Positions 1 to 64,000 of a stretch of 64,000 nt of DNA are shown in pieces. The DNA is from Photobacterium sp. GJ3. GTDB taxonomy: Bacteria; Pseudomonadota; Gammaproteobacteria; Enterobacterales; Vibrionaceae. The notes beneath the pieces are model-generated. The model had not been told where the DNA came from. It did no database searches and saw only the letters and a list, made by a program, of their open reading frames with translations. The stretch is taken from the NCBI RefSeq assembly GCF_018199995.1, contig NZ_CP073578.1, positions 1,860,001 through 1,924,000 on the forward strand. The letters run 5' to 3'. Every line of letters starts with the position of its first letter. Position 1 is the first letter of the stretch. A program made the position numbers and the translations under genes.

Positions 1-682
1 TATTCAGCGTGGCGATCACGCCGTCTGCCGGCGCTTTGATCTGGATGGTTTGGACTGCCCGCCCCCGTTTCACGATGGCCCGGATCTGTGCCTGATCGAC
101 GCCCATGGCAACCAAGCGGTCAAACGCGCCCTGAATCAGGCCGTCACGTTTTGAGCGGTAAGCATTGAGTAATTCTTCCTGTGCTTTCACCAGTTCCGGC
201 GAATACAGGGTAAACAGTACATCGCCCTTGCGGACCTGCTCACCGACCGCATTGATCGACAACGTTTCGACCCAGCCACTGACACGCACATTGGTCTGCC
301 ACAGGTGCCGTTCATCAAATGCGATATAACCCACAGTCTCAATCCGGGGGGACAGCGGCTGCAACGAAACCTGTACCGTTTTCACACCCAGGTTGTTTTC
401 AACTGCCGGATCGATCCGAACCGTTCCGGGTTTACTTTTTGCCGATCCGCCCGCCTCGTCATACACCGGGATCAGATCCATCCCCATGGGTGACTTTCCC
501 GGCTGATCCCGCTTGTAATTCGGATCCATTGGCGCAACCCAGTAGAGCGGCTGCTTTTCCTGCGTCATGGAAGAATCTGCCGCGCTCGCAGCGGCACCGT
601 GGCTGCTCAGATACTGGCTGCCCAGATAGCCCAGCCCACTGCCGATCAGCAAGGCCAGCGTTGTCATTGTGATGGTTTTCAT
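1..682 (-). CDS. CusB-type RND efflux periplasmic adaptor (partial, C-terminus off the left edge)
   Basis: About 227 residues are visible. The start ATG at 682 follows a good AAGGAG-type Shine-Dalgarno. An N-terminal signal/anchor helix is followed near residues 45-75 by a heavy-metal-binding motif (YWVAPMDPNY then SPMGMDLIPVY), which is typical of CusB-like adaptors. After it comes the HlyD-type barrel-sandwich region, including KAPADGVI just before the window edge. The family links an inner-membrane RND pump to an outer-membrane TolC-type channel for export of Cu(I), Ag(I) or similar ions. It lies 16 bp downstream of the outer membrane protein gene, giving a cusC-cusB order, so the pump gene is expected just outside the window. 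The exact metal is not shown by sequence. Confidence 0.9.
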   Translation of the reverse strand, partial: MKTITMTTLALLIGSGLGYLGSQYLSSHGAAASAADSSMTQEKQPLYWVAPMDPNYKRDQPGKSPMGMDLIPVYDEAGGSAKSKPGTVRIDPAVENNLGVKTVQVSLQPLSPRIETVGYIAFDERHLWQTNVRVSGWVETLSINAVGEQVRKGDVLFTLYSPELVKAQEELLNAYRSKRDGLIQGAFDRLVAMGVDQAQIRAIVKRGRAVQTIQIKAPADGVIATLN

Positions 683-698
683 AGGTTCTCCTTGCGAA

Positions 699-2072
699 TC
701 AGTCCGACAGCGGCTGCGCTGCCAGTGACGGGGCAATCTCCTGCAATGCGCGCCCCCCGAGCAAAAAAGCCAGATTGCTGTTGGTCTGGTTCAGATCCGT
801 GGTCAGCCGGGCCAGTTCAGTTTCAATAGCCAGCGCATCGCTGGCAGCCAGAATCACCTCGCTGAACTGCGCCGTATTGTTCTGATAACCCCGCTCCACC
901 GCCTGAGTGCGCGCTTGTGCCTGAGGTAAAAGACTCGACTGATACCGGGCCAGCCTTTGCTGCTGATTCGTGCGATCGGCCACCAGCGCATTCACCCGGG
1001 CATTCATCTGCGCAAGGATCAGATCTTTCTGTGATTTGGCGGCTCCCACCTGATACTGGGCCGCAGCCTGCTGGCGATCCTGACGGTTGCCGGTAAACAA
1101 CGGCAGATCAACGGTCAGAAAGGCACTCAGCAGATCCGACGCGGGTTCACCCCGCATATTGTTGGCCTGGCGGTAGCCATACATCACTTCGACCCCGAAT
1201 TGCGGCTGATAGGCTTCGCCCGCGATTTCTGCCTGCGTTTCGCTGGCCGCAATGGCGGTATCGGCGACTTTTGCCAGCGGATGCGTATTGAGGAATGAAA
1301 AGTAATGGCGGGACTGGCGCTCAGCGTTCAGCATGGCGTCCAATTCCTGCCAGGAGAGATCATGATTTACGATGAGGCCCGACGTTGCCGCTAACCAGTC
1401 TGCACCCAGCCACTCAGACATCTGAGCGATCAGGTTCCGCTGCTTTTGCTGATTGGCCTGGATCTTGTCGTCCAGTGATGTCACCTGAAGCTGCGCTTTC
1501 AGCAGATCCTGTGCTTCACTGGTTCCGATGGCGTAGTTGGTTTCAATAAAGCCAGCCAGTTCCGACATCAGTTGCCGGTTCTCACGCAACAAGCGTTCAG
1601 CCGTCTGCTGATAGCCCAGTTCCAGCCAGAGCTGGGTGACTTGATTGGCAACATCCCTTTGTCTGACAAGGCGTTGCCAGTCAATGCCATCCGCCTGCTG
1701 GCGTACTTTTCGGGCCTGAAGTGCGAGCGTATCGCCCCGTTCAAACTGCTGCATCAGTCCGACGGAAATATTCGTCATCGGGTCTTCATCAAACTGAAAA
1801 CTGTCGACAGGCAACCCGCCGACACCGAATTTCAGCTTCGGGTCCATCTGAGTTGCGCTGGCAATTGCCGTCTCACGCAAGGCGTCAGACTGGGCTGTCA
1901 GCTGCTTTTGGCTGGCATCGTTGACCAGCGCGAGCGCGATCAGGGTCTGCAAAGAGACCCGCTGAGTCTCGGACTGAACAGCAAAGACGACTGTCCCGGT
2001 TGCCATCACAGGCAACGACATCAGCCCGAGCGTACTGAAGCTCAGTACGATCATGGATAGTTGTTTTTTCAC
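699..2072 (-). CDS. TolC/CusC-family outer membrane efflux protein
   Basis: Outer membrane channel of a tripartite efflux system. The chosen start is GTG at 2072, giving a signal peptide with a basic KK n-region, a hydrophobic core and a cleavage region around VMATG. The frame remains open upstream to 2126, and ATG at 2054 is another option. The mature protein shows the alternating helical segments of the outer membrane efflux protein family, with repeated A/Q-rich heptad stretches (for example QARKVRQQADG and RQDRQQAAAQYQVGAAKSQ) in two homologous halves. Length (~457 aa) fits the family. It is co-directional with the adaptor downstream (16-bp gap) and the His-rich protein upstream, so it is probably one metal-induced operon. 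Confidence 0.88.
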   Translation of the reverse strand: MKKQLSMIVLSFSTLGLMSLPVMATGTVVFAVQSETQRVSLQTLIALALVNDASQKQLTAQSDALRETAIASATQMDPKLKFGVGGLPVDSFQFDEDPMTNISVGLMQQFERGDTLALQARKVRQQADGIDWQRLVRQRDVANQVTQLWLELGYQQTAERLLRENRQLMSELAGFIETNYAIGTSEAQDLLKAQLQVTSLDDKIQANQQKQRNLIAQMSEWLGADWLAATSGLIVNHDLSWQELDAMLNAERQSRHYFSFLNTHPLAKVADTAIAASETQAEIAGEAYQPQFGVEVMYGYRQANNMRGEPASDLLSAFLTVDLPLFTGNRQDRQQAAAQYQVGAAKSQKDLILAQMNARVNALVADRTNQQQRLARYQSSLLPQAQARTQAVERGYQNNTAQFSEVILAASDALAIETELARLTTDLNQTNSNLAFLLGGRALQEIAPSLAAQPLSD

Positions 2073-2174
2073 TTCTGAATCCACTCTGTTTTTGTTGACT
2101 GCCGGACAGCGGCAGCAAAACAACATTCACTGCCAACGTGGTATGTGCAGTGTTACCCGGAGTAAAAGCTGGAT

Positions 2175-2630
2175 TCAGGCGATGGGAGGACGGTACAGCG
2201 ACGACGCTGTCGAGACCGCAGCCACAACGGCTTCGGTGGGTCGCAGTGCCAGTTGGCTCAGGAGATTGAAAGGACGATAAGGCGCAGGCAGCACCATGGC
2301 CGTTCCGCACAACACGGTGCAGCAGGGATGAGCATCTTTATCATGCTTGCAGGGGCCGCTCACGTTGTCTTGCGGCGGCTGTGCGTGCCTGTCATGGCTG
2401 CCGGATGCATGATGGTGCGCGTCGGACGTCATGCTGCCTTCAGGCTCGGCATGATGAGGCATGCCTGCACAATGTATCATTGCGGTTGAAGATTGCGCTG
2501 GGGCAGACAAACTGTCACTGATCATGCTGATCGCCATCAGCGATGCACTGTTCGCCACACTCGACACCAGAAGTGTCAGTGCAGTCAGCAGTGTGATCCA
2601 GATTGTCCGGTTTGAATTCCGACGCATCAT
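2175..2630 (-). CDS. Small secreted His/Cys-rich metal-binding protein (DUF2946-like)
   Basis: A 151-residue protein with an N-terminal hydrophobic signal segment (WITLLTALTLLVSSVANSAS), then a middle rich in His, Asp and Met (MPHHAEPEGSM, DAHHHASGSHDRHAQPP), then Cys residues in HPCCTVLCGTAM. The pattern resembles DUF2946-type proteins found with copper-resistance genes, and periplasmic metal binding is inferred. It is the first gene downstream of the MerR-type promoter at 2657-2687 and is followed after ~100 bp by the efflux outer membrane gene. Two adjacent ATGs (2630, 2627) could serve as start. The family name is uncertain. Confidence 0.75.
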   Translation of the reverse strand: MMRRNSNRTIWITLLTALTLLVSSVANSASLMAISMISDSLSAPAQSSTAMIHCAGMPHHAEPEGSMTSDAHHHASGSHDRHAQPPQDNVSGPCKHDKDAHPCCTVLCGTAMVLPAPYRPFNLLSQLALRPTEAVVAAVSTASSLYRPPIA

Positions 2631-2656
2631 CAGCCTTAAGCAGTTACAACGGCATC

Positions 2657-2687
2657 ACCATAAAGCTTCCCCTAGGGGGAAGGTCAA
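2657..2687 (-). promoter_or_regulatory. MerR-family (CueR-like) metal-responsive promoter
   Basis: Reading the minus strand, a -35 TTGACC (2682-2687) and a -10 TATGGT (2657-2662) are separated by 19 bp instead of the usual 17. The spacer holds the dyad CTTCCCC-CTA-GGGGAAG (2666-2682). An over-long spacer filled by such an inverted repeat is the hallmark of promoters activated by MerR-type regulators, and the half-site resembles CueR operators (ACCTTCCCC). It lies 27 bp upstream of the His-rich protein gene. No MerR-family gene is in the window, so the regulator must act in trans. Confidence 0.85.
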
Positions 2688-2857
2688 TATTGATGAACTC
2701 ATCTTCTGTAAAAAATGGACAAAGGACAAAAAAGTGCAAGCTGTTCAGCCACGAGACTGGTGGTTTTACGGCTGATTCTCAGCACTGTGACAGATTCGCG
2801 TCGCGATGAGGTCCCATAGAGACCATCATCTGAAGAAGGATTAGCTGAGGATCGGAT

Positions 2858-3400
2858 ATGAAAAAATGGGCAGTTCCTACCTGGGCGCTGGTTGCCACTG
2901 GGCTTCTGCTGAATATTCTCTCGGCCCTGATGACCAACTTTTATATCGAAGGGACAACGGTTGAAGCGAACCGTCTGGTACAGCAGCAGCATGGAAACGA
3001 CAAGCTGATCAGCCTGACCTGGCAGCAAATCGAATCGCTCGAGCAGAAAAAAGAGCTCGTCCTGATTCTGGTTTCAATATCGGAAACCAGTCAGGCAAGT
3101 CTACCGGTATCCGTCGCCCAAGAGTTACAGCGCCAGCTGGAACACTGGCAAGTGTCGATCCCCGCAGCCCTGTCAGCAGAAAGCGTCCAGCACACCATGA
3201 CAGCGGTCAATGCGGAGCAGGCCCTGCTCAGAGACAAAATCAATCAACTCTTTATTGATAATCTGGCCCTGAATTCAGAGTACGCCCAGCGTATGACAAC
3301 CATCTCCGGGTTGAGAAGTTTGGCTCTTTTTCTGCAAATTATCGGACTCGCGCTCATTCTTGCCCGGGATCTCAGCTGGCGGCAGGATCGGAATGAGTGA
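2858..3400 (+). CDS. Small membrane protein of unknown function, two TM helices around a periplasmic helical domain
   Basis: 180 residues with a TM helix at about 8-27, a long polar, Gln/Glu-rich helical region (about 35-150), and a second TM helix near 155-172 followed by a short charged tail. The architecture resembles a sensor-type periplasmic domain without an output module. No family was recognised. The gene is divergent from the metal-efflux operon and reads into the repeat array. The start at 2858 has a purine-rich region (GAGGATCGG) upstream. Confidence 0.7.
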   Translation: MKKWAVPTWALVATGLLLNILSALMTNFYIEGTTVEANRLVQQQHGNDKLISLTWQQIESLEQKKELVLILVSISETSQASLPVSVAQELQRQLEHWQVSIPAALSAESVQHTMTAVNAEQALLRDKINQLFIDNLALNSEYAQRMTTISGLRSLALFLQIIGLALILARDLSWRQDRNE

Positions 3401-4942
3401 GTCTGTCGTCATGTGTCATTGCAGTTAAAATAACCTTTGGTCGTTCCCGTGCAGGCGGAAACTCATGTAAGACAATGATTTTAAAGTCATTCGTCGTTCC
3501 CACGAAGGCGAGAACCCAGTGACGTTCATGCGCGGGAATGACGGTAAGTGGTTGAATTTAAAATCATTCGTCGTTCCCGCGCAGGCGGGAACCCAGTGAC
3601 GTTCATGCGCCGAAGCCTCGTCTGAGCGCTGTGAACAGTTCTACAGAATAACTGTACTTTGCTGGGATTTGATCTGTGCAATGGTGTTCTGAACGCGCTT
3701 AGAGCCCAGCGCTTTATGGATTCCCGCCTGCGCGGGAATGACGATAAGTAAATGAATTTAAACATATTTGTCGTTCCCGCGAAGGCGGGAACCCAGTGAC
3801 GTTCATGCGCCGGAGCCTCGTCTGAGCGTTGTGAACAGTTCTACAGAATGACTGAACTTTGCTGTGATTTGATCTGTTCAATGGTGTTTTGAGCGTGCTT
3901 TGAGCCCGGCGCCCTATGGATTCCCGCCTGCGCGGGAATGACGGTAAGTAAATGAATTTAAAGTCATTCGTCGTTCCCGCGAAGGCGGGAACCCAGTGAC
4001 GTTCATGCGCCGGAGCCTCGTCTTCGCGCTATGAACAATGCTGCAAAATGGCTGAACTTTGCTGGGATTTGATCTGTGCAATGATGTTGTGAACGCGCTT
4101 TGAGTCCGGCGCCCTATGGATTCCCGCCTGCGCGGGAATGACAGTAAGTAGATGAATTTAAAGTCATTCGTCGTTCCCGCGAAGGCGGGAACCCAGTGAC
4201 GTTGATGCGCCGGAGGCTCGTCTTCGCGCTGTGAACAGTTCTACAGAGTGGCTGAACTTTGCTGGGATTGTATCTGTGCAATGATGTTGTGAACGCGCTT
4301 TGAGTCCGGCGATCTATAGATTCCCGCCTGCGCGGGAATGACGGTAATCGTATGAATTATATAAAATTTGTCGTTCCCGCGAAGGCGGGAACCCAGTGAC
4401 GTTGATGCGCTGAAGGCTCGTCTGAGCGCTGTGAACAATGCGACAGAAAGACTGAACTTTGCTGCGATTTTGTCTGTTCAATGATGTTTTGAACGCGCTT
4501 AGAGCCCAGCGCTTTATGGATTCCCGCCTGCGCGAAAATGACGGTAAGTAAATGAATTTAAAATCATTCGTCGTTCCCGCGCAAGCGGGAACCCAGTGAC
4601 GTTCATGCGCTGAAGCCTCGTCTGAGCGCTGTGAACAATGCGACAGAAAGACTGAACTTTGCTGCGATTTTGTCTGTTCAATGATGTTTTGAACGCGCTT
4701 AGAGCCCAGCGCTTTATGGATTCCCGCCTGCGCGAAAATGACGGTAAGTAAATGAATTTAAAATCATTCGTCGTTCCCGAGAAGGCGGGAACCCAGTGAC
4801 GTTGATGCGCTGAAGGCTCGTCTGAGCGCTATGAACAATGCTGCAAAATGGCTGAACTTTGCTGGGATTTGATCTGTGCAATGATGTTGTGAACGCGCTT
4901 TGAGCCCTGCGCCCTATGGATTCCCGCCTGCGCGGGAATGAC

Positions 4943-5203
4943 GGAATTTTGCATTGACGGTATCAAAAGAAATCACAACCCCAGGGAAAAATTCATGGAT
5001 GAATTTTTAGGGTGTCGGCGCCGGGAGCGCCTACAACCGGCCCGGACCACACGAGAGAAACAAAAGGCATTTCTGGATACTCTTTGTGCCAGCAAAGAGT
5101 ATCTGGCGCGCATTAAAAAATGCTGCATTAGGCACTGTTCTCAAGCGCGACATACCCGCACAACTTTAGACATGCAAGCGCTGAATGGATTCCCGCCTTC
5201 GCG
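4943..5203 (+). repeat. Structured ~260-bp element, copy 1
   Basis: This unit replaces the normal 200-bp body after the seventh repeat. It contains a stem of 11 bp (GATACTCTTTG / CAAAGAGTATC), the palindrome AAATTCATGGATGAATTT, a GC-rich hairpin GGCGCCGGGAGCGCC, and ends in the standard palindrome B. By eye it is identical over its whole length to the copy at 8459-8719, while neighbouring 200-bp units differ at many positions. An ORF spans it, but I do not consider it coding. The IS4 element is inserted in its terminal palindrome. Confidence 0.85.
5194..5203. repeat. Left target-site duplication of the IS4-family element
   Basis: CGCCTTCGCG here and CGCCTGCGCG at 6642-6651 flank the element directly and match at 9 of 10 positions. 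Joining the flanks restores the palindrome ATTCCCGCC-GCGGGAAT. The single T/G mismatch may be a later mutation or a sign of recombination between array copies. Confidence 0.75.
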
Positions 5204-6641
5204 CAATGCTGATCGTTTAAGGAAAATTAAGGACTTGAACGATCCTTAATTTCGAGCAAACTATCGGTTCAACTGAAAGGAGCCTGTATGTTTGCTGCTG
5301 AATTAGAAGACTTTTCTTCAAGCTACCCACTCAAGAATGATTATTTAGAGGTGTTAAATGCTCACTTGCCCTTTGAGTGGGTCAACAATGCCTTGAGCAT
5401 GACATCTCATGCTACGGTCAGGCGTCGCAAAATTCAGCCGCAAGATATCCTCAGGCTCGTGATTGGAATGTCTTTGCTTAGGCAAGAGTCTATCCATACG
5501 GTCGCTGAGCAATTAGCTTTAAATTCCAAACAGTTAGATAATGCACTGCTGTCTGCTAAAAGCTCATTAACTGAGGCTCGTAAAAGGTTGGGCGTCGAGC
5601 CCATTCAGTGGCTCTTTCATCAAAGCGCCAGTCACTGGTCAGAACAAGTTGAGGTCGATAAATGGGAAGGTCTCAGAGTTTATGCCATTGATGGTACCCA
5701 ATTCCGTGTAGAAGATACGCCAGAATGCCGAGAGCATTTTGGCTCTGCAAACACGGCTTCCGAGTACCAGTCCGGCTATCCAGTAATGCAGTTGACCTGC
5801 TTAATGGATACCGCTTCGCGGTTGATCCTTAAAGCAGCAGCCGGACCTTATCGAGAGGCTGAAATCACGCAAGCATCACAGTTGGTGGATGATATCGACG
5901 ATCACTCAGTCCTGCTGATGGATAAGCTCTATCATAGTGCTGAGTTGCTTCATCATATTGAAAGTCGAGGTCATGATCGCCACTGGGTGACACCATTGAA
6001 GAAAGACATCAACTTTGAAATCGTGGATAAATACACGGATAACGACTGGTTGGTGAAACGAAAGCTAAGCCCCCATGCGCGTAAACAGTCACCATCATTA
6101 CCGCAAGAGTGGCACTTTCGGGTCATCCGCTATCAATTTGAAGGCTTCCCGGAACGCTTTCTCGCGACATCGTTACCGAAAAGTCAGTATGATGCCGCTA
6201 AAATTATCGAACTCTATCATCAGCGTTGGGAAATTGAACTAGGATATCGTGAAATTAAATGCACGATGCTCCGCAAAGCCATTGCCTTAAGAAGTAAGAA
6301 AATTACTTTGGTCTACCAGGAATTATACGGGCTGTTACTTGCTTATAATTTGATCCGTTACGAAATGGCTCTAGCGGCAAAGGAGGCGAAAGTTAGCCCT
6401 CTAAGAATCAGCTTTAAACTCGGTTTTAAGGTCGTTTTGTATGATTATACAGCGATATGCCAGACGAAAAACTTACAGTCGATACCAGCACGACTCAAAG
6501 ATTTAACGGATACTCTGAAAGATCTGATTCTCCCCAAGCCAGACCGCCCAAATTATGAAAGGGCGGTCAAGATGAGGCCGAATAAATATCCGTTAAAAAG
6601 CAACAGAAAAAAGAAGGAATCCTCTTAACCGAACAGCATTG
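5204..6641 (+). mobile_element. Complete IS4-family insertion sequence (1438 bp)
   Basis: The ends are imperfect terminal inverted repeats. The left end starts CAATGCTGATCGTTTAAGG and the reverse complement of the right end starts CAATGCTGTTCGGTTAAGA. These resemble the ends of E. coli IS4, as remembered (AATGCCGATCAGTTAAGGA), and the length is close to that of IS4 (about 1.43 kb). One transposase gene fills the element. It is flanked by a 10-bp direct repeat (5194-5203 / 6642-6651, one mismatch) located exactly in the centre of a repeat palindrome. Intact ends and ORF suggest a recent, potentially active insertion. Confidence 0.92.
5288..6628 (+). CDS. IS4-family transposase (DDE, InsG-like)
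   Basis: 446 residues, close to the 442 of IS4 InsG. The N-terminal ~20-110 region matches the IS4 N-terminal domain. The RNase H-like catalytic core shows D135 in YAIDGTQFR, D212 in LLMDKLYH and E317 within the YREK signature (Y310, R313, E317, K324 in YHQRWEIELGYREIK). The start is supported by AAAGGAG eight bases upstream. It catalyses cut-and-paste transposition of its own element. The frame is undamaged and the C-terminus is Lys-rich as usual for the family. Confidence 0.95.
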   Translation: MFAAELEDFSSSYPLKNDYLEVLNAHLPFEWVNNALSMTSHATVRRRKIQPQDILRLVIGMSLLRQESIHTVAEQLALNSKQLDNALLSAKSSLTEARKRLGVEPIQWLFHQSASHWSEQVEVDKWEGLRVYAIDGTQFRVEDTPECREHFGSANTASEYQSGYPVMQLTCLMDTASRLILKAAAGPYREAEITQASQLVDDIDDHSVLLMDKLYHSAELLHHIESRGHDRHWVTPLKKDINFEIVDKYTDNDWLVKRKLSPHARKQSPSLPQEWHFRVIRYQFEGFPERFLATSLPKSQYDAAKIIELYHQRWEIELGYREIKCTMLRKAIALRSKKITLVYQELYGLLLAYNLIRYEMALAAKEAKVSPLRISFKLGFKVVLYDYTAICQTKNLQSIPARLKDLTDTLKDLILPKPDRPNYERAVKMRPNKYPLKSNRKKKESS

Positions 6642-6651
6642 CGCCTGCGCG
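6642..6651. repeat. Right target-site duplication of the IS4-family element
   Basis: CGCCTGCGCG directly abuts the right inverted repeat and pairs with CGCCTTCGCG at 5194-5203. It continues into GGAATGAC, the right half of the interrupted palindrome. Confidence 0.75.
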
Positions 6652-8458
6652 GGAATGACAGTAAGACGATGAATTTAAAGTCATTCGTCGTTCCCGCGAA
6701 GGCGGGAACCCAGTGACGTTCATGCGCTGGAGCCTCGTCTGGGTGCTGTGAACCGTTCTACAGAGTGGCTGAACTTTGCTGGGATTTTATCTGTGCAATG
6801 ATGTTGTGAACGCGCTTTGAGTCCGGCGATCTATAGATTCCCGCCTGCGCGGGAATGACGGTAAGTGGTTGAATTTGAACATATTCGTCGTTCCCGCGAA
6901 GGCGGGAACCCAGTGACGTTCATGCGCCGGAGCCTCGTCTGAGCGTTGTGAACAGTTCTACAGAGTGGCTGAACTTTGCTGGGATTTTATCTGTGCAATG
7001 ATGTTGTGAACGCGCTTTGAGCCCGGCGCCCTATGGATTCCCGCCTTCGCGGGAATGACAGTAACCATATGAATTGTATTAGATTTGTCGTTCCCGCGAA
7101 GGCGGGAACCCAGTGACGTTGATGCGCCGGAGCCTCGTCTGAGCGCTGTGAACAGTTCTACAGAATAACTGTACTTTGCTGGGATTGTATCTGTTCAATG
7201 GTGTTTTGAACGCGCTTTGAGCCCGGCGCCCTATGGATTCCCGCCTGCGCGAAAGTGGCGGTAAAATGATGAATTTAAAGTCATTCGTCGTTCCCGAGAA
7301 GACGGGAATCCAGTGACGTTCATGCGCCGGAGCCTCGTCTGAGCGCTGTGAACAATGCTGCAAAATGGCTGAACTTTGCTGGGATTTGATCTGTTCAATA
7401 ATGATTTTCGTGTGTTTGTAGCCCGGCGCTCTATGGATTCCCGCCTGCGCGGGAATGACGGTAATCGTATGAATTATATAAAATTTGTCGTTCCCGCGAA
7501 GGCGGGAACCCAGTGACGTTGATGCGCTGGAGCCTCGTCTGAGCGCTGTGAACAATGCGACAGAAAGACTGAACTTTGCTGCGATTTTGTCTGTTCAATG
7601 ATGTTTTGAACGCGCTTAGAGCCCAGCGCTTTATGGATTCCCGCCTGCGCGGGAATGACGGTAATCGTATGAATTATATAAAATTTGTCGTTCCCGCGAA
7701 GGCGGGAACCCAGTGACGTTGATGCGCTGGAGCCTCGTCTGAGCGCTGTGAACAATGCGACAGAAAGACTGAACTTTGCTGCGATTTTGTCTGTTCAATG
7801 ATGTTCTGAACGCGCTTAGAGCCCAGCGCTTTATGGATTCCCGCCTGCGCGAAAATGACGGTAAGTAAATGAATTTAAAATCATTCGTCGTTCCCGAGAA
7901 GGCGGGAACCCAGTGACGTTGATGCGCTGAAGGCTCGTCTGAGCGCTATGAACAATGCTGCAAAATGGCTGAACTTTGCTGTGATTGTATCTGTTCAATG
8001 ATGTTGTGCATGCGCTTTGAGTCCGGCGCTCTATGGATTCCCGCCTGCGCGGGAATGACGGTAAGTAAATGAATTTAAAATTATTTGTCGTTCCCGCGAA
8101 GGCGGGAACCCAGTGACGTTGATGCGCCGGAGCCTCGTCTTCGCGCTATGAACAATTCTGCAAAATGGCTGAACTTTGCTGGGATTTGATCTGTGCAATG
8201 ATGTTGTGAACGCGCTTTGAGCCCGGCGCTCTATGGATTCCCGCCTGCGCGGGAATGACGGTAATCGCATGAATTATATAAAATTTGTCGTTCCCGCGAA
8301 GGCGGGAACCCAGTGACGTTGATGCGCTGGAGCCTCGTCTGAGCGCTGTGAACCGTTCTACAGAATGACTGAACTTTGCTGGGATTTTATCTGTGCAATG
8401 ATGTTGTGCATGTGCTTTGAGCCCTGCGCCCTATGGATTCCCGCCTGCGCGGGAATGA

Positions 8459-8719
8459 CGGAATTTTGCATTGACGGTATCAAAAGAAATCACAACCCCA
8501 GGGAAAAATTCATGGATGAATTTTTAGGGTGTCGGCGCCGGGAGCGCCTACAACCGGCCCGGACCACACGAGAGAAACAAAAGGCATTTCTGGATACTCT
8601 TTGTGCCAGCAAAGAGTATCTGGCGCGCATTAAAAAATGCTGCATTAGGCACTGTTCTCAAGCGCGACATACCCGCACAACTTTAGACATGCAAGCGCTG
8701 AATGGATTCCCGCCTGCGC
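8459..8719 (+). repeat. Structured ~260-bp element, copy 2 (uninterrupted)
   Basis: By eye identical to the copy at 4943-5203, but its final palindrome is intact (ATTCCCGCCTGCGCGGGAAT), so it shows the pre-insertion state of the IS4 target. A third, internally deleted copy follows at about 8790-8850: the first ~50 bp (from TTGACGGTATC to AAATTCATG) joined directly to the terminal palindrome. Confidence 0.85.
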
Positions 8720-8897
8720 GGGAATGACAGTAAGTAGATGAATCATATAAATTTTTCAGTTACGACATAAGCGGGAATGACAGTTTTTTGCTTTGACGGT
8801 ATCAAAAGAAATCACAACCCCAGGGAAAAATTCATGAATGGATTCCCGCAAAGGCGGGAACCCAGGTAATAAATTGATTTAAATGACAAAACCCACC

Positions 8898-9416
8898 TCA
8901 GGCCAGCCAGAGACGCGCGAGCATCCCCATTGGCGTGGTGATACCACTGGTGATGGATTCAACTTTGCCATCCCGGACGATGAAGATCGTCGGGGTGAAA
9001 GCCACACCCCACTGGCGGCCCAGCACATTATTTGGATCGTTCACATTCGGAAAATCCAGCGCTTTATGCTCGAAATATCGCTGCAACTTTTCATCCGGTC
9101 CGGATGAGAGCGAAATCCCGACTGTCGGATAATACTGGCTCAGCCAGTTGACACTCGGCGTCACAAAACGGCAGACACCACACCAGGTGGCCCAGTAATA
9201 GACCAGCACGGGCTGGTCCTGACTCAGCGCAGCCAGATCAACTGGCTGGCCGTGAATATCTGTCGCTTTCAGCGTAAAAGGCACATCATCCGGTACAGAC
9301 TGGCTTCGCCAGAGATCTGCCGCCACGGTCACCCCCGTCAGCAGCACGGAAAAGAACGCAATTTCCCTGAGCCACTTTTTCCAGCCTGTCGCTTTCGATG
9401 TCGTTTGCTCAGCCAT
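8898..9416 (-). CDS. scsD: ScsD/TlpA-like membrane-anchored thioredoxin-fold protein
   Basis: 172 residues from ATG 9416, chosen because GGAG lies 9 bases upstream and the start overlaps the end of scsB by 8 bp; the frame is open to 9443. One N-terminal TM anchor (about 18-34) is followed by a periplasmic thioredoxin fold with the redox motif WC79GVC82 and a cis-Pro loop in VAFTPTIFIV. The family (ScsD, suppressor of copper sensitivity) handles disulfide reduction in the periplasm and is supplied with electrons by the ScsB/DsbD-type transporter. The overlap with scsB indicates translational coupling. The gene is convergent with the repeat array. Confidence 0.85.
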   Translation of the reverse strand: MAEQTTSKATGWKKWLREIAFFSVLLTGVTVAADLWRSQSVPDDVPFTLKATDIHGQPVDLAALSQDQPVLVYYWATWCGVCRFVTPSVNWLSQYYPTVGISLSSGPDEKLQRYFEHKALDFPNVNDPNNVLGRQWGVAFTPTIFIVRDGKVESITSGITTPMGMLARLWLA

Positions 9417-11520
9417 GTTCCGCCTCTCCTTTGGCCTGCTCAATCGCCTGCATCACTTGTTCACTGGTATAAATTACGGGCAGCGGGATCCCTTCCGGGG
9501 CCGCGGGTCCGTACACAATATTAAACGGCACACCAAATCGTCCATAGGATTGTAAATACGACGTGACCGTATCATTCGGGATGGTCCAGTCACCACGGAT
9601 CCGGACCATGCCCGGCTGCTGAAGTGCATCATAGACAGGTTGCTGCAACAGCACTCTGATTTTGTTCGCTTTACAGGTGATACACCAATCCGCAGTGACA
9701 TCCACAAACACGGTATTCCCCTGCGCAACGGCCTGATCAATCGCCTGAACCGACAGCGGTTGCCATTCGAGTTCCGGTGGCAACGGTGTTGCCCATCGAT
9801 CAGCCGTCATACTGCCCATCAGCAGCACTGCAGCCCCACCCAGCAGGAAGACACTGCTCAGAACACCCACAGATTTTCCGCCATAAACGCGCACGCTACG
9901 CCAGAGAATCCCGGCAACCGCCACGAGCCCGGTCAGCCACAAGGTCCAGATCGGCCAATGGGGAGACAACAGCGTCAGCAACCAGACTGTGGTCGCCAGC
10001 ATCATCAGTCCAAACACGACCTTCATTTTCCCCATCCAGGCACCGGGTTTAGGGAACAGGCGCACCAGAGACGGGAACACCGCAATCACAATCCAGGGCA
10101 GTGCCATGCCGAGTCCCAGACCGGTAAAGATCCACGCCAGTTGGAGATAACTGCCCGCCAGCGCAAAAGCCACCGCCGTGCCCAGAAATGGCGCCGAACA
10201 CGGGGTAGCCAGAAATGTCGCAAACATCCCTTGCGCGAAATGTCCGCTGTAGCCATTTCCGTTCCGGGTGCCCAGCCAGGTGCTGAGTCCGGAGGGTAAA
10301 CGAATCTCAAACAAGCCCAGCATGTTGGCGCCGAAAATCAAGGTCATGCCCGCCATGAGCGCCAGAAAGCCAGCACTCTGAAACTGAATCCCCCAGCCAA
10401 TCACCTGACCGGAAAATTTCAGCACACCCAGCACCAGTGCAATCAGCCAGAAAGCACTGACAATCCCACCGGATGATGCCAGAAACTGCCATCGAATCTG
10501 ACGCTTTTCCTGATGTTCTGCGGTCAGCACGGTTGACAGCTTCATCCCCAGAACCGGTAATACACAGGGCATGATATTCAGAATCAACCCGCCAACCAGC
10601 GCCAGACCAAACATCACCAGTACGCTGGTTTGTGTCGCTGATTGAATGACTCCGGCTTCAACCTGGACCGGATATTCAGCCAGCATGGCCTGGTCTTTCA
10701 CAGTCAGCCGGACAGACTGGCCACTGAGATCGGGTTCACCAAACCAGCTGGACACACGAAATACCGCCGTCAGCGTATTCCCGTCGATTTGCACACTGGG
10801 TTTGGCGAAGCTGCTGTCTTTCACGGCATCGGTATCACCATCGATAAAAGCATCCGGCTCTTGCCAGCCTTGCGGGCTGGTCAGCGTCACCTGTAACTGT
10901 TGCTGCTGTGTATCCCAGATGGCCCGAACCGATTCAGGCGCGGCAGGCGCCGCCGGGACCAGACTCATCGCCTGTGCATAGCGGCTGACCTCAGGGCCGG
11001 ATGGCTGTAGTTCCGACGGAATAAATGACAGATCAACCGGATAATCGGTGATCACGCAAACGGTGGAGCAGGATGACAAACTCAGGTTTGCCAGCAGAAT
11101 CACCGGTTGCGAAAAGTCTTCGACCGTCAGTGTCATCGGGAAGATCACATCCCCGGCATAACCAATGGTTTCCACACCGAGCACGTCATAGCGCTCCGGC
11201 GCTGGCCAGTGCCAGGACAGATCGCGCAGGTTGGCAGAATCCTGCCAGTTCATCGTAGGGGCGACACCGCCTTCACCCGGGGATCGCCAGTACGTTTTCC
11301 AGCCCTTGGCTAACCGGACTTCCAGATAACCTGCCACCGTGCCCTGCGACGGATCAGTCTGGCCCGTCAGCACAAAACGTGTTTCCACCGGTGGATGTTT
11401 GGGATCGCTCAACCAGGGCGTACTGACTGGCGCCGCCTGAATGGCTGCAGCAAACCACAAACACAGGCCCAGCCACCCGAAGCGGAACAGGCGTAATATT
11501 AAGAGGGAGTTACTTCGCAT
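9409..11520 (-). CDS. scsB: ScsB/DsbD-type transmembrane thiol-disulfide electron transporter
   Basis: 703 residues. Signal peptide (about 1-29); a large periplasmic alpha domain with a Cys pair in SLSSCSTVC; an eight-helix TM beta domain with the characteristic NIMPCVLPVLGMK and LATPCSAPFLG cysteine-proline motifs; and a C-terminal periplasmic thioredoxin-like gamma domain with VTADWCITCKANK. This is the ScsB arrangement, which passes electrons from cytoplasmic thioredoxin to periplasmic partners and supports copper tolerance. It overlaps scsD by 8 bp. A DsbA-like ScsC gene, often present in such loci, is absent here. Confidence 0.9.
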   Translation of the reverse strand: MRSNSLLILRLFRFGWLGLCLWFAAAIQAAPVSTPWLSDPKHPPVETRFVLTGQTDPSQGTVAGYLEVRLAKGWKTYWRSPGEGGVAPTMNWQDSANLRDLSWHWPAPERYDVLGVETIGYAGDVIFPMTLTVEDFSQPVILLANLSLSSCSTVCVITDYPVDLSFIPSELQPSGPEVSRYAQAMSLVPAAPAAPESVRAIWDTQQQQLQVTLTSPQGWQEPDAFIDGDTDAVKDSSFAKPSVQIDGNTLTAVFRVSSWFGEPDLSGQSVRLTVKDQAMLAEYPVQVEAGVIQSATQTSVLVMFGLALVGGLILNIMPCVLPVLGMKLSTVLTAEHQEKRQIRWQFLASSGGIVSAFWLIALVLGVLKFSGQVIGWGIQFQSAGFLALMAGMTLIFGANMLGLFEIRLPSGLSTWLGTRNGNGYSGHFAQGMFATFLATPCSAPFLGTAVAFALAGSYLQLAWIFTGLGLGMALPWIVIAVFPSLVRLFPKPGAWMGKMKVVFGLMMLATTVWLLTLLSPHWPIWTLWLTGLVAVAGILWRSVRVYGGKSVGVLSSVFLLGGAAVLLMGSMTADRWATPLPPELEWQPLSVQAIDQAVAQGNTVFVDVTADWCITCKANKIRVLLQQPVYDALQQPGMVRIRGDWTIPNDTVTSYLQSYGRFGVPFNIVYGPAAPEGIPLPVIYTSEQVMQAIEQAKGEAEHG

Positions 11521-11579
11521 TTTCTTTCCTATATGAATTCACAAGACACATTCTCTGAAGGGTTCAGGAGACGGATCTG

Positions 11580-11957
11580 TCATTCACGGAAAGTACAAAA
11601 CTGAAGGTGTAATCGTCGTTTGGGAACCTTCGGCTCCCGAAAAGGCGGCGGAGATATCCGGCTGGCACCAAAGAGTCCGGCAATCAGCAGCAACAGACCC
11701 AGCACCGGCAGGAAGAATAAATCCAGCTGTTGCCATTGCATCTGCACTAACTGGCTGGAGAGCTCACATTCAGACGCTGAAGTGGCCTCGGAAGTCTGAG
11801 TGTCCTGCTGCACCATCGCCACATGCTGTACCGCAGACGCCCCATTCGGACACATTGACAGCAGACCGAGATTTTTCGTCAGACACACCAATATCACCCA
11901 AAGCGTCAGCATCAGGGCGTAGCGGGCATTTGTCGGATGTTGCAACAATCTCTGCAT
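11580..11957 (-). CDS. Small membrane protein of the Scs locus (unknown function)
   Basis: 125 residues with TM segments at about 14-34 and 79-99 and a periplasmic loop between them carrying two Cys (MCPNG and ECELSSQ). It is the first gene of the scs cluster, 59 bp upstream of scsB on the same strand. The family resembles short hydrophobic proteins found at the head of copper-suppressor loci, but no specific domain was recognised. The C-terminus is basic (KVPKRRLHLQF). Confidence 0.65.
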   Translation of the reverse strand: MQRLLQHPTNARYALMLTLWVILVCLTKNLGLLSMCPNGASAVQHVAMVQQDTQTSEATSASECELSSQLVQMQWQQLDLFFLPVLGLLLLIAGLFGASRISPPPFREPKVPKRRLHLQFCTFRE

Positions 11958-12096
11958 GTCGATGGTGAACCGGAAACGATAGCCGTTGGACGCTGGCGCG
12001 CCGTAAAAGTTTCAAACGGAAGGCAAGATAGCACGAACCCGTCGAACCGGATAAGTCTCCGTCTGTTACAAGACGTATCCGTTGCCGCACACCGGA

Positions 12097-12486
12097 CTAC
12101 ACCGACATCCGCCCCATACCCGGCTCTTCTTTAGGATTCAGGCCATATTCGTTCTCGCCGGGCTGACCGTCCTGTACAAAAAAGATCACCAACACAATGA
12201 AGCCAAGAATGGGCACCAGCACCAGAAGCATCCACCAGCCAGAGCGGCCAATGTCATGCAATCGTCGTGCGCCGACGGCCAGAGAAGGCAGCAACACGGC
12301 AAGCGAATAAATGCCACCCAGCATCCCTGTTCCATCCTCAGCACCGGGGGTCTGCAGCAGATGATCCACAATCCCCAACGCCAGCGTAATGATCAGATTG
12401 ATCAGGAAGAAGTACCAGTATTCCTGTCGTTGTGCGCGTCCTGAAAACACCGCGTACTTTTTCAGCGCATATAAATACCAATTCAT
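12097..12486 (-). CDS. DUF805 family inner membrane protein
   Basis: 129 residues from ATG 12486. The frame extends to 12504, but MNWYLYALKKYAVFSGRAQR matches the usual DUF805 N-terminus, so the inner ATG is preferred. Family signatures are FSGRAQRQEYW, then three to four TM helices, ARRLHDIGRSGWW, and a C-terminal tail GENEYGLNPKEE. The function of DUF805 is unknown; an inner-membrane location is expected. It stands alone between the scs operon and a LysR gene. Confidence 0.9.
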   Translation of the reverse strand: MNWYLYALKKYAVFSGRAQRQEYWYFFLINLIITLALGIVDHLLQTPGAEDGTGMLGGIYSLAVLLPSLAVGARRLHDIGRSGWWMLLVLVPILGFIVLVIFFVQDGQPGENEYGLNPKEEPGMGRMSV

Positions 12487-12551
12487 GCTCTGCCCCCAGT
12501 ACATTTACACTCAATTATAGGAGGCAGATCACAATCAAATCGGTTTTGTCT

Positions 12552-13466
12552 TTAAAAATAATGAGAAATCGCCTGATAGGCTTGCCGGAGATGCTCGATC
12601 AGCATGCGAATTTTTTGTGACGGTTGCCGGGTAAACGGATAGACCGCATAGATCCCTAACCTTTTCCCGACCCGATTCGGCAACAAATCCACCAGCGTGC
12701 CCGCCATCAGATCGTGATACACCAGACAACGCGGCATATAAGCAATGCCATACCCTGCCAGCGTCGCTTTTCGCAACGCGGCGGCATTATCTGTCGTGAA
12801 GTTCCCGCTGATTTTCAGGGTGTAACCCTGCCCCTGTTCATCCAGAAACTGCCATTCGGCTGCGCCCGTCGACTGATAAGCATACTGCAGACAATTGTGG
12901 CGAAGTAAGTCTTCCGGGGACACCGGTTTGCCCTCGCGACGGCAATACGCCTCGGAGGCACAAACCACCCACTGTGAGTCAATCAGGTGCCGGGCAATCA
13001 GGCTGGAATCTTCCAGATAGCCGGTGCGGATCACCAGATCGTATCCCTCGCCGACCACATCGACGAAACGGTTTTCCATCGACATCTCAATGGTAATTTT
13101 CGGGTGCTGATGACAAAACCCCGCGACAGCTTCTGCCAGCAGTAATTCGCCGGAAATTGTCGGCACCGACATTTTGACGTGTCCGCTCAGACTTTCGCCA
13201 AATCCGCTCACGGCATCCACCGCTTCTGCAGCGGCCTGTTTCACATGCTTTGCGCCCTGATACAGCACTTTACCGGCTTCACTCAGGCGGATGCTGCGCG
13301 TGGTCCGGAAAAGGAGCTGTACGCCAAGCTCATCTTCCAGCCGGGCAATATGCTTACTCACCACAGACCCGGTGATCCCCAGATTTTCGGCCGCTTTACT
13401 GAAAGAGCCATCTTCAACCACCTGAACGAACAGGATCAGATCATCTGTTTTTATCATCGAATTCAA
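12552..13466 (-). CDS. LysR-family transcriptional regulator
   Basis: 304 residues. The N-terminal winged helix-turn-helix (about 6-65) includes [25 protein letters not shown], in the usual LysR layout, followed by a type 2 periplasmic-binding effector domain from about 95. It resembles the large DsdC/AaeR-type subgroup acting on nearby genes. It is divergent from the D-lactate dehydrogenase gene with a 215-bp intergenic region, so control of that gene is possible but not shown. The effector is unknown. Confidence 0.9.
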
Positions 13467-13681
13467 TCAAATTTGGAAGGAATGAATTTCATTATTTCCA
13501 TTTATTGCAAGAAAAGAAAGCGATAGGGTTCACAACCGATTCACAAAAGCACCCCATCAATGAAAAGCTGAGATCACAAACAGCCGCTGCGGGTGATCAA
13601 ACGCTACACTTGAAACATCCTGATGTTTCATAAATAAAAACAAAGCATTTCACTGATTTCAGCCTCCGAGCAAGGGCAACT

Positions 13682-16498
13682 ATGACAGACATTCACCAGC
13701 AACTCCTTTCGCGCCTTGAACCTGTTCTGGACGCCACACAAATCATCACCGATGAAGCCAGACGACTCGCCTATGGCACCGATGCCAGTTTTTACCGGAT
13801 GGTGCCCCAAATCGTACTCCGGCTAGACAATCTGTCTCAGGTTCAGCAGGTCATCGCCCTCTGTGCCGAGCTGCACGTTCCCTACACATATCGCGCAGCG
13901 GGCACCAGCTTGTCCGGACAGGCCGTGTCTGATTCTGTGCTCATCACACTGAGCGATCAATGGCGCGGGCATCGCATTGAAGCAAACGGCCTGAAAATCA
14001 CACTTCAGCCGGGCGTGATTGGTGCCGATGCCAACCGTTACCTGGCCCCATTCGGGCGTAAAATCGGCCCGGACCCGGCCTCGATCAATACCTGTAAGAT
14101 CGGCGGTATCGCGGCTAATAATGCCAGCGGCATGTGCTGCGGGACGGCGCAAAACTCGTTTCGGACTGTGAATGGCATGACTCTGCTGCTTACTGACGGG
14201 ACAGTGCTGGATACCCGGGATGAAGCAAGTACCGCAGCCTTTCACCAAAGTCATTCACACCTGCTGGCCGAGATTGAAGCCCTGCGGGACGATGTCCAGG
14301 CCAATCCGGCACTGAAAGAAAAGATTCAGCATAAATATCGCCTGAAAAACACCACAGGTTATGCCCTCAATGCGCTGACGGATTTTCAGGATCCCATCGA
14401 CATCATTGAACACCTGATGATTGGCTCTGAAGGCACCCTAGGGTTCATTGCCGATATCACTTACAACACCGTTGAAGAACATCCGCATAAGGCCTCTGCC
14501 CTGCTGGTGTTCGACAGTATTGAAGAAGCCAGCGAAGCCACCGCTGTGCTGGCCAGAACGCCTGTTTCTGCCGTGGAAATGATGGATGGCCGGGCCATGC
14601 GGTCGGTCGCGGACAAACCCGGCATGCCCGAGTTTATCGCCCGGCTGGATCTGGAAGCGGCGGCCTTGCTGGTGGAAAGCCGTGCAGGTTCTGAAGAAGC
14701 GTTGCTCAGTCAATGCGAAACCATCATGCACAGCATGGCCGCATTCACCATTATTGAGTCCGTCCCCTTCACCTCGGAACCCACCACGGTGAACACACTC
14801 TGGGCGATCCGGAAAGGCATGTTCCCGGCGGTGGGGGCGGTGCGGGAAACCGGCACCACGGTCATTATTGAAGATGTCGCGTTTCCGGTGGCCGATCTCG
14901 CCAAAGGCGTCCGGGATTTACAGGCCCTGTTTGAACAGTTTCGCTATGACGAAGCCATCATTTTCGGCCATGCGCTGGAAGGAAACCTGCACTTTGTCTT
15001 TACGCAGGGGTTCGACACTCAGACAGAAATTGATCGCTATGGCGCGTTTATGGATGCCGTTGCGGAACTCGTGGCCGTGAAATATCAGGGGTCGCTGAAA
15101 GCCGAGCACGGGACTGGCCGGAACATGGCCCCGTACGTTGAACTGGAATGGGGAAAAGATGCATATCAGCTGATGCAACGCATCAAGCGTGTGTTCGATC
15201 CGCAAGGCCTGCTCAATCCCGGCGTCATCATCAACGACAATCCCAAAGCGCATATTACTCACCTGAAGCCGATGCCAGCCGCAGATCCACGGGTTGATCG
15301 CTGTATTGAATGTGGTTTTTGTGAACCGGTCTGTCCGTCCCGGACGTTGTCTCTCTCCCCGCGACAGCGCATTGTGTTGTACCGGGAGCTGCAGCACCGC
15401 CGCAGACAAGGCCAAACAGCTGAAGCCAAAGCACTGGAGGAAGTCTTCAACTATCAGGGGATCGATACTTGTGCTGCAACCGGGCTCTGCGCAGAACGTT
15501 GCCCGGTTGGCATCAATACCGGGGATTTAATCAAGCAGCTGCGCACCGAAAAATATCAGCGTTTTACACCCATTGCCCGCTGGACGGCCAATCATTTCGC
15601 CACCACCACCCGACTGGTAAAAACCGGACTGGGCAGCGCACACTCAGCGAAGTCCCTGCTGGGTGAAGCACGTCTGACCCGGATCAGCGATCGCCTCCAT
15701 CGTCTGAGCCAGGGCCGGACGCCACAATGGCTGCCCGAGCTGCCCATGATGAACCGGCATCAACTCAGTCAGGCGAGCAGCACTCAGTCGCACGGCGAGC
15801 GAAAGATTGTCTACATGCCGTCCTGCGCCAGCCGGACCATGGGCCAGCAATCTGACAACCCGGACACGCGCTCCCTGACAGAAGTGACATTGTCACTGAT
15901 TGAGAAGGCCGGCTTTGATGTGATCATCCCGGAAACAGTCAATGATCTCTGCTGCGGGATGCCCTACGACAGCAAAGGGATGCAGGCACCGGCACGTCAG
16001 AAAATCAGTCAGCTCGAGGATTCGCTCTGGGAAGCCAGTCAGCATGGCCGCTATCCGGTGCTGATCGATACCAGCCCCTGTGCCAAGCGAAGTCTGGAAC
16101 ACTTCACCAAACTCATGCACATCGTTGAGCCGGTCGGTCTGGTGCTGCACTATCTGATGCCGCATCTGACGCTGAAACGAAAACAGGAAACCATCATGCT
16201 CCATATCACCTGCAGCAGCCGCCGCATGGGGCTGGAACATGAAATGATAGAGCTGGCCAATGCCTGCGCCAGCCGAGTGGTTGTGCCGGAACATATTCAG
16301 TGCTGCGGCTGGGCCGGTGATAAAGGCTTTACAACCCCCGAACTGAACGCGGCATCCCTGTCGCCCCTGAAAGCGCAAATCCCGGATGAATGCACTCGGG
16401 GCTTCAGTAACAGCCGAACCTGTGAAATTGGCTTATCGCACCACAGCGGTATTCCCTACGAGTCGATTCTGTATCTCGTCGACGAAGTGGCACACTGA
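13682..16498 (+). CDS. FAD/Fe-S D-lactate dehydrogenase, Dld-II type
   Basis: 938 residues. In order: an FAD-binding type 4 domain (RAAGTSLSGQAV, GGIAANNASGMCCGT, IGSEGTLGFIADI); an FAD-oxidase C-terminal domain (GHALEGNLHFVF, KAEHGTGRNMAP); a two-cluster ferredoxin module (CIECGFCEPVCPS and CAATGLCAERCPVGI); and CCG-type heterodisulfide-reductase domains (CCGMPYDSKG, CCGWAGDKGF). This layout is that of Dld-II respiratory D-lactate dehydrogenases of Shewanella and Vibrio, which oxidise D-lactate to pyruvate and feed electrons to quinone. Related 2-hydroxyacid dehydrogenases such as YdiJ share the domains, so the substrate is inferred. No lactate permease gene is adjacent. Confidence 0.85.
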   Translation: MTDIHQQLLSRLEPVLDATQIITDEARRLAYGTDASFYRMVPQIVLRLDNLSQVQQVIALCAELHVPYTYRAAGTSLSGQAVSDSVLITLSDQWRGHRIEANGLKITLQPGVIGADANRYLAPFGRKIGPDPASINTCKIGGIAANNASGMCCGTAQNSFRTVNGMTLLLTDGTVLDTRDEASTAAFHQSHSHLLAEIEALRDDVQANPALKEKIQHKYRLKNTTGYALNALTDFQDPIDIIEHLMIGSEGTLGFIADITYNTVEEHPHKASALLVFDSIEEASEATAVLARTPVSAVEMMDGRAMRSVADKPGMPEFIARLDLEAAALLVESRAGSEEALLSQCETIMHSMAAFTIIESVPFTSEPTTVNTLWAIRKGMFPAVGAVRETGTTVIIEDVAFPVADLAKGVRDLQALFEQFRYDEAIIFGHALEGNLHFVFTQGFDTQTEIDRYGAFMDAVAELVAVKYQGSLKAEHGTGRNMAPYVELEWGKDAYQLMQRIKRVFDPQGLLNPGVIINDNPKAHITHLKPMPAADPRVDRCIECGFCEPVCPSRTLSLSPRQRIVLYRELQHRRRQGQTAEAKALEEVFNYQGIDTCAATGLCAERCPVGINTGDLIKQLRTEKYQRFTPIARWTANHFATTTRLVKTGLGSAHSAKSLLGEARLTRISDRLHRLSQGRTPQWLPELPMMNRHQLSQASSTQSHGERKIVYMPSCASRTMGQQSDNPDTRSLTEVTLSLIEKAGFDVIIPETVNDLCCGMPYDSKGMQAPARQKISQLEDSLWEASQHGRYPVLIDTSPCAKRSLEHFTKLMHIVEPVGLVLHYLMPHLTLKRKQETIMLHITCSSRRMGLEHEMIELANACASRVVVPEHIQCCGWAGDKGFTTPELNAASLSPLKAQIPDECTRGFSNSRTCEIGLSHHSGIPYESILYLVDEVAH

Positions 16499-16691
16499 CC
16501 CACCGAGGATAGATTGGATGATCATGCACGGGTGAGTAAACATGCTCACCCGGATGCATAATATTTCAATCCACGAGAATAAATGCTCACCTGAAAGTGT
16601 TAACCAGCGCTCATTTCTCACCCTTAAGACAGTCATTTTGAGGGGCGAGCACTAATATCAGTAATGCCTTTAGGTCTTACAGGTAAAGAAA

Positions 16692-16724
16692 AAACCCGCC
16701 AATGACACTTCATTTGGCGGGTTT
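16692..16724. terminator. Bidirectional intrinsic terminator
   Basis: Stem AAACCCGCCAA / TTGGCGGGTTT with an 11-base loop, A-run on the left and T-rich sequence on the right. It lies just beyond the stop of the chemoreceptor gene (minus strand) and about 190 bp after the D-lactate dehydrogenase gene, so it can serve both. The 16499-16690 stretch holds no other feature I can support. Confidence 0.85.
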
Positions 16725-16743
16725 ATTATTTGTGATTTTACAA

Positions 16744-18375
16744 TCATTTAACCTGAAAGAAGCTCACCTGCTCTCTCACGTCCTGGCTGACGCGCTGCAT
16801 GTCGTCACTGCACTGAACCGTATCGGACGCAATGGCTGAGGTTTTATCCGACAGGGCCTGGACTGTGTGAATATTCTGGCTGATATCTGCAGCCACTGCG
16901 CTCTGCTCTTCAGCAGCCGTGGCGATTTGCTGGGTCTGCTCATTCACTTCGTGGATCATGTTCATGATGTCGGCCAGCAGCTGATTGGTTTCAGCCATGC
17001 GAGATTCTGCCTGATCCGCCTCTGACGTGCTGTCGGCCATCATATCGACAGCACTGCCGCATGCCTGTTGCAGCTGAGTCAGCATCTGCTCGATTTCATT
17101 CACCGAAGTTTGAGAGCGTTGTGCCAGGCCGCGAACCTCGTCGGCGACCACAGCAAAACCACGGCCCTGCTCTCCGGCACGCGCGGCTTCAATGGCGGCG
17201 TTCAGTGCCAGCAGGTTCGTTTGTTCCGCAATCCCGCGAATCACTTCCAGAATGCTTTCAATTTTTCTGGATTCGCCATGCAGGTCATTCACCACACCAG
17301 ACGTTTCCTGCAAGGTGGACACCAAGCGCTGCACGACGGACTGGGTATGATTGGATGACTCAATCCCCCGCTGGGCCAGTCCCATCATTTGATCGGAAGC
17401 TCGGGCAGAATCCGAGGTGTTGGAAGCAATGCTCTTACTGGTTGTCGACAACTCTTCAATCGCGGTAACCGCCAGAATGGTATGTTCCGACACTTCCCCG
17501 GCAGCAACCTGAATATTGTTGTTGGCTTCCTGAAGGATCCGACTGTTCTCCGCCACCAGGCTGCTGGAACTGACAATGCCGCCCAGGGTGTTTTTCAGAC
17601 GCTGGACTGTACTGTCGATGGCACGGCTCAGCACAGACACTTCATCTTTACCGGGGACATCTGACAATACATCCAGATGACCGCTTGCCAGCGCTTCCGC
17701 GGTTGCTTTCACCCGGTTGATCCCTTTGACCAGTCCACCCGCGATCCATTGGCTCAATACAAAAGCAATCACCACAGCCAGTAGAATAGAAATATAGAAG
17801 ACGATATTGGCGTTGCTGATGGCCGCCACGGTGTCGGCATTGGCCTGAACAGCCCGGTCATTACTGGCCTGTTCTATCTGGTCAAACTGAAGGTTCAGCA
17901 CTTCATAACTATCGACAAAGGCTCTGAACACCGGATAAGGGGCCTGATGATTGGGTGAGTTTTCCATGTCGCTGACAAACTGCCGGGTATTGTTCTGGTA
18001 GGTCTGGAGTTTGTCTTCAAATGATTCCAGTAACTGGGGATCGCCACTGTAATTTGCCTTCAGTGCCTTCACCAGCTCAGGGGTTTTGGACGTGTTTTCG
18101 TCGATAATTGCGCGAAACTCTGGCACCTGTTCCAGCAGGCCGAGCAGATACACCACCTGCAACCCTCTGACGTTGCCAATGATGTCTGCCTGCGCCTGAC
18201 GAATCTGGCCGATCAATAACGACACCTGATAATTATGCTGATAAAACTGATTGAAGTTATTGCCAATCCGATCATTGGCCGATTTGATGAAAAGCATGGC
18301 AATCACGAACAACAAAGAGACCGCACTGCCGAGCACAAGAATTTTGTTGCGAATCGATAAATGACTTAACTGCAT
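16744..18375 (-). CDS. Methyl-accepting chemotaxis protein
   Basis: 543 residues. TM1 at about 10-30, a periplasmic helical ligand-binding domain (four-helix-bundle type, about 31-185), TM2 near 190-210, a HAMP domain (about 212-265), and the cytoplasmic signalling domain with the conserved hairpin tip [19 protein letters not shown] followed by [12 protein letters not shown]. This core binds CheA/CheW. The protein senses an unknown stimulus and controls flagellar motor direction. It is monocistronic. No C-terminal NWETF-type CheR tether is visible; the protein ends in [10 protein letters not shown]. Confidence 0.95.
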
Positions 18376-18866
18376 GAAAGTATCCCAACAACCGATTGAC
18401 TGATAGTAGTGTTCACAAACTATTCACAAATTGAACACCGAAGGCAATAAAATGCTGCAAGAGAATGCCATAATGCCACTCAGGCTCAAATTTTTGCATA
18501 AAACTTATCAGGAAGTTTAAATTTGAGTTGAAAGTCAACATTTTCTCTACTTCACCAATGTATACAATTGCAAGTGAAACCAGACACCTATATTCGTGAG
18601 TCCTGTGAACATGGATCTGACACACGACCTATTTCATGCTTTCTGGCATCAGTACAAATGTCATTGAAGTGAAATAAATCACCGACGATGCAGTTTGGCG
18701 GTCCGTGATGGCGAGAGACTCATCCCAAAAATCGTCGCTCTTTTTGGCATTGATTATCGCTGTCAGGCATAGTTAATCTCATTTTCGAAATCTTAATTCC
18801 TGCTATTTCAGGCTTTTACGCTATGTATCAGCCACTTACTCCGACGTTCATAGAGTGTTCAACATT
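18376..18866. other. Intergenic region upstream of pstS
   Basis: About 490 bp between the chemoreceptor start and the Pho box. It is AT-rich and must hold the chemoreceptor promoter. No gene, hairpin or recognisable site could be supported beyond the Pho box described separately. Confidence 0.5.
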
Positions 18867-18895
18867 CTGTAACAGACCTGTCATAAAACTCTCCT
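18867..18895 (+). promoter_or_regulatory. Pho box (PhoB binding site) of the pst operon
   Basis: Three direct 7-bp repeats spaced by 4 AT-rich or mixed bases: CTGTAAC-agac-CTGTCAT-aaaa-CTCTCCT. The middle repeat equals the PhoB consensus CTGTCAT. It ends 65 bp upstream of the pstS start, replacing a -35 element as in PhoB-activated promoters. It predicts induction of pstSCAB under phosphate starvation. Confidence 0.85.
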
Positions 18896-18959
18896 AACCT
18901 GTGCCTCGTTCGTTAAACACATGATTGGCAAACACGCCAAAATCGAAAGGATTAGGAAA

Positions 18960-19778
18960 ATGAAAGCAAAGGTTCTCGGCGCAATCGCAGTAGCAGGCTC
19001 AATGATTTTCAACCCGGCCATGGCGGCCGAAACCGTGTCAGTGGTCGGTTCATCTTCTGTAAGCCCGCTGATGGAAGTTTTTGGCGAAACTTATGCAAAA
19101 ACGCATGACGTTGTTGTTGAAGTGCAAGGCCCTGGTTCATCTGCCGGTGTTCGTGCAGCGCACGACGGTTCTGCTGACCTTGGGATGAGCTCACGTGCTC
19201 TCAAATCATCTGAAAAAGCAGCTGACATTCAAGAAGTTGTGATTGCACGTGACGGTATCGCCGTTGTGGTTCACAACTCCAACCCAGTCAAAGACCTGAC
19301 GAAAGAACAAGTGTCTCAAATCTATAAAGGCGAAATCACCAACTGGAAGCAAGTCGGCGGTGAAGACAAGCCAATCGTAGTTGCAACCCGCGATACCGCT
19401 TCGGGTACCCGTGGCGCCTTCGAAGACATCATGTCTCTGAAACGTAAAGTGAACGGTAAAAGTGTTTCTGCCATTTCTCAGCGTGCTCAGGTTGCCAGCG
19501 GCAATGGTCAGCTGAAAACAATGGTTGCCAGCAACCCATTCTCAATCGGCTACATCTCTCTGGGCTCTGTCGACAACTCTGTGAAGCCACTGTCGATTGA
19601 AGGTCATCAGCCATCTGTTGAAGCCATCAAAACCGGTGACTACTCAGTTCAGCGCCCATTCCTGGTCGTTTATAAAGAAGGCCGTCCTTCAAAAGCTGCC
19701 CTGGATTTCCTGGACTGGATCAAAACTGCAGACGCTCAGAAAATTGTTTCTGACAAAGGCTTCATTGCAACACACTAA
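18960..19778 (+). CDS. pstS: Phosphate ABC transporter substrate-binding protein PstS
   Basis: 272 residues from ATG 18960, preceded by AGGATTAGGA; the frame is open upstream to 18921 but the signal peptide (MKAKVLGAIAVAGSMIFNPAMAA) begins here. The PstS signatures are VVGSSSVSPLME at the mature N-terminus, VQGPGSSAGV, and TRDTASGTRGAFE, which provide the phosphate-coordinating Ser/Thr/Arg residues. It is the periplasmic high-affinity phosphate receptor for the PstCAB permease. It sits behind a Pho box and is followed by an intercistronic hairpin that may favour its expression over the membrane components. Confidence 0.95.
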   Translation: MKAKVLGAIAVAGSMIFNPAMAAETVSVVGSSSVSPLMEVFGETYAKTHDVVVEVQGPGSSAGVRAAHDGSADLGMSSRALKSSEKAADIQEVVIARDGIAVVVHNSNPVKDLTKEQVSQIYKGEITNWKQVGGEDKPIVVATRDTASGTRGAFEDIMSLKRKVNGKSVSAISQRAQVASGNGQLKTMVASNPFSIGYISLGSVDNSVKPLSIEGHQPSVEAIKTGDYSVQRPFLVVYKEGRPSKAALDFLDWIKTADAQKIVSDKGFIATH

Positions 19779-19794
19779 TTTGCCATACCTTTTG

Positions 19795-19817
19795 TCCGGC
19801 CTGACCTTCAGGCCGGA
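19795..19817 (+). terminator. Intercistronic hairpin between pstS and pstC (partial terminator)
   Basis: Perfect 10-bp stem TCCGGCCTGA / TCAGGCCGGA with loop CCT, followed by TATTTTGATT. Such hairpins often stabilise the upstream message or stop part of transcription, raising the amount of binding protein relative to the permease. Confidence 0.65.
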
Positions 19818-19868
19818 TATTTTGATTCCTCAGTACCTGAATGAATTCCTTCAGGATCTGGAGTAAGC

Positions 19869-20783
19869 ATGATGACCATCGCAAACAACCTTGAAAGCGC
19901 CAATAAAAAAGCCGCACTGAAAGCTGCGGACAAAATCGACTGGCGTGAACTCTTCTTCAAATATCTGTTTTTAGCGAGTGCCGTTCTGGGCATTCTCTCT
20001 CTGATCACCATTGCCTATTTTATTTTCCGTGAAGGCTATGCCGCGTTTGCAGAAGCCGGTGTTGGCGGGATTGTTCTGGGTGATGAGTGGCTGCCACCTG
20101 CATTATTCGGTATTTTCCCGATGATCGTCGCATCTGTTGTCTCGACAGCAGGGGCGGTGATTCTGGGTGTCCCGGTGGGTGTGATGACCGCTATCTTCAT
20201 TGCTGAAATCGCGCCAAAGCGCGTTGCAGATATCATTCGCCCGATGGTGGAACTACTGGCAGGCATCCCTTCTGTAGTTTACGGTTTCTTCGGCCTGGTG
20301 ATTATCGTTCCCCTGATTCAGAACGTCTTTGAAGTTCCGGCCGGGAATACGGTTCTGGCCGGGATTATCGTTCTGGCAGTGATGATTCTGCCCACGGTGA
20401 TCACGGTTTCAGAAACCTCGATTCGTGCGGTACCGCGCAGTTATAAAGAGGGCTCGCTGGCACTGGGTGCCTCGCACATTTTCACCATTTTCAAACTGCT
20501 GGTGCCAGCAGCACGTTCAGGCATCATGACCGGTGTGATTTTGGGGATTGCCCGAGCGCTGGGTGAAACCATGGCGATCATCATGGTCATGGGGAACTCT
20601 CCGGCACTGCCACGCGGTATTCTTGATTCCGCCCGGACCCTGACTGCAAACATTGCGATCGAAATGTCCTACGCCACCGGTATTCATGCCAGCGCACTGT
20701 ATGCCACAGGCATTGTCCTGCTGGTGTTTATCATGATGCTGAATGCGGCCCTGCTCTACCTGAACCGTGAGCGTGCGAGGTAA
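19869..20783 (+). CDS. pstC: Phosphate ABC transporter permease PstC
   Basis: 304 residues with six TM helices. The permease EAA-type loop SYKEGSLALGASHIFTIFKLLVP interacts with PstB. LAGIPSVVYGFFGL is the conserved PstC/PstA stretch, and ARALGETMAIIMVMGN is characteristic of PstC. It forms the membrane channel with PstA for phosphate entry. GGAG lies 6 bases ahead of ATG 19869 (a second ATG follows directly). pstA starts 5 bp after the stop. Confidence 0.95.
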   Translation: MMTIANNLESANKKAALKAADKIDWRELFFKYLFLASAVLGILSLITIAYFIFREGYAAFAEAGVGGIVLGDEWLPPALFGIFPMIVASVVSTAGAVILGVPVGVMTAIFIAEIAPKRVADIIRPMVELLAGIPSVVYGFFGLVIIVPLIQNVFEVPAGNTVLAGIIVLAVMILPTVITVSETSIRAVPRSYKEGSLALGASHIFTIFKLLVPAARSGIMTGVILGIARALGETMAIIMVMGNSPALPRGILDSARTLTANIAIEMSYATGIHASALYATGIVLLVFIMMLNAALLYLNRERAR

Positions 20784-20788
20784 TCACA

Positions 20789-21676
20789 ATGACTGTTTCA
20801 AATTCGAATTTCATTCAGCAGGCCGGTAATCCTGCAAAACAAAACCTGAAAGACAAAATGTATCTGGGCGTGATCTGGACGTGCGCCACCATCACTGTGG
20901 GCTTTCTGCTGTGGGTGGTCTGGTACATTCTGAGCAACGGCCTGTCCTATGTAGACTGGACGTTTATCTCCAGTAACTACACCACGCTGGGCGAAGAGTC
21001 CGGGATCTGGCCGATGATTGTCTCCACCATTTATATGGTGCTGGCATCGATTCTGGTTGCAGCGCCGCTCGGCATTATGACGGCCATATATCTGACCGAA
21101 TATGCCAAAGTCGGCAGCCGTCTGGTGAAAGTGATCCGCTTCTGTACCGAGTCACTGGCCGGGATTCCGTCCATTATTTACGGTCTGTTCGGGATGACGT
21201 TCTTCGTCGTCGTCCTGGGATTCGGTTTCTCGATTCTGTCTGGTGCGCTGACGCTGAGTATCCTGATTCTGCCCGTCATTATCCGTACCACAGAAGAAGC
21301 CCTGATGGCTGTACCGCAAACCTATCGCGAAGGTTCTTACGGTCTGGGTGCTTCTAAAATTTACACCATCTGGCGTTTGATTCTGCCCAGCGCAATGCCA
21401 GGCATCGTTACTTCTATCATCCTCAGTGTAGGTCGTGTCATCGGTGAATCAGCGCCGGTCTTCATGACAGCAGGTATGGTGGCGCGTCTTCCGGAAAGTC
21501 TGCTGGACTCCGGCCGGACGCTGACCGTTCACCTGTACAAGCTGACTCAGGAACTCTACACCATTCATGAATGGCACCAGGCCTACGCAACGGCCACCAT
21601 TCTGATTGTTGTGGTTCTGGTCATTAACCTGATTACCAAGCTGATTGCAAAACGTTTCAACACGGCGACTTACTGA
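20789..21676 (+). CDS. pstA: Phosphate ABC transporter permease PstA
   Basis: 295 residues, six TM helices, with [19 protein letters not shown] and the EAA loop [19 protein letters not shown], followed by [15 protein letters not shown] as in PstA proteins. It partners PstC in the membrane. It is tightly coupled to pstC (5-bp gap) and to pstB (16-bp gap). Confidence 0.95.
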
Positions 21677-21692
21677 TTTCGAGGAAAAACAC

Positions 21693-22442
21693 ATGAACAA
21701 ATTTAGCATTGAAAATCTGGACCTGTTTTACGGCGACAACCAGGCCCTGAAGAAAATTAACCTGCCGATTCCAAATCGTCAGGTCACAGCACTGATCGGC
21801 CCTTCCGGTTGTGGTAAATCCACGTTGCTGCGCTGCCTGAACCGCATGAACGACCTGATTGAAGGCGTGAAAATCAAAGGCAAGCTGACCATGGATGGCG
21901 AAGACGTGTATGGCAACATCGATGTGTCCAAACTGCGTATCAAAGTCGGCATGGTGTTCCAAAAACCAAATCCATTCCCGATGAGCATTTACGAGAACGT
22001 TGCTTACGGCCTGCGCGCCCAAGGCGTGACCGATAAAAAGCAGTTAGATGAAGTGGTCGAGAAATCCCTGCGCGGTGCTGCGCTGTGGGATGAAGTGAAA
22101 GATCGCCTGAAATCCCACGCCTTTGGTCTGTCAGGTGGCCAGCAACAGCGTTTGTGTATTGCCCGCACCATTGCCATGCAACCGGAAGTGATCCTGATGG
22201 ATGAGCCGACTTCCGCACTGGATCCAATTGCCACCAAGAAGATTGAAGATCTGATGGAGTCGCTGAAAAAGGATTTCACCATAGTGATCGTGACGCACTC
22301 CATGCAGCAGGCACGCCGGATTTCAGACCGCACTGCCTTCTTCCTGATGGGTGAATTAGTCGAGCATGACGATACGCACGCCCTGTTCAACAGCCCGCGT
22401 GATGATCGCACTCGCGGCTATGTCAACGGTGACTTCGGCTGA
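21693..22442 (+). CDS. pstB: Phosphate ABC transporter ATP-binding protein PstB
   Basis: 249 residues from ATG 21693 (GAGGAAAAAC upstream), the normal PstB length; an open frame extends back to 21645 inside pstA but is not needed. Walker [11 protein letters not shown]-loop [13 protein letters not shown] signature LSGGQQQR, Walker [13 protein letters not shown] and switch His in IVTHSMQQA are all intact. It supplies ATP hydrolysis for phosphate import. phoU does not follow; a strong terminator ends the operon. Confidence 0.96.
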
Positions 22443-22527
22443 TTTAACAGCCCGCCCGCTTTGTTTTGTGCAGGGATCACCTGCCTTCCTCGAAACGCCA
22501 GGATAATAATAGCGATGGTAAACACTT

Positions 22528-22554
22528 GCCCCCTGAATCTGGGGGCTTTTTTTT
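22528..22554 (+). terminator. Intrinsic terminator of the pst operon
   Basis: Stem GCCCCC / GGGGGC with a 7-base loop and eight T residues directly after it, 85 bp past the pstB stop. Confidence 0.9.
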
Positions 22555-22662
22555 GCATGTTTTTTACCCGTCTCTGACATTTGCGATTTAGAGCCGCCAT
22601 ACACTGCAACTGAACACTGAATTATTCTTTTCAGAACCAGCCAGGCCGTTGTTCGCAGTCAG

Positions 22663-23049
22663 GTGTTTAAAATGCAAAAAAGCCAAGTAATTTCACAAGC
22701 AAGATCATGGATAGACATGTTAACCGCGCTGGAGAGAAAACCGCGTCTGACAGGCATTATCCAGTCATCCCGTATCGTTTCTCAGCAACTCGCCGCATTT
22801 TGCCGGCTCAACCATCTGATGTCGTTTGTTTATTCTCAAAGCAGCCACCAGCAATTGCTGGCTGAAACGATCGCCGTCTCGGCTTGCGACACGCTGATCT
22901 GTGACCAGCGACACTACCCGGCGCTCTGGTATATGCTGCATCAGGTGAAACGGCCTATGCTGATCATTCTGAATCAGGAAGAATGGACGCCTGACTGGTG
23001 CTGGCAGTTTGGTCAACATCAGTTCTTGTGTCAGCAAGATTTACGCTGA
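22663..23049 (+). CDS. Hypothetical cytoplasmic protein (~125 aa)
   Basis: Begins either at GTG 22663 or ATG 22672 (MQKSQVISQARSW). The sequence is soluble, with a helical N-terminus, a possible alpha/beta core (TLICDQRHYPALWYMLHQV) and a Trp-rich end (EEWTPDWCWQFGQHQF). The pattern of a short ICDQ-type strand followed by a helix faintly recalls SulA-like cell-division inhibitors, but this is too weak to name. It lies alone after the pst terminator, 84 bp before the MscS gene. Codon use looks like that of its neighbours. Confidence 0.6.
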   Translation: MFKMQKSQVISQARSWIDMLTALERKPRLTGIIQSSRIVSQQLAAFCRLNHLMSFVYSQSSHQQLLAETIAVSACDTLICDQRHYPALWYMLHQVKRPMLIILNQEEWTPDWCWQFGQHQFLCQQDLR

Positions 23050-23133
23050 AAAATATGACACCCTAGACCATGATTGTTTCGCGGCACCCCGGTGACCGCG
23101 TTTTGTTCTTTTATTTACCCGGAAAAATGTTGA

Positions 23134-24774
23134 ATGATACGTCAGTTTTTACTCCTCCTCCTCTGCCTTACCTGGAGTGTCAGCACACTGGCACAACCGG
23201 AAAGCACCCCGAACAAACTGGACGATCTCGCCCAGCTCAATCAGGAAGTCACTGAACTGTACCAGGCCAGCCAGCAGCGTGCCGGTTCCAGCCGGGATGT
23301 ACTGCGGATGCAGGTTCTGAATAAAAACAATGACTTAAGAGAACTGCTCGGCGAATTGGTGAATCACCCGCCTGAAGGTGCTGAAAACACGCTGATTCAG
23401 TCTGTCAAACATCAGATCCGCTACACAGCCGCTGCGGATAACTATCTGAATGAAAAAATTAATTCCGACGAACGCGTCATGGATGCAGCCCCTCAGGAAG
23501 AGCAACTGCTGAAACAGAAACAACTGAATGAAGAACGCCTGTTGTCTGCAGAAATGCTGGGGGATCAGTGGGAAAACTATCTCTGGCTGGAGCAACTGGG
23601 CATTCCGGCTGAAAAAGAGAAAACCAAGTTGTCGAAGCGTATTTCAGAACGTCTTGAGTTCGTTTCCGCGTCGCTGGAATACAACAACCAGCAGGAACGA
23701 GTACTGACGAAGCAACTGAAAGATGCATCTGAAAGCGAAAAAGCCACCCTTCAGCTGATGCATATTCTGGCGCAACGCAAAGTCACCAGCGATACGGATC
23801 GGCTGAATTATCTGATCACCTTAGGCGATAAGGCACAGATCGATACATCAACATACAAAATGCAGCAATTTGAAGTCACCGGCGATCTGACCAATAACAT
23901 TCTGAACGTTCAGGTGATCTACTCCATTCTTTCCACCTGGACAGAAAAACTCAAAAACTGGCTGATCGACAACACGCCGCAAGTGCTGTTCAAAGTCTTC
24001 ATTTTTGTGCTGGTGATTCTGATTTTCCGGTTGCTGAAAAATCTGACCCGCCGGGTTGTGAAACGCGCCGTCTCCTCGCCGAATCTGAAAATGTCTCAGT
24101 TGATGCAGGACTTCTTTATTTCGATGTCAGGGAAGACCGTCTTTTTCATCGGCCTGCTGATTGCCCTGTCGCAAATCGGACTCAACCTTGCGCCGGTCCT
24201 GACCGGTTTCGGGGTCGCGGGTGTGATCATTGGTTTCGCATTGCAGGATACGCTGTCAAACTTCGCCTCAGGCATGATGCTGCTGATTTACCGGCCATTT
24301 GATGTCGGTGATTTTGTAGAAGCTGGTGGTGTGTCGGGGAAAGTCAGTCATATGAGTCTGGTGAACACCACCATTCGGACCTTCGACAATCAGATCATTA
24401 TTGTCCCGAACAGCAAGATCTGGGGCGATACCATCAAGAACGTGACACATGAACGTGTGCGCCGGGTCGATATGGTCTTCAGCATCGGCTATCACGACAG
24501 CATTGAGAAAGCCGAAGCCGTTTTACATGAAATTATCGACCAGCACCCGGCTGTCCTGCGGGCGCCGGAGAAAACCATCAAACTCCATACACTGAATTCC
24601 TCATCGGTGGACTTTATCGTCCGCCCTTGGGTTAAAACCGACGACTATTGGGATGTGTACTGGGATGTCACCCGGGAGGTCAAACTCCGTTTCGATCAGG
24701 CCGGGCTGACCATTCCTTTCCCACAGCAGGATGTGCATTTACACATGGTCAAATCAGACGATTCGAATCAATAA
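23134..24774 (+). CDS. MscS-family mechanosensitive channel with periplasmic N-terminal domain
   Basis: 546 residues. Signal peptide (about 1-21), a long alpha-helical, coiled-coil-like periplasmic region (about 25-260), then TM helices from about 285 and the MscS core. The pore-lining helix and beta domain are visible as GVAGVIIGFALQDTLSNFASG and LLIYRPFDVGDFVEAGGVSGKV, followed by the NTTIRTFDNQIIIVPNS loop. It is larger than E. coli MscS (286 aa) and smaller than MscK. The role is release of solutes on hypo-osmotic shock. Transcribed as a single gene, possibly with the META lipoprotein gene ~100 bp downstream. Confidence 0.93.
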   Translation: MIRQFLLLLLCLTWSVSTLAQPESTPNKLDDLAQLNQEVTELYQASQQRAGSSRDVLRMQVLNKNNDLRELLGELVNHPPEGAENTLIQSVKHQIRYTAAADNYLNEKINSDERVMDAAPQEEQLLKQKQLNEERLLSAEMLGDQWENYLWLEQLGIPAEKEKTKLSKRISERLEFVSASLEYNNQQERVLTKQLKDASESEKATLQLMHILAQRKVTSDTDRLNYLITLGDKAQIDTSTYKMQQFEVTGDLTNNILNVQVIYSILSTWTEKLKNWLIDNTPQVLFKVFIFVLVILIFRLLKNLTRRVVKRAVSSPNLKMSQLMQDFFISMSGKTVFFIGLLIALSQIGLNLAPVLTGFGVAGVIIGFALQDTLSNFASGMMLLIYRPFDVGDFVEAGGVSGKVSHMSLVNTTIRTFDNQIIIVPNSKIWGDTIKNVTHERVRRVDMVFSIGYHDSIEKAEAVLHEIIDQHPAVLRAPEKTIKLHTLNSSSVDFIVRPWVKTDDYWDVYWDVTREVKLRFDQAGLTIPFPQQDVHLHMVKSDDSNQ

Positions 24775-24875
24775 CCAACAGCGCGCAAATCGGTTCTACA
24801 ATAAAATCAGTTGCGCGCGGAATTTTTTGCCTTCCCGAAAGTCAAAAATTTCTCATCCATCTCAGGGGAAAACCA

Positions 24876-25310
24876 ATGAAGAAACACCTGCTGACAGCCA
24901 TGGGCACTGCCCTGTTTTTATCTGCCTGCGCCGGGACCGGCGGCAGCACTGCCTCGAAGTCATCGGATGATCTGACACAGTATGAATGGGAACTGACGAA
25001 AATCGATAATCAGACGGTGACCATTCCATCCATGGGTGCGGTGCCGACTCTGGGGTTTGAAAACACCACCATGGCGCACGGCCACTCTGGCTGTAACCGC
25101 TACTTCGGCAGTGCTGAAGTGAAAGACGGGAAATTCCGGATTGAAAAAATGGGGATGACCATGATGGCCTGTCCGGAAGATGCCATGAAACTGGAGCGCG
25201 TGATGAGTGACACACTGAGCCAGTGGAGCAACGCAGAAATCAGCGGCAATACTCTGACGCTGACGACTCAGCAGCACACGCTGACTTTTAAAGCCACCCA
25301 GTCCATGTAA
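24876..25310 (+). CDS. META domain lipoprotein (HslJ-like)
   Basis: 144 residues from ATG 24876 with GGGG ahead of it. The lipoprotein signal ends in the lipobox LSAC (Cys near residue 18). The mature part shows the META/HslJ fold signature: YEWELTKIDNQ, a GHSGCNRYFGSAEV block, then MTMMACPEDAMKLE and a terminal strand pair. HslJ-type proteins sit in the outer or periplasmic membrane and have been linked to heat or novobiocin resistance in E. coli; the exact role is unknown. Confidence 0.88.
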   Translation: MKKHLLTAMGTALFLSACAGTGGSTASKSSDDLTQYEWELTKIDNQTVTIPSMGAVPTLGFENTTMAHGHSGCNRYFGSAEVKDGKFRIEKMGMTMMACPEDAMKLERVMSDTLSQWSNAEISGNTLTLTTQQHTLTFKATQSM

Positions 25311-25320
25311 TCTACAGCTC

Positions 25321-25348
25321 CCTCAGTCGAGCACCTGCTCGGCTGAGG
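25321..25348. terminator. Convergent terminator hairpin overlapping the end of the CHASE-GGDEF gene
   Basis: CCTCAG-t-CGAGC / GCTCG-g-CTGAGG with an ACCT loop lies 11 bp after the META lipoprotein gene and includes the last codons of the gene on the opposite strand. It can end transcription from both sides, although the T-run is short. Confidence 0.55.
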
Positions 25349-26999
25349 TTTCCCGTCTGATCACCCGCACACTCAGTTTCTGATGTCCTTCCTGCTGGGC
25401 GGCCTGAAGCTGCGATTCGGCAAAATGAAACACGCTTTCAGCCGTCAACCCTTCCAGATCAAATACCGTCAGCGCTCCGATGGAAATCGTGAGATACGGA
25501 GACGAATGCGTCGTCTGCTCTGCCAGATTCAAGCGTTCCGCCGCCGTGCGTAATTGCCTTGCCACCACTTCGCCATTATTCGTATTGGGCAAAATCGCCA
25601 CAAAGCGATCATCATCCAGACGGGCCAGCACATCCGCCGGACGCTTCAGCGTTCTGCTCAGTTCTGCCGCCAGTCGGCGAACACTGTCTTCAAACTGCTC
25701 AGGCGACAACTGATTTGCGAACATCGCAACATCATCAATCTGGATCACCAGCAGCGCCATCGGTGATAAATCCCGCCGGGCAATTCGTACCGTGATATCC
25801 AGGCTTTCTTCAAACGCGCGCTGGTTAGCGATACCGGTCAGCGGATCTTTCAGGCTGAGTCGTTCCAGCTTTTCATTCACGGCCCGTAATTTGTCATGCT
25901 GTGCCGTCAGTTGATCATACGTCTGCTGATCCCGTTTGAACACAAAGAAAAGGACGGTGGCAGCCAGGATGAACAACAGATTTACACCCCCGAAAATCCA
26001 CCAGGGCATCAATGAAGCCTGCGCCTGAATATACTCAAGCCGGGGCATGGCTTCGATCACCCAGCGTCGGCCCCCTTTCGTCAGTACCTGATGAACGTAT
26101 CGATAGCGGGTATCATAATTCCCGGAGACCTGATCAGATGCGAGATTTTTCTGAACGTAATGAAAACGCGTTTGCTGACTGGCCAGCCCTTTCTCAGCTT
26201 CAGGAACCAAGCTGAAAACGACCCGGTTCCCCGCCGGGGCCAGCGTATCAATCAGAGTAAAAGAAAAAGGTTGGACCACCTGATTTCCAGCCGAGGACAG
26301 AAAAATATGTGCCGGACTGAACACGCCCCCGACAAAACCAATCAGGCTTTCCTGACGTTCAACCGAGGACATCGGTTCCGGAAATTCATACACAGGCAAG
26401 AGACTGAGAATCCCCTGCGATTCCCCCTGATGACGCAGTTGCAAAGGCACCGTTAACTGGAGACGGCCACTGTCCCGCGCCCTTTGAACAGCTTCAAATC
26501 GAAATGCATGCGCACCCAGATCGTACCCGATCACCGCTTCATTTCCGGCCATCGGCGCGACATACAGTGCCGGATAGTACACACTTCGCTCTCCCGCAGC
26601 GACACGCTCGCCAGATGCGACCTGCTCCGTCACAACGTATCCCGGCAGCCATCTTGCCGCCTGAGCTTCATGTGCATCACGCTGTTCCTGCGGGACCTCC
26701 GGGATCCATTCCAGCGCAGTGATGGCCGGATAACGGCGAAGGATTTTTCCGGTCAGGGTCTCAAATCCTTCCGCGTCAGGAATGCCCTGCGTATCCAGCG
26801 TTAACTGCAATGAATAGAGCGCTTCAAAATGCGCGTTCATGGCCTGAATAAACGCATGCCCGGTTTCCGTCACATCCGACTGAAATTGTCGTTGGATCCG
26901 GTTGGTTTCAAGGTGACTAAAGAAAAACCACAGGGCAACCGACAGCACCAGTCCTGCTGCCAGCAATGACCCCATCACAGTCAAACGTTGCTGCTTCAT
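25323..26999 (-). CDS. CHASE-domain membrane sensor with degenerate GGDEF domain
   Basis: 558 residues. TM1 at about 9-28, a periplasmic CHASE domain (about 45-260, containing YPAITALEWIPEVP and YPALYVAPMAGNEAVIGYDL), TM2 near 325-345, a short coiled coil, and a GGDEF-type domain (about 375-545). The catalytic GG[D/E]EF motif is replaced by DDDRF (in ARLDDDRFVAILP), so cyclase activity is unlikely. The substrate loop DPLTGIANQRAFE is preserved. It may bind GTP or act as a regulatory partner. It is divergent from metR with a 203-bp gap. Confidence 0.88.
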   Translation of the reverse strand: MKQQRLTVMGSLLAAGLVLSVALWFFFSHLETNRIQRQFQSDVTETGHAFIQAMNAHFEALYSLQLTLDTQGIPDAEGFETLTGKILRRYPAITALEWIPEVPQEQRDAHEAQAARWLPGYVVTEQVASGERVAAGERSVYYPALYVAPMAGNEAVIGYDLGAHAFRFEAVQRARDSGRLQLTVPLQLRHQGESQGILSLLPVYEFPEPMSSVERQESLIGFVGGVFSPAHIFLSSAGNQVVQPFSFTLIDTLAPAGNRVVFSLVPEAEKGLASQQTRFHYVQKNLASDQVSGNYDTRYRYVHQVLTKGGRRWVIEAMPRLEYIQAQASLMPWWIFGGVNLLFILAATVLFFVFKRDQQTYDQLTAQHDKLRAVNEKLERLSLKDPLTGIANQRAFEESLDITVRIARRDLSPMALLVIQIDDVAMFANQLSPEQFEDSVRRLAAELSRTLKRPADVLARLDDDRFVAILPNTNNGEVVARQLRTAAERLNLAEQTTHSSPYLTISIGALTVFDLEGLTAESVFHFAESQLQAAQQEGHQKLSVRVIRRETSAEQVLD

Positions 27000-27129
27000 T
27001 GATTTCCCTTGCGATGTTGAAGTTTCACCTGTGTCATCCTAGTTGTATGTGACTGACTGAATATTTGCCAATTTATCAGTAATTATTCTCAATATGCGGC
27101 TGCTATTCAGCCCGAATGAAATTATTTAT

Positions 27130-27145
27130 AGACGTCTAGATGTTT
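27130..27145. promoter_or_regulatory. MetJ operator (two tandem met boxes) upstream of metR
   Basis: AGACGTCT (perfect met-box consensus) directly followed by AGATGTTT. Two adjacent 8-bp boxes are the minimum MetJ site. The centre is about 65 bp upstream of the metR start, consistent with repression by MetJ with S-adenosylmethionine. It also supports naming the downstream LysR-type gene metR. Confidence 0.8.
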
Positions 27146-27202
27146 ACACTGCTTTGAATTCCCAGTACTCTGACGGACAGAGCATTTCAGGGATGAGAAC
27201 AC

Positions 27203-28114
27203 ATGATAGAAATTAAACACCTTCGCACGTTAGCCGTGCTGAGAGATACCGGCTCCCTGACCGCAACAGCCAATACCTTGTGCCTGACACAGTCTGCACT
27301 CTCACATCAGATCAAAGATCTGGAGCAGCGGATTGGAGCGCCCTTATTTCTGCGCAAGACCCGGCCGGTAAGATTCACAGCGGAAGGCGATATTCTGCTG
27401 AAACTGGCCGATGACCTGATGCCCCGCATCGTCCGGGCTGAACACGAACTGGCGAATCTGAAAGAAGACGCAAAAGGCCGGCTTCATATGGCCATTGAGT
27501 GCCATTCCTGTTTTCAGTGGTTGATGCCGGCACTGAAGGAATATCAGATCCACTGGCCTGCGGTCAGCCTGGATTTTTCGTCCGGGTTCAGCTTCGAGCC
27601 CATTCCGGCGCTGGCAGCCGGTGAGCTGGATTTGGTGATCACTTCAGATATCAACCCGCGTGCCGAAGTGCATTATGAGCCTTTGTTTGATTTTGAGATG
27701 CGTCTGGTGGTGTCGCCCCAATCCCCGCTAGCAGAACTGGCCACCATTAAGCCGACCGATCTTGCCAGCCAGACCATGCTGACTTATCCGGTGCATAAAA
27801 GCCGCTTGGATGTGGTGAAGCATTTTCTGCAACCCGCGGGTATTGAACCACGGGTGTGGAAACAGGCCGACAATACATTGATGCTGGTGCAGATGGTTTC
27901 GGCAGGGTTAGGTGTTGCCGCACTGCCGAATTGGGCCATTCATGATTTTGCCCGGCAGGGATTGATTGTGAGTAAACCGCTCGGAAAAGGGCTCTGGCGC
28001 AGACTCTATGCCGCGATTCGGGCATCAGAGCGCGACAGGCACTATCTTCAGGCTTTTTTTGCCACGGCCCGGCAGCAATGCCAAACCCACCTCGAAGGCA
28101 TTAAGGCAGCCTGA
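27203..28114 (+). CDS. metR: MetR, LysR-type activator of methionine biosynthesis
   Basis: 303 residues. The helix-turn-helix LTATANTLCLTQSALSHQIKDLEQ and the start MIEIKHLRTL closely follow E. coli MetR as remembered. The effector domain includes GRLHMAIECHSCFQWLMPAL, typical of MetR, which senses homocysteine and activates metE, metH and related genes. The MetJ operator upstream fits known metR control. metE is not adjacent: the divergent gene is a CHASE sensor. Confidence 0.9.
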   Translation: MIEIKHLRTLAVLRDTGSLTATANTLCLTQSALSHQIKDLEQRIGAPLFLRKTRPVRFTAEGDILLKLADDLMPRIVRAEHELANLKEDAKGRLHMAIECHSCFQWLMPALKEYQIHWPAVSLDFSSGFSFEPIPALAAGELDLVITSDINPRAEVHYEPLFDFEMRLVVSPQSPLAELATIKPTDLASQTMLTYPVHKSRLDVVKHFLQPAGIEPRVWKQADNTLMLVQMVSAGLGVAALPNWAIHDFARQGLIVSKPLGKGLWRRLYAAIRASERDRHYLQAFFATARQQCQTHLEGIKAA

Positions 28115-28121
28115 AACAACA

Positions 28122-28142
28122 AGGGCGCTGTATTCGCGCCCT
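28122..28142. terminator. GC-rich hairpin downstream of metR
   Basis: AGGGCGC / GCGCCCT stem with a short loop, 8 bp after the metR stop and before the convergent DUF4250 gene. It lacks a clear T-run, so termination may be weak or Rho-assisted. Confidence 0.5.
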
Positions 28143-28159
28143 GGGTTGAATCCAATCCG

Positions 28160-28348
28160 CTACTTGAACTGATTTGACAGGGGATCGTACCGAAATCCCA
28201 AGGCTGCCATTTTGTCCCGCAGCGCTTGCTGATCAACGTCATAACGACTGGCAAGTTCTTCAATCGTGTCACATTCTAAGCGCAGCTTTTCATTCACGAT
28301 ACCCAGTACAATATTGCCATCCATACTGAGCAGGTTGCTGATTTCCAC
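28160..28348 (-). CDS. DUF4250 domain protein (62 aa)
   Basis: The start is set at GTG 28348 because GGAGGAGGG lies 5-10 bases upstream and the DUF4250 homology begins there (VEISNLLSMDGNIVLGIVN). The upstream in-frame extension to 28432 lacks this support. The conserved pattern of a short N-terminal segment, an EELASRYDVDQQALRDKMAALG helix pair and a YDPLSNQF end fits the family. The function is unknown; the shape suggests a small DNA- or protein-binding helix-turn-helix. Confidence 0.75.
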   Translation of the reverse strand: MEISNLLSMDGNIVLGIVNEKLRLECDTIEELASRYDVDQQALRDKMAALGFRYDPLSNQFK

Positions 28349-28532
28349 ATGCCCTCCTCCGGCCAAAATGCCGTCTGCATATCCACCCGCCAGACAAAAC
28401 TGACTTCCCGTAACCAAAGCATGGGGCTGCATTCAGAGCCAGCGGAACAGGTGATGTCTGCGATGACCTTGCTTCTTGTCATGCTTTTAGCATAGACACT
28501 TCACACAGACACTGCATGCGGAATCTGAGCCG

Positions 28533-29213
28533 TTAGATGAACGACAGTTGTAATCCAACCGAGCCAGACAGCAGCAGCGCAGCAAAGAGCAGTTGCCAGA
28601 AGTTGACGGTTTTGCTCAGCAAAATATGACCGCCCCAGACCACCTGGGCAGCAATCAGAAGCACCAAGGCTGCACAGATTGCCAGCACGTCCGCTTCTAC
28701 AACGGATACGGGCAGACCATAAAGCACCCAAAGCAGCAACAAGACACTCAGCATGGCACTCAGTAACCCAACCGCAGGTAACACACGGTGGAACGCTTGC
28801 AGCCGGGTTCTCGCTTGGGTCAGCAGCACATGCGCCAGCAACGAACCCAGTAAGGCGATGGCGACAAAACTCATTCCGGCAACGGGTAATGTGCGTTCAG
28901 AGGCCATCATCAGCCAGCACACACCCGCCAGACCTGATGCCGTATACAGTGCCCATAAGGGTCCGGCATCCCGGGTTTTTCCTGTTTTCACCTGAAACGC
29001 AAACCAGGCTAAAGCCAGCAGGGGGAGCACCGCAACAGGCGAAACGATGGCAACCAGTAACCACCCCACCAGTAGAATCGGCAAGGTTTTGTGCACACGC
29101 CCGCGCTGACCGGGACAGATTTCCCCTTGGGTCAGAACCAGTGTCAAAATCAGTTGTGCTCCCAATAAAGCAGGGATCAAGAACGTACTATAGGCAATCG
29201 TCATAAATATCAT
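28533..29213 (-). CDS. Multi-pass membrane protein of unknown function
   Basis: 226 residues, almost wholly hydrophobic, with about seven TM helices and short charged loops (for example TGKTRDAGP and TQARTRLQAFHR). ATG at 29204 or 29213. No family was recognised. It is single-copy and flanked by unrelated genes. The gap 28349-28532 on its 3' side holds no supported feature. Confidence 0.65.
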   Translation of the reverse strand: MIFMTIAYSTFLIPALLGAQLILTLVLTQGEICPGQRGRVHKTLPILLVGWLLVAIVSPVAVLPLLALAWFAFQVKTGKTRDAGPLWALYTASGLAGVCWLMMASERTLPVAGMSFVAIALLGSLLAHVLLTQARTRLQAFHRVLPAVGLLSAMLSVLLLLWVLYGLPVSVVEADVLAICAALVLLIAAQVVWGGHILLSKTVNFWQLLFAALLLSGSVGLQLSFI

Positions 29214-29468
29214 GAATACAAAAGGCTGATAAAAAACCGCGGCATTATATCAGACATTCACAAGGAAACCCTTCGCCGGAGAGCATCGCTGAAGAGACTT
29301 GTTTTGTATTCCATTGCAGAATTCAGTCAGATAACCGTCCGCCATCAGTCATTTTTCCGTACAAATTTTCGAGTGGCTCACACCGTTTCGCATCCTGTAT
29401 ATGAATCAAGATCACGGTTTTAGGTGCGGTCATGTAGAATAATTGTCCAATTATAATAATGACGGACG

Positions 29469-30740
29469 ATGACCGTCTGTTTTCTTCAACAGATGTCGGC
29501 TGAGCTGGAAGCAAAGATGATATCGACTTTTAACCGTTTTCACAGACAACTGTGCCAGTCTCTCAAACTCTATGTTCCCGATTTATGGAGCGCGAAAGCA
29601 CACAGTCAAAGTTTTCAGAATACACGGAGCGGATACCTGCGCAGCCGGATTTCCTTGCTGTGTATTGTCTGGGCCGTGCTGATCATTGCATGGATCCCGT
29701 TTGACTTCTTCTATCTGGACGATAGCGAAGAAATACGGATCGTCATTGCCCGACTCATGCTGGCCACTTTTCTGCTTCTGATTGCACGCTTCAATGAATC
29801 GCACACCACACTGTGGCAATCCCAGTGTTGCCTGATGCTTCTGGTCACCGGGCTGAACCTGTTTTATTGCTACTGTATTTGGGTGCTCGGCTTTCCGAAG
29901 GTGTACAGCGGTTTTGAATATGGCTATACGCTCCTCCCGATCCTGCATGTTGCGATTCTGACGATTCTTCCGATCACCCTAAAGGAAAGCCTGTGTTTGC
30001 TGGCACTGACAGCAGTGACAGAAATCGTTGTTGATGCTCAGGCAGGCACCCTGCACACACCGGAAACGCTGGCCAACTACTGGCTTCAGAATGTCCTTGC
30101 GATCATGGTGATCTGGTCACAATTATCCAAACTCTACATGCTGATGCGCCTTTACCGGCAAGCAACACTGGATCCGCTCACGGGTATCTACAACCGACGG
30201 ATGCTGATGCAGCAAGCACAAAAATCACTGGATGCCTGTCAGGCAAAACGCCAGCCTTTTTCACTGCTGCTGTTCGATATTGACCGCTTCAAACGCATCA
30301 ATGACTCCTGGGGTCATGGCATTGGGGATAAAGTGCTCAGAGGATTTGCGGACCATTTGCAACAGTCTTCACGGAAAACCGACTTGTTTGGCCGCTACGG
30401 TGGTGAGGAATTTATTCTATGCCTGCCCTACTGTGATACGTTTTCCGCGCAGAAAATCGCAGGCCGGATGCTGCAAGAGATTCGTGATTTAGCAATATCA
30501 ACGGATATCGAAGATACACAAATTGCCATTACGGCATGTATTGGCATTGCGACCTTTACCCCGGGTGACAGCCTGATGGCCATGATTGATCGGGCAGACC
30601 GCGCTTTATACGAGTGTAAAGATGCCGGACGTGACTGTTTCCGTTTTCATCCGCATGGCTATCGTCCATCCGAACGGGATCGGCGTAAGTCACAGGAAGC
30701 ACACGCTAAAAGTGCACCGCAGGTTGTTGTGGTGGAATAG
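29469..30740 (+). CDS. Membrane diguanylate cyclase (active GGEEF, I-site present)
   Basis: Up to 423 residues; ATG 29517 (407 aa, GGAAGC upstream) is an alternative start. About six N-terminal TM helices (about 60-230) form an uncharacterised sensory membrane domain. The C-terminal GGDEF domain (about 245-400) has DPLTGIYNRRML, FDIDRFKRINDSWGHGIGD and an intact GGEEF in GRYGGEEFILCLP. An RKTD inhibitory I-site lies five residues before it. It should make c-di-GMP from GTP with product inhibition, in contrast to the degenerate paralogue at 25323-26999. Confidence 0.92.
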   Translation: MTVCFLQQMSAELEAKMISTFNRFHRQLCQSLKLYVPDLWSAKAHSQSFQNTRSGYLRSRISLLCIVWAVLIIAWIPFDFFYLDDSEEIRIVIARLMLATFLLLIARFNESHTTLWQSQCCLMLLVTGLNLFYCYCIWVLGFPKVYSGFEYGYTLLPILHVAILTILPITLKESLCLLALTAVTEIVVDAQAGTLHTPETLANYWLQNVLAIMVIWSQLSKLYMLMRLYRQATLDPLTGIYNRRMLMQQAQKSLDACQAKRQPFSLLLFDIDRFKRINDSWGHGIGDKVLRGFADHLQQSSRKTDLFGRYGGEEFILCLPYCDTFSAQKIAGRMLQEIRDLAISTDIEDTQIAITACIGIATFTPGDSLMAMIDRADRALYECKDAGRDCFRFHPHGYRPSERDRRKSQEAHAKSAPQVVVVE

Positions 30741-30756
30741 AGCGCCTAAAATGATG

Positions 30757-30788
30757 AATCTGGCTGGGCCATAGCTCCCAGCCAGATT
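30757..30788 (+). terminator. Strong hairpin downstream of the diguanylate cyclase
   Basis: Perfect 12-bp stem AATCTGGCTGGG / CCCAGCCAGATT with an 8-base loop, 17 bp past the stop codon. No long T-run follows, so it may end or stabilise the transcript. Confidence 0.65.
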
Positions 30789-31238
30789 GGTTAGAAATGA
30801 CGACGACAACCCTTTCAAAAGCCGAAAAAATATACACGACACGACTCAGGAGGAGCATGCAATATCCCCGAGCATCCTGTCTTGGTTTACCGATTCATTT
30901 TGAGTGCGACAGGGACTGTTCATTCACCAGTGATCGAGTGATCCCTCGAACAATCACCATTTCAAACGGAAGATAACAAAATGGTTTTCCTGCAAGAATG
31001 ATGCTTTCAGCATTCTTGGTGAAAGATCATGCATTCAACATCTCCAACATTGAATCATGAGAAGCGCATTCAGCCAATGATACATGCCATCCCCCGGAAT
31101 CATCCTGTTGCCCTTCTTGATGGATCGACCTGAGACACAGATTTATCCGGAACAGGACTATTGTGAGGCCCCTTGTCTGGCATGCTGTTTTTCCCCTGAG
31201 ATTTGAGTCAAGCAGCCATCCGCAAAACGCACCCATGG
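30789..31238. other. Gene-free stretch at the left edge of the accessory block
   Basis: About 450 bp with only short open frames and no convincing start or family. It marks the change from ordinary chromosome to the one-strand accessory block. I see no attachment site, integrase remnant or RNA gene. Confidence 0.45.
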
Positions 31239-31789
31239 TCAATGTGCGGCAAACATATCTTTGTAGGACTGAGTTTCAATATCCGCATCCGACAGACCAA
31301 ACTGACTGGCAAGCGCAATCAATGCTTCTCTGTAGGCAGACAATCTGGTTTCATCATCCGTCATGATGGCAAATTCAGCAAAATCGCCAATGCCATAGAG
31401 AGAATCGACCGTAATGTGGAATTGGCCAATAAAATAGATACTTCGCGTCTTCGTTGCCCTGAGCACAACCCGATAACCCAACGTCTGGAGCATCCGTTTG
31501 GCATTGTCCGCATTCGTGATATTCGTCGCTTCACAACGGTCTGCTTCGGGACCTTTCACTATCCAGAGCTTGATCCCCGAAGGTTCCATCGTTCTGATAC
31601 ACAGACTCTTATTCTGCGTGCGCAGCGTGTTCTCAGGCGTATCGAAATAGCAATCAGATTCTTTCTGTATTGTCTTCAAGCATCACTTCATGTGGCATTC
31701 GCTTTAAACGTTCGAGAAACGTCGATTTCGACACCAGCCTGTACTTCAATTCAACTTCGTATTTTCCCTGAAAATGTTGATTGCTCATC
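31239..31789 (-). pseudogene. CYTH-domain protein (class IV adenylate cyclase-like), frameshifted
   Basis: Reading from ATG 31789, the first frame encodes MSNQHFQGKYEVELKYRL..., with the CYTH signature ExExK (EVELK), and stops at 31654. The rest of the protein is in a second frame starting by 31679: SDCYFDTPENTLR, SLCIRT, LWIVKGPE, RCEATNI, YFIGQFHITVDSLYGIGDFAEFA and a C-terminal helix. Joined, the two give about 180 residues, the usual CyaB/CYTH length, with all the acidic and basic tunnel motifs. One extra base (or two lost) near 31657-31667 explains the break. The intact family cleaves ATP or other triphosphorylated substrates. It is either a decayed gene or a sequencing error. Confidence 0.8.
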
Positions 31790-31835
31790 CAAGTACACTC
31801 CTCCCAAAGTGGCTATCCTACCATGCCTGACCCTG

Positions 31836-32364
31836 TCAGATGCGTCGGAGTGATTGGTTGAAAGATGCCTGAGCAAGTACAGATCTGACAAAAGCCGATT
31901 TTTTACGCCGGTATGCAGTCTGGGACCAGCCACTGCAGGATAATTTCAGAGCATTGTATTGCGCGACGAGGCAAGGATTCGAACGCAACTGATCGCGGAA
32001 CACTAAAAAATCTTCAAATTCAGAGCCAAGTGAGACGACCTGTAAGGCCACATCATCCCCGGTCGTGGACGTTAACATGCACAGTTCCGCAGTTCTTAAC
32101 GTGTCGCTTTTCACCTGAAAACCTAACGGAACCAGGCATTGGATGGCAGGTTCTAGTTCGTGTGATTCAACACCGATAAAGATGTAGATCCCCCTTCGAT
32201 ACCGCATTCGGGATCGAGGAGGCACCGATATGCTCAACGCATGCATCGGGCAACCGTTTTTTAATTTCACGTTCATAGTGAAGAAAGAGCACTTCACAAG
32301 ACGTCTGATAAGCTTCAGCACGATAGAATTCCATTGCTTTCCTGGAAAAATATACTGTCCTCAT
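31836..32364 (-). pseudogene. GrpB (UPF0157) family protein, frameshifted
   Basis: The first frame from ATG 32364 reads ...FLHYEREIKKRLPDACVEHIGASSIPNAVSKGDL and stops at 32167. The family motif continues in another frame as IFIGVESHELEPAIQCLVPLGF and FEDFLVFRDQLRSNP...LVAQYNALK, the usual C-terminal part. EHIGASSIP-SKGDL-IFIGV equals the GrpB nucleotidyltransferase-like core (EHIGSTSVPGLxAKPIIDIxIGV in relatives). The shift lies near 32178-32190. Joined length is about 175 aa, normal for the family. It is the second frameshifted gene in a row. Confidence 0.75.
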
Positions 32365-32390
32365 CCGTCGTTCGGGTGAATCACGTCCCC

Positions 32391-32936
32391 TCAGTCACAG
32401 TTGAACAACTGGCTGACGGATGCCGGTGACGATAATTTTTTTTCGTAAAACTGAACAGGCATGCCCTGATAAGCGCCCTGCTCTCGTCGCTCAAATCCAA
32501 GTTTCAACAGAATATGATGGGAAGCAGCATTCTGAAGATCAACCAGCGCAATAATGTGCTGATAACCCATCTGCAGCGCAAAAGACAAGACAGCATGACT
32601 GGCTTCTTCTGCATACCCCTTGCCCCGCGCAGAGGTTTTCAGCCTGTATCCAAGTTCGACGGCATCCTGCCCCTTGTCAGGAAACGACTCTATCCCACAA
32701 TAGCCAATGAGTTCATCCGACACCGTCTCAATCACAGCCAGCTTCCCTATCCCTTTCACTGAAAAAGCACGGACAAGCGCTTCAAATCTGGATTCGGCTT
32801 GCTGCTGTGACATTGAACCTGTGGGTGAAAAAGCCATAAAATCAGGATCCATCAATAGCGGAATAACCTGTTGATGGTCTTCCTTGATAAATTTCCTAAG
32901 CGTTAAACGAGATGTTTGAATCACGATTGCCTCCAT
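32391..32936 (-). CDS. GNAT acetyltransferase (RimJ/RimL-like)
   Basis: 181 residues. IQTSRLTLRKFIKEDHQQVIPLLMDPDFMAF is the usual N-terminal start of the RimJ/RimL branch; LIGYCGIESFP, VELGYRLKTSARGKGYAEEASHAVL gives motif A (acetyl-CoA pyrophosphate loop), and NAASHHILLKLGFERR motif B. It N-acetylates a small molecule or a protein N-terminus; the substrate is unknown. The start follows GGAGGC. One of six full-length GNAT genes in this block (a seventh survives as a remnant). Confidence 0.88.
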   Translation of the reverse strand: MEAIVIQTSRLTLRKFIKEDHQQVIPLLMDPDFMAFSPTGSMSQQQAESRFEALVRAFSVKGIGKLAVIETVSDELIGYCGIESFPDKGQDAVELGYRLKTSARGKGYAEEASHAVLSFALQMGYQHIIALVDLQNAASHHILLKLGFERREQGAYQGMPVQFYEKKLSSPASVSQLFNCD

Positions 32937-33008
32937 GCACCCATCGGTTTATCAGCATCATGCCCTTAAAGCACGATGAAGGACTTCAAGGTTCAATCAA
33001 TGAACCAA

Positions 33009-33320
33009 TTAATATTCCCCGGAAACAACGATTTCATGACCTGAGTGTTCAATCACAAAAGCAACCGACCCTTCAGCATTTTGAAATCCAACGGAGCAAA
33101 TGGCCATTGAACCTGAGCCACATGTAATTTCGGGGTACTCGTCATCCATCGAGGTTTCGTCCTCTGCCTGAGGGACAACGGTCCAGCCCTGTGCGATCAT
33201 TTCACTTTTCACGACACTGTATTTTTTTCCTTGATACTGTGAAAAGTCGGATTCATCCGCGCAGGTCATCGTACTAAAGCCAAACATTACAGCGATGAAT
33301 AAACTCTTTTTCAATCTCAC
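33009..33320 (-). CDS. Small secreted protein of unknown function
   Basis: 103 residues with a signal peptide (MRLKKSLFIAVMFGFSTMTC, cleavage near A21) and a mature domain with two Cys (ITCGSGSMAICSVGF) that could form a disulfide. The mature sequence begins SDFSQYQGKKYSVVKSEM. No family recognised; the pattern (short domain, YxxVKSxMIxQGW) resembles small periplasmic proteins of other accessory regions. Confidence 0.65.
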   Translation of the reverse strand: MRLKKSLFIAVMFGFSTMTCADESDFSQYQGKKYSVVKSEMIAQGWTVVPQAEDETSMDDEYPEITCGSGSMAICSVGFQNAEGSVAFVIEHSGHEIVVSGEY

Positions 33321-33388
33321 GGATCTCTTCTTTCATTTTTACTGCCTAAAAATATACATTCAGACATGTCACTCACCGAAACTGTGAC

Positions 33389-33607
33389 TCATTCATTTTC
33401 GACTGTCTTTCTGCCACAGTTTTCACAAATGATATGACGTGAAAACTCGTCCATCGCTGCCAAAAACGGCCCCACAGCCAAGCCTTTGATAAAACCAGCG
33501 ATAAACTCCTTGTACTTTCGATGGTTAGATTCAGCAAAAGCGCTCGGATTTCTGATCAGAACGATGATGTGACGAGACTTCGTCTGACATGTTGAACATG
33601 GATACAT
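33389..33607 (-). CDS. Small zinc-ribbon-like protein
   Basis: 72 residues from ATG 33607; the frame extends to 33679. Two Cys pairs, CSTC near the N-terminus and CENCG at the C-terminus, could bind one zinc ion. The middle is a hydrophobic/helical stretch (FIAGFIKGLAVGPFLAAMDEF). Function unknown. The gap 33680-33925 between this gene and the DUF2071 gene shows no supported feature. Confidence 0.55.
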   Translation of the reverse strand: MYPCSTCQTKSRHIIVLIRNPSAFAESNHRKYKEFIAGFIKGLAVGPFLAAMDEFSRHIICENCGRKTVENE

Positions 33608-33925
33608 CTCTATTTGGTGTAGCACGTACTTTCTCCCGAATACAACGCCGCCATAAATCCCATTCATCGACCCCTGCACAATGAGGGATATCTGATTTCA
33701 GGTTCATGAATCGCAGGCAATTCACCATGTCGTTTTCACATGGAATAAGCTAAAAATCGCTTCAGTGTCCATGGCAAGGATCCACAGGACAAGCTGTTGA
33801 TCTGTATACCCTCAAAATTCTGAAGGAATCACACACGATGAGCAAATAATTGATTCATCAGAATAAATCAGCCAATGCCATTCTGATGAGCGCTGAGAGG
33901 TTCAACGCAATGCGTTGTTTATCGG

Positions 33926-34714
33926 TTACCCAATGACTTGCGGAGGCAGATAAATCGTAAATTCATTCAATGGCTCAACTAAGACACTGTAAGGTGCGTT
34001 TTGCTCCGATTCTTTTACAATCCCCAGGTCAGATAAAAGCTTGAATTTTGCTGATTTTAATTGAGCTGGCTTCACTTTCAATTCATGGTGCCAGACCCGG
34101 TAAGTTCCCAGCTGATGATCTCTGCGATAATAAAATCCAGCCAGAGGGTGTGTCAGATAAACGAGTGCCGACTCAGTATCAGGAAAACCAACAAAATTGA
34201 ACGCATCCGTCTCTGATTGCACCAAATCAACCGAAGCTTCAGCCCAATCCGATGTCGTTTCCATATGATACTTTTCATACAGCCCTGTGAGCTCGTTCAA
34301 ACGACAATCGAAACGAACTTTCCCCGCATGCCAAGGCAGATTCCACAGATATCTCGGCACCGATAAAGTCCAGGAATCAAGCGTTGTCCCCAGAAACCAC
34401 ACACAACGCTCGCCTGTGTAAGAATCGATAATATATATACGATAGTTTGTTTGACCCATTGTAAATTTAGGGAATGGAAAAACAGCCGAAGTAAAATCAA
34501 CATCAATAAATGGAACCACGGAGATCAACCCCATTTCCTGATGATTGATTTCAACGGTATCTAATCGGAATCGTTCAGGAAATAATCCTTGAAATCGCTC
34601 AGCCGGTACAGCATAAGTAATGATCGCGAAATGCTTCAAACCACATAGCACATCCATACCTTTTGGCTGTGGTCTCTCGGTCAAGTAATCTTTAAACTGC
34701 CTTGGTTCTTGCAT
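33926..34714 (-). CDS. DUF2071 family protein (acetoacetate-decarboxylase-like fold)
   Basis: 262 residues. FAIITYAVPAERFQGLFPERF and MGLISVVPFIDVDF are the expected N-terminal motifs, followed by NYRIYIIDSYTGERCVWFLGTTLDS and SVPRYLWNLPWH. The family is predicted to have the acetoacetate-decarboxylase-like fold but no known reaction. The gene is monocistronic with normal length and no visible damage. Confidence 0.82.
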   Translation of the reverse strand: MQEPRQFKDYLTERPQPKGMDVLCGLKHFAIITYAVPAERFQGLFPERFRLDTVEINHQEMGLISVVPFIDVDFTSAVFPFPKFTMGQTNYRIYIIDSYTGERCVWFLGTTLDSWTLSVPRYLWNLPWHAGKVRFDCRLNELTGLYEKYHMETTSDWAEASVDLVQSETDAFNFVGFPDTESALVYLTHPLAGFYYRRDHQLGTYRVWHHELKVKPAQLKSAKFKLLSDLGIVKESEQNAPYSVLVEPLNEFTIYLPPQVIG

Positions 34715-34834
34715 CAGACCTCCTCTTCAACAATACGAAATCAGCAAAGACACGGATGACAACATCTTAAAATAAAACGATGCGACTGAAAGGATCGCTC
34801 AGCAGCCCCAGGCCCATATTCTTCTGATCCTTGG

Positions 34835-35389
34835 CTATGCCCGACTGATTCTCTCCAGGATAAACGCGGCCCTTTCCTGAACAGAGCATTTGGGAACCTC
34901 AATCAGTTCATAGCCAAATTTTTGATAGGCTTTCACCATTTCCCGGTAGGTTGCAACAGCCGTATGAAAATCTTGTTTCCGCTCTGCATCTTTGTTGTAA
35001 ATCGATTCCCAGGGCGGAAAAATGAAGACATTCTGATCGTAAATCAACTCATGGCAGCTTGTTAACAACTGCGCTGAAACAGGAATGCCTTCCAGTTGAC
35101 TGTATCCGTATGAGTCAATCACACTTCGGTCAAAGAAGGTCGTCTCAGCATGGCTATCCGCTGCGTACTGGTTCATCTCGGCCAGAACCATTTCATCACG
35201 AAAGGCCACTTTATCCATCCAGGGCAATGCTGTCCCCTGCTGTTCAACTTGCTTTTGGATGACTTGGCGGCCCACTTCGGTTGCTGTCTGATAACCCAAA
35301 TGCTTCAAATAGGTGATCACAGCGGTTTTCCCGGCACCGGGTCCACCCGTGAAAACAATGCGATGGTTCACTAAAACCTCTTCATTCAA
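34835..35389 (-). CDS. P-loop NTPase/kinase-like AAA family protein
   Basis: 184 residues. Walker A FTGGPGAGKTAV near residue 15, a TEVGRQVIQKQ helix, a DRS motif (FFDRSVIDSYGYS) like that of nucleotide or nicotinamide-ribose kinases, and FIFPPWESIYNKDAERKQDF, typical of the AAA_28 family. It likely phosphorylates or binds a small nucleotide-like substrate, but none can be named. Start MNEEVLVNHR; length normal. Confidence 0.8.
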   Translation of the reverse strand: MNEEVLVNHRIVFTGGPGAGKTAVITYLKHLGYQTATEVGRQVIQKQVEQQGTALPWMDKVAFRDEMVLAEMNQYAADSHAETTFFDRSVIDSYGYSQLEGIPVSAQLLTSCHELIYDQNVFIFPPWESIYNKDAERKQDFHTAVATYREMVKAYQKFGYELIEVPKCSVQERAAFILERISRA

Positions 35390-35482
35390 AACGAAGTATG
35401 GAAAGCTTTCTTCAACACACTCTTGCGGAAACCACAGTGTTGTCCAACTCGCCGGAAGGCAGGCGTCTGCTTGAATGACTTA

Positions 35483-36367
35483 TCACACAGAAATTGACTG
35501 CATTCCAAACGTGTGGGCCTCACCACCGACCCTGACTTTGATCACGGTCTGATCGTCCGACTCAACAGTCGCTGTAATTCTGGAAACACAGTTCATTGCC
35601 CGCCCTTGCTCGAAAATGAAATCATTCGAATGCTCACCACGACAGTGCTTGGTTAAATAACATGCCAGTGCGCCACTGGCACTGCCCGTGGCTGACTCCT
35701 CCGGAATGCCAAACAAAGGTGCAAAATTTCGGCAACTGGCCGTCAAGCCACTGTCTTTCTCACACAATTCGAAAGCATGGAGACCCACAAGATCATGCGC
35801 TTTACAGAAGTCAGATAATAACGTTTCATTCACTTGGATTTTGTCCAGATACCCATGCGGTACAGGAACAATCAGATCAGGTAAGCCGGTTGAAATCACT
35901 TCGTTCGGTAACTGTGTCGATTCAAGAACCGTTTTATCAATGCCAATGAGCGCCGATATCGTCTCAGGATTAAATTCACCCAGGTATTCAGGTAACGCCT
36001 GCGCCATCACGATATGCCCCTGAGGCGCGATTGTGACGTTAAGTAAACCGGCTTTCGTCCGTTGAATATATTGCCCTTCGGTTACGATCCCTTTGTGATA
36101 CAGTGTTGAAAAAGCCGCTAAGGTTGCGTGGCCACAAAAATCTACTTCACCCGTCACCGTAAAGAAGGATAACGCAAAGTCGACTTCATTATCCTGAGAC
36201 ACAAAGGCTGTTTCAGAGTAACCAACCGCTTGTGCAATGATTAATTTTTCCTGGCGAGTTAAGTCATCAGCGTGCAACACCACACCCGCAGGATTGCCTC
36301 CGGTTTCATTTACGGTAAAGGAGTTCACCAGATACGCTTCAACGTTTTTCAATTTAACTTTCTCCAT
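35483..36367 (-). CDS. PhzF family isomerase-like protein
   Basis: 294 residues. FTVNETGGNPAGVVL, with the conserved NPAGV, and AQAVGYSETAFV (the catalytic Glu of PhzF-type isomerases is in the ET part of SETAFV), then GEVDFCGHATLAAF and the second-domain loop ESATGSASGALACYL. The fold is diaminopimelate-epimerase-like. Family members catalyse proton-transfer isomerisations, but only PhzF has a known phenazine role, and no phenazine genes are here. The start follows GAAAG upstream. Confidence 0.9.
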   Translation of the reverse strand: MEKVKLKNVEAYLVNSFTVNETGGNPAGVVLHADDLTRQEKLIIAQAVGYSETAFVSQDNEVDFALSFFTVTGEVDFCGHATLAAFSTLYHKGIVTEGQYIQRTKAGLLNVTIAPQGHIVMAQALPEYLGEFNPETISALIGIDKTVLESTQLPNEVISTGLPDLIVPVPHGYLDKIQVNETLLSDFCKAHDLVGLHAFELCEKDSGLTASCRNFAPLFGIPEESATGSASGALACYLTKHCRGEHSNDFIFEQGRAMNCVSRITATVESDDQTVIKVRVGGEAHTFGMQSISV

Positions 36368-36448
36368 GGAGCAATAGGATTGCAGTCAGCCAGGCATTGC
36401 CCACTCTTCTGCTGCAAACTGAAAAATAAAGTACGCTTCTTGAACGAT

Positions 36449-36961
36449 TTATTCGCCGAGCATCTTACACAGAATGTGTGATTGTGCCTTAAACCCCAGC
36501 TTCTCATAAAAGTGTTGGGCTGGCTGGTTAAAAGCCATCACCTCAAGCCTGATTTGCGCCGCGCCCTGGCTTTTAGCCCAGCGGCTACAGGCCTGCATCA
36601 GTTCAGTACCAACGCCGGAAGTCCGGCAGTTTTCATCAACAACGATCGTCCCAACACGGCAGATCGGGCAGCGAACAAGAAATGGAATCGCCTCATTCTT
36701 CGAGATGAATGCCGTGAGAAAACCGACAACACGATTCTCAATTTCTGCAACCAAGAATAACCGCGACGGATCACTCAGAGCGTGCTTTAAAAATTCTTTA
36801 TCCGCTTCAGAGGGCTTGATAAATGCTTCAGGTGCATTTTCAAAATGAAGCATACCTATTTGCTCATTCAAGACCAGTAATGCGGTTAAATCTGTTGTTT
36901 TTGCTTTTCTGATATTCATCATTTCCTTCGACATTGATATATCCTCATCACACAACAACAA
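36449..36961 (-). CDS. GNAT acetyltransferase
   Basis: Up to 170 residues; MMNIRKAKTTDLTALL within the first 20 codons is the likely functional start (family begins IRKAxxxD). Motif A is VGTIVVDENCRTSGVGTELMQACSRWAKSQG, motif B AFNQPAQHFYEKLGFK. Acetyl-CoA binding is thus expected; substrate unknown. It precedes a hypothetical gene by 18 bp on the same strand. Confidence 0.85.
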   Translation of the reverse strand: MLLCDEDISMSKEMMNIRKAKTTDLTALLVLNEQIGMLHFENAPEAFIKPSEADKEFLKHALSDPSRLFLVAEIENRVVGFLTAFISKNEAIPFLVRCPICRVGTIVVDENCRTSGVGTELMQACSRWAKSQGAAQIRLEVMAFNQPAQHFYEKLGFKAQSHILCKMLGE

Positions 36962-36979
36962 ATGAGCTCTTACAATATT

Positions 36980-37495
36980 TCATACAGCGTAATCTTTATC
37001 ATTCCTTGAATCGATCAACTGAACTCTGAAACCTTCAGATAAATTATATTGTTGAACAACCGACAAAACAGATTCTGTTTTCACGATAGAAGATATCATG
37101 AGAAAAAGCTGATCATACATACGATGTAACACCTCATAACACGTGTCATCAGGAAGGCCTTCGTGATAAGGAGTCAAATCAAAACTTAATGTGCTTAATA
37201 TTTCTTCAAGCTTTTCACTGGGCGAAACATCCACATTGTATAAATAGAATTTCCAATCTGTCGTATAGTAATCACTCTCTTTCTTCACCTTTTCTTCCCA
37301 GGCGTCTTCTCCTGTGACTAAGAAGTTAATGATAAACTCACACGCATGATCAGGGTTAAATTCAAAATCGATTACCTGAATTTCATAGTCAGCGAAAAAA
37401 TCGCGTTGACTATCAAGATAACTTGTCAGTTCTTTCAGTAATAACGGTTGATATTTATCAATCACATTGGTTTTAAAATTTTCAATATCAATCAT
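36980..37495 (-). CDS. Hypothetical acidic cytoplasmic protein
   Basis: 171 residues, rich in Asp, Glu, Tyr and Phe, with helical and strand pattern (MIDIENFKTNVIDKYQPLLLKEL, CEFIINFLVTGEDAWEEKVKK, FDLTPYHEGLPDDTCYEVLH). No signal or TM. It resembles small immunity- or inhibitor-like proteins found in accessory regions, but no toxin partner is next to it. AT-richer than the core genes. Confidence 0.6.
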   Translation of the reverse strand: MIDIENFKTNVIDKYQPLLLKELTSYLDSQRDFFADYEIQVIDFEFNPDHACEFIINFLVTGEDAWEEKVKKESDYYTTDWKFYLYNVDVSPSEKLEEILSTLSFDLTPYHEGLPDDTCYEVLHRMYDQLFLMISSIVKTESVLSVVQQYNLSEGFRVQLIDSRNDKDYAV

Positions 37496-37560
37496 ACTTC
37501 AATCTTTTGTGAGAACACAGACATAAAAACCATATCGTGCAAGGTATGGTTAAACGTAAC

Positions 37561-37995
37561 CTAGTGATTTGACGCCAGCGAAAGTTCCATTTCGATCAAA
37601 CAGTTAACTTCTGAACGCTTCGTGAAACCTTTAGATTCATATAACTTAATGGCTGGATTTTCACGAAACACACGCAGCACAAGTCGCTGACTTTTCCGCT
37701 TGAGTGCATGGTGCCGAACGATGTCAAGACATTGAGTGCCAATCCCTTTTCCCTGAACGTCTGACACAAGCTGTAAATCTCTTAAATAGGTCGTACTCTC
37801 ACTGTAACTCAAACGAACAACACCAACACGGATCTGACCGTCATAAACCTCGTAATTGTCGAACTCATCCCAAGAACATAAAAACTGATGCCGATCCCAA
37901 ACGATCCCATGGGTTTGATAGTAACCTGACATATTCGTTTTGGTGAGATGTTCTGCGAAGAAAAGATCTGTCCCTCTCACGAACGTTACTTTCAT
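37561..37995 (-). CDS. GNAT acetyltransferase
   Basis: 144 residues from ATG 37995 (AAGAGA ahead); the frame is open to 38070. MKVTFVRGTDL start, VGVVRLSYSESTTYLRDLQLVSDVQGKGIGTQCLDI motif A, and RVFRENPAIKLYESKGFTKR motif B are well conserved. Substrate unknown. Confidence 0.85.
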   Translation of the reverse strand: MKVTFVRGTDLFFAEHLTKTNMSGYYQTHGIVWDRHQFLCSWDEFDNYEVYDGQIRVGVVRLSYSESTTYLRDLQLVSDVQGKGIGTQCLDIVRHHALKRKSQRLVLRVFRENPAIKLYESKGFTKRSEVNCLIEMELSLASNH

Positions 37996-38144
37996 ACTTG
38001 TTCTCTTGGTTATCTTTTTCTGTCTCTGAGAAGTGACCTGAAAATGAAATGATGGCATATTGAAACCCAATCAATCCCGCCTAAATTTATCCCCTATATA
38101 GAAACCATCGCCAAATTCAGGCAGGATTCATGCCTTCTTCATGC

Positions 38145-38741
38145 TCACCCAAGCTCGAAGAAGGAATAACCAAACAGCCAGAGTATTTGAAATCCATAAC
38201 TGAATCGTTGGTGAATACCCGGTACAGTTTTGGCCTTAAAAGCAATCGCCAAACGATACGAAAAAAACAAGCACCCGACAATACACACCAATGAAAACAG
38301 TCTGATAAAAAGAGGATAAGCCGTTGAAAAAACAATGATAGAAGGTGCAATGATAAGCGACATTAACATGACCATGCCCGACCAAGCGTGAATGTGACCA
38401 CTCATTGATGGCTTGGACGTATAGGGATCTGCATCCATTGGAAAAAATCCGCAAATCCAAGTCGACAATCCATGGACGATGACCATCGCTCCAACGAAAA
38501 AGGTAGGCAAATACGTTGCGTGAGTCGTGGTAATGAAATAGCCATATAAGATAAACATCACACCTAATGGGTAATTATTGATCAGGGGTGATAATTTCTG
38601 AGTCGGGCTTCCAAATGCGCCAAGTTCACTGCAGAACTGTCTTGAATGACTATAATTCGGATAGAATAAAGAAGCGACGAAGATCCCCATAATTATCCAT
38701 ACTGAGGCAGCAATGCCAGTATATTGAATCCAATTCTCCAT
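38145..38741 (-). CDS. DUF998 family membrane protein
   Basis: 198 residues from ATG 38741, which has a textbook GGAGGT six bases upstream. Six TM helices; the N-terminal helix plus LFYPNYSHSRQFCSELGAFGSPT is the DUF998 signature. The function is unknown; inner-membrane location. Confidence 0.83.
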   Translation of the reverse strand: MENWIQYTGIAASVWIIMGIFVASLFYPNYSHSRQFCSELGAFGSPTQKLSPLINNYPLGVMFILYGYFITTTHATYLPTFFVGAMVIVHGLSTWICGFFPMDADPYTSKPSMSGHIHAWSGMVMLMSLIIAPSIIVFSTAYPLFIRLFSLVCIVGCLFFSYRLAIAFKAKTVPGIHQRFSYGFQILWLFGYSFFELG

Positions 38742-38774
38742 ATTCACCTCCAAATACTGAACATCACCGATGAT

Positions 38775-39368
38775 TTATTTTAGCTGGGTATATAATAAAA
38801 AACACGCTGTTGAAACCAGCAGGAAACCCATCACCCAATTAAATACCTTTAGCCTGAGATCACTATTTAAAATAATTGTAGACTTTGCCCCAAGAAACGA
38901 CCACAGAGCCAATGAAATATAACAAACAATAAAATAAATCAGTGAGAAAATGAAAAACCGTGTATCACCTTCAGGTGATGAAAAAATCGATACACCAGCA
39001 ACACATGCAAGCCATGCTTTGGGATTTAACCATTGCAGGAGAAAACCTTGCAGAAAGGTGGGCCGACTCTGTTTTTCTATCTTCACCTCGGGCTTGGCGG
39101 TTGCGATCAAATACCCCATATAAATAATAAATGTCGAACCGGCGACAGACAGGTATTTTAGAAAGTATGGGTACAGTTCGATGACTTTATAAAATCCAAG
39201 CCCGATGAACACCAGGAGCAACGTAAATCCTATTGTTGCTCCGGAAACAAAATAGAAAGTCTTCCTGATCCCGTAATTGGCTCCAGAAGATAGAATCACA
39301 AAATTGACTGGACCAGGCGAAATAGACATTGCCAGCGAAAATGAAACCATTGCTAAAATTAGAGACAT
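38775..39368 (-). CDS. LysE/RhtB family amino-acid exporter
   Basis: 197 residues, about six TM helices. The N-terminal SISPGPVNFVILSSGANYGIR is the LysE/RhtB motif, and LQWLNPKAWLACVAG is the conserved middle loop. It exports an amino acid or similar metabolite; the substrate cannot be told. Adjacent to DUF998 (33-bp gap) on the same strand. Confidence 0.88.
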   Translation of the reverse strand: MSLILAMVSFSLAMSISPGPVNFVILSSGANYGIRKTFYFVSGATIGFTLLLVFIGLGFYKVIELYPYFLKYLSVAGSTFIIYMGYLIATAKPEVKIEKQSRPTFLQGFLLQWLNPKAWLACVAGVSIFSSPEGDTRFFIFSLIYFIVCYISLALWSFLGAKSTIILNSDLRLKVFNWVMGFLLVSTACFLLYTQLK

Positions 39369-39428
39369 TAATTTCCCTTCCTATGGAGAATTTTCAAATA
39401 TCATCACATTTAGATCTGCGCGATTCAT

Positions 39429-39558
39429 ACCACTACATTGCGATCACGAAACCCAATCCGTGCAGATCATACCTGATGTCGCGAATCACTGTGAAAGTCT
39501 TTTTCAGATCTCTTCATGGCACACCATTTCGATATTGTGCCCGTCCGGGCCAATCACG
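39429..39558. repeat. 130-bp direct repeat, left copy (holds a 3' fragment of the VOC gene)
   Basis: Nearly identical to 40113-40242 at a constant offset of 684 bp (few differences, for example GTCGCG vs GTCGTG). The right copy holds the last ~18 codons of the VOC gene (ends GPDGHNIEMVCHEE) plus ~75 bp downstream. The left copy repeats this without the rest of the gene. Together the copies bracket a complete GNAT gene, so a ~684-bp segment was inserted or duplicated here. Confidence 0.88.
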
Positions 39559-39603
39559 CAGAGCATGAAGATTCTCTCATAAGCGCTATTTATAGAGGAC
39601 AAC

Positions 39604-40053
39604 CTATGGATTCGGTGAAATCCTAAGTACCATTATGAACTTAGTTTCTTCAGTACAGACAACGCGAAAACCATGATTTTCATATAGTTGCACGAGGTGC
39701 TCTTCGCAACGAAGATATAACGATGGTATTTTCAGCGTCAACGCTTTGGCTTTAGAAAATTCGATAAGTGCTTTTGATATCCCTTGCCCACGATATTCAA
39801 AAGGGACATAGATACCATCTAGCCAATGATTGAAGCCTGGGTAGGATGAGTACTTTCGATATTTAATTTCTCCCGCACCAGCTAATTTCCCGTCAATATG
39901 AACCACAAATGAATTTCGATTTGCAAATGAAGATATTTTTTTAACAACACTTTCTAAACTCGATTCTGAATTTTTGTAATCCCACTCATGAAAATACCAA
40001 TTGGCGACAGCTTCAATGTCACTCGGGCAATCCTCTAAATTTGAAATTTTCAT
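39604..40053 (-). CDS. GNAT acetyltransferase between direct repeats
   Basis: 149 residues from ATG 40053, which has GAGGG 5 bases upstream; frame open to 40071. KISNLEDCPSDIEAVANWYFHEW is the start, then AGAGEIKYRKYSSYPG, LDGIYVPFEYRGQGISKALIEFSKAKA (motif A), and LRCEEHLVQLYENHGFRV (motif B). The gene is flanked by 130-bp repeats, so it is likely an acquired unit. Confidence 0.85.
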   Translation of the reverse strand: MKISNLEDCPSDIEAVANWYFHEWDYKNSESSLESVVKKISSFANRNSFVVHIDGKLAGAGEIKYRKYSSYPGFNHWLDGIYVPFEYRGQGISKALIEFSKAKALTLKIPSLYLRCEEHLVQLYENHGFRVVCTEETKFIMVLRISPNP

Positions 40054-40112
40054 TATCCCTCGATAAATCATGACGTCCTGTTAAAGGGTTAGCCTCATTG
40101 TATTAAAGCTAA

Positions 40113-40242
40113 ACCACTGATTTGCGATCACGAAACCCAATCCGTGCAGATCATACCTGATGTCGTGAATCACTGTGAAAGTCTTTTTCAGGTCTCTTCA
40201 TGGCACACCATTTCGATATTGTGCCCGTCCGGGCCAATCACG
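40113..40242. repeat. 130-bp direct repeat, right copy
   Basis: Partner of 39429-39558. It overlaps the 3' end of the intact VOC gene (40188-40242), so this is the original position and the left copy is derived. Confidence 0.88.
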
Positions 40243-40556
40243 AATGCCGCATAATAGGTTCCGCTATAATTCGGACGCAAACCTGGTGCACCATTATCCT
40301 GGGCTCCGAAATCAAGTGCGGCACGATGAAAGCGATCAACCTGCTCTCTATTTTCAGCAACAAATGCCAGATGCAGATGAGACGGGGTTTCTATCTGTTG
40401 AAGCCGGATACACAATGACGTTTTGCCATCTGAGCTCAGTTCTATACCGAGCTCTCCTTCAGAGACAATCTCTATGCCAATCGGCTCTAACACTTTGAGA
40501 AAGAACGATTTACTTTGTTCATAATCACTCGCTCCGAATACGACGTGGTCAAACAT
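40188..40556 (-). CDS. VOC (glyoxalase/bleomycin-resistance-like) protein
   Basis: 122 residues. MFDHVVFGASDYEQSKSFFLKVLEPIG is the first beta-alpha-beta module, LHLAFVAENREQVDRFHRAAL the second, and YYAAFVIGPDGHNIEMVCHEE the end, with His and Glu residues of the metal-binding type. Substrate unknown: it could be a fosfomycin/bleomycin-type or glyoxalase-type enzyme. A fragment of its 3' end is repeated 684 bp away. Confidence 0.87.
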   Translation of the reverse strand: MFDHVVFGASDYEQSKSFFLKVLEPIGIEIVSEGELGIELSSDGKTSLCIRLQQIETPSHLHLAFVAENREQVDRFHRAALDFGAQDNGAPGLRPNYSGTYYAAFVIGPDGHNIEMVCHEET

Positions 40557-40612
40557 ATATGCTCCTTGCTTTCAATTGATTCATTACGGGCGAACAACCC
40601 AAACAGAAGTCA

Positions 40613-40691
40613 CCAAGCATTGCGAATCCTTCTCAGTCCGTTGGCTAAGCGCATAGCCGCAGTGGGTCAAGTCGGTTTTCGCATGCCTTGG
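40613..40691. repeat. Nested intergenic hairpin
   Basis: Outer arms CCAAGCATTGCGAATCC (40613-40629) and GGTTTTCGCATGCCTTGG (40674-40691) pair imperfectly; an inner GGCTA/TAGCC stem lies at 40643-40658. It fills most of the 194-bp gap between a hypothetical gene and the VOC gene. It could be a terminator-like structure or a degenerate attC-like site; no canonical RYYYAAC/GTTRRRY pair was found at its ends. Confidence 0.55.
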
Positions 40692-40750
40692 ATTTTCACG
40701 CACAACGACTATCTATCGCACTGATAAAATGCGAATTCCCTTGTGTGTTC

Positions 40751-41221
40751 CTAGGCTTTCTTCACGAAAACAAAAACACTTTCAGGTGGCCAAAGCCAAT
40801 CATCTGATGCACGATAGCCACGTAACCAAAGTCCTGCATCATCAGCTCTGAGATAAAACCCTGTTGGATGGATTTCATCTGAAAAAGCTGGGATTGAAGC
40901 CACAGTTAAAATCGTTCCCTTGTCCTGGGTTAGATACGTCAATCTCAGATATGCTGCCAGCTCAAATGCACAAGGCGCTAATCCTTGATGTTTGGCTGCT
41001 TTCAATATATCGGCAAACAAAGTGCCTTCGGTGAAACCTAATTCATGAACGCTCACCCCCACGAGCTCTACCGTTTGCCGTTCAGTTGAAACTTCAAAGG
41101 CTTGAGACATGAACAGCATTGCGGCGTAAGCATTGAGATTGATTTTATACTCCGAAAGCGCAAGCAGTAACTGCGCTTTACTGTGAGTCCCCGTCTCTAC
41201 TTTCCATGTTTTGCCTTCCAT
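40751..41221 (-). CDS. Hypothetical protein
   Basis: 156 residues from ATG 41221. The N-terminus (MEGKTWKVETGTHSKAQLLLALSEYKINLNAYAAMLF) is helical, the middle includes FTEGTLFADILKAAKHQGLAPCAFELAAYLRL, and the C-terminus LRADDAGLWLRGYRASDDWLWPPESVFVFVKK looks like a beta hairpin. No family recognised. No signal or TM segments. Confidence 0.7.
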   Translation of the reverse strand: MEGKTWKVETGTHSKAQLLLALSEYKINLNAYAAMLFMSQAFEVSTERQTVELVGVSVHELGFTEGTLFADILKAAKHQGLAPCAFELAAYLRLTYLTQDKGTILTVASIPAFSDEIHPTGFYLRADDAGLWLRGYRASDDWLWPPESVFVFVKKA

Positions 41222-41330
41222 CAAACTGATTCCCTGATACAGATACCTAAGCTAAACTTTCGAGTCTCCAAAAATACATCGATTTTTCCTCAGATTTAGA
41301 GATGTGTTTCAGCTAAACACTCTGTCAGCG

Positions 41331-41696
41331 CTATTTATTTTCAGCGATGCGCCATAACACACCACTGGGATCAGTCAGGCAAAATTCAAGCATTCCCCAC
41401 GGTTGTTCAACGAGATCGGTCACTTGAACATCATACGTTTCAGAAACATTCAGCTTCAATAAGTGTTCGTGCCAACTTTTCGCATCCTCAACCAAAAGAT
41501 GCATCATATAATTTTTGCAATGTTCTGGTTCATAAAAATCTTGAAGTAAAAATGCGCAAGCGCTTGATTTAAAATAAACGACACCGTCAAACTCAGATGC
41601 CATTTCAAAACCTATCTGCTGATAAAATCGCTTCGAGCATTCAAAGTCCTTCGCAGGGACGAAAGATTTCATTTCAACTATATTTAAATTTTCCAT
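41331..41696 (-). CDS. VOC family protein
   Basis: 121 residues. SFVPAKDFECSKRFYQQIGFEM, AFLLQDFYEPEHCKNYMMHLLVED and LVEQPWGMLEFCLTDPSGVLWRI follow the paired beta-alpha-beta-beta-beta layout, with the metal-ligand Glu-type position near WGMLEF. The substrate is unknown. Confidence 0.85.
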   Translation of the reverse strand: MENLNIVEMKSFVPAKDFECSKRFYQQIGFEMASEFDGVVYFKSSACAFLLQDFYEPEHCKNYMMHLLVEDAKSWHEHLLKLNVSETYDVQVTDLVEQPWGMLEFCLTDPSGVLWRIAENK

Positions 41697-41823
41697 TTCT
41701 TTCCCTCTGGCCGACTGTTATTAGACGCATTTGAATCTGTTTACAATACACGCGCAAGCCAAGCCTGTGAGTTTTTTCGTGCGAAACCAAGGCAAAGAAA
41801 CAGCGCCATATCAACGCAATTTT

Positions 41824-42330
41824 CTAGACTTTCACTCGCTTGGTCATCAAAACATCAATGATGGTTGTCTCTTCGAATACTTCGGATATAAAACCATCAG
41901 AGAAATTAAAACCATGTTTAGAATAGAATTGAATGGCTGATTCGTTATTATCGAGTACATAAAGGTGAATGTTTGTCATTCCCAGGGCTTGAGCATCTAT
42001 TTCCAGGTAATTTAGAAACCTGCTGCCCAACCTTTTCCCATAAACGGTCGGACACAGATACAGCTTACTCAGCTCTATCGTTCCAACCTGCTCAGGATGG
42101 ACACTGTAAGACATAAAACCCACAACCTTATCACCAGACTCAGCAACAACGACTGTCTCGGCATTCGAACGGATTATTTTTTGCCATTCTTCCACACGAT
42201 CAGGCAGTGTGTAGCTTTCAATATACCTGTCCGGCATCAGTCCATCGAATGCCGTTTTCCATGATCGAACATGGATATCTGCGATTGTGTGAACATCTGC
42301 TTGTGCTGCGTTTCTTAAATGAATTTCCAC
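41824..42330 (-). CDS. GNAT acetyltransferase
   Basis: 168 residues. IHLRNAAQADVHTIADIHVRSWKTAFDGLMPDRYIE is the typical start of this branch (small-molecule N-acetyltransferases), followed by VGTIELSKLYLCPTVYGKRLGSRFLNY (motif A) and LDNNESAIQFYSKHGF (motif B). Intact; substrate unknown. Confidence 0.86.
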   Translation of the reverse strand: MEIHLRNAAQADVHTIADIHVRSWKTAFDGLMPDRYIESYTLPDRVEEWQKIIRSNAETVVVAESGDKVVGFMSYSVHPEQVGTIELSKLYLCPTVYGKRLGSRFLNYLEIDAQALGMTNIHLYVLDNNESAIQFYSKHGFNFSDGFISEVFEETTIIDVLMTKRVKV

Positions 42331-42354
42331 GGCATCTTCCTTGAATGATGACTC

Positions 42355-42825
42355 TCACATCATTGGTGAATGGGAGCTGTCCTTGGCAAAGGATTGAACA
42401 TCAGGCGGCAAGAATTGACTGTTGCCTCTACTTTTATTCGCTTGCTCTATGGCCAATTCAAGCCCTTTTTCAGTCAGAATCACTTCGGAACCATACATTG
42501 ATTGAAGATACTCTGCGCCCCCGACGTGGTCTGAATGTCCATGAGTGACGAGGATATGGCTCACTGGCTCCTGCTCTAATCCCAGCTTTTTTAAGTTCGC
42601 CGGTATCCACTTGCTATACGGAAAATCAAGGGTATCTATCAGGACAAGCCCAGATGAAGTTTGAACAACATATGACGAAACCCACTGGTCACCAACGTAG
42701 TACAAGTTATCAAACATTTTAAAAGGCTCAACATAGCCATTTTTGCCCGTCATTTCTGGCGCTTCCATTACCGCCAAAGCTTTTATTGAGATCAAGAAAA
42801 GCACAACAACGATCAGTCGATTCAT
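42355..42825 (-). pseudogene. Metallo-beta-lactamase-fold hydrolase, C-terminally truncated
   Basis: 156 residues. Signal peptide (MNRLIVVVLFLISIKALA), then the MBL N-terminal part: LYYVGDQWVSSYVVQTSSGLVLIDTLDFP and LVTHGHSDHVGG (HxHxDH zinc motif). Subclass B3/SAM-type MBL proteins run to about 250-300 residues with two further metal-ligand His; here the ORF ends at SFAKDSSHSPMM, soon after the first motif. It is probably a non-functional remnant, or a truncation at an accessory-block junction. The sequence after the stop was not matched to the missing half. Confidence 0.68.
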
Positions 42826-42956
42826 CTCACATCCTTTTACTTACACCGCATCCGATGTGCGACATGACCACCAAACTGAGACCAGTTCCCGTAATACGAC
42901 ACCCAACGTTGCACTGAAAATTCCAAGCGTCGGGAATCACGCTTCAATACTTCTTC

Positions 42957-43535
42957 TCAATGTTGTTCCAGCTCAGCCCGGAGACTGGCTATCGTATGCT
43001 GACTGAAGACTTTAATACCCGCTTGCTCGAATAATGCGGCGGTTACACCTGAACCATCGATTTGAGTGCCATTAAATGTCCCATCATAGATTTTAGAACT
43101 GCCACAGGAAGGACTGCGCTCTGCGAGGATGGCATACTTTATGCCTTGTTGCATGCACAGATCGAATGCGTTTTGTGCACCAGCAACAAATTGCGCCGTC
43201 ACATCAATGCCATCATTGCCGACCACACTGGCAGACCCCTGAAGGACATCGATGCCTTTACCTGCGATGATTTCAGCAGGCGCTCTGGGCACAGGCAAAC
43301 CTGATGAGAGCTCAGGGCAGAAAGCAACTAATTCAACATTTGATTGCAGCCAGTTGAAATCATGGGCTGGTACTGAAAGACAACTCGCATTGTATCGGAC
43401 CTTATTTCCGACCAAACACGAACTGATGAAAACCTTTTCCAAAATGCGTTCCTTTGAGTGAGAGAAAAAATTCATCACACGCTCAGCCATGGCACATCTG
43501 AACGGTTTTAATTTTCTTGGAGCAGAAACATTCAT
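42957..43535 (-). CDS. DUF523 family protein
   Basis: Up to 192 residues; the family core starts at KVFISSCLVGNKVRYNASCL, so an inner start near residue 20 (MNFFSHSKERILEKV) is possible. CPELSSGLPVPRAPAEI and AILAERSPSCGSSKIYDGTF are the other DUF523 motifs, with conserved Cys. The function is unknown. Confidence 0.83.
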   Translation of the reverse strand: MNVSAPRKLKPFRCAMAERVMNFFSHSKERILEKVFISSCLVGNKVRYNASCLSVPAHDFNWLQSNVELVAFCPELSSGLPVPRAPAEIIAGKGIDVLQGSASVVGNDGIDVTAQFVAGAQNAFDLCMQQGIKYAILAERSPSCGSSKIYDGTFNGTQIDGSGVTAALFEQAGIKVFSQHTIASLRAELEQH

Positions 43536-43541
43536 TTCCAG

Positions 43542-43649
43542 TCATGCCAGTTTAAAACCGGCCTTTTCATAGGTTGTGTTAGCTGAACTATTCTTGGTAT
43601 ATACATCAAGATAAAAGTCAAACATACCTCTGCTTTTACCCCAAGCCAT
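43542..43649 (-). pseudogene. Remnant of a GNAT acetyltransferase (C-terminal 35 codons)
   Basis: The minus strand encodes MAWGKSRGMFDFYLDVYT then KNSSANTTYEKAGFKLA and a stop. This is the C-terminal motif B of GNAT enzymes (LDVYxxNxxAxxxYEKxGF). An in-frame stop lies just upstream and no N-terminal domain or motif A is present, so it is a remnant. It begins 7 bp from the DUF523 gene. Confidence 0.68.
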
Positions 43650-43700
43650 TCACGACCGATGCGCTTAGAAAGAATCCCTTGGCTCCGATGACCTGCTTGT

Positions 43701-44168
43701 TTAAGCAATAATCTCAGTGATAACTTCAGTTTTTACAGAGTTTGCAATAAAGCACTGCTCATGTGATTGATGATGCATTTTCTCAAGTTGCTCAAGGGAT
43801 GGTTGTTTCTCGCCTGAGAATTTCACTTCCGGACGCAAAATCACTTTCGTCATTGCTATTTTCCCATTGCTGTCTTTCTCCATCAAACCAACAGCATTGT
43901 CTGTATATTGGTCAATGATGAATTTTTTCTTTGCAGCAATAGCCAGAAAAAACAACATGTGGCAGCTTGATAAAGATGCAACAAATGCTTCTTCTGGGTC
44001 AACGTTGGCCTCAACGGAGTATGGCAAAGGCACCACGTGAGGAGACGAAGAGGCTGGAACCGTCACGCCTCCATCAAACATCCATTCGTGACCTCGACTG
44101 TACTGATTATCTGTATACTGCTCATCACTTCCGCGGTTCCACACGACTTTTGCATAATACTTTGACAT
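43701..44168 (-). CDS. OsmC/Ohr family peroxiredoxin-like protein
   Basis: 155 residues. YYAKVVWNRGSDEQYTDNQYSRGHEWMFDGG start, then NVDPEEAFVASLSSCHMLFFLAIAAKKKF, which holds the first reactive Cys (SSCH). A second Cys occurs near the C-terminus in HEQCFIANS, giving the pair used by OsmC-type thiol peroxidases. Reduction of organic hydroperoxides is inferred. Confidence 0.88.
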   Translation of the reverse strand: MSKYYAKVVWNRGSDEQYTDNQYSRGHEWMFDGGVTVPASSSPHVVPLPYSVEANVDPEEAFVASLSSCHMLFFLAIAAKKKFIIDQYTDNAVGLMEKDSNGKIAMTKVILRPEVKFSGEKQPSLEQLEKMHHQSHEQCFIANSVKTEVITEIIA

Positions 44169-44274
44169 GATTTTCCCTTTTCAAAATTTTGCCTGCAAAT
44201 CGCGTAAAAACGATAATGCGACGAAACATGTTTCCTTGATGACCAAGCATAGAAAATCGGCCTGAGACATTTAG

Positions 44275-44628
44275 TCATGTGGTTTCACCCCGGAGACCAA
44301 TTAAGTTTCCAAATGGATCTTCAAGTTGGCACATGGAGAGCCCATTTTCTATTTGCATTGGACCCCGGTAAAGATGCGCACCCAGTGATTCGAAGTGCGC
44401 TAAAGTCGCAGATAGATCGTCCACAGACCAATATATGACAGTACCATGTTTACCCGAACCCACTTTTTCGTCTGCCTGAACGAGCTCTATGGAAAATCCA
44501 TTGAGGTCCAGTACGGTAAAATCGAAATCCTGATGATAGATTGGCACTGCTTCAGGGAAAGCTTTCTGATACCACTCAAGCCCTTTAGCTACATCGGAAA
44601 CATGAACAAGAACAGCGGACGGGACCAT
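44275..44628 (-). CDS. VOC family protein
   Basis: 117 residues. VPSAVLVHVSDVAKGLEWYQKAFPEAV, FTVLDLNGFSIELVQADEKV, TVIYWSVDDLSATLAHFESLGAHL and MCQLEDPFGNLIGL show the VOC fold with Glu and His-type metal positions. The substrate is unknown. Last gene of the accessory block before core genes resume. Confidence 0.86.
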   Translation of the reverse strand: MVPSAVLVHVSDVAKGLEWYQKAFPEAVPIYHQDFDFTVLDLNGFSIELVQADEKVGSGKHGTVIYWSVDDLSATLAHFESLGAHLYRGPMQIENGLSMCQLEDPFGNLIGLRGETT

Positions 44629-44998
44629 ACCTATCTCCAGCCAAATAACGCAAGTGCAACGTTGGAAGGTAAATCGTGACTTTACAAGTTACTTTTACTC
44701 AATAAAACGACTCAAGCCAGTACAGGAATTACGCAGGCTTTAACGCTCTGAAATACTACACCGATTCTTAATCCGGCCAGCATCCATCACCTTGGAGTGA
44801 TCAGTCCGATTGATACGCCGATTCAGGCACGCTACCGCCCCTGACAACCAAGTCACGACTGATGCGATAATAAAATTGTCAGCTATGATAAGGAGTTAAC
44901 AGAGGGCTTTCACGAACTGATGCATTTAAAGTTGCATATCTGTGGAGAAGCGCAAAGTTGTCTTGTACACGCCTGAGAAAAGAAGGCAATTGCGCCAC
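44629..44998. other. Gene-free stretch at the right edge of the accessory block
   Basis: About 370 bp without a supported gene. It contains no integrase, tRNA or attachment repeat I can recognise. TGCAACGTTGG near 44655 resembles CCAACGTTGCA near 42904 in inverted orientation, too short to interpret. Confidence 0.4.
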
Positions 44999-45025
44999 TG
45001 CGCTATCCGGCAGCCGGATAGCGCA
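44999..45025 (-). terminator. Terminator of the MFS exporter gene
   Basis: Perfect 12-bp stem TGCGCTATCCGG / CCGGATAGCGCA with a 3-base loop, 8 bp beyond the stop of the minus-strand MFS gene. On that strand it is followed by CTTCTTTTCTC after a short gap. Confidence 0.75.
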
Positions 45026-45032
45026 TCATGAA

Positions 45033-46256
45033 TCAACAACTTGAAGAAGAATTTGACGCAGCAGAGACAGGTGTTTCTGATGCCGGGCTCAAGCTCCCCA
45101 GTTTCCAGCACAGGGCGTAGAGCACCAGATAAAGCACACTCCCCCCAGCAAGCACGCCGTACCAGCCCCAGTGTTGCCAGCAGGTGATCAGATAAAATCC
45201 ACCGAAACTGCCTCCCACATAATAGTGAACCAGATACAACGCTGTTGCTGTTGCTTTGGCACTTTTCGCTTTCTGGCTGACCCAGGCATAAGCCAGTGAG
45301 TGCGTGAAAAAAGCACCGGAGCTGATCAGTAACAGGCCGCTCAGCATGGCAGAAACAGAATCGATCGCGGCGACCCACATCCCCAGCACGCTGATTGTGG
45401 TCCCCAGCACCATCCCGTTCAGCGGCTTAAAGCGCAGGCTCCAGCTTCCGCTCAGCTTTGCGGTCAGTGTCCCGCTGAGATAGCACAGAAAGATCATCGA
45501 CGCCCAGCTGACCGGCAAGTGGTAAGGCGGCGCAACCAACCGAAAACCCATCACGGTATAGAGGTTCACAAAAAGCGCAAAATTAATCCCGCCGATCAAC
45601 ATGGGCACCCAGAGCACGGGTTGCTGCAGGTGACGAATCACATGCTTGGTGTGATGCCGTAACTGGCCGCGCTGGGGGGTAAAATGCTGCTGTGCGGGTA
45701 GTAATCGGGCCACTAGCACCGCACCCACCAGACTGATCACCGCCATACCCGCAACTGCACCCTGCCAGCCCCAGGCTTCCGAAGCAAAGCCGCCGAATAA
45801 GCGACCGGCAATACCGCCGAGAGAGTTCGCGCTGATATAACCACCCACGGCTAATGACAACGCCTGCGGAGAAAACTCCTCGGCCATATATGCCACGGCA
45901 ACTGCCGCAAACCCGGCCAGCGACGCGCCCATCAGGGCTCTGGCCAGACTCAGCATCAGCAGACTTTCTGCAAATAACATCAGACCGCCCACGACAGGCA
46001 GCAAAAACAGGCTCAGCAGCATGACTTTGCGGCGGCCAATCATTTCTGAACTCACTGCCCAGGGCACCAGCGTGATCGCCAGCGCCAGAGTTCCCGCCGC
46101 CAGCAGCCAGTTCACTCGGGTCGCGCTGGCTGAGAAAGCCTCAGTCATCACCGGCAGCATCGGCTGGAACAAATATAAGTTACAAAACACCAGAAATGAG
46201 CCGAGAGCCAGTGCAAAACTGGCGCGGCGATAGGCAGCGCTATGGGTTTCTATCAT
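45033..46256 (-). CDS. YnfM-like MFS exporter
   Basis: 407 residues from ATG 46256 (GAGG eight bases upstream). Twelve TM helices with the MFS motif EMIGRRKVMLLSLF between TM2 and TM3. N-terminal YLFQPMLPVMTEAF and a central charged loop (PQRGQLRHHTKHVIRHL) fit the AraJ/YnfM-type exporter family. The divergent LysR gene 103 bp away mirrors E. coli ynfL-ynfM, so that regulator probably controls it. Export of an unknown small molecule is inferred. Confidence 0.87.
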   Translation of the reverse strand: MIETHSAAYRRASFALALGSFLVFCNLYLFQPMLPVMTEAFSASATRVNWLLAAGTLALAITLVPWAVSSEMIGRRKVMLLSLFLLPVVGGLMLFAESLLMLSLARALMGASLAGFAAVAVAYMAEEFSPQALSLAVGGYISANSLGGIAGRLFGGFASEAWGWQGAVAGMAVISLVGAVLVARLLPAQQHFTPQRGQLRHHTKHVIRHLQQPVLWVPMLIGGINFALFVNLYTVMGFRLVAPPYHLPVSWASMIFLCYLSGTLTAKLSGSWSLRFKPLNGMVLGTTISVLGMWVAAIDSVSAMLSGLLLISSGAFFTHSLAYAWVSQKAKSAKATATALYLVHYYVGGSFGGFYLITCWQHWGWYGVLAGGSVLYLVLYALCWKLGSLSPASETPVSAASNSSSSC

Positions 46257-46359
46257 GAAATGAGCCTCAGACGGCAAACTGATGTGAAAACGTTAGCAAT
46301 TTCCATCTGATAGTGAAAATATATTAAACATATCGAACTGATAAAAAATATTAATAGCC

Positions 46360-47256
46360 ATGGATATCCGTCAACTCACTTATTTCATCGCGATTGCCGA
46401 GTGCGGCAGTTTTACCCGCGCAGCTGAGAAACTGCACATCGCGCAACCTGCGCTGAGCATTGCCATGAAGAAGCTGGAGCAACAGCTGGACATGCCTCTG
46501 TTTGATCGCAGTGATCGCCATATCGCCCTCACCCACGAAGGCGAGGTGCTGATTCAGCATGCCCGGCTTATCCTGCAGCAGGTTGAAGATGCCCGGATTG
46601 CGATGGATGAACTCAAGGGACTACAGAAAGGTGAAGTACGTCTGGGCGTACCCAGCATGCTCGGGTCTTATTACTTTCCGGATATTCTGATGGGATTCAA
46701 ATCCCGCTACCCCAGGCTGAAACTCACCCTAGTTGAAGCCGGGACGCAGTCCATTCGCTCCATGTTACTGAATGGCGAATTGGATCTGGGGGTGATTCGT
46801 AGTGCCGATCTGCCCGACAGTCTTGAAGCCGAACCCTTACTTACCTCGGAAATGGTTGCGGTTGTCAGTCCGAATCACGAATTCAGTCAGTATGAATCTG
46901 TCACCTTCGAACAGTTTTTCAGTCAGGAACTGGTGATGTTCAAACAAGGCTATTTTCACCGGGACTACATCGACAATGTCTGGCAGAAGCATCATCTCAA
47001 ACCGGAAATAGCTTTCGAGACCAATCTCTTACCCATGATCCTCAGCATCATCCGGCAGGAGTTTGCGATTTCGGCACTGCTGGAAATGGTCACCCGCCAT
47101 GAACCCGGGCTGGTTGCCGTGCCGTTCAGTACGCCCGTCCATTTAAACCTGGCCATTGCCTGGCGCAAGAACGGATATCTGTCACTGGCAGACCGGGCTT
47201 TTATGGAGTTCATCAAAGAACATCAGCGGCACCGGAAGGAAGCGGTTTACCGCTGA
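46360..47256 (+). CDS. LysR-family regulator divergent from the MFS exporter
   Basis: 298 residues. MDIRQLTYFIAIAECGSFTRAAEKLHIAQPALSIAMKKLE is the HTH, followed by an effector domain with VRLGVPSMLGSYYFP and GELDLGVIRSADLP. It resembles CysB/YnfL-type regulators. The 103-bp divergent gap to the exporter gene is AT-rich and should hold the operator. Confidence 0.9.
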   Translation: MDIRQLTYFIAIAECGSFTRAAEKLHIAQPALSIAMKKLEQQLDMPLFDRSDRHIALTHEGEVLIQHARLILQQVEDARIAMDELKGLQKGEVRLGVPSMLGSYYFPDILMGFKSRYPRLKLTLVEAGTQSIRSMLLNGELDLGVIRSADLPDSLEAEPLLTSEMVAVVSPNHEFSQYESVTFEQFFSQELVMFKQGYFHRDYIDNVWQKHHLKPEIAFETNLLPMILSIIRQEFAISALLEMVTRHEPGLVAVPFSTPVHLNLAIAWRKNGYLSLADRAFMEFIKEHQRHRKEAVYR

Positions 47257-47294
47257 GTGCGTGCGAATCAAAATGAGAATTTTGCAAATAGCAT

Positions 47295-47310
47295 TGTGAT
47301 GTAAATCACA
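47295..47310 (+). promoter_or_regulatory. CRP-cAMP binding site upstream of the aminotransferase gene
   Basis: TGTGATGTAAATCACA is a perfect TGTGA-N6-TCACA palindrome. It lies 222 bp upstream of the aminotransferase start and 39 bp after the LysR stop, so it most likely regulates the aminotransferase transcript. Confidence 0.72.
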
Positions 47311-47531
47311 TGAAAATTTCTGATTGATGATATTTGTGTGTCATTTTCTTTTACAATGGAAAGCGACCTGGGAGCCTGATCGCAGCGGAATGTCAAAACC
47401 CGTACCGGATTTCTGTTTACCTGATCCCTTTGCGATCGACAGAACTTCGATCAGAGTCACATGACCATATTGATTTCATGGTCTTTCCGGGCCCGTCAAC
47501 CGTATCACTGACTAGCATGGATGATTCACGA

Positions 47532-48722
47532 ATGTTTGAAAAAATCGTTGCCGCACCTGCCGACCCGATTCTGGGTCTGACTGAAGAATTCAAAAACGAC
47601 GCCCGCGCTGAAAAAATCAACCTGGGCGTGGGTATCTACAAAGACGAATCCGGCAATACACCGGTTCTGGCGACAGTGAAAAAAGCTGAAGCTATCCTGC
47701 TGGAAAAAGAAACCACCAAATCTTACCTGAGCATTCCGGGCACCGCAGAATATGGTCTGGCCGTACAGGAACTGCTGTTTGGTAAAGATGCAGCCATTAT
47801 TACCGAAAAGCGCGCTCTGACAGCACAGGTACCTGGCGGTACAGGCGCACTGCGTGTTGCGGCAGAGTTCATCAAACGCCAGCTGGGTGATGTCACCGTT
47901 TGGATCAGCAACCCAACCTGGGCGAACCACTTTGGTGTCTTCGGTGCTGCAAGCCTGAATACCGAGCAATACGCTTACTACAACGCAGAAACTAAAGGCA
48001 TGGATTTTGATGCAATGCTGAGCTCGCTGAGCAATGCCAAAGCCGGTGATGTGGTTTTGCTGCACGGATGCTGCCATAACCCAACCGGTATCGACCCGGA
48101 TCTGGCGCAATGGGAAACACTGGCGAAATTCTGTGCCGAGAAAAACCTGCTGCCTATGTTCGATTTCGCGTATCAGGGCTTTGCCAAAGGCGTTGAAGAA
48201 GATGCTGCCGGTCTGCGCATTTTCGCAGAGCACAATACCGAGCTGCTGATTGCCAGCTCCTTCTCGAAAAACTTCGGCCTGTACAATGAGCGTGTTGGTG
48301 CCTTCACGCTGGTTGCTAAATCTGCAGACGTTGCCAGCACCGCGTTCAGCCAGGTGAAAAGCATTGCGCGTGTGATTTACTCTAACCCACCAGCACACGG
48401 TGCCGCTGTGGTGACTGAGATTCTGAATGATGCAGCGCTGCGTGCTGAATGGGAACAGGAAGTCGCAGACATGCGTGACCGCATTCAGGAAATGCGGACC
48501 CTGTTTGTTCAGACGCTGAAAGATTTGGGTGTGGATGCAGATTTCAGCTTCATTGAACGCCAGAACGGCATGTTCTCTTTCTCGGGTCTGAACAAAGATC
48601 AGGTGGCGCGTCTGAAAGAAGAATTCGCGATTTACATCGTGGGTTCCGGCCGCATCAGTGTGGCAGGCATGACCAAAGACAACATGATGCCGCTGTGCAA
48701 AGGCATCGCAGCCGTCATGTAA
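47532..48722 (+). CDS. aspC: Aspartate/aromatic aminotransferase (AspC/TyrB type)
   Basis: 396 residues from ATG 47532, the standard family length; the frame is open upstream to 47334 but homology starts here ([20 protein letters not shown]). Family class I PLP enzyme: [10 protein letters not shown] near 30, NPTWANH near 127, [10 protein letters not shown] near 180, [10 protein letters not shown] near 211 and the Schiff-base Lys246 in [16 protein letters not shown]. It converts aspartate or aromatic amino acids and 2-oxoglutarate. In E. coli aspC lies near ycbL, as here, though in this window two other genes and a DUF2982 gene intervene. tyrB is an alternative name. Confidence 0.92.
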
Positions 48723-48748
48723 TCGGGCAGCATGTCAGAAAACACATC

Positions 48749-48776
48749 AGGGGCGCTTATCGGCGCCCCTGCTTTT
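48749..48776 (+). terminator. Intrinsic terminator of the aminotransferase gene
   Basis: AGGGGCGC / GCGCCCCT stem with a six-base loop followed by GCTTTTT, 26 bp past the stop. Confidence 0.88.
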
Positions 48777-48806
48777 TGATGGTATTCGATTCGCCTGTGG
48801 CAGCCG

Positions 48807-49112
48807 TCAGCCGGATTTGTCTAAAGGCAGCACATTGCAGAATAATTCACGCTCGTACTGATGCTCGAGCTGTTCGCGCCAGGAACGCTTGGAGATATGG
48901 ACCAGATAAAAGTTTTCCCGCGACGTGTCCGTCACAAAGGCCATCCCATACTGCATCAGTTCATAATGAATATCGTGAACAAATCCCAGCGAAAAACTCT
49001 GACGTCCGGTCAGTTGATTAATGTCTTCCCGTGTTAAACACACACCCTGTTCATCTTCAGCAAAACGGTTTCTTAACCATTCGGAAAACTCTCGAGCACT
49101 GATCATCGTCAT
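48807..49112 (-). CDS. Hypothetical protein (~100 aa)
   Basis: 101 residues. MTMISAREFSEWLRNRFAEDEQGVCLTREDINQL looks helical, then GFVHDIHYELMQYGMAFVTDTSRENFYLVHISKRSW. The middle resembles a winged helix but no family was recognised. It is convergent with the aminotransferase gene. Confidence 0.6.
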   Translation of the reverse strand: MTMISAREFSEWLRNRFAEDEQGVCLTREDINQLTGRQSFSLGFVHDIHYELMQYGMAFVTDTSRENFYLVHISKRSWREQLEHQYERELFCNVLPLDKSG

Positions 49113-49339
49113 ATTACCTCGTTTGCGCGTGCCTACATCCGTGAATCATCCGATCCTCTCATTAGGTATAGCAGAACCAGATTATTTCGTCAGAATAAAA
49201 CGAAATTACACAATAAAATCAGCCATACAGCCGTGTTATCGTCGGAAAACAGGAAAAGAAACCTGAAGGGAAAAGTGTTGTAAATCAGAGGGGGGAGGTT
49301 TACCCGCTCCTGAATTGTCTCAGGAACGGGACAGGACAA

Positions 49340-49735
49340 TTATAGCGCTTTATATACGACTTTATTGCCAGCCAGCTGAATTCGCTCTACCAGGCTTTCT
49401 TCAACTAACTTTTTCAGTGCGCCAGTTGCCCAGGAGGCAGCTTTGCTGTCTTCCTGACCGGCTTCGAGACCGATGCTCTTCGGGTTAATCCCCTCAGCGT
49501 TCTTTGCAACGATATCCAACACCTGCTGCTGCTTTGGTGTCAGAGAAACTGAGGTCGCGACCGGGGCCGCTGGTGCCGTTTGCTTCTCTTCAACCTGAGG
49601 CTTTGCCACAACCGCTTTAGCTGGTGCTGCCTTCTTCACCGCTGCTTTGGTGACAGGTTTTTGAGCAACTGTGGTGGCTGCTTGAATGCGTTTTTGCAGT
49701 TTAAGCTGTACTTTACGTTTGTGAGAGATTCTCAT
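49340..49735 (-). CDS. Basic Ala/Lys-rich protein with a C-terminal winged-helix-like domain
   Basis: 131 residues. Residues 1-60 are Lys/Ala/Val/Pro-rich and low complexity (KAAVKKAAPAKAVVAKPQVEEK), reminiscent of nucleoid-associated tails. From about residue 65, LTPKQQQVLDIVAKNAEGINPKSIG and WATGALKKLVEESLVERIQLAGNKVVYKAL form an apparent MarR-like or winged-helix unit. It may bind DNA or RNA; the family is not known to me. The gap 49113-49339 holds the hairpin TCCTGAATTGTCTCAGGA near its stop but no other gene. Confidence 0.65.
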   Translation of the reverse strand: MRISHKRKVQLKLQKRIQAATTVAQKPVTKAAVKKAAPAKAVVAKPQVEEKQTAPAAPVATSVSLTPKQQQVLDIVAKNAEGINPKSIGLEAGQEDSKAASWATGALKKLVEESLVERIQLAGNKVVYKAL

Positions 49736-50090
49736 TAACTTCCTACTCCGTTGTACTACTTTCAGTCGCCAGTTTGAATGTCCAGCGGGAAAAAAGTAGC
49801 GCGTGTTATACCAAGGATGTCAAAGAAATGCCAGCAAACGGCCATTTTAAGCACCATAAAAGCCAGATTAAGGGGATTTTAAGCGACAAGATCTCATTTT
49901 TATCTTTTTTCTGATCATGCCATATATGGCATAAAAAATTCTTTTCATGCACACTAACTTCCTTGCACACAAGCATTTACTGTCAATGAATTGACTCATC
50001 CTGCACCCGGCGGACAGGCTGCGGGACTCACTGAAAATTTGCCATACTCAAATCACAAGGGTTGCAGAACGATCCCCTGTCGGAGTCTCT

Positions 50091-50756
50091 TTGAATACTG
50101 TGTATATTACCCCTCATCATCCCAAGCCCGGTGCTTATCTCATCTGGCTCAGTCTGCTCGCAATTCTGGGTCTGGGGATCACTGTTTTCATTTTTCCCGA
50201 CATCAATGGTGTGGCCGTCGCCGTTCTGCTGTTTGCCCTGCTCTGTCTGCTGCTGATTGGCGTCCAGCTCAATCGTCAGCAACCCGTGGGCTTTACCCTC
50301 ACATTCATGCACATTCAGTACCACAGCCCGCAGGGCGGCTGGATGACCAAATGGCAGAATATCGCCGACATTGACCGTGCCACGATCAGCCGTGAAGGCT
50401 GGTACAAACCCCTGCCCTGGGTGGGTGTGCGGTTAAAACAGTACGATGAATTTCTGGACACTATCAGCCCCCGCATCGCCAGCCAGATCCTGATGGAGCA
50501 ACGCGGTCTCCTCATCATGGCGTATAAGCGTGCAGAATCCCCGCCTCATGACATTGAAGACATGCTGTTTGACGACAAACATTACGTGAGTGGAAGCGGT
50601 AAGATCAGCAAGGGACTGATCGCGATGCTGGCCAACCGGATGCGGTATAACCGGGAGCTGACCGGGTTCGATTTCTTTATTTCGGAAGATTTACTCGACC
50701 GGCCAGCCGATGATTTTATCGGCCTGGCCCGCCGTTTTCTGGCGCAAGCCAGATAA
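50091..50756 (+). CDS. DUF2982 family membrane protein
   Basis: 221 residues. The start at 50091 is TTG. Two N-terminal TM helices (about 16-37 and 41-60) are followed by a soluble domain with QPVGFTLTFMHIQYHSP, GGWMTKWQNIADIDRATISREGWY, LPWVGVRLKQYDEFLDTISPR and a C-terminal helix containing FFISEDLLDRPADDFIGL. DUF2982 occurs mainly in vibrios and allies; the role is unknown. Convergent with ycbL. Confidence 0.8.
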   Translation: MNTVYITPHHPKPGAYLIWLSLLAILGLGITVFIFPDINGVAVAVLLFALLCLLLIGVQLNRQQPVGFTLTFMHIQYHSPQGGWMTKWQNIADIDRATISREGWYKPLPWVGVRLKQYDEFLDTISPRIASQILMEQRGLLIMAYKRAESPPHDIEDMLFDDKHYVSGSGKISKGLIAMLANRMRYNRELTGFDFFISEDLLDRPADDFIGLARRFLAQAR

Positions 50757-50793
50757 ATTATTTTGCCAGCGTCATCCTGAGATAACTCAGGCA

Positions 50794-51447
50794 TCAATAC
50801 AGAGGCATCTGATCGGCAACGTGGGGATTTGAAGCACGTTCTTCACCAAAGGTCGACATTGGGCCATGACCGGGAATAAACCGGGTGTCATTTCCCAGCG
50901 GCCAGAGTTTCTCTTTGATGGATGCAATGAGTGTGCGGTGATCCCCGCGCGGAAAATCTGTCCGGCCAATACTGCCGTTAAACAGCACATCTCCCACAAT
51001 GGCAAGCTGTGCCGCTTTGTTGTGCAGAATAACGTGTCCCGGTGTATGACCCGGCGTATGGTAGATATCCAGCGTTTGTTCACCAAAGGGGATCGTGTCA
51101 CCCTCTTCCAGCCAGCGGTCCGGCTGAAATTCTGGCACAGGCGGGAAACCGAACATCTGACACTGCTGCAGTAAAGCATCAATCCAGAAGCCATCCTCTT
51201 TGTGAGGCCCCCACACAGGCACATTCAACTGCTGTGATAATGGCTTTGTCCCGCCCACATGATCCAAATGACCATGGGTCAGGACCAGCCTGACAATCTG
51301 AATGCCCAGCGATTCGGCTTTGGCGGTAATCCGTTCGATATCTCCACCCGGATCGACAACAATGCCTTCCATGGTTTCATCGCACCACAGAATTGAGCAA
51401 TTTTGCTGGAAAGGCGTGACCGGCACGATTTCAAACTGCAGACTCAT
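50794..51447 (-). CDS. ycbL: Metallo-beta-lactamase-fold hydrolase, YcbL-like (glyoxalase II family)
   Basis: 217 residues, close to E. coli YcbL (215). All zinc-ligand motifs are present: THGHLDHVGG (HxHxDH), GHTPGHV and FIPGHGPMST. MSLQFEIVPVTPFQQNCSILWC resembles the YcbL start. YcbL-type enzymes have glyoxalase II-like activity. The order ldtD (ycbB), ycbK, ycbL is conserved with E. coli. Confidence 0.92.
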   Translation of the reverse strand: MSLQFEIVPVTPFQQNCSILWCDETMEGIVVDPGGDIERITAKAESLGIQIVRLVLTHGHLDHVGGTKPLSQQLNVPVWGPHKEDGFWIDALLQQCQMFGFPPVPEFQPDRWLEEGDTIPFGEQTLDIYHTPGHTPGHVILHNKAAQLAIVGDVLFNGSIGRTDFPRGDHRTLIASIKEKLWPLGNDTRFIPGHGPMSTFGEERASNPHVADQMPLY

Positions 51448-51530
51448 AAACTTGTCCTAACTGTTCCAAAACCGGGCCAGCATATCACATTCATTCACAT
51501 GCCCGTAGTGAGCATGTGAATGAAAGATCT

Positions 51531-52082
51531 TTACCAGCGGCGTACCGGTCCGGTATCAATATGAACGAAGCCACTGTTCGGGTAATAACCAACACCGCCA
51601 AGTTTCAGTTCCAGCGCAGCATTACGCACGCGGGATAAAGAAACGCCTTCCAGATTGAAGTCGATGGCCTGTCCGGTCATGTGGAAACTCTTTTTCGCAA
51701 CCCCTTTGGTGGAGCCGCGCAGCATCTGATTGGTTTTTGGGGAACGGTAGCCCGAAATAATGCGGACCTGCCCCTGGTGACCTAATGCTTCCTGAATCTG
51801 GGAGATGCCGTCAAACAGACGACGATCCATGGGTGCAACTTCATTCTGACGATAATCGCGGCAAATGTGGTTCAACCGTTTCAGTTCGCGATCAAGGTAG
51901 AACTTTCCATCGAAATAGCGCGTTTCCAACTCTTCTTTCGTATGAATGTTACAAAGGTACAACTCTCGGGGACTTTTTGCCCGGTATGGGCTCGCCACTG
52001 CCATTTGGGGCAGCATCATAGCGCCTAAAGTCAGTCCGCTCGCAATCAGGAACTGACGACGCTTATTATCTACTTCTGACAT
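51531..52082 (-). CDS. ycbK: DUF882/YcbK family peptidase M15-like protein with Tat signal
   Basis: 183 residues from ATG 52082; the frame is open to 52097, where TTG is another possible start. The Tat motif KRRQFLIASGLTLGAMMLPQ lies at the N-terminus. The mature part has the M15/DUF882 zinc-binding pattern: RIISGYRSPKTNQML, FHMTGQAIDFNLEG (HxxGxAxD) and the end GFVHIDTGPVRRW. It is a periplasmic murein-related enzyme, probably a DD- or LD-carboxypeptidase type. Confidence 0.88.
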   Translation of the reverse strand: MSEVDNKRRQFLIASGLTLGAMMLPQMAVASPYRAKSPRELYLCNIHTKEELETRYFDGKFYLDRELKRLNHICRDYRQNEVAPMDRRLFDGISQIQEALGHQGQVRIISGYRSPKTNQMLRGSTKGVAKKSFHMTGQAIDFNLEGVSLSRVRNAALELKLGGVGYYPNSGFVHIDTGPVRRW

Positions 52083-52238
52083 CCTGAAAAAACTCAACTG
52101 GAAAACACAAAAACACAGGCGCGCAAGCCCGTAAACGAATGCAAGATAGCGATGTGTTTTCTTTGAGTCAACGCACGAATGTCAAAAAACAGACATCAAA
52201 AAGACGTCATTTTGACTAGTTATTGACGTATAAGGAAT

Positions 52239-54035
52239 TTAGTTTTTGTAAACCGATGCAAATTTTTCTGAGTCTGGTGAATTTTTGTCCTGCTCATCGT
52301 ACTGATACACATCCGGCCGGAAATTCACTAACCCTTGCTCATCCACCCAGGCCGTCTGATAGATCAGAAAAACTTCAATCCGGGTTTTCACCCCCACAGT
52401 CCGGGTTGATCTTCTGCCTGCCAGTTCATCAAACCGCGCCTCAGAGACACCGGCATAAGTCAGTAAAACTTTCGCAAGCTCATCGGCACCCTGTACACGG
52501 ATACACCCCGAACTGAAAGCTCTGAAGTCTTTATTGAACAGGCTTTTTGACGGTGTATCGTGCAGATAAATGGCCTGATTATTGGGAATGTTGAACTTAA
52601 AGCGTCCCAGTGCGTTATGCGCACCAGGCTTCTGACGTAATCGGTATGGGAAGTTTTTCGCAGACACATAACGCCAGTCGATACTGCTGATTGGAATCTT
52701 CTCATTACTATTCCAGCCCCGCAGCACATCATAGTGATGCCGATAGAGATAACCCCGGTCATAACGGACTTTTGGCAGGATATCCTTCCTCATGATCGAG
52801 TTGGGCACATTCCAGTACGGATTAAACACCACAGATGAAATGCGGGAAGTCATCACCGGTGTTGGGCGTTTGGGCTGTCCGACGATCACCCGGGCATCAA
52901 ACACCCGCTGGTTATCCAGCCAGAGTTTGAGCGCAAAACCGGGAATATTCACAATGAGTCTGGACGGATGGTCTGACACCCACACTCGGCTGCGTTGTGC
53001 ATTCAGCGCCAGCAAGCGGATCCGCTGTTGCGGCGTGACTGCCAACCAGCTTCGTGTCTGCGGGCCAATCGCACCGTCCACTTTCAGGCCATGACGTTGC
53101 TGAAAATGTTTGACTGCTGAGACTAAATCGACATTGTAATGCCGTTTTCCGGACGCTCTGAGCTGAGCGGCTTCGCCGGGTGACAGGTCGCCCAGTCGCT
53201 CCAGCATGGTAATCAGCGCATCTGGGTTACTCAGCCAGGCTCCGAGCCGGATGATGCCCGCCTGACTGAATACCGGCCAAGGCTTCTGCGCAATCTTTTC
53301 CATCCGATCAATGGCTTGCAGCAACTGCGGATACTGACGACCAGCAGGTTTCAGGGACGCGACGAAAGTGTTCAGCTGATCACGTTCCAATGCTGCCATT
53401 AAGGTGTCGAGCGTTGCTTCAGCGGGGGCCGGAATCCGGGCGGGCACTTCCTGCCCGAACAGCCACTGGGAGCCGCCATCCAGCACATGCTCGATAAAAC
53501 TCAGGTAAGCGAGGAGTGTGTCTGTCGCCAGCAGATCATACTGACGCCAGTCCCGGCTCTGTTTCAGATGTTTGAGCTGCTTTAACCTGGCCTCAAAATC
53601 CGGGCTGACTTCCGCCAGCGTGAGTACCCAGAGTTGCTGTTCTAAATCAGAGACAGTGAAGCTATCTTGCCATAAAGGCACATAGCCAACCCCGTGATAG
53701 AGCCTTGCCAGCTGTTCCCGGTAGCGTAAACCGGGTATCTGACCGGAGACCTCATCAATCCACGCCAGAGATTTTTCTCGGATCAGAGCCAGTTCAGCTG
53801 CTCTTTCCTGCGCCTGAATCTCTTCCGGGGTCATCGCCGGGAGGGGCGACTCCGGCTCCTCGGCAGGGATAGCATGTACTGCATCCTGAGCTGGTGCTGC
53901 GACGGGCGCAGACTGGATACGGGCGTAATCTCCTCGATTTTCCCCAGAATCCTCATAAAAACCAGCCTGTGACTGAAGCGGGAGTAAAACGCTGCCCACC
54001 AACAGAAGAAGCCCAATACAACCTAGCCCCGACAT
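52239..54035 (-). CDS. ldtD: L,D-transpeptidase YcbB/LdtD-type
   Basis: 598 residues. Signal peptide (about 1-25), a low-complexity linker, a helical domain, a peptidoglycan-binding domain (HYNVDLVSAVKHFQQRHGL, DGAIGPQTRSWL, about 310-350), and a C-terminal L,D-transpeptidase domain. The catalytic core is IYLHDTPSKSLFNKD followed by AFSSGC511IRVQ. It makes 3-3 cross-links in peptidoglycan. The ATG follows GGAG. It heads the ldtD-ycbK-ycbL group, the same order as in E. coli. Confidence 0.92.
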   Translation of the reverse strand: MSGLGCIGLLLLVGSVLLPLQSQAGFYEDSGENRGDYARIQSAPVAAPAQDAVHAIPAEEPESPLPAMTPEEIQAQERAAELALIREKSLAWIDEVSGQIPGLRYREQLARLYHGVGYVPLWQDSFTVSDLEQQLWVLTLAEVSPDFEARLKQLKHLKQSRDWRQYDLLATDTLLAYLSFIEHVLDGGSQWLFGQEVPARIPAPAEATLDTLMAALERDQLNTFVASLKPAGRQYPQLLQAIDRMEKIAQKPWPVFSQAGIIRLGAWLSNPDALITMLERLGDLSPGEAAQLRASGKRHYNVDLVSAVKHFQQRHGLKVDGAIGPQTRSWLAVTPQQRIRLLALNAQRSRVWVSDHPSRLIVNIPGFALKLWLDNQRVFDARVIVGQPKRPTPVMTSRISSVVFNPYWNVPNSIMRKDILPKVRYDRGYLYRHHYDVLRGWNSNEKIPISSIDWRYVSAKNFPYRLRQKPGAHNALGRFKFNIPNNQAIYLHDTPSKSLFNKDFRAFSSGCIRVQGADELAKVLLTYAGVSEARFDELAGRRSTRTVGVKTRIEVFLIYQTAWVDEQGLVNFRPDVYQYDEQDKNSPDSEKFASVYKN

Positions 54036-54172
54036 GTGTGCTCTCCGGTTCTGACACTGTGATTATGGCAAAGCAGCGACAGATCCGCCTGAATACAAGC
54101 GGCCTGCCCCTACTTTCTGTTCCTCTTCCATAAATGTAGTGTTCAGAAACGAATCGCGGCTGTTTCAAAGTT

Positions 54173-55285
54173 TCAACTCAGGAGCAGATTCCAGTGGTTA
54201 TCCCACATCACCGCAGACTGAGCGATGTGTCCGGCATCGGCAGGCGTGCGGGTCAGAATCTTCCCGGCTCCGGATCCCACCAGCCACTGCCCCTGACTGA
54301 CAGCCACACCGGAGGCATCCGTTAAAGGCCGCAAATCAACCAGTTCACCGCTGGCTTCATGCCAGATCCCGTAACAGTTGCCTCTGGGAGAAGTGGCCAG
54401 CAGATATCCGTCGAGACTGGCAATACTGGCGATATAATGATTGAAGTGCATCCAGTCTTCCGTTTCGCCCAGTAAAGGCCGCAGTGCGCCGCCTCGCTGA
54501 TGTAAATGCACCAGTGGCGCAGCCTGATCCGGTAACCCGCGGTACTGCTGACCGCAGGCAATTTCACCGGTATCGGTCACGGCCAGATGGCGGATACTTA
54601 AACGTTTGTCGGTCAGCACGGCTTGCTCCAGCACAGCCCCCGTCCGAATATCGAGATACACCAGTGCAGGCTGCATCGTCTCCAGATTCAGTGGTTCCCG
54701 GCCCCGGGTATGCACGCCGCCGACACCAATCGCCAGCGTGTATTCATCCGCCAGCACCACTTCATGCGGCCCGATGCCGAAGTGGGTGTACTCGGCAACT
54801 TTCTGTAAACCAGCCGTCGTGTCATACACACCGATCACGCCCTGACTGGTGGCGCTGACCCCTTCAGTCGTGAACAGATAACGCCCGTCGGCAGAAAAGG
54901 TGCCATGCCCGTAATAATGCCGCCCATTATCGGCTGGCCTTAAAGGCAGCGCTTCCCCGGTATCCGGACGAAATGCCTGCATATAACTGCCTGGCCGTCT
55001 GGCGAACGCCACTGCGAGCGCGCCCCCCGGCTGAATCGCAACACCATGACCACGCTCTGGTAATGCGATCTGATGAATCGGCTGGCCCAGCTGATCCGCG
55101 ACAACGACAGCATACTGACCCGCCGCTGTCCGGCTGCAGCCGATAATCCGATCCCCTTTCGCCGACGTTTTGCCCGATCCGGCACCGGCAGACACGCAGG
55201 CCGACAACAACCCGGTTGCCGGCAGAAAAATAGCGGCGCCCAGTGCTTTTTTCAGCAGGGCCCGCCGTGTTAAATCAGTCACCAT
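54173..55285 (-). CDS. DUF1513 family periplasmic protein with Tat signal
   Basis: 370 residues from ATG 55285; ATG 55294 and an upstream TTG are alternatives. Tat motif TRRALLKKALGAAIFLP with a lipobox-like LLSAC. A beta-propeller-like mature domain with many GxxxxxSADGRYLF-type strands (GHGTFSADGRYLFTTEGV). The family occurs with imelysins in iron-regulated loci; function is unknown. Its start overlaps the 3' end of the imelysin gene by about 11 bp, indicating coupling. Confidence 0.85.
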   Translation of the reverse strand: MVTDLTRRALLKKALGAAIFLPATGLLSACVSAGAGSGKTSAKGDRIIGCSRTAAGQYAVVVADQLGQPIHQIALPERGHGVAIQPGGALAVAFARRPGSYMQAFRPDTGEALPLRPADNGRHYYGHGTFSADGRYLFTTEGVSATSQGVIGVYDTTAGLQKVAEYTHFGIGPHEVVLADEYTLAIGVGGVHTRGREPLNLETMQPALVYLDIRTGAVLEQAVLTDKRLSIRHLAVTDTGEIACGQQYRGLPDQAAPLVHLHQRGGALRPLLGETEDWMHFNHYIASIASLDGYLLATSPRGNCYGIWHEASGELVDLRPLTDASGVAVSQGQWLVGSGAGKILTRTPADAGHIAQSAVMWDNHWNLLLS

Positions 55286-56282
55286 CTGTTGCATTAAACC
55301 CGACGACAATTCCTAAAGCTGGCGACACTTCGTCATGAAGTGCGAAGCGAATATACTCAAGCCCGTTTTTCAAGCTGATGAGAGAGCGGTAACCGTCCCG
55401 CGTTTTCAGCAACGCGCCCAGCCCCTCTCCCTGCGGCCAGTCTGCCAGCAAGCTGCGGAACTGTCCGGCCAGACGGTCTGCCAGCGCCGTTTGGCCCTGC
55501 GCACGCAAAAGTGCATCCAACCCCTGACCATCAGCCAGATACAGCGCCTGCATAGCCAAGACGTTGGCTTTCAGATGGGCCAGCGACGTCTGAGAACGCC
55601 AGGATTCCGCCTGATAAGGCCGCGGATGCCCCGGTTTCCCCATTGGCAGCGAGAGCTTCTTCATCGCGAAATCCAACTGATTAGACAGCGCACCCACATA
55701 CTCGCCCAGCGCCATCTGCGGTGTCATGGCCTGCCATGGATTTTGCTGCCAGGCCTGCTGCAGAGAATCACCGCTCTGATGCAGACGCTGACCAATCGCG
55801 ACCGCCAGCGCACATCCGTGAGCGTCCTGCAAACGCTCCGGATGGTCATAGAGCAGCCATTCCATGGCTCCGACACCCTGTACAGCGACACTTTGCTCAC
55901 TCAGGGCCTTTGCCGTCCAGGTTGTATCCTGTGCCAGTAACTGTGTCATTTTTCGGCCCGTGATGTCTTTTTTATCCGGCCAGAACTGAATCTGCCAGGA
56001 CAATGCCAGGGCCGCTTCACTGCCTTTTTCACGGCCCTGGAAAGTCATCCAGTGCTGCATGAGTTGCTGCCAGGCGTTCCGGCTGGTGGTCAGTGCTTGT
56101 GCTGAGGGCGTCTGACAATAGTTTTGAACGGCGGATTCCAGTTGCTCAGCCGAAGTCAGCAATTGTGCTGCGGCCCGCTGGTGCTGCTGATGAATGGCAG
56201 CCGAGGTCGCAGCTTCATCGTCCTGACACCCTGTCAGCAACAGAATCGAGAACAGGCTCATCGCCACAAAAGTTCTTTTCAT
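55275..56282 (-). CDS. Imelysin family lipoprotein
   Basis: 335 residues. Lipoprotein signal with LLLTGC lipobox (near residue 19). Imelysin fold with VGAMEWLLYDHPE in place of the GxHxxE motif, so the metal site appears altered, and a conserved C-terminal LISLKNGLEYIRFALHDE. Imelysins are M75-type, iron-regulated outer-surface or periplasmic proteins; they were once called peptidases but the activity is uncertain. Third gene of the Fur-controlled operon. Confidence 0.85.
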   Translation of the reverse strand: MKRTFVAMSLFSILLLTGCQDDEAATSAAIHQQHQRAAAQLLTSAEQLESAVQNYCQTPSAQALTTSRNAWQQLMQHWMTFQGREKGSEAALALSWQIQFWPDKKDITGRKMTQLLAQDTTWTAKALSEQSVAVQGVGAMEWLLYDHPERLQDAHGCALAVAIGQRLHQSGDSLQQAWQQNPWQAMTPQMALGEYVGALSNQLDFAMKKLSLPMGKPGHPRPYQAESWRSQTSLAHLKANVLAMQALYLADGQGLDALLRAQGQTALADRLAGQFRSLLADWPQGEGLGALLKTRDGYRSLISLKNGLEYIRFALHDEVSPALGIVVGFNATDGD

Positions 56283-56291
56283 GGAGCTTCC

Positions 56292-57734
56292 TTACAGTGA
56301 ATTCAGGAATGCCATCAGCGCTTCCCGATCCGTTTTGTTCAGTTGTAATACCCGATCCCGGCTCGACTGCGCTTCGCCGCCATGCCACAACACGGCTTCC
56401 ATCATATTTCGTGCGCGGCCATCATGCAGATAATAGGTATGTCCGTTGACCTCCTCGGTGTAACCAATGCCCCACAATGGCGCAGTCCGCCACTCACGGC
56501 CATTGGCCAGAAATTCATCCCGGTGGTCCGCCAATCCTTCGCCCATATCATGCAGCAGCAAGTCGGTGTACGGATGAATGGTTTGCTCCGACAGCGCCGG
56601 TAAAGTGTCCACTTTGGCCGTTTTCAGGTTGCTCTGATGGCAGGTGCCGCAGCCGATGTATGCAAAGAGTTGCTCACCACGCAGGGCAGCCGGATCGTCC
56701 AGCTGACGTCGCATCGGCACACCGAGATGGCGCGAGTAAAACTCGATAAAATTCATGATTTTATCGCTGACTTCTGGTGCCCCTCCGTTGGGCAGGGTCT
56801 GACAAATCGTCTGACCGCTGGTGCAGTTTTCGACCGGGAACAGCGTGGAGGTCAGACCGACATCCCCATTGAATGCCGCTGCATTTTGCTGTTTCAACGT
56901 CGGCTGTCCGGCTTTCCAGCCAAAGCGGCCAGCGACGGTTTCTTTTTTCTCGACATCCCAGACGCGGTTCATTTTGCCGGAAATCCCCTGCCCTTCATCC
57001 GCCTGCGCTTTCGCCAGCGCTTCCAGTGTTCGCTCCGGGATTTGCTCCAGCAAGCCTAAACCGATCATCGGTGGTGCGATGCGGGCAGACATCATCACGT
57101 CTGGATGCAGGTCACCGTAATTCAGGTCAGTCAGGGTCAGCGTTGGCTTGCGTAAAGACACCACTTCGCCATCGGCAAAGGTCACAGGAATTTCGGTGTA
57201 ATCGACCCGCACCTGACCTTCCGGCTTGGCATCCGGCAGCGCGAAATCCTGCAGTTGTCCGCCGTACATCGGCTCCGGGATGACACCGTCGGTGATCAGG
57301 GCTTTTTTCTGGGCATCAGTCAGCGCCGGAATACTCAAGCGAACCAACATCGACACGACATTGGTATCCCCGTCTTCCGGTGGATGGCCGCGACCATCTT
57401 TGATATGGCAGTTTTGACAACCATTGGTATTGAACAGAGGACCCAGCCCATCGCGGGCATCCGTCGTGGCCGGCGCCTGAACCCAGGGGTTGCGGAAGAA
57501 ACTGTTCCCGACACTGAAATCCAGACGGTTCACCAGGGGCAGATTGGCGGCTGGCAGAGAAAAGGCGTTGGCCCCTGTTTTACTCACACTGGTTTCGCCC
57601 CCGGATTTCAACTGAATGAACCGGGTAGCGGCTTCCTGCGAACCATTTTGCTGAGCAGAAGCCGGAAAAATAAAAGAAAACGGTAAAGAAAAAACAGCCA
57701 TCCGGGCTGCAATCGACATCAACTTCATAATCAA
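56292..57734 (-). CDS. DUF1111 di-heme oxidoreductase (thiol oxidoreductase-like)
   Basis: 480 residues with a signal peptide (about 1-27). Two c-type heme motifs: CQNCH (in LFNTNGCQNCHIKDG) and CGTCH (in FAYIGCGTCHQSNL). It has SVGNSFFRNPWVQAPATTDARDGLGP and the VLWHGGEAQSSRDRV end of the DUF1111 family, distantly related to MauG/cytochrome c peroxidase. It likely oxidises a periplasmic partner; its place between two imelysins suggests a role in iron uptake or heme handling. Ends 9 bp before the downstream imelysin gene start. Confidence 0.88.
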   Translation of the reverse strand: MIMKLMSIAARMAVFSLPFSFIFPASAQQNGSQEAATRFIQLKSGGETSVSKTGANAFSLPAANLPLVNRLDFSVGNSFFRNPWVQAPATTDARDGLGPLFNTNGCQNCHIKDGRGHPPEDGDTNVVSMLVRLSIPALTDAQKKALITDGVIPEPMYGGQLQDFALPDAKPEGQVRVDYTEIPVTFADGEVVSLRKPTLTLTDLNYGDLHPDVMMSARIAPPMIGLGLLEQIPERTLEALAKAQADEGQGISGKMNRVWDVEKKETVAGRFGWKAGQPTLKQQNAAAFNGDVGLTSTLFPVENCTSGQTICQTLPNGGAPEVSDKIMNFIEFYSRHLGVPMRRQLDDPAALRGEQLFAYIGCGTCHQSNLKTAKVDTLPALSEQTIHPYTDLLLHDMGEGLADHRDEFLANGREWRTAPLWGIGYTEEVNGHTYYLHDGRARNMMEAVLWHGGEAQSSRDRVLQLNKTDREALMAFLNSL

Positions 57735-57787
57735 AAACTCACATTGGCGTTGAATTCAGACTCAGTGACCCATCAACATATTGACGA

Positions 57788-57810
57788 CAAAAGGGCTCTC
57801 ATGAGCCCTT
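57788..57810 (-). terminator. Hairpin between the first imelysin gene and the DUF1111 gene
   Basis: AAGGGCTC / GAGCCCTT stem with TCAT loop, followed on the minus strand by TTTTGTC. It probably ends or attenuates the transcript so that the first imelysin is made in excess over the three downstream products. Confidence 0.7.
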
Positions 57811-57842
57811 GTTTCGTTATTATTTTTTAACGTCAACACACA

Positions 57843-59096
57843 TTAAAACTGATGATCGGCTGTGTCCGGATTCAGATTGGTCACGCCAATAATACCTGCG
57901 GCACGCTCAATCTCTGCGGTTTGTTTCACCAGCCCGATGATTGCATCGTTCACCAGTTTGTGACCGGCTTTGTTGCTGGCTGCAATCAGCTGATCAAAAT
58001 GCTGATTGTTCTTCTCAGCCGATTCGACCAGGGTATACACCTGCGCACGCGCCTGATCGAACTCAGCCTGAATTTCTTTAGCTGCGTTCGCATCTTTTTC
58101 TGCAACCAGATCATGCAGACTCGGACCCTTCAGCATACTGCCGTCTGCACGCTTGTAGCTGCCGGTGTAGACGTTGTAGATCCCCTGCTCGTTGTAATAA
58201 TGGGAATTGTGGGTGTTATCCGAGAAACAATCATGCTCGTCTTCGGTGGAGTTGGCTTCCAGCGCGACTTTCATCCGTTCACCTGCCAGTTCACCCAGAG
58301 AAAGTGACCCCATGCCAAACAACATCTTACGCAGGCCATTGTCCGGTGAATCTGCCAGCAGCTCCGCACGGTAGTTGTCTTTCTCGGTCGCCGACCATTG
58401 CTTGGTCATCCAGTCCAGATCGGTCAACAACAGATCCGATGCCGCTTTCAGGTAAGCACGGCGGCGCTCACAGTGGCCATGGGTACAGCCTTCACCAGAC
58501 ACAAAATCTGTATAGGCACGCTCACCGGCACCCGCGTCTGTCCCATGCAGATCCTGTCCCCACAGCAAGAACTCAATGGCATGATAGCCCGTGGCAACGT
58601 TCGCTTCAGAACCACCAATTTCATTCAGTTCGGCCAGCAACTCAGGCGTGATTTCAGTGGCATTAATAGTCACATTACCCACCTGAATCTTTGGATTCGC
58701 AATGATATTGGCGGTCGCGCCTTCATTGCCCAGCTCGTGGTGATAGCCTTTCGCGACATAATCAATCAGCCCTTCATCCAGCGGCCAGGCGTTCAACTGG
58801 CCTTCCCAGTCATCCACAATGGCATTGCCGAAACGAAAGACTTCTGATTGCTGATAAGGGATTCGCGCCAGTTTCCAGGCAGCTTTCGCTTCCGTCAGCG
58901 TCTTCTCAGAAGGGGTCGCAATCAGAGCATCAATGGCTTGATCAAGGTGTTGTGCCGTTGTGTGGGCATCGTGATAAACGTGAAAAGCCAGATCGGCATA
59001 GTGATTCACAACATCTTGTTTGGTCGTCGCAGCCTGCGTGCTGCCAGCCACCATCACTGATGCGGCGAGAAATGAAAGGGCAAACGTCTTATTCAT
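57843..59096 (-). CDS. Imelysin family protein, IrpA-like (iron-regulated)
   Basis: 417 residues from ATG 59096, where the signal peptide MNKTFALSFLAASVMVAGSTQA starts; the frame is open upstream to 59150. The imelysin fold contains two repeats, ATGYHAIEFLLWGQDLHG giving the GxHxxE motif, and TPSEKTLTEAKAAWKLARIPYQQSE as the first helices. IrpA-type imelysins are produced under iron limitation. First gene of the operon, behind the Fur box. Confidence 0.9.
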   Translation of the reverse strand: MNKTFALSFLAASVMVAGSTQAATTKQDVVNHYADLAFHVYHDAHTTAQHLDQAIDALIATPSEKTLTEAKAAWKLARIPYQQSEVFRFGNAIVDDWEGQLNAWPLDEGLIDYVAKGYHHELGNEGATANIIANPKIQVGNVTINATEITPELLAELNEIGGSEANVATGYHAIEFLLWGQDLHGTDAGAGERAYTDFVSGEGCTHGHCERRRAYLKAASDLLLTDLDWMTKQWSATEKDNYRAELLADSPDNGLRKMLFGMGSLSLGELAGERMKVALEANSTEDEHDCFSDNTHNSHYYNEQGIYNVYTGSYKRADGSMLKGPSLHDLVAEKDANAAKEIQAEFDQARAQVYTLVESAEKNNQHFDQLIAASNKAGHKLVNDAIIGLVKQTAEIERAAGIIGVTNLNPDTADHQF

Positions 59097-59138
59097 GTAA
59101 CTTTCGTCCGTGGTCAGGTGAGTAACAATAAGGTTCAA

Positions 59139-59158
59139 ATTGATAATCATTATTATTC
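59139..59158 (-). promoter_or_regulatory. Fur box upstream of the imelysin operon
   Basis: On the minus strand the site reads AATAATAATGATTATCAAT, close to the Fur consensus GATAATGATNATCATTATC, about 45-60 bp upstream of the imelysin start. It predicts repression by Fur with iron and expression under iron starvation. Confidence 0.78.
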
Positions 59159-59159
59159 A

Positions 59160-59613
59160 CGCAAAAAACAATAACAAGTAACAGATAGACACAATTTGAA
59201 AGATATCGCGCAAAATACATACAAACAGAAAAATGCGACACAAAAGACACCCATCTCACGCTGTGCTTTATGACATGATGCTTTATTCATCTGACTTCAC
59301 CGTGAGTCTGGCCAGCGCTGGGTGACAGATGGGGTCTCAAAAACCAGACAAAGCCGAGAATCTCTGGTCAGAACCACCATATTCGTCAGAAAAGCTTGAA
59401 AATCGAGCAAATCATGGTTTTCATTGTGTTTTTTGATAGAAGGCTGAACAATTCACATGCTAGAATTTCGCTTTCGCGAAGGGGACCTGCCTGCACCCCA
59501 ATCATTCACGCAGCTGTTTACCCTAAAATAAGAAATAATTCATGAATTAGCCGTGACAAGCATTTATCTGGCCAGCCGGATAATGCATGCGGCTGATCAG
59601 GTGGGAGAGCAAC
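59160..59613. other. Intergenic region between the imelysin operon and the MarR gene
   Basis: About 450 bp without a supported gene. A dyad TTTCGCTTTCGCGAAGG near 59466-59482 lies ~130 bp upstream of the MarR gene and could be its operator, but this is weak. Nothing else supported. Confidence 0.4.
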
Positions 59614-60114
59614 ATGGACAAACATGAAGAAGTCCTTATCGCCCTGCGACAGATCATTCGAGCAATCGACCTGCATTCAAGGCAACTGAACAAATCGACC
59701 GGTCTGACCGGGCCACAACTTGTCTTAATGAAAGCGATTCGCGATTCTGGTGAAGTCACCATTCGCCAGCTGTCGAAAAATACCAATATGAGTCAGGCGA
59801 CGGCGACAACAATCCTGGATCGATTAGAAAAACGCGGGCTGGTGGTTCGCGAGCGAAGCACACTGGATAAACGAAAAGTCCATGCGCATCTGACCGATGA
59901 AGGCAAAGTTTATCTCGACAAAGCTCCCCTGCCTTTGCAGGAAAGTTTTGTCTCCCGGTTCCAGAAACTGGATGAGTGGGAACAGTCGCTGCTGCTGTCT
60001 TCGGTACAGCGCATTTCCTCCATGATGAATGCAGAGCATCTGGATGTCGCGCCGATGCTGGAAGTGGGCAGCATTACGCAAGCACATCCGGACGATAACA
60101 CCGGCACGCATTAA
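59614..60114 (+). CDS. MarR-family regulator, CosR/EctR-like
   Basis: 166 residues from ATG 59614 with GGGAG six bases upstream; frame open to 59587. MDKHEEVLIALRQIIRAIDLHSRQL and the winged helix (TIRQLSKNTNMSQATATTILDRLEKRGLVVRERSTLDKRKVHA) match, as remembered, the vibrio CosR/EctR-type repressors of ectoine and glycine-betaine systems. No ectABC genes are next to it, so the target is elsewhere or different. The name is by resemblance only. Confidence 0.83.
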   Translation: MDKHEEVLIALRQIIRAIDLHSRQLNKSTGLTGPQLVLMKAIRDSGEVTIRQLSKNTNMSQATATTILDRLEKRGLVVRERSTLDKRKVHAHLTDEGKVYLDKAPLPLQESFVSRFQKLDEWEQSLLLSSVQRISSMMNAEHLDVAPMLEVGSITQAHPDDNTGTH

Positions 60115-60273
60115 CGCACCCTTGATTCCAGCTTGCTTCACCGCCGGTGTCTCCTCCGGCGGTCTGATCCCTCCCAAAATTTGTGATTCATTTCTCCCCG
60201 GACTCATTTCTCACACAACCAACACTCTGATAGTATTCATGCCATCTTTTCAACGATTGGAAGTGAGCATCGC

Positions 60274-61134
60274 ATGCTGCTTGAGGGTGTCGAAACCTTA
60301 CTGGTCCTCGCCAAAGAAGGCACGATGAGCCGGGCCGGGAGTCGTCTGTATATCAGTCAGAGTGCGGTCAGCAAGCGCATTGCACGGCTGGAGCAGCGTT
60401 TAGGAAAGAAACTGGTGGTGCCGGATGGCCGGAATATCAAACTCACACCCGACGCTCTGGCCCTGGTGGCGCAGGTTGGCCCCGGATTCCATGAGCTGAA
60501 AGGTCAGATTTTTGAACAGCAAGCCATTCAGGATCAAACGCCGATTACACTTGCTTGCTCCGAAACACTGGTTGCAGGGTATCTGGCCCCGCTGATGGGC
60601 CGTTATCTGCAGCAGGATCCCCATCTGGTGATCAACACACATCATACCCCCGTGATTATCGAGCGGGTGCAGGCCGGTGATGCCACGCTGGGTTTTTGTG
60701 CCGGTCACCTACCGCCGCAACACGGCTTGCAGGTTGTCCATCTAATGAATGAGCCCTTCACCGTGGTCTTCAGTCAACCTTTATCAGGCCCACCCAGTGT
60801 GTTACTAACCAATGATCTCAGCAATCCGGCCAATGCCTATCAGGCAGGACTCCTGCAACAGACCGGGATTCGCCCGCTGATGGAAATGGACTCTTACACC
60901 GCTGCCGCGCAATTGGCTCTGGCAGGTGCCGCACCCGCGCTGGTGCCTTTGTCTGTGGTCAAAACACTGGCAATCGATGATTCACACTGCCAGTATTTTG
61001 CCTTTCTGGACGGGTTTAACCGCCCGATTTACCTTTGCTATCGTCAGCACAGCTACCGTGCCGATCGTGTCCGGCGACTTATTGAAACCATTGCGGATTT
61101 TGTTCCCAAAGCAGCTTCAATGCCATCAGCATAG
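60274..61134 (+). CDS. LysR-family transcriptional regulator
   Basis: 286 residues. HTH: TLLVLAKEGTMSRAGSRLYISQSAVSKRIARLEQ; short effector domain with ITLACSETLVAGYLAP, VIIERVQAGDATLGFCAG and PALVPLSVVKTLA. The start follows GGAAGTGAG. Its last 56 bp overlap the convergent TSUP gene, so the two messages are antisense at their ends. Target unknown. Confidence 0.88.
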   Translation: MLLEGVETLLVLAKEGTMSRAGSRLYISQSAVSKRIARLEQRLGKKLVVPDGRNIKLTPDALALVAQVGPGFHELKGQIFEQQAIQDQTPITLACSETLVAGYLAPLMGRYLQQDPHLVINTHHTPVIIERVQAGDATLGFCAGHLPPQHGLQVVHLMNEPFTVVFSQPLSGPPSVLLTNDLSNPANAYQAGLLQQTGIRPLMEMDSYTAAAQLALAGAAPALVPLSVVKTLAIDDSHCQYFAFLDGFNRPIYLCYRQHSYRADRVRRLIETIADFVPKAASMPSA

Positions 61135-61849
61135 ACATCACAACGACCATAGGCCGGATCAGCTTCCGGCCTTTGCTGACCACCACTTTCGCGCCCATTC
61201 TCGCCCCAATAAAACCACCGACCGCCATCACCAGTCCCACTTCCCAAACCGGTAAACCCGCCAGAATGAAAAACAGTAACGCCGCAATATTTGAGGTGAA
61301 ATTCAGGACTTTAGTCCGGGCAGTTGCTTCAACGATCCCCAGTCCCGCCAGCGTCACAAAACAGATCGTGAACAGCGAGCCCGTCCCCGGTCCGAAAAAC
61401 CCATCATAAAAGCCAATCCCGATCCCGACACTGAAGGCAAACGCTCCCTCTGAGATTCTGGCTTTGCCGCCATGAATACTCGCCTGAGGCGCCAAAAGGA
61501 AATAAAGCGAGATCGCAATCAGCAAGATAGGAATCAGACTCGTCAGGATACTGGCATCAATCCGTTGGACCATTTCAGCCCCGAAGGCAGATCCGGCGAA
61601 TGTAAAAGCGATGGCCAGTGCCATCTGTCTGAGATTGACCATGCCATTGCGAACAAAATAATAAGTCGCGGAAAAGCTGCCAAAGGAGCTTTGCAGTTTA
61701 TTGGTGGCCAGTGCCTGTGTCGGCGGAATGCCCGCCGCAAGCAGCGCCGGGACCGTCAGCAGTCCACCGCCTCCCGCAATGGCATCAATGAAAGCCGCCA
61801 GCCCGGCGACGAAAAACAATAACGCGAGAATCTCAACAGATATATCCAT
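61079..61849 (-). CDS. TSUP (TauE/SafE) family membrane exporter
   Basis: 256 residues from ATG 61849; the frame is open to 61885. About eight TM helices with AAFIDAIAGGGGLLTVPALLAAGIPPTQALATNK, the hallmark of TSUP, repeated in the second half as GFYDGFFGPGTGSLF. Proposed to move sulfite, sulfonates or other organic anions. Overlaps the end of the LysR gene by 56 bp (convergent). Confidence 0.9.
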   Translation of the reverse strand: MDISVEILALLFFVAGLAAFIDAIAGGGGLLTVPALLAAGIPPTQALATNKLQSSFGSFSATYYFVRNGMVNLRQMALAIAFTFAGSAFGAEMVQRIDASILTSLIPILLIAISLYFLLAPQASIHGGKARISEGAFAFSVGIGIGFYDGFFGPGTGSLFTICFVTLAGLGIVEATARTKVLNFTSNIAALLFFILAGLPVWEVGLVMAVGGFIGARMGAKVVVSKGRKLIRPMVVVMSMLMALKLLWEQNPQWFQ

Positions 61850-62059
61850 ACATCGTTCCACAAAACCACACCAAACATCCCCCAAAAGTCATACTGAGCA
61901 GGGGCTTACGGACAGAGAAGGTATCATCCTTACTTGGCAGGCAATAGCGAAAGAAAAGATATCAATTCATTCCGCTTTGGAATCATTGTGTGACGCGCCA
62001 ATGACTCAGGCACAGGCTGTGTCAGCACTATAATTGAGGAGAAGGAGGAGGTATCGCTT

Positions 62060-62191
62060 ATGTGGCTTGTTTATCCAAACGCAGCGGATGGGGTAACGCC
62101 GAGATCAGAATCCTTGCAAACCTGGGTGGATGCAGCGCTTCAGGCGCTGGAAGACTTTTTCAAATCACCGCAGGACAACGTCGTCGAGTGA
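62060..62191 (+). CDS. Candidate 43-aa small protein
   Basis: ATG 62060 is preceded by GGAGGAGG about 7 bases upstream, an unusually strong Shine-Dalgarno. The encoded peptide starts MWLVYPNAADGVTPRSESL, continues QTWVDAALQALEDFFKSPQ and ends DNVVE; the middle looks like an amphipathic helix. A terminator-like hairpin (62225-62244) follows. Expression is likely, function unknown. No family is recognised. Confidence 0.55.
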   Translation: MWLVYPNAADGVTPRSESLQTWVDAALQALEDFFKSPQDNVVE

Positions 62192-62224
62192 GTTTCAGAT
62201 TTGCGTACGAATCCGCATGAAAAC

Positions 62225-62244
62225 AAGGGAGCGACGGCTCCCTT
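62225..62244. terminator. Bidirectional terminator hairpin
   Basis: AAGGGAGC / GCTCCCTT perfect 8-bp stem with a GACG loop, 20 bp after the stop of the PEP-CTERM gene on the minus strand, where it is followed by GTTTTC, and 33 bp after the small ORF on the plus strand. Confidence 0.75.
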
Positions 62245-62263
62245 ATCGCTTCCCAATTCAGGA

Positions 62264-63091
62264 TTAGCGGACTTTCGCACGTCGATTTCTGCGCAATGTG
62301 CTTGCCAGACCCAGTAACCCGACCCCAAGCAAAGCCACACTCGCAGGCTCAGGCATATCCTGTGGCGGCTGATTCAAGGTGAGATCCCCAAGCGCCCACT
62401 CTTCGAAACCTGAATCAAACTCATCAAAGCTTGAGTACAGCACGAAGTAAATCTGATCATTTGGGATACTGGAGAAATAGTCTTCATGAATAAAAAAGGC
62501 TAAATCCGTCGCCCCGCTGCCCGGCCCATTGTTATTCTTACTGGCATCCAGCCGAATTGAATTATCCAGAAATGCCCCATTGTCATCCCAGTCCAGACTC
62601 CAGAGTAACGTCTGGTCCTGCAGATTGTTGATATCATCCACATTCTGCATCGGTGTACTGGTGGCAAACAGCATCAGATTCGTCAGGACGATCTCATTAT
62701 CCTGACCGGTCTCGTTCACATCCAGAATAAACGAGTAAAAGCCATTGTTTAGCTGAAGCTCAGACAACAGAACATCCCGTGTAAAATTTCCTGACGGATG
62801 TTGATCCATCATATAGGGATCCGTCGTACTGGTATTAAAACCTTCCTGAATACCATTGCCATCGCCATTCGCATTGGCGCCATTCCCTCCTTCCTGAATC
62901 CTCAGGAATGAGCCCAAATTCCCGGAACCTGCCCCCGTTTGCTGATACACAGTGACATAACTGTCACCCTGATTCCCCATGTTTAACAAGGCTTGATCTG
63001 TTCCTGATACCGCCAAATTGATCTCAGCTGCGTTCGCTGAGACGACGAAACAACACGATACTGCCAGTGCTAGCTTACTCAACAATTTCAT
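62264..63091 (-). CDS. PEP-CTERM sorting domain protein (secreted)
   Basis: 275 residues from ATG 63091 (GAGG upstream); the frame is open to 63136. Signal peptide MKLLSKLALAVSCCFVVSANAAEI, a beta-rich DUF-like body rich in Asn, Gly, Asp, and a C-terminal sorting signal: MPEPASVALLGVGLLGLAST then the basic RRNRRAKVR. The pattern VPEP-hydrophobic helix-Arg cluster is the PEP-CTERM signal recognised by EpsH/exosortase, for transfer to the cell surface or biofilm matrix. The body sequence is not assigned. PEP-CTERM proteins are sparse in Vibrionaceae. Confidence 0.9.
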   Translation of the reverse strand: MKLLSKLALAVSCCFVVSANAAEINLAVSGTDQALLNMGNQGDSYVTVYQQTGAGSGNLGSFLRIQEGGNGANANGDGNGIQEGFNTSTTDPYMMDQHPSGNFTRDVLLSELQLNNGFYSFILDVNETGQDNEIVLTNLMLFATSTPMQNVDDINNLQDQTLLWSLDWDDNGAFLDNSIRLDASKNNNGPGSGATDLAFFIHEDYFSSIPNDQIYFVLYSSFDEFDSGFEEWALGDLTLNQPPQDMPEPASVALLGVGLLGLASTLRRNRRAKVR

Positions 63092-63160
63092 GCCTTGATC
63101 CTCTGCTACTACTGTTAGGCAATGAGTAAGGAGCAAGAATTAGTCCAAAAGTTAACCACT

Positions 63161-63637
63161 TCAAATCACAACAAAAGTTTTAAGCCTTTCCGGTGAGGTG
63201 TAAAAAAATCTGACACTAGTGATCGGGGAAGGATTTCGGATCATTTCAGCTGCCAGGCCAAGCTGAACCATGACATAGCGTTTGAAGACTTCATCGTAAG
63301 GTTGCGCATCCAGCGCTTTTTGCATGCAGTACAACCAGGCATTTTTTTCTGCCGTTGTCAGCCGGAGGCGTTTGCGACTGGCCGACAGATAACGCCGACC
63401 ATTCGATTTGGTATACAGCGGCGTTTCTCCTGACATCCATGCCTTGAGAAAAGCCTGTAAGGACTGGTGGAATTCCGTCAGATCATCAGGATATTTTTGT
63501 CGCAGCACGGCCACTTCCGGCAGCGTGTCCAGACAATGACAGAAAGCATCGGTCAACTGACAGATCCCCGCCTGCCCCCCAGCCGCATTCAGCCGATTCT
63601 GGCCCTTTGAATAATCTTTGATGTCCAGACTGACAAT
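63161..63637 (-). CDS. Group II truncated-hemoglobin-like protein, start not resolved, proximal His missing
   Basis: The trHb2 pattern is clear: DYSKGQNRLNAAGGQAGICQL (family YGxGDxxFxAAGGEAGIRxL), DTLPEVAVLRQKYPDDLTE, LQAFLKAWMSGETPLYT and AEKNAWLYCMQKALD. Relatives have GHPxLRxRHxPF with the proximal heme-binding His; here the aligned stretch is NGRRYLSASRKRLRL, with Arg in place of the His, so normal heme ligation is lost. No ATG/GTG/TTG start lies at the expected N-terminus; the first ATG in frame (63793) lies just upstream of the terminator hairpin of the neighbouring gene and has no Shine-Dalgarno. It may be a degenerate gene or have a rare start. Confidence 0.6.
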   Translation of the reverse strand: MVSLDIKDYSKGQNRLNAAGGQAGICQLTDAFCHCLDTLPEVAVLRQKYPDDLTEFHQSLQAFLKAWMSGETPLYTKSNGRRYLSASRKRLRLTTAEKNAWLYCMQKALDAQPYDEVFKRYVMVQLGLAAEMIRNPSPITSVRFFYTSPERLKTFVVI

Positions 63638-63759
63638 GTCAGAAATATCACGCTCGGGGGTATCACAGTCACGCTTTCCAGAACTCAGTGCCTCACCTAA
63701 GTATCGGCAAAATATTGGGGTACGTGCTGAATTTGTGTATTTGAAATGGGACAAAAGAA

Positions 63760-63782
63760 AGCCTTCGCAATCTGCGAAGGCT
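63760..63782 (-). terminator. Intrinsic terminator of the TPR gene
   Basis: AGCCTTCGCA / TGCGAAGGCT perfect 10-bp stem with a three-base loop, followed on the minus strand by TTCTTTTGT. It lies ~60 bp beyond the stop of the partial gene at 63841 and inside the open reading frame that precedes the globin-like gene. Confidence 0.82.
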
Positions 63783-63840
63783 GTAAGTTGCATAACAGGA
63801 GAAGAAAGACTGCCTTTCGGCACAGTTATGCGACAATCGA

Positions 63841-64000
63841 TTACAGTGAGGCGCTGTAAATCGTCTGATTCTGCTGATAGAGTTTCAGGCGTTCCGTAAA
63901 CTTGGCAATCCGCTGAGATTCCGCGTTCTGTGCTAATTTCTCTAACGCAATTTCCTGAGCACGGACCGCCTGCGGGAACTGGCCACATGCGGCATAGGCA
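63841..64000 (-). CDS. C-terminal end of a TPR-repeat protein (partial)
   Basis: The last 52 codons are visible, with stop at 63841-63843. AYAACGQFPQAVRAQEIALE is one tetratricopeptide-type helix pair, followed by KLAQNAESQRIAKFTERLKL and a YQQNQTIYSASL end, which is the tail of many TPR proteins with a short ELARRLELYxxG-type end. The start and remaining repeats lie outside the window. The function is unknown. Confidence 0.7.
   Translation of the reverse strand, partial: AYAACGQFPQAVRAQEIALEKLAQNAESQRIAKFTERLKLYQQNQTIYSASL

Follow-up and report, generated by a model that had tools for sequence, protein, structure and literature searches.

A 16-unit array of repeats in Photobacterium sp. GJ3 probably arose by local tandem amplification of CGTC-1-type REP pairs, accompanied by gene-conversion-like exchange between the copies. 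The array occupies the intergenic gap between two convergent genes in the stretch of DNA that we analyzed (64,000 nt, hereafter the window). Its units are recombinational mosaics, with linkage between variants fading within tens of bases. Most likely the cell simply tolerates the array as selfish or by-product DNA; it resembles a bacterial form of satellite DNA whose copies evolve in concert.

Layout of the array and its borders

The units fall into two blocks (7 + 9), and spacing is exactly 200 bp in 14/14 in-block intervals. Tandem Repeats Finder returned a period of 200 for both block 1 (3529–4944; 7.1 copies, 89% matches, 0% indels) and block 2 (6642–8461; 9.1 copies, 88% matches, 0% indels). 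The original prediction of sixteen 200-bp-period units that differ in sequence was therefore borne out on both counts, with a difference of ∼11% among units within a locus. Forward palindromes start at 3569, 3769, and so on to 4769 in block 1 and at 6686, 6886, and so on to 8286 in block 2. The features are as follows:

2858..3400, + strand: left flanking gene, 180 aa, array-facing (ORF list)
3439..3518, + strand: left border, two decayed forward REPs starting at 3439 (3 mismatches) and 3492 (2 mismatches)
3569..4943, + strand: first array block, with 7 units of head-to-head REPs repeating every 200 bp exactly
4944..5203, + strand: 260-bp cassette copy 1, a three-hairpin repeat, its terminal REP split by the insertion sequence
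about 5204..6641, + strand: complete insertion sequence of the IS4 family, interrupting a REP within its central 10 bp
5288..6628, + strand: IS4-family transposase, 446 aa (NCBIfam NF033592, 260 bits; cut-off 115)
6686..8460, + strand: second array block, with 9 units of head-to-head REPs, again repeating every 200 bp exactly
8461..8720, + strand: 260-bp cassette copy 2, continuing into a reverse REP at 8703-8729
8756..8864, + strand: right border, with a decayed reverse REP at 8756 (5 mismatches), a fragment of the cassette at 8786-8844, and a decayed forward REP at 8838 (3 mismatches)
8898..9443, − strand: right flanking gene, thioredoxin/redoxin-like, 181 aa, array-facing

The region had been taken for a single 5.4-kb array, which it is not: an IS4-family element and two 260-bp cassettes are interleaved with the units. 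The cassette copies are identical over their matched 260 bp. Part of block 1 recurs in block 2 in diverged form, with two units more. The insertion sequence has an IS4 transposase (also matched by Pfam Nterm_IS4 and DDE_Tnp_1), inverted ends, and a target duplication of about 10 bp, seen here as a near-duplication with one mismatch (5194-5203/6642-6651). All six copies of this element (6/6) lie in REPs; by our own reading of their ends, the 10-bp target duplications are perfect in 3/6 and carry one mismatch in 3/6. An assembly artefact is an unlikely source of the array because units vary by about a tenth per locus, arrays occur at many loci, and related species have their own arrays.

The left flanking gene had no match in Pfam and NCBIfam searches. 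Both flanking genes are neighbors in three relatives. The same locus in related genomes had been proposed as a check, and in the three nearest relatives we found the slot without an array; in two relatives it appears, on our reading, to hold a terminator-type hairpin unseen in the window. At three other slots where both flanking genes are conserved, REPs are also present in a relative, and at one of these the relative's array is built from a different cassette. Such empty or differently filled slots in related species serve as natural controls.

The REP family, its genomic distribution and the search for a mobilizer

Each unit consists of two 20-bp palindromes in opposite orientation (head-to-head CGTC-tagged REPs), a 121-bp core, and a 25-bp linker. 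The earlier view of the unit as one palindrome needs correcting, the core being non-palindromic. The cited passages of PMC3733652 define CGTC-1 REPs by an unpaired CGTC (or TGTC) tag, an 8-bp stem, a 4-base loop, and a CCA-type tail. Here, one REP end bears the unpaired CGTC (or TGTC) tag, each stem position is paired in 90%–100% of 123 units, loops are of 4 bases, and the tail is CC(C)A in most copies. The left REP departs from the family norm in its first stem pair, which is mostly G-C instead of A-T. The right-hand REP, ATTCCCGCCTGCGCGGGAAT, matches the Nf1-type dRS3 pattern ATTCCCRCCTRCGCGGRAAK, as quoted in the relevant part of PMC3898611, and a 400-bp array query matched Neisseria gonorrhoeae records over only 43 bp (89%), which is the palindrome. 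Judged by sequence, the window REP fits the published CGTC-1 family (dRS3 in Neisseria), and its description as REP-like in the original prediction can be narrowed to the CGTC-1/dRS3 type.

A search of the whole genome for the REP pattern (≤2 mismatches) gave 286 matches, compared with 0 for a reversed control pattern. These near-perfect REPs are overwhelmingly clustered (284/286 in 15 clusters; 2/286 solitary). The 13 stretches we analyzed hold 285 of the 286, 1 of these 285 being solitary. Among neighboring REP pairs (n = 291), 133 are head-to-head and 129 tail-to-tail, and 123/133 head-to-head spacers measure 119–122 bp. The independent families of spacers are too few to support a claim of helical phasing. 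Most larger clusters (12/14) are on contig C2, by inference the second chromosome, along which core orientation changes six times (from counts); replichore-dependent orientation was not seen there. The 121-bp core is present at the array loci of 12/13 stretches, with differing linkers. The same genome also has arrays with other periods, and the longest run of one unit reaches 22 units (45 REPs, locus L021). The window's 200-bp unit is found at seven other loci as well, which requires some inter-locus movement.

These dispersed copies raise the alternative of an active miniature transposon, in which REP pairs would be moved in trans by a RAYT, IS200-type, IS110-type, or other enzyme and arrays would form by repeated adjacent insertion. 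The shared core with different linkers is in its favor, and REPINs are a known precedent (cited part of PMC3116915). Sub-cut-off RAYT-like matches occurred in 6/6 same-genus genomes with a CGTC REP within one mismatch, as opposed to 17/46 of the others, in which none was found (52 genomes in all; Fisher p 0.005, kinship not corrected). The same account is opposed by the near absence of solitary REPs, and repeated insertion is not expected to give exact 200-bp spacing. Nor did the enzyme searches supply a candidate. A RAYT-type (Y1) transposase elsewhere in the genome had been suggested as a check; above the NF047646 cut-off (80 bits) there was none in the own genome or among all 52 same-genus genomes (own included), and a RAYT mobilizer is not supported. 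For five sub-cut-off matches in the own genome (about 310–320 aa, 28–35 bits), the roughly 1.5 kb around them contained no CGTC REP, and scanning about 1.5 kb at 10 Y1-gene loci gave a sole CGTC-REP-like match, with 6 mismatches (L012). A Neisseria phage integrates at dRS3, so we also considered an IS110/Piv-type recombinase: There were 2 matches over the cut-off, and no CGTC REP adjoined any of the 5 loci scanned. Phages as carriers were likewise unsupported, a viral contig collection (viral_contigs) giving 0 exact matches to one 23-base pattern. REPINs with RAYTs have a RAYT gene flanked by the same REP, of GTAG type, and mobile MITEs are dispersed single copies with target duplications; here no RAYT gene was found above the cut-off, the tag is CGTC or TGTC, and the REPs are seldom single. 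According to the cited passages of PMC3733652, CGTC REPs have been reported without a dedicated transposase. On this evidence we consider a miniature transposon unlikely. The earlier suggestion of an amplified non-autonomous element remains the best supported of those offered, except that amplification looks local and tandem, with no mobilizer found.

Exchange among units and tests of host roles

Variation was compared across 123 units (11 loci for per-locus tests). Unit identity is higher within loci (0.890) than between loci (0.843). Adjacent units were no closer than in shuffled order in any of the 11 loci (p 0.06–0.81), so direct signs of recent slippage are lacking. In the pooled set, linkage falls from r2 0.23 at 1–5 bp to 0.03 at 61–120 bp, and 98.8% of site pairs have all four combinations; for each of six sets, 0/300 permutations matched the observed steepness. 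Among the 16 units of the window itself, the decay is weak (0.27 to 0.11). Common core variants are widely shared, with 55/60 segregating in ≥2 of 11 loci.

Local amplification with exchange would proceed as follows. A REP pair would rarely arrive in a new intergenic gap; the array would then grow or shrink by whole units via unequal recombination or template switching, perhaps triggered by hairpin stalling or breakage. Short gene-conversion-like exchanges would hold the units of one locus similar, and a REP-seeking IS4 element would afterward have inserted into the array. With nearly all near-perfect REPs in arrays and so many comparable units, amplification, exchange, and loss become directly measurable.

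A more elaborate proposal treats the segments between REPs as a system dedicated to exchange, with CGTC palindromes as crossover points and non-coding cassettes swapped by a putative recombinase. If true, the 121-bp core, linkers, and three-hairpin cassette would be swapped between units, loci, and chromosomes, so that one slot would come to carry a 336-bp REP-pair array in one species and a roughly 319-bp different-cassette array in another. Such a system, located mainly on the second chromosome, would be the non-coding equivalent of cassette systems. We regard this proposal as quite unlikely.

Near-constant length and conserved palindromes could also mean structural selection. As originally predicted, the array might be a selected site for gyrase, IHF, HU, or another protein at evenly spaced palindromes. 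Pairwise difference is indeed lower in the two palindromes (0.075 and 0.042) than in the core (0.207), and the head-to-head spacers are nearly constant. However, the slot lacks an array in the three relatives, 46 of the 52 same-genus genomes lack a CGTC REP within one mismatch, the same genome has arrays of other periods, and homogenizing recombination could likewise hold length constant. From sequence comparison, a structural site appears unlikely.

It had also been proposed that the array, lying between convergent genes, serves as a terminator bank for transcription. The window's gap and 7/14 clusters with assignable neighbors lie between convergent genes, and the hairpin in the relatives' slot would agree with the idea, but 6 clusters are in codirectional and 1 in divergent gaps. 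The only terminator-like site in 2850-9500 is outside the array, compared with 7.6 ± 2.7 in shuffles, making a terminator bank extremely improbable.

An RNA element in the unit core was rejected, with no conserved fold on the + strand (−2.1 vs. −2.9 ± 2.0; 60 column shuffles) or the − strand (0.0 vs. −0.4 ± 0.8; column shuffles). In Rfam searches, positions 2500-9500 of the window yielded 17 matches with E values of at most 0.5, all under gathering scores, while six loci had none that reached the gathering threshold.

Comparison with known repeat systems

The window REPs share with CGTC-1/dRS3 (Di Nocera 2013; PMC3733652, PMC3898611, cited passages) the tag, 8-bp stem, 4-base loop, CCA tail, and head-to-head pairing. 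CGTC families are described in that part of PMC3733652 as mainly head-to-head pairs, with clusters and tail-to-tail pairs rare except in Neisseria and Wolbachia, whereas here nearly all REPs are clustered and 129/291 neighboring pairs are tail-to-tail. That arrangement is typical of the family without defining it.

The ISRm22 element offers a parallel for the insertion: All nine of its copies are inside REPs, according to the cited part of PMC1525189, and ours is likewise an IS4-family element sitting in REPs. It is a different element in another genus, and here the target is a CGTC REP, struck in its central 10 bp.

In Pseudomonas fluorescens SBW25, up to 12 REPs alternate at spacings of 112 and 72 bp (Bertels and Rainey 2011; PMC3116915, cited part). 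Our REPs similarly alternate at two fixed spacings at several loci; unlike there, where the same passages place RAYT genes adjacent and report replichore-dependent orientation, we found no RAYT.

The excerpted account in PMC3898611 presents NIMEs as intergenic mosaics of several repeat families, 200–2700 bp long, with dRS3-type palindromes at their bounds. The present array is also intergenic and mixes REPs with the core, linkers of several types, and the 260-bp cassette, but differs in that its period is regular and a single unit is repeated in long runs. By analogy, it seems to work like a NIME; NIMEs carry Neisseria-specific RS repeat sequences between the palindromes, and we do not claim that the array is one. 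Overall, the array appears to resemble Neisseria NIMEs and Pseudomonas tandem REPs in its working but is far more clustered.

Layout of the array and its interruption

The genome comprises 5.31 Mb in three contigs, with the window on C1 (bases 1860001–1924000). The constant 200-bp period claimed in the original prediction was confirmed: Tandem Repeats Finder reported two blocks (3529–4944 and 6642–8461) with 0% indels, and the 200-bp step was exact in 14 out of 14 in-block intervals (forward REP starts 3569–4769 and 6686–8286). Each unit runs from a forward REP (a 20-bp CGTC-tagged palindrome) through a 121-bp core and a reverse REP to a 25-bp linker. The predicted continuity of the array did not hold: one copy of a 260-bp cassette, followed by an IS4-family element, stands between the two blocks.

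Features interleaved with the REP blocks (window positions)
4944–5203: 260-bp cassette, copy 1, between the blocks
5204–6641: IS4-family element, between the blocks
8461–8720: 260-bp cassette, copy 2, after block 2, identical to copy 1

Decayed REPs form the outer borders on both sides, and the flanking genes are convergent, one encoding a 180-aa protein that matched no family and the other being thioredoxin-like. Elsewhere in the window, an 18-bp tandem repeat (2.4 copies) lies at 20334–20377.

All six full copies of the IS element in this genome were found inside CGTC clusters, each interrupting the middle 10 bp of a REP, with target duplications that were perfect in three cases and had one mismatch in three. 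Both shortened copies in Vibrio cincinnatiensis were likewise centered in REP-like palindromes, with matching 10-bp flanks. ISRm22 is a known IS4-family case of REP targeting (excerpts of PMC1525189). The gap within the array is explained by IS insertion; the array itself is not.

IS4-family copies, own genome and Vibrio cincinnatiensis
Window 5204–6641
Contig C2, at 185k, 423k, 1254k, 1257k and 1428k
Loci L057 and L073

The cassette has a strongly conserved three-hairpin structure, in which some paired changes affect both sides. The consensus folding energy of 29 copies (four from our genome, 20 from relative G032, and five from G011) was −39.8, compared with −9.5 ± 3.0 for 100 column shuffles, and no Rfam family matched at gathering. 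Besides the window, copies occur at own-genome loci L016 and L019 and in the relatives' stretches L133–L135, L137, L139, and L140. The cassette is present in seven same-genus genomes, builds tandem arrays of its own in three (G032, G011, and G063), and in G062 occurs without any CGTC REP (≤1 mismatch).

REP clusters across the genome and the genus

A 400-bp query taken from the array had 235 matches in its own genome. The REP pattern (≤2 mismatches) matched 286 times, compared with zero for a reversed control pattern; 284 matches grouped in 15 clusters and two were solitary. The 13 stretches analyzed covered 285 out of 286, one of them solitary (L026). Clusters were concentrated on C2, the smaller chromosome-like contig, which makes up 32% of the genome and carries 12 of the 14 larger clusters (at least five REPs each; one-sided binomial p ∼5e-5). 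The two large contigs (3.60 and 1.69 Mb), together with the close IS relatives in V. cincinnatiensis (83% and 95% identity in best segments), suggest a two-chromosome vibrio genome.

Geometry was largely uniform, with head-to-head spacers of 119–122 bp in 123 out of 133 cases and tail-to-tail linkers of 25 bp in 97 out of 129. Some loci combine the same core with other linkers, giving steps of mostly 336 bp (L022), ∼317–363 bp (L024), ∼238 bp (L025), or mixed length (L023). Locus L024 also holds a second array (2698–4251) of 18 head-to-tail REP copies with a 90-bp period; a T2SSF-domain gene on one side and a 300-aa ORF on the other share a strand, and this array apparently sits inside an operon. 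As judged by predicted ORFs, a few of which were checked against Pfam, tRNA, or orthologue hits, neighboring genes were convergent at seven clusters, codirectional at six, and divergent at one (14 clusters, L015 left out). The suggestion that the units form a terminator bank between convergent genes was not supported by our tests.

CGTC REPs (≤1 mismatch) were found in six out of 52 same-genus genomes, with 254 in our genome, 33 in G019, 24 in G032, four in G067, and three each in G011 and G063. The 400-bp query matched three out of 35 same-genus relatives, with first-look candidates scored in part, and all matches were short and REP-centered. For the right flanking gene, orthologues in G032, G019, and G011 show 72%–75% identity (≤48% elsewhere among the matches listed). 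In these three genomes, the two flanking genes are adjacent, and the gap of roughly 70–105 bp has no REP at ≤6 mismatches, so the window slot either acquired its content once the lineages had separated or lost it in the other genomes. Eight REP-bearing stretches of relatives were compared with our cluster slots; having been picked for their REPs, they are not a random sample. Both flanking genes were conserved at three (L135 = L022, L137 = L025b, L138 = L016), genes were common on one side only at L139 (near L019b), and L133, L134, L136, and L140 matched no own-genome REP cluster slot. The slot shared by L022 and L135 holds 336-bp REP-pair units in our genome and an array of the three-hairpin cassette, with 319-bp steps, in G032.

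Concerted evolution of REP units

We aligned 123 head-to-head units with spacers of 118–123 bp, leaving out 10 out of 133 of other lengths. Mean identity was 0.890 within loci and 0.843 between them (Fst-like value 0.30), and 55 out of 60 common core variants segregated at two or more of the 11 loci. Adjacent units showed no significant excess likeness over shuffled order in any of the 11 loci (p 0.06–0.81). Linkage between core variants fell from a pooled r2 of 0.23 at 1–5 bp to 0.03 at 61–120 bp, and more weakly in the window's 16 units alone (0.27 to 0.11). None of 300 permutations gave as steep a decay in any of six sets (pooled, window, L016, L019, L020, and L021). For 98.8% of site pairs in the pooled set, and for 55%–75% within single loci, all four variant combinations occurred.

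Variation was low in the two palindromes (0.075 and 0.042) and high in the core (0.207); in the left stem, the outermost pair was G-C in 100 out of 123 units and A-T in 14. The core as a conserved RNA fold was not supported by our tests. We counted at least 231 substitutions against only ten gapped columns, a ratio that exclusion of other-length units biases towards few indels.

Within the window, two units of block 1 (4369 and 4569), taken together with their linkers, correspond to 7486 and 7686 (95.3%); unit 4769 likewise corresponds to unit 7886 (94.9%), and the match between the cassettes is 100%. Two additional units precede the second cassette relative to the matched segment of block 1, indicating that a segment was duplicated and unit number changed later. 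Taken together, these observations amount to concerted evolution of the REP units by recombination with short tracts. These tracts may reflect gene conversion, with exchange possibly initiated at the hairpins.

We favor local tandem amplification combined with recombinational exchange as the way in which arrays grew once first copies had reached a locus. No REP-associated (RAYT) transposase scored above the curated cut-off in our genome or in 52 same-genus genomes, and a scan of 10 Y1 and five IS110 loci for adjoining REPs gave a single REP-like match, with six mismatches. Counting against tandem amplification is a genus-level association: RAYT-like matches below the cut-off occurred in six out of six CGTC-positive genomes and 17 out of 46 others (p 0.005, kinship ignored). 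Our genome encodes five such proteins (L045–L049; ∼310–320 aa, scoring below the NF047646 cut-off), with no CGTC REPs within ∼1.5 kb.

Comparison with known repeats

Our literature search, which mostly lacked subscription papers and is thus weak evidence of absence, found no description of comparable arrays in vibrios; in the accessible text of RepRanger 2025 (PMC12306157), Vibrio is absent and the case is not described. The accessible portion of Di Nocera 2013 defines CGTC-1, equates it with Neisseria dRS3, and describes clusters as rare except in Neisseria and Wolbachia and an associated transposase as lacking. The window array is a member of this CGTC-1 REP family, and its highly clustered arrangement is new. 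Its right-hand REP fits the phage Nf1 target pattern in a 2009 Neisseria review, by whose excerpted account NIME arrays span 200–2700 bp (PMC3898611). Bertels and Rainey 2011, in the part available, report GTAG repeats arrayed regularly, with spacings that alternate (PMC3116915). In its behavior, the array resembles both the NIMEs of Neisseria and the tandem REPs of Pseudomonas fluorescens SBW25.
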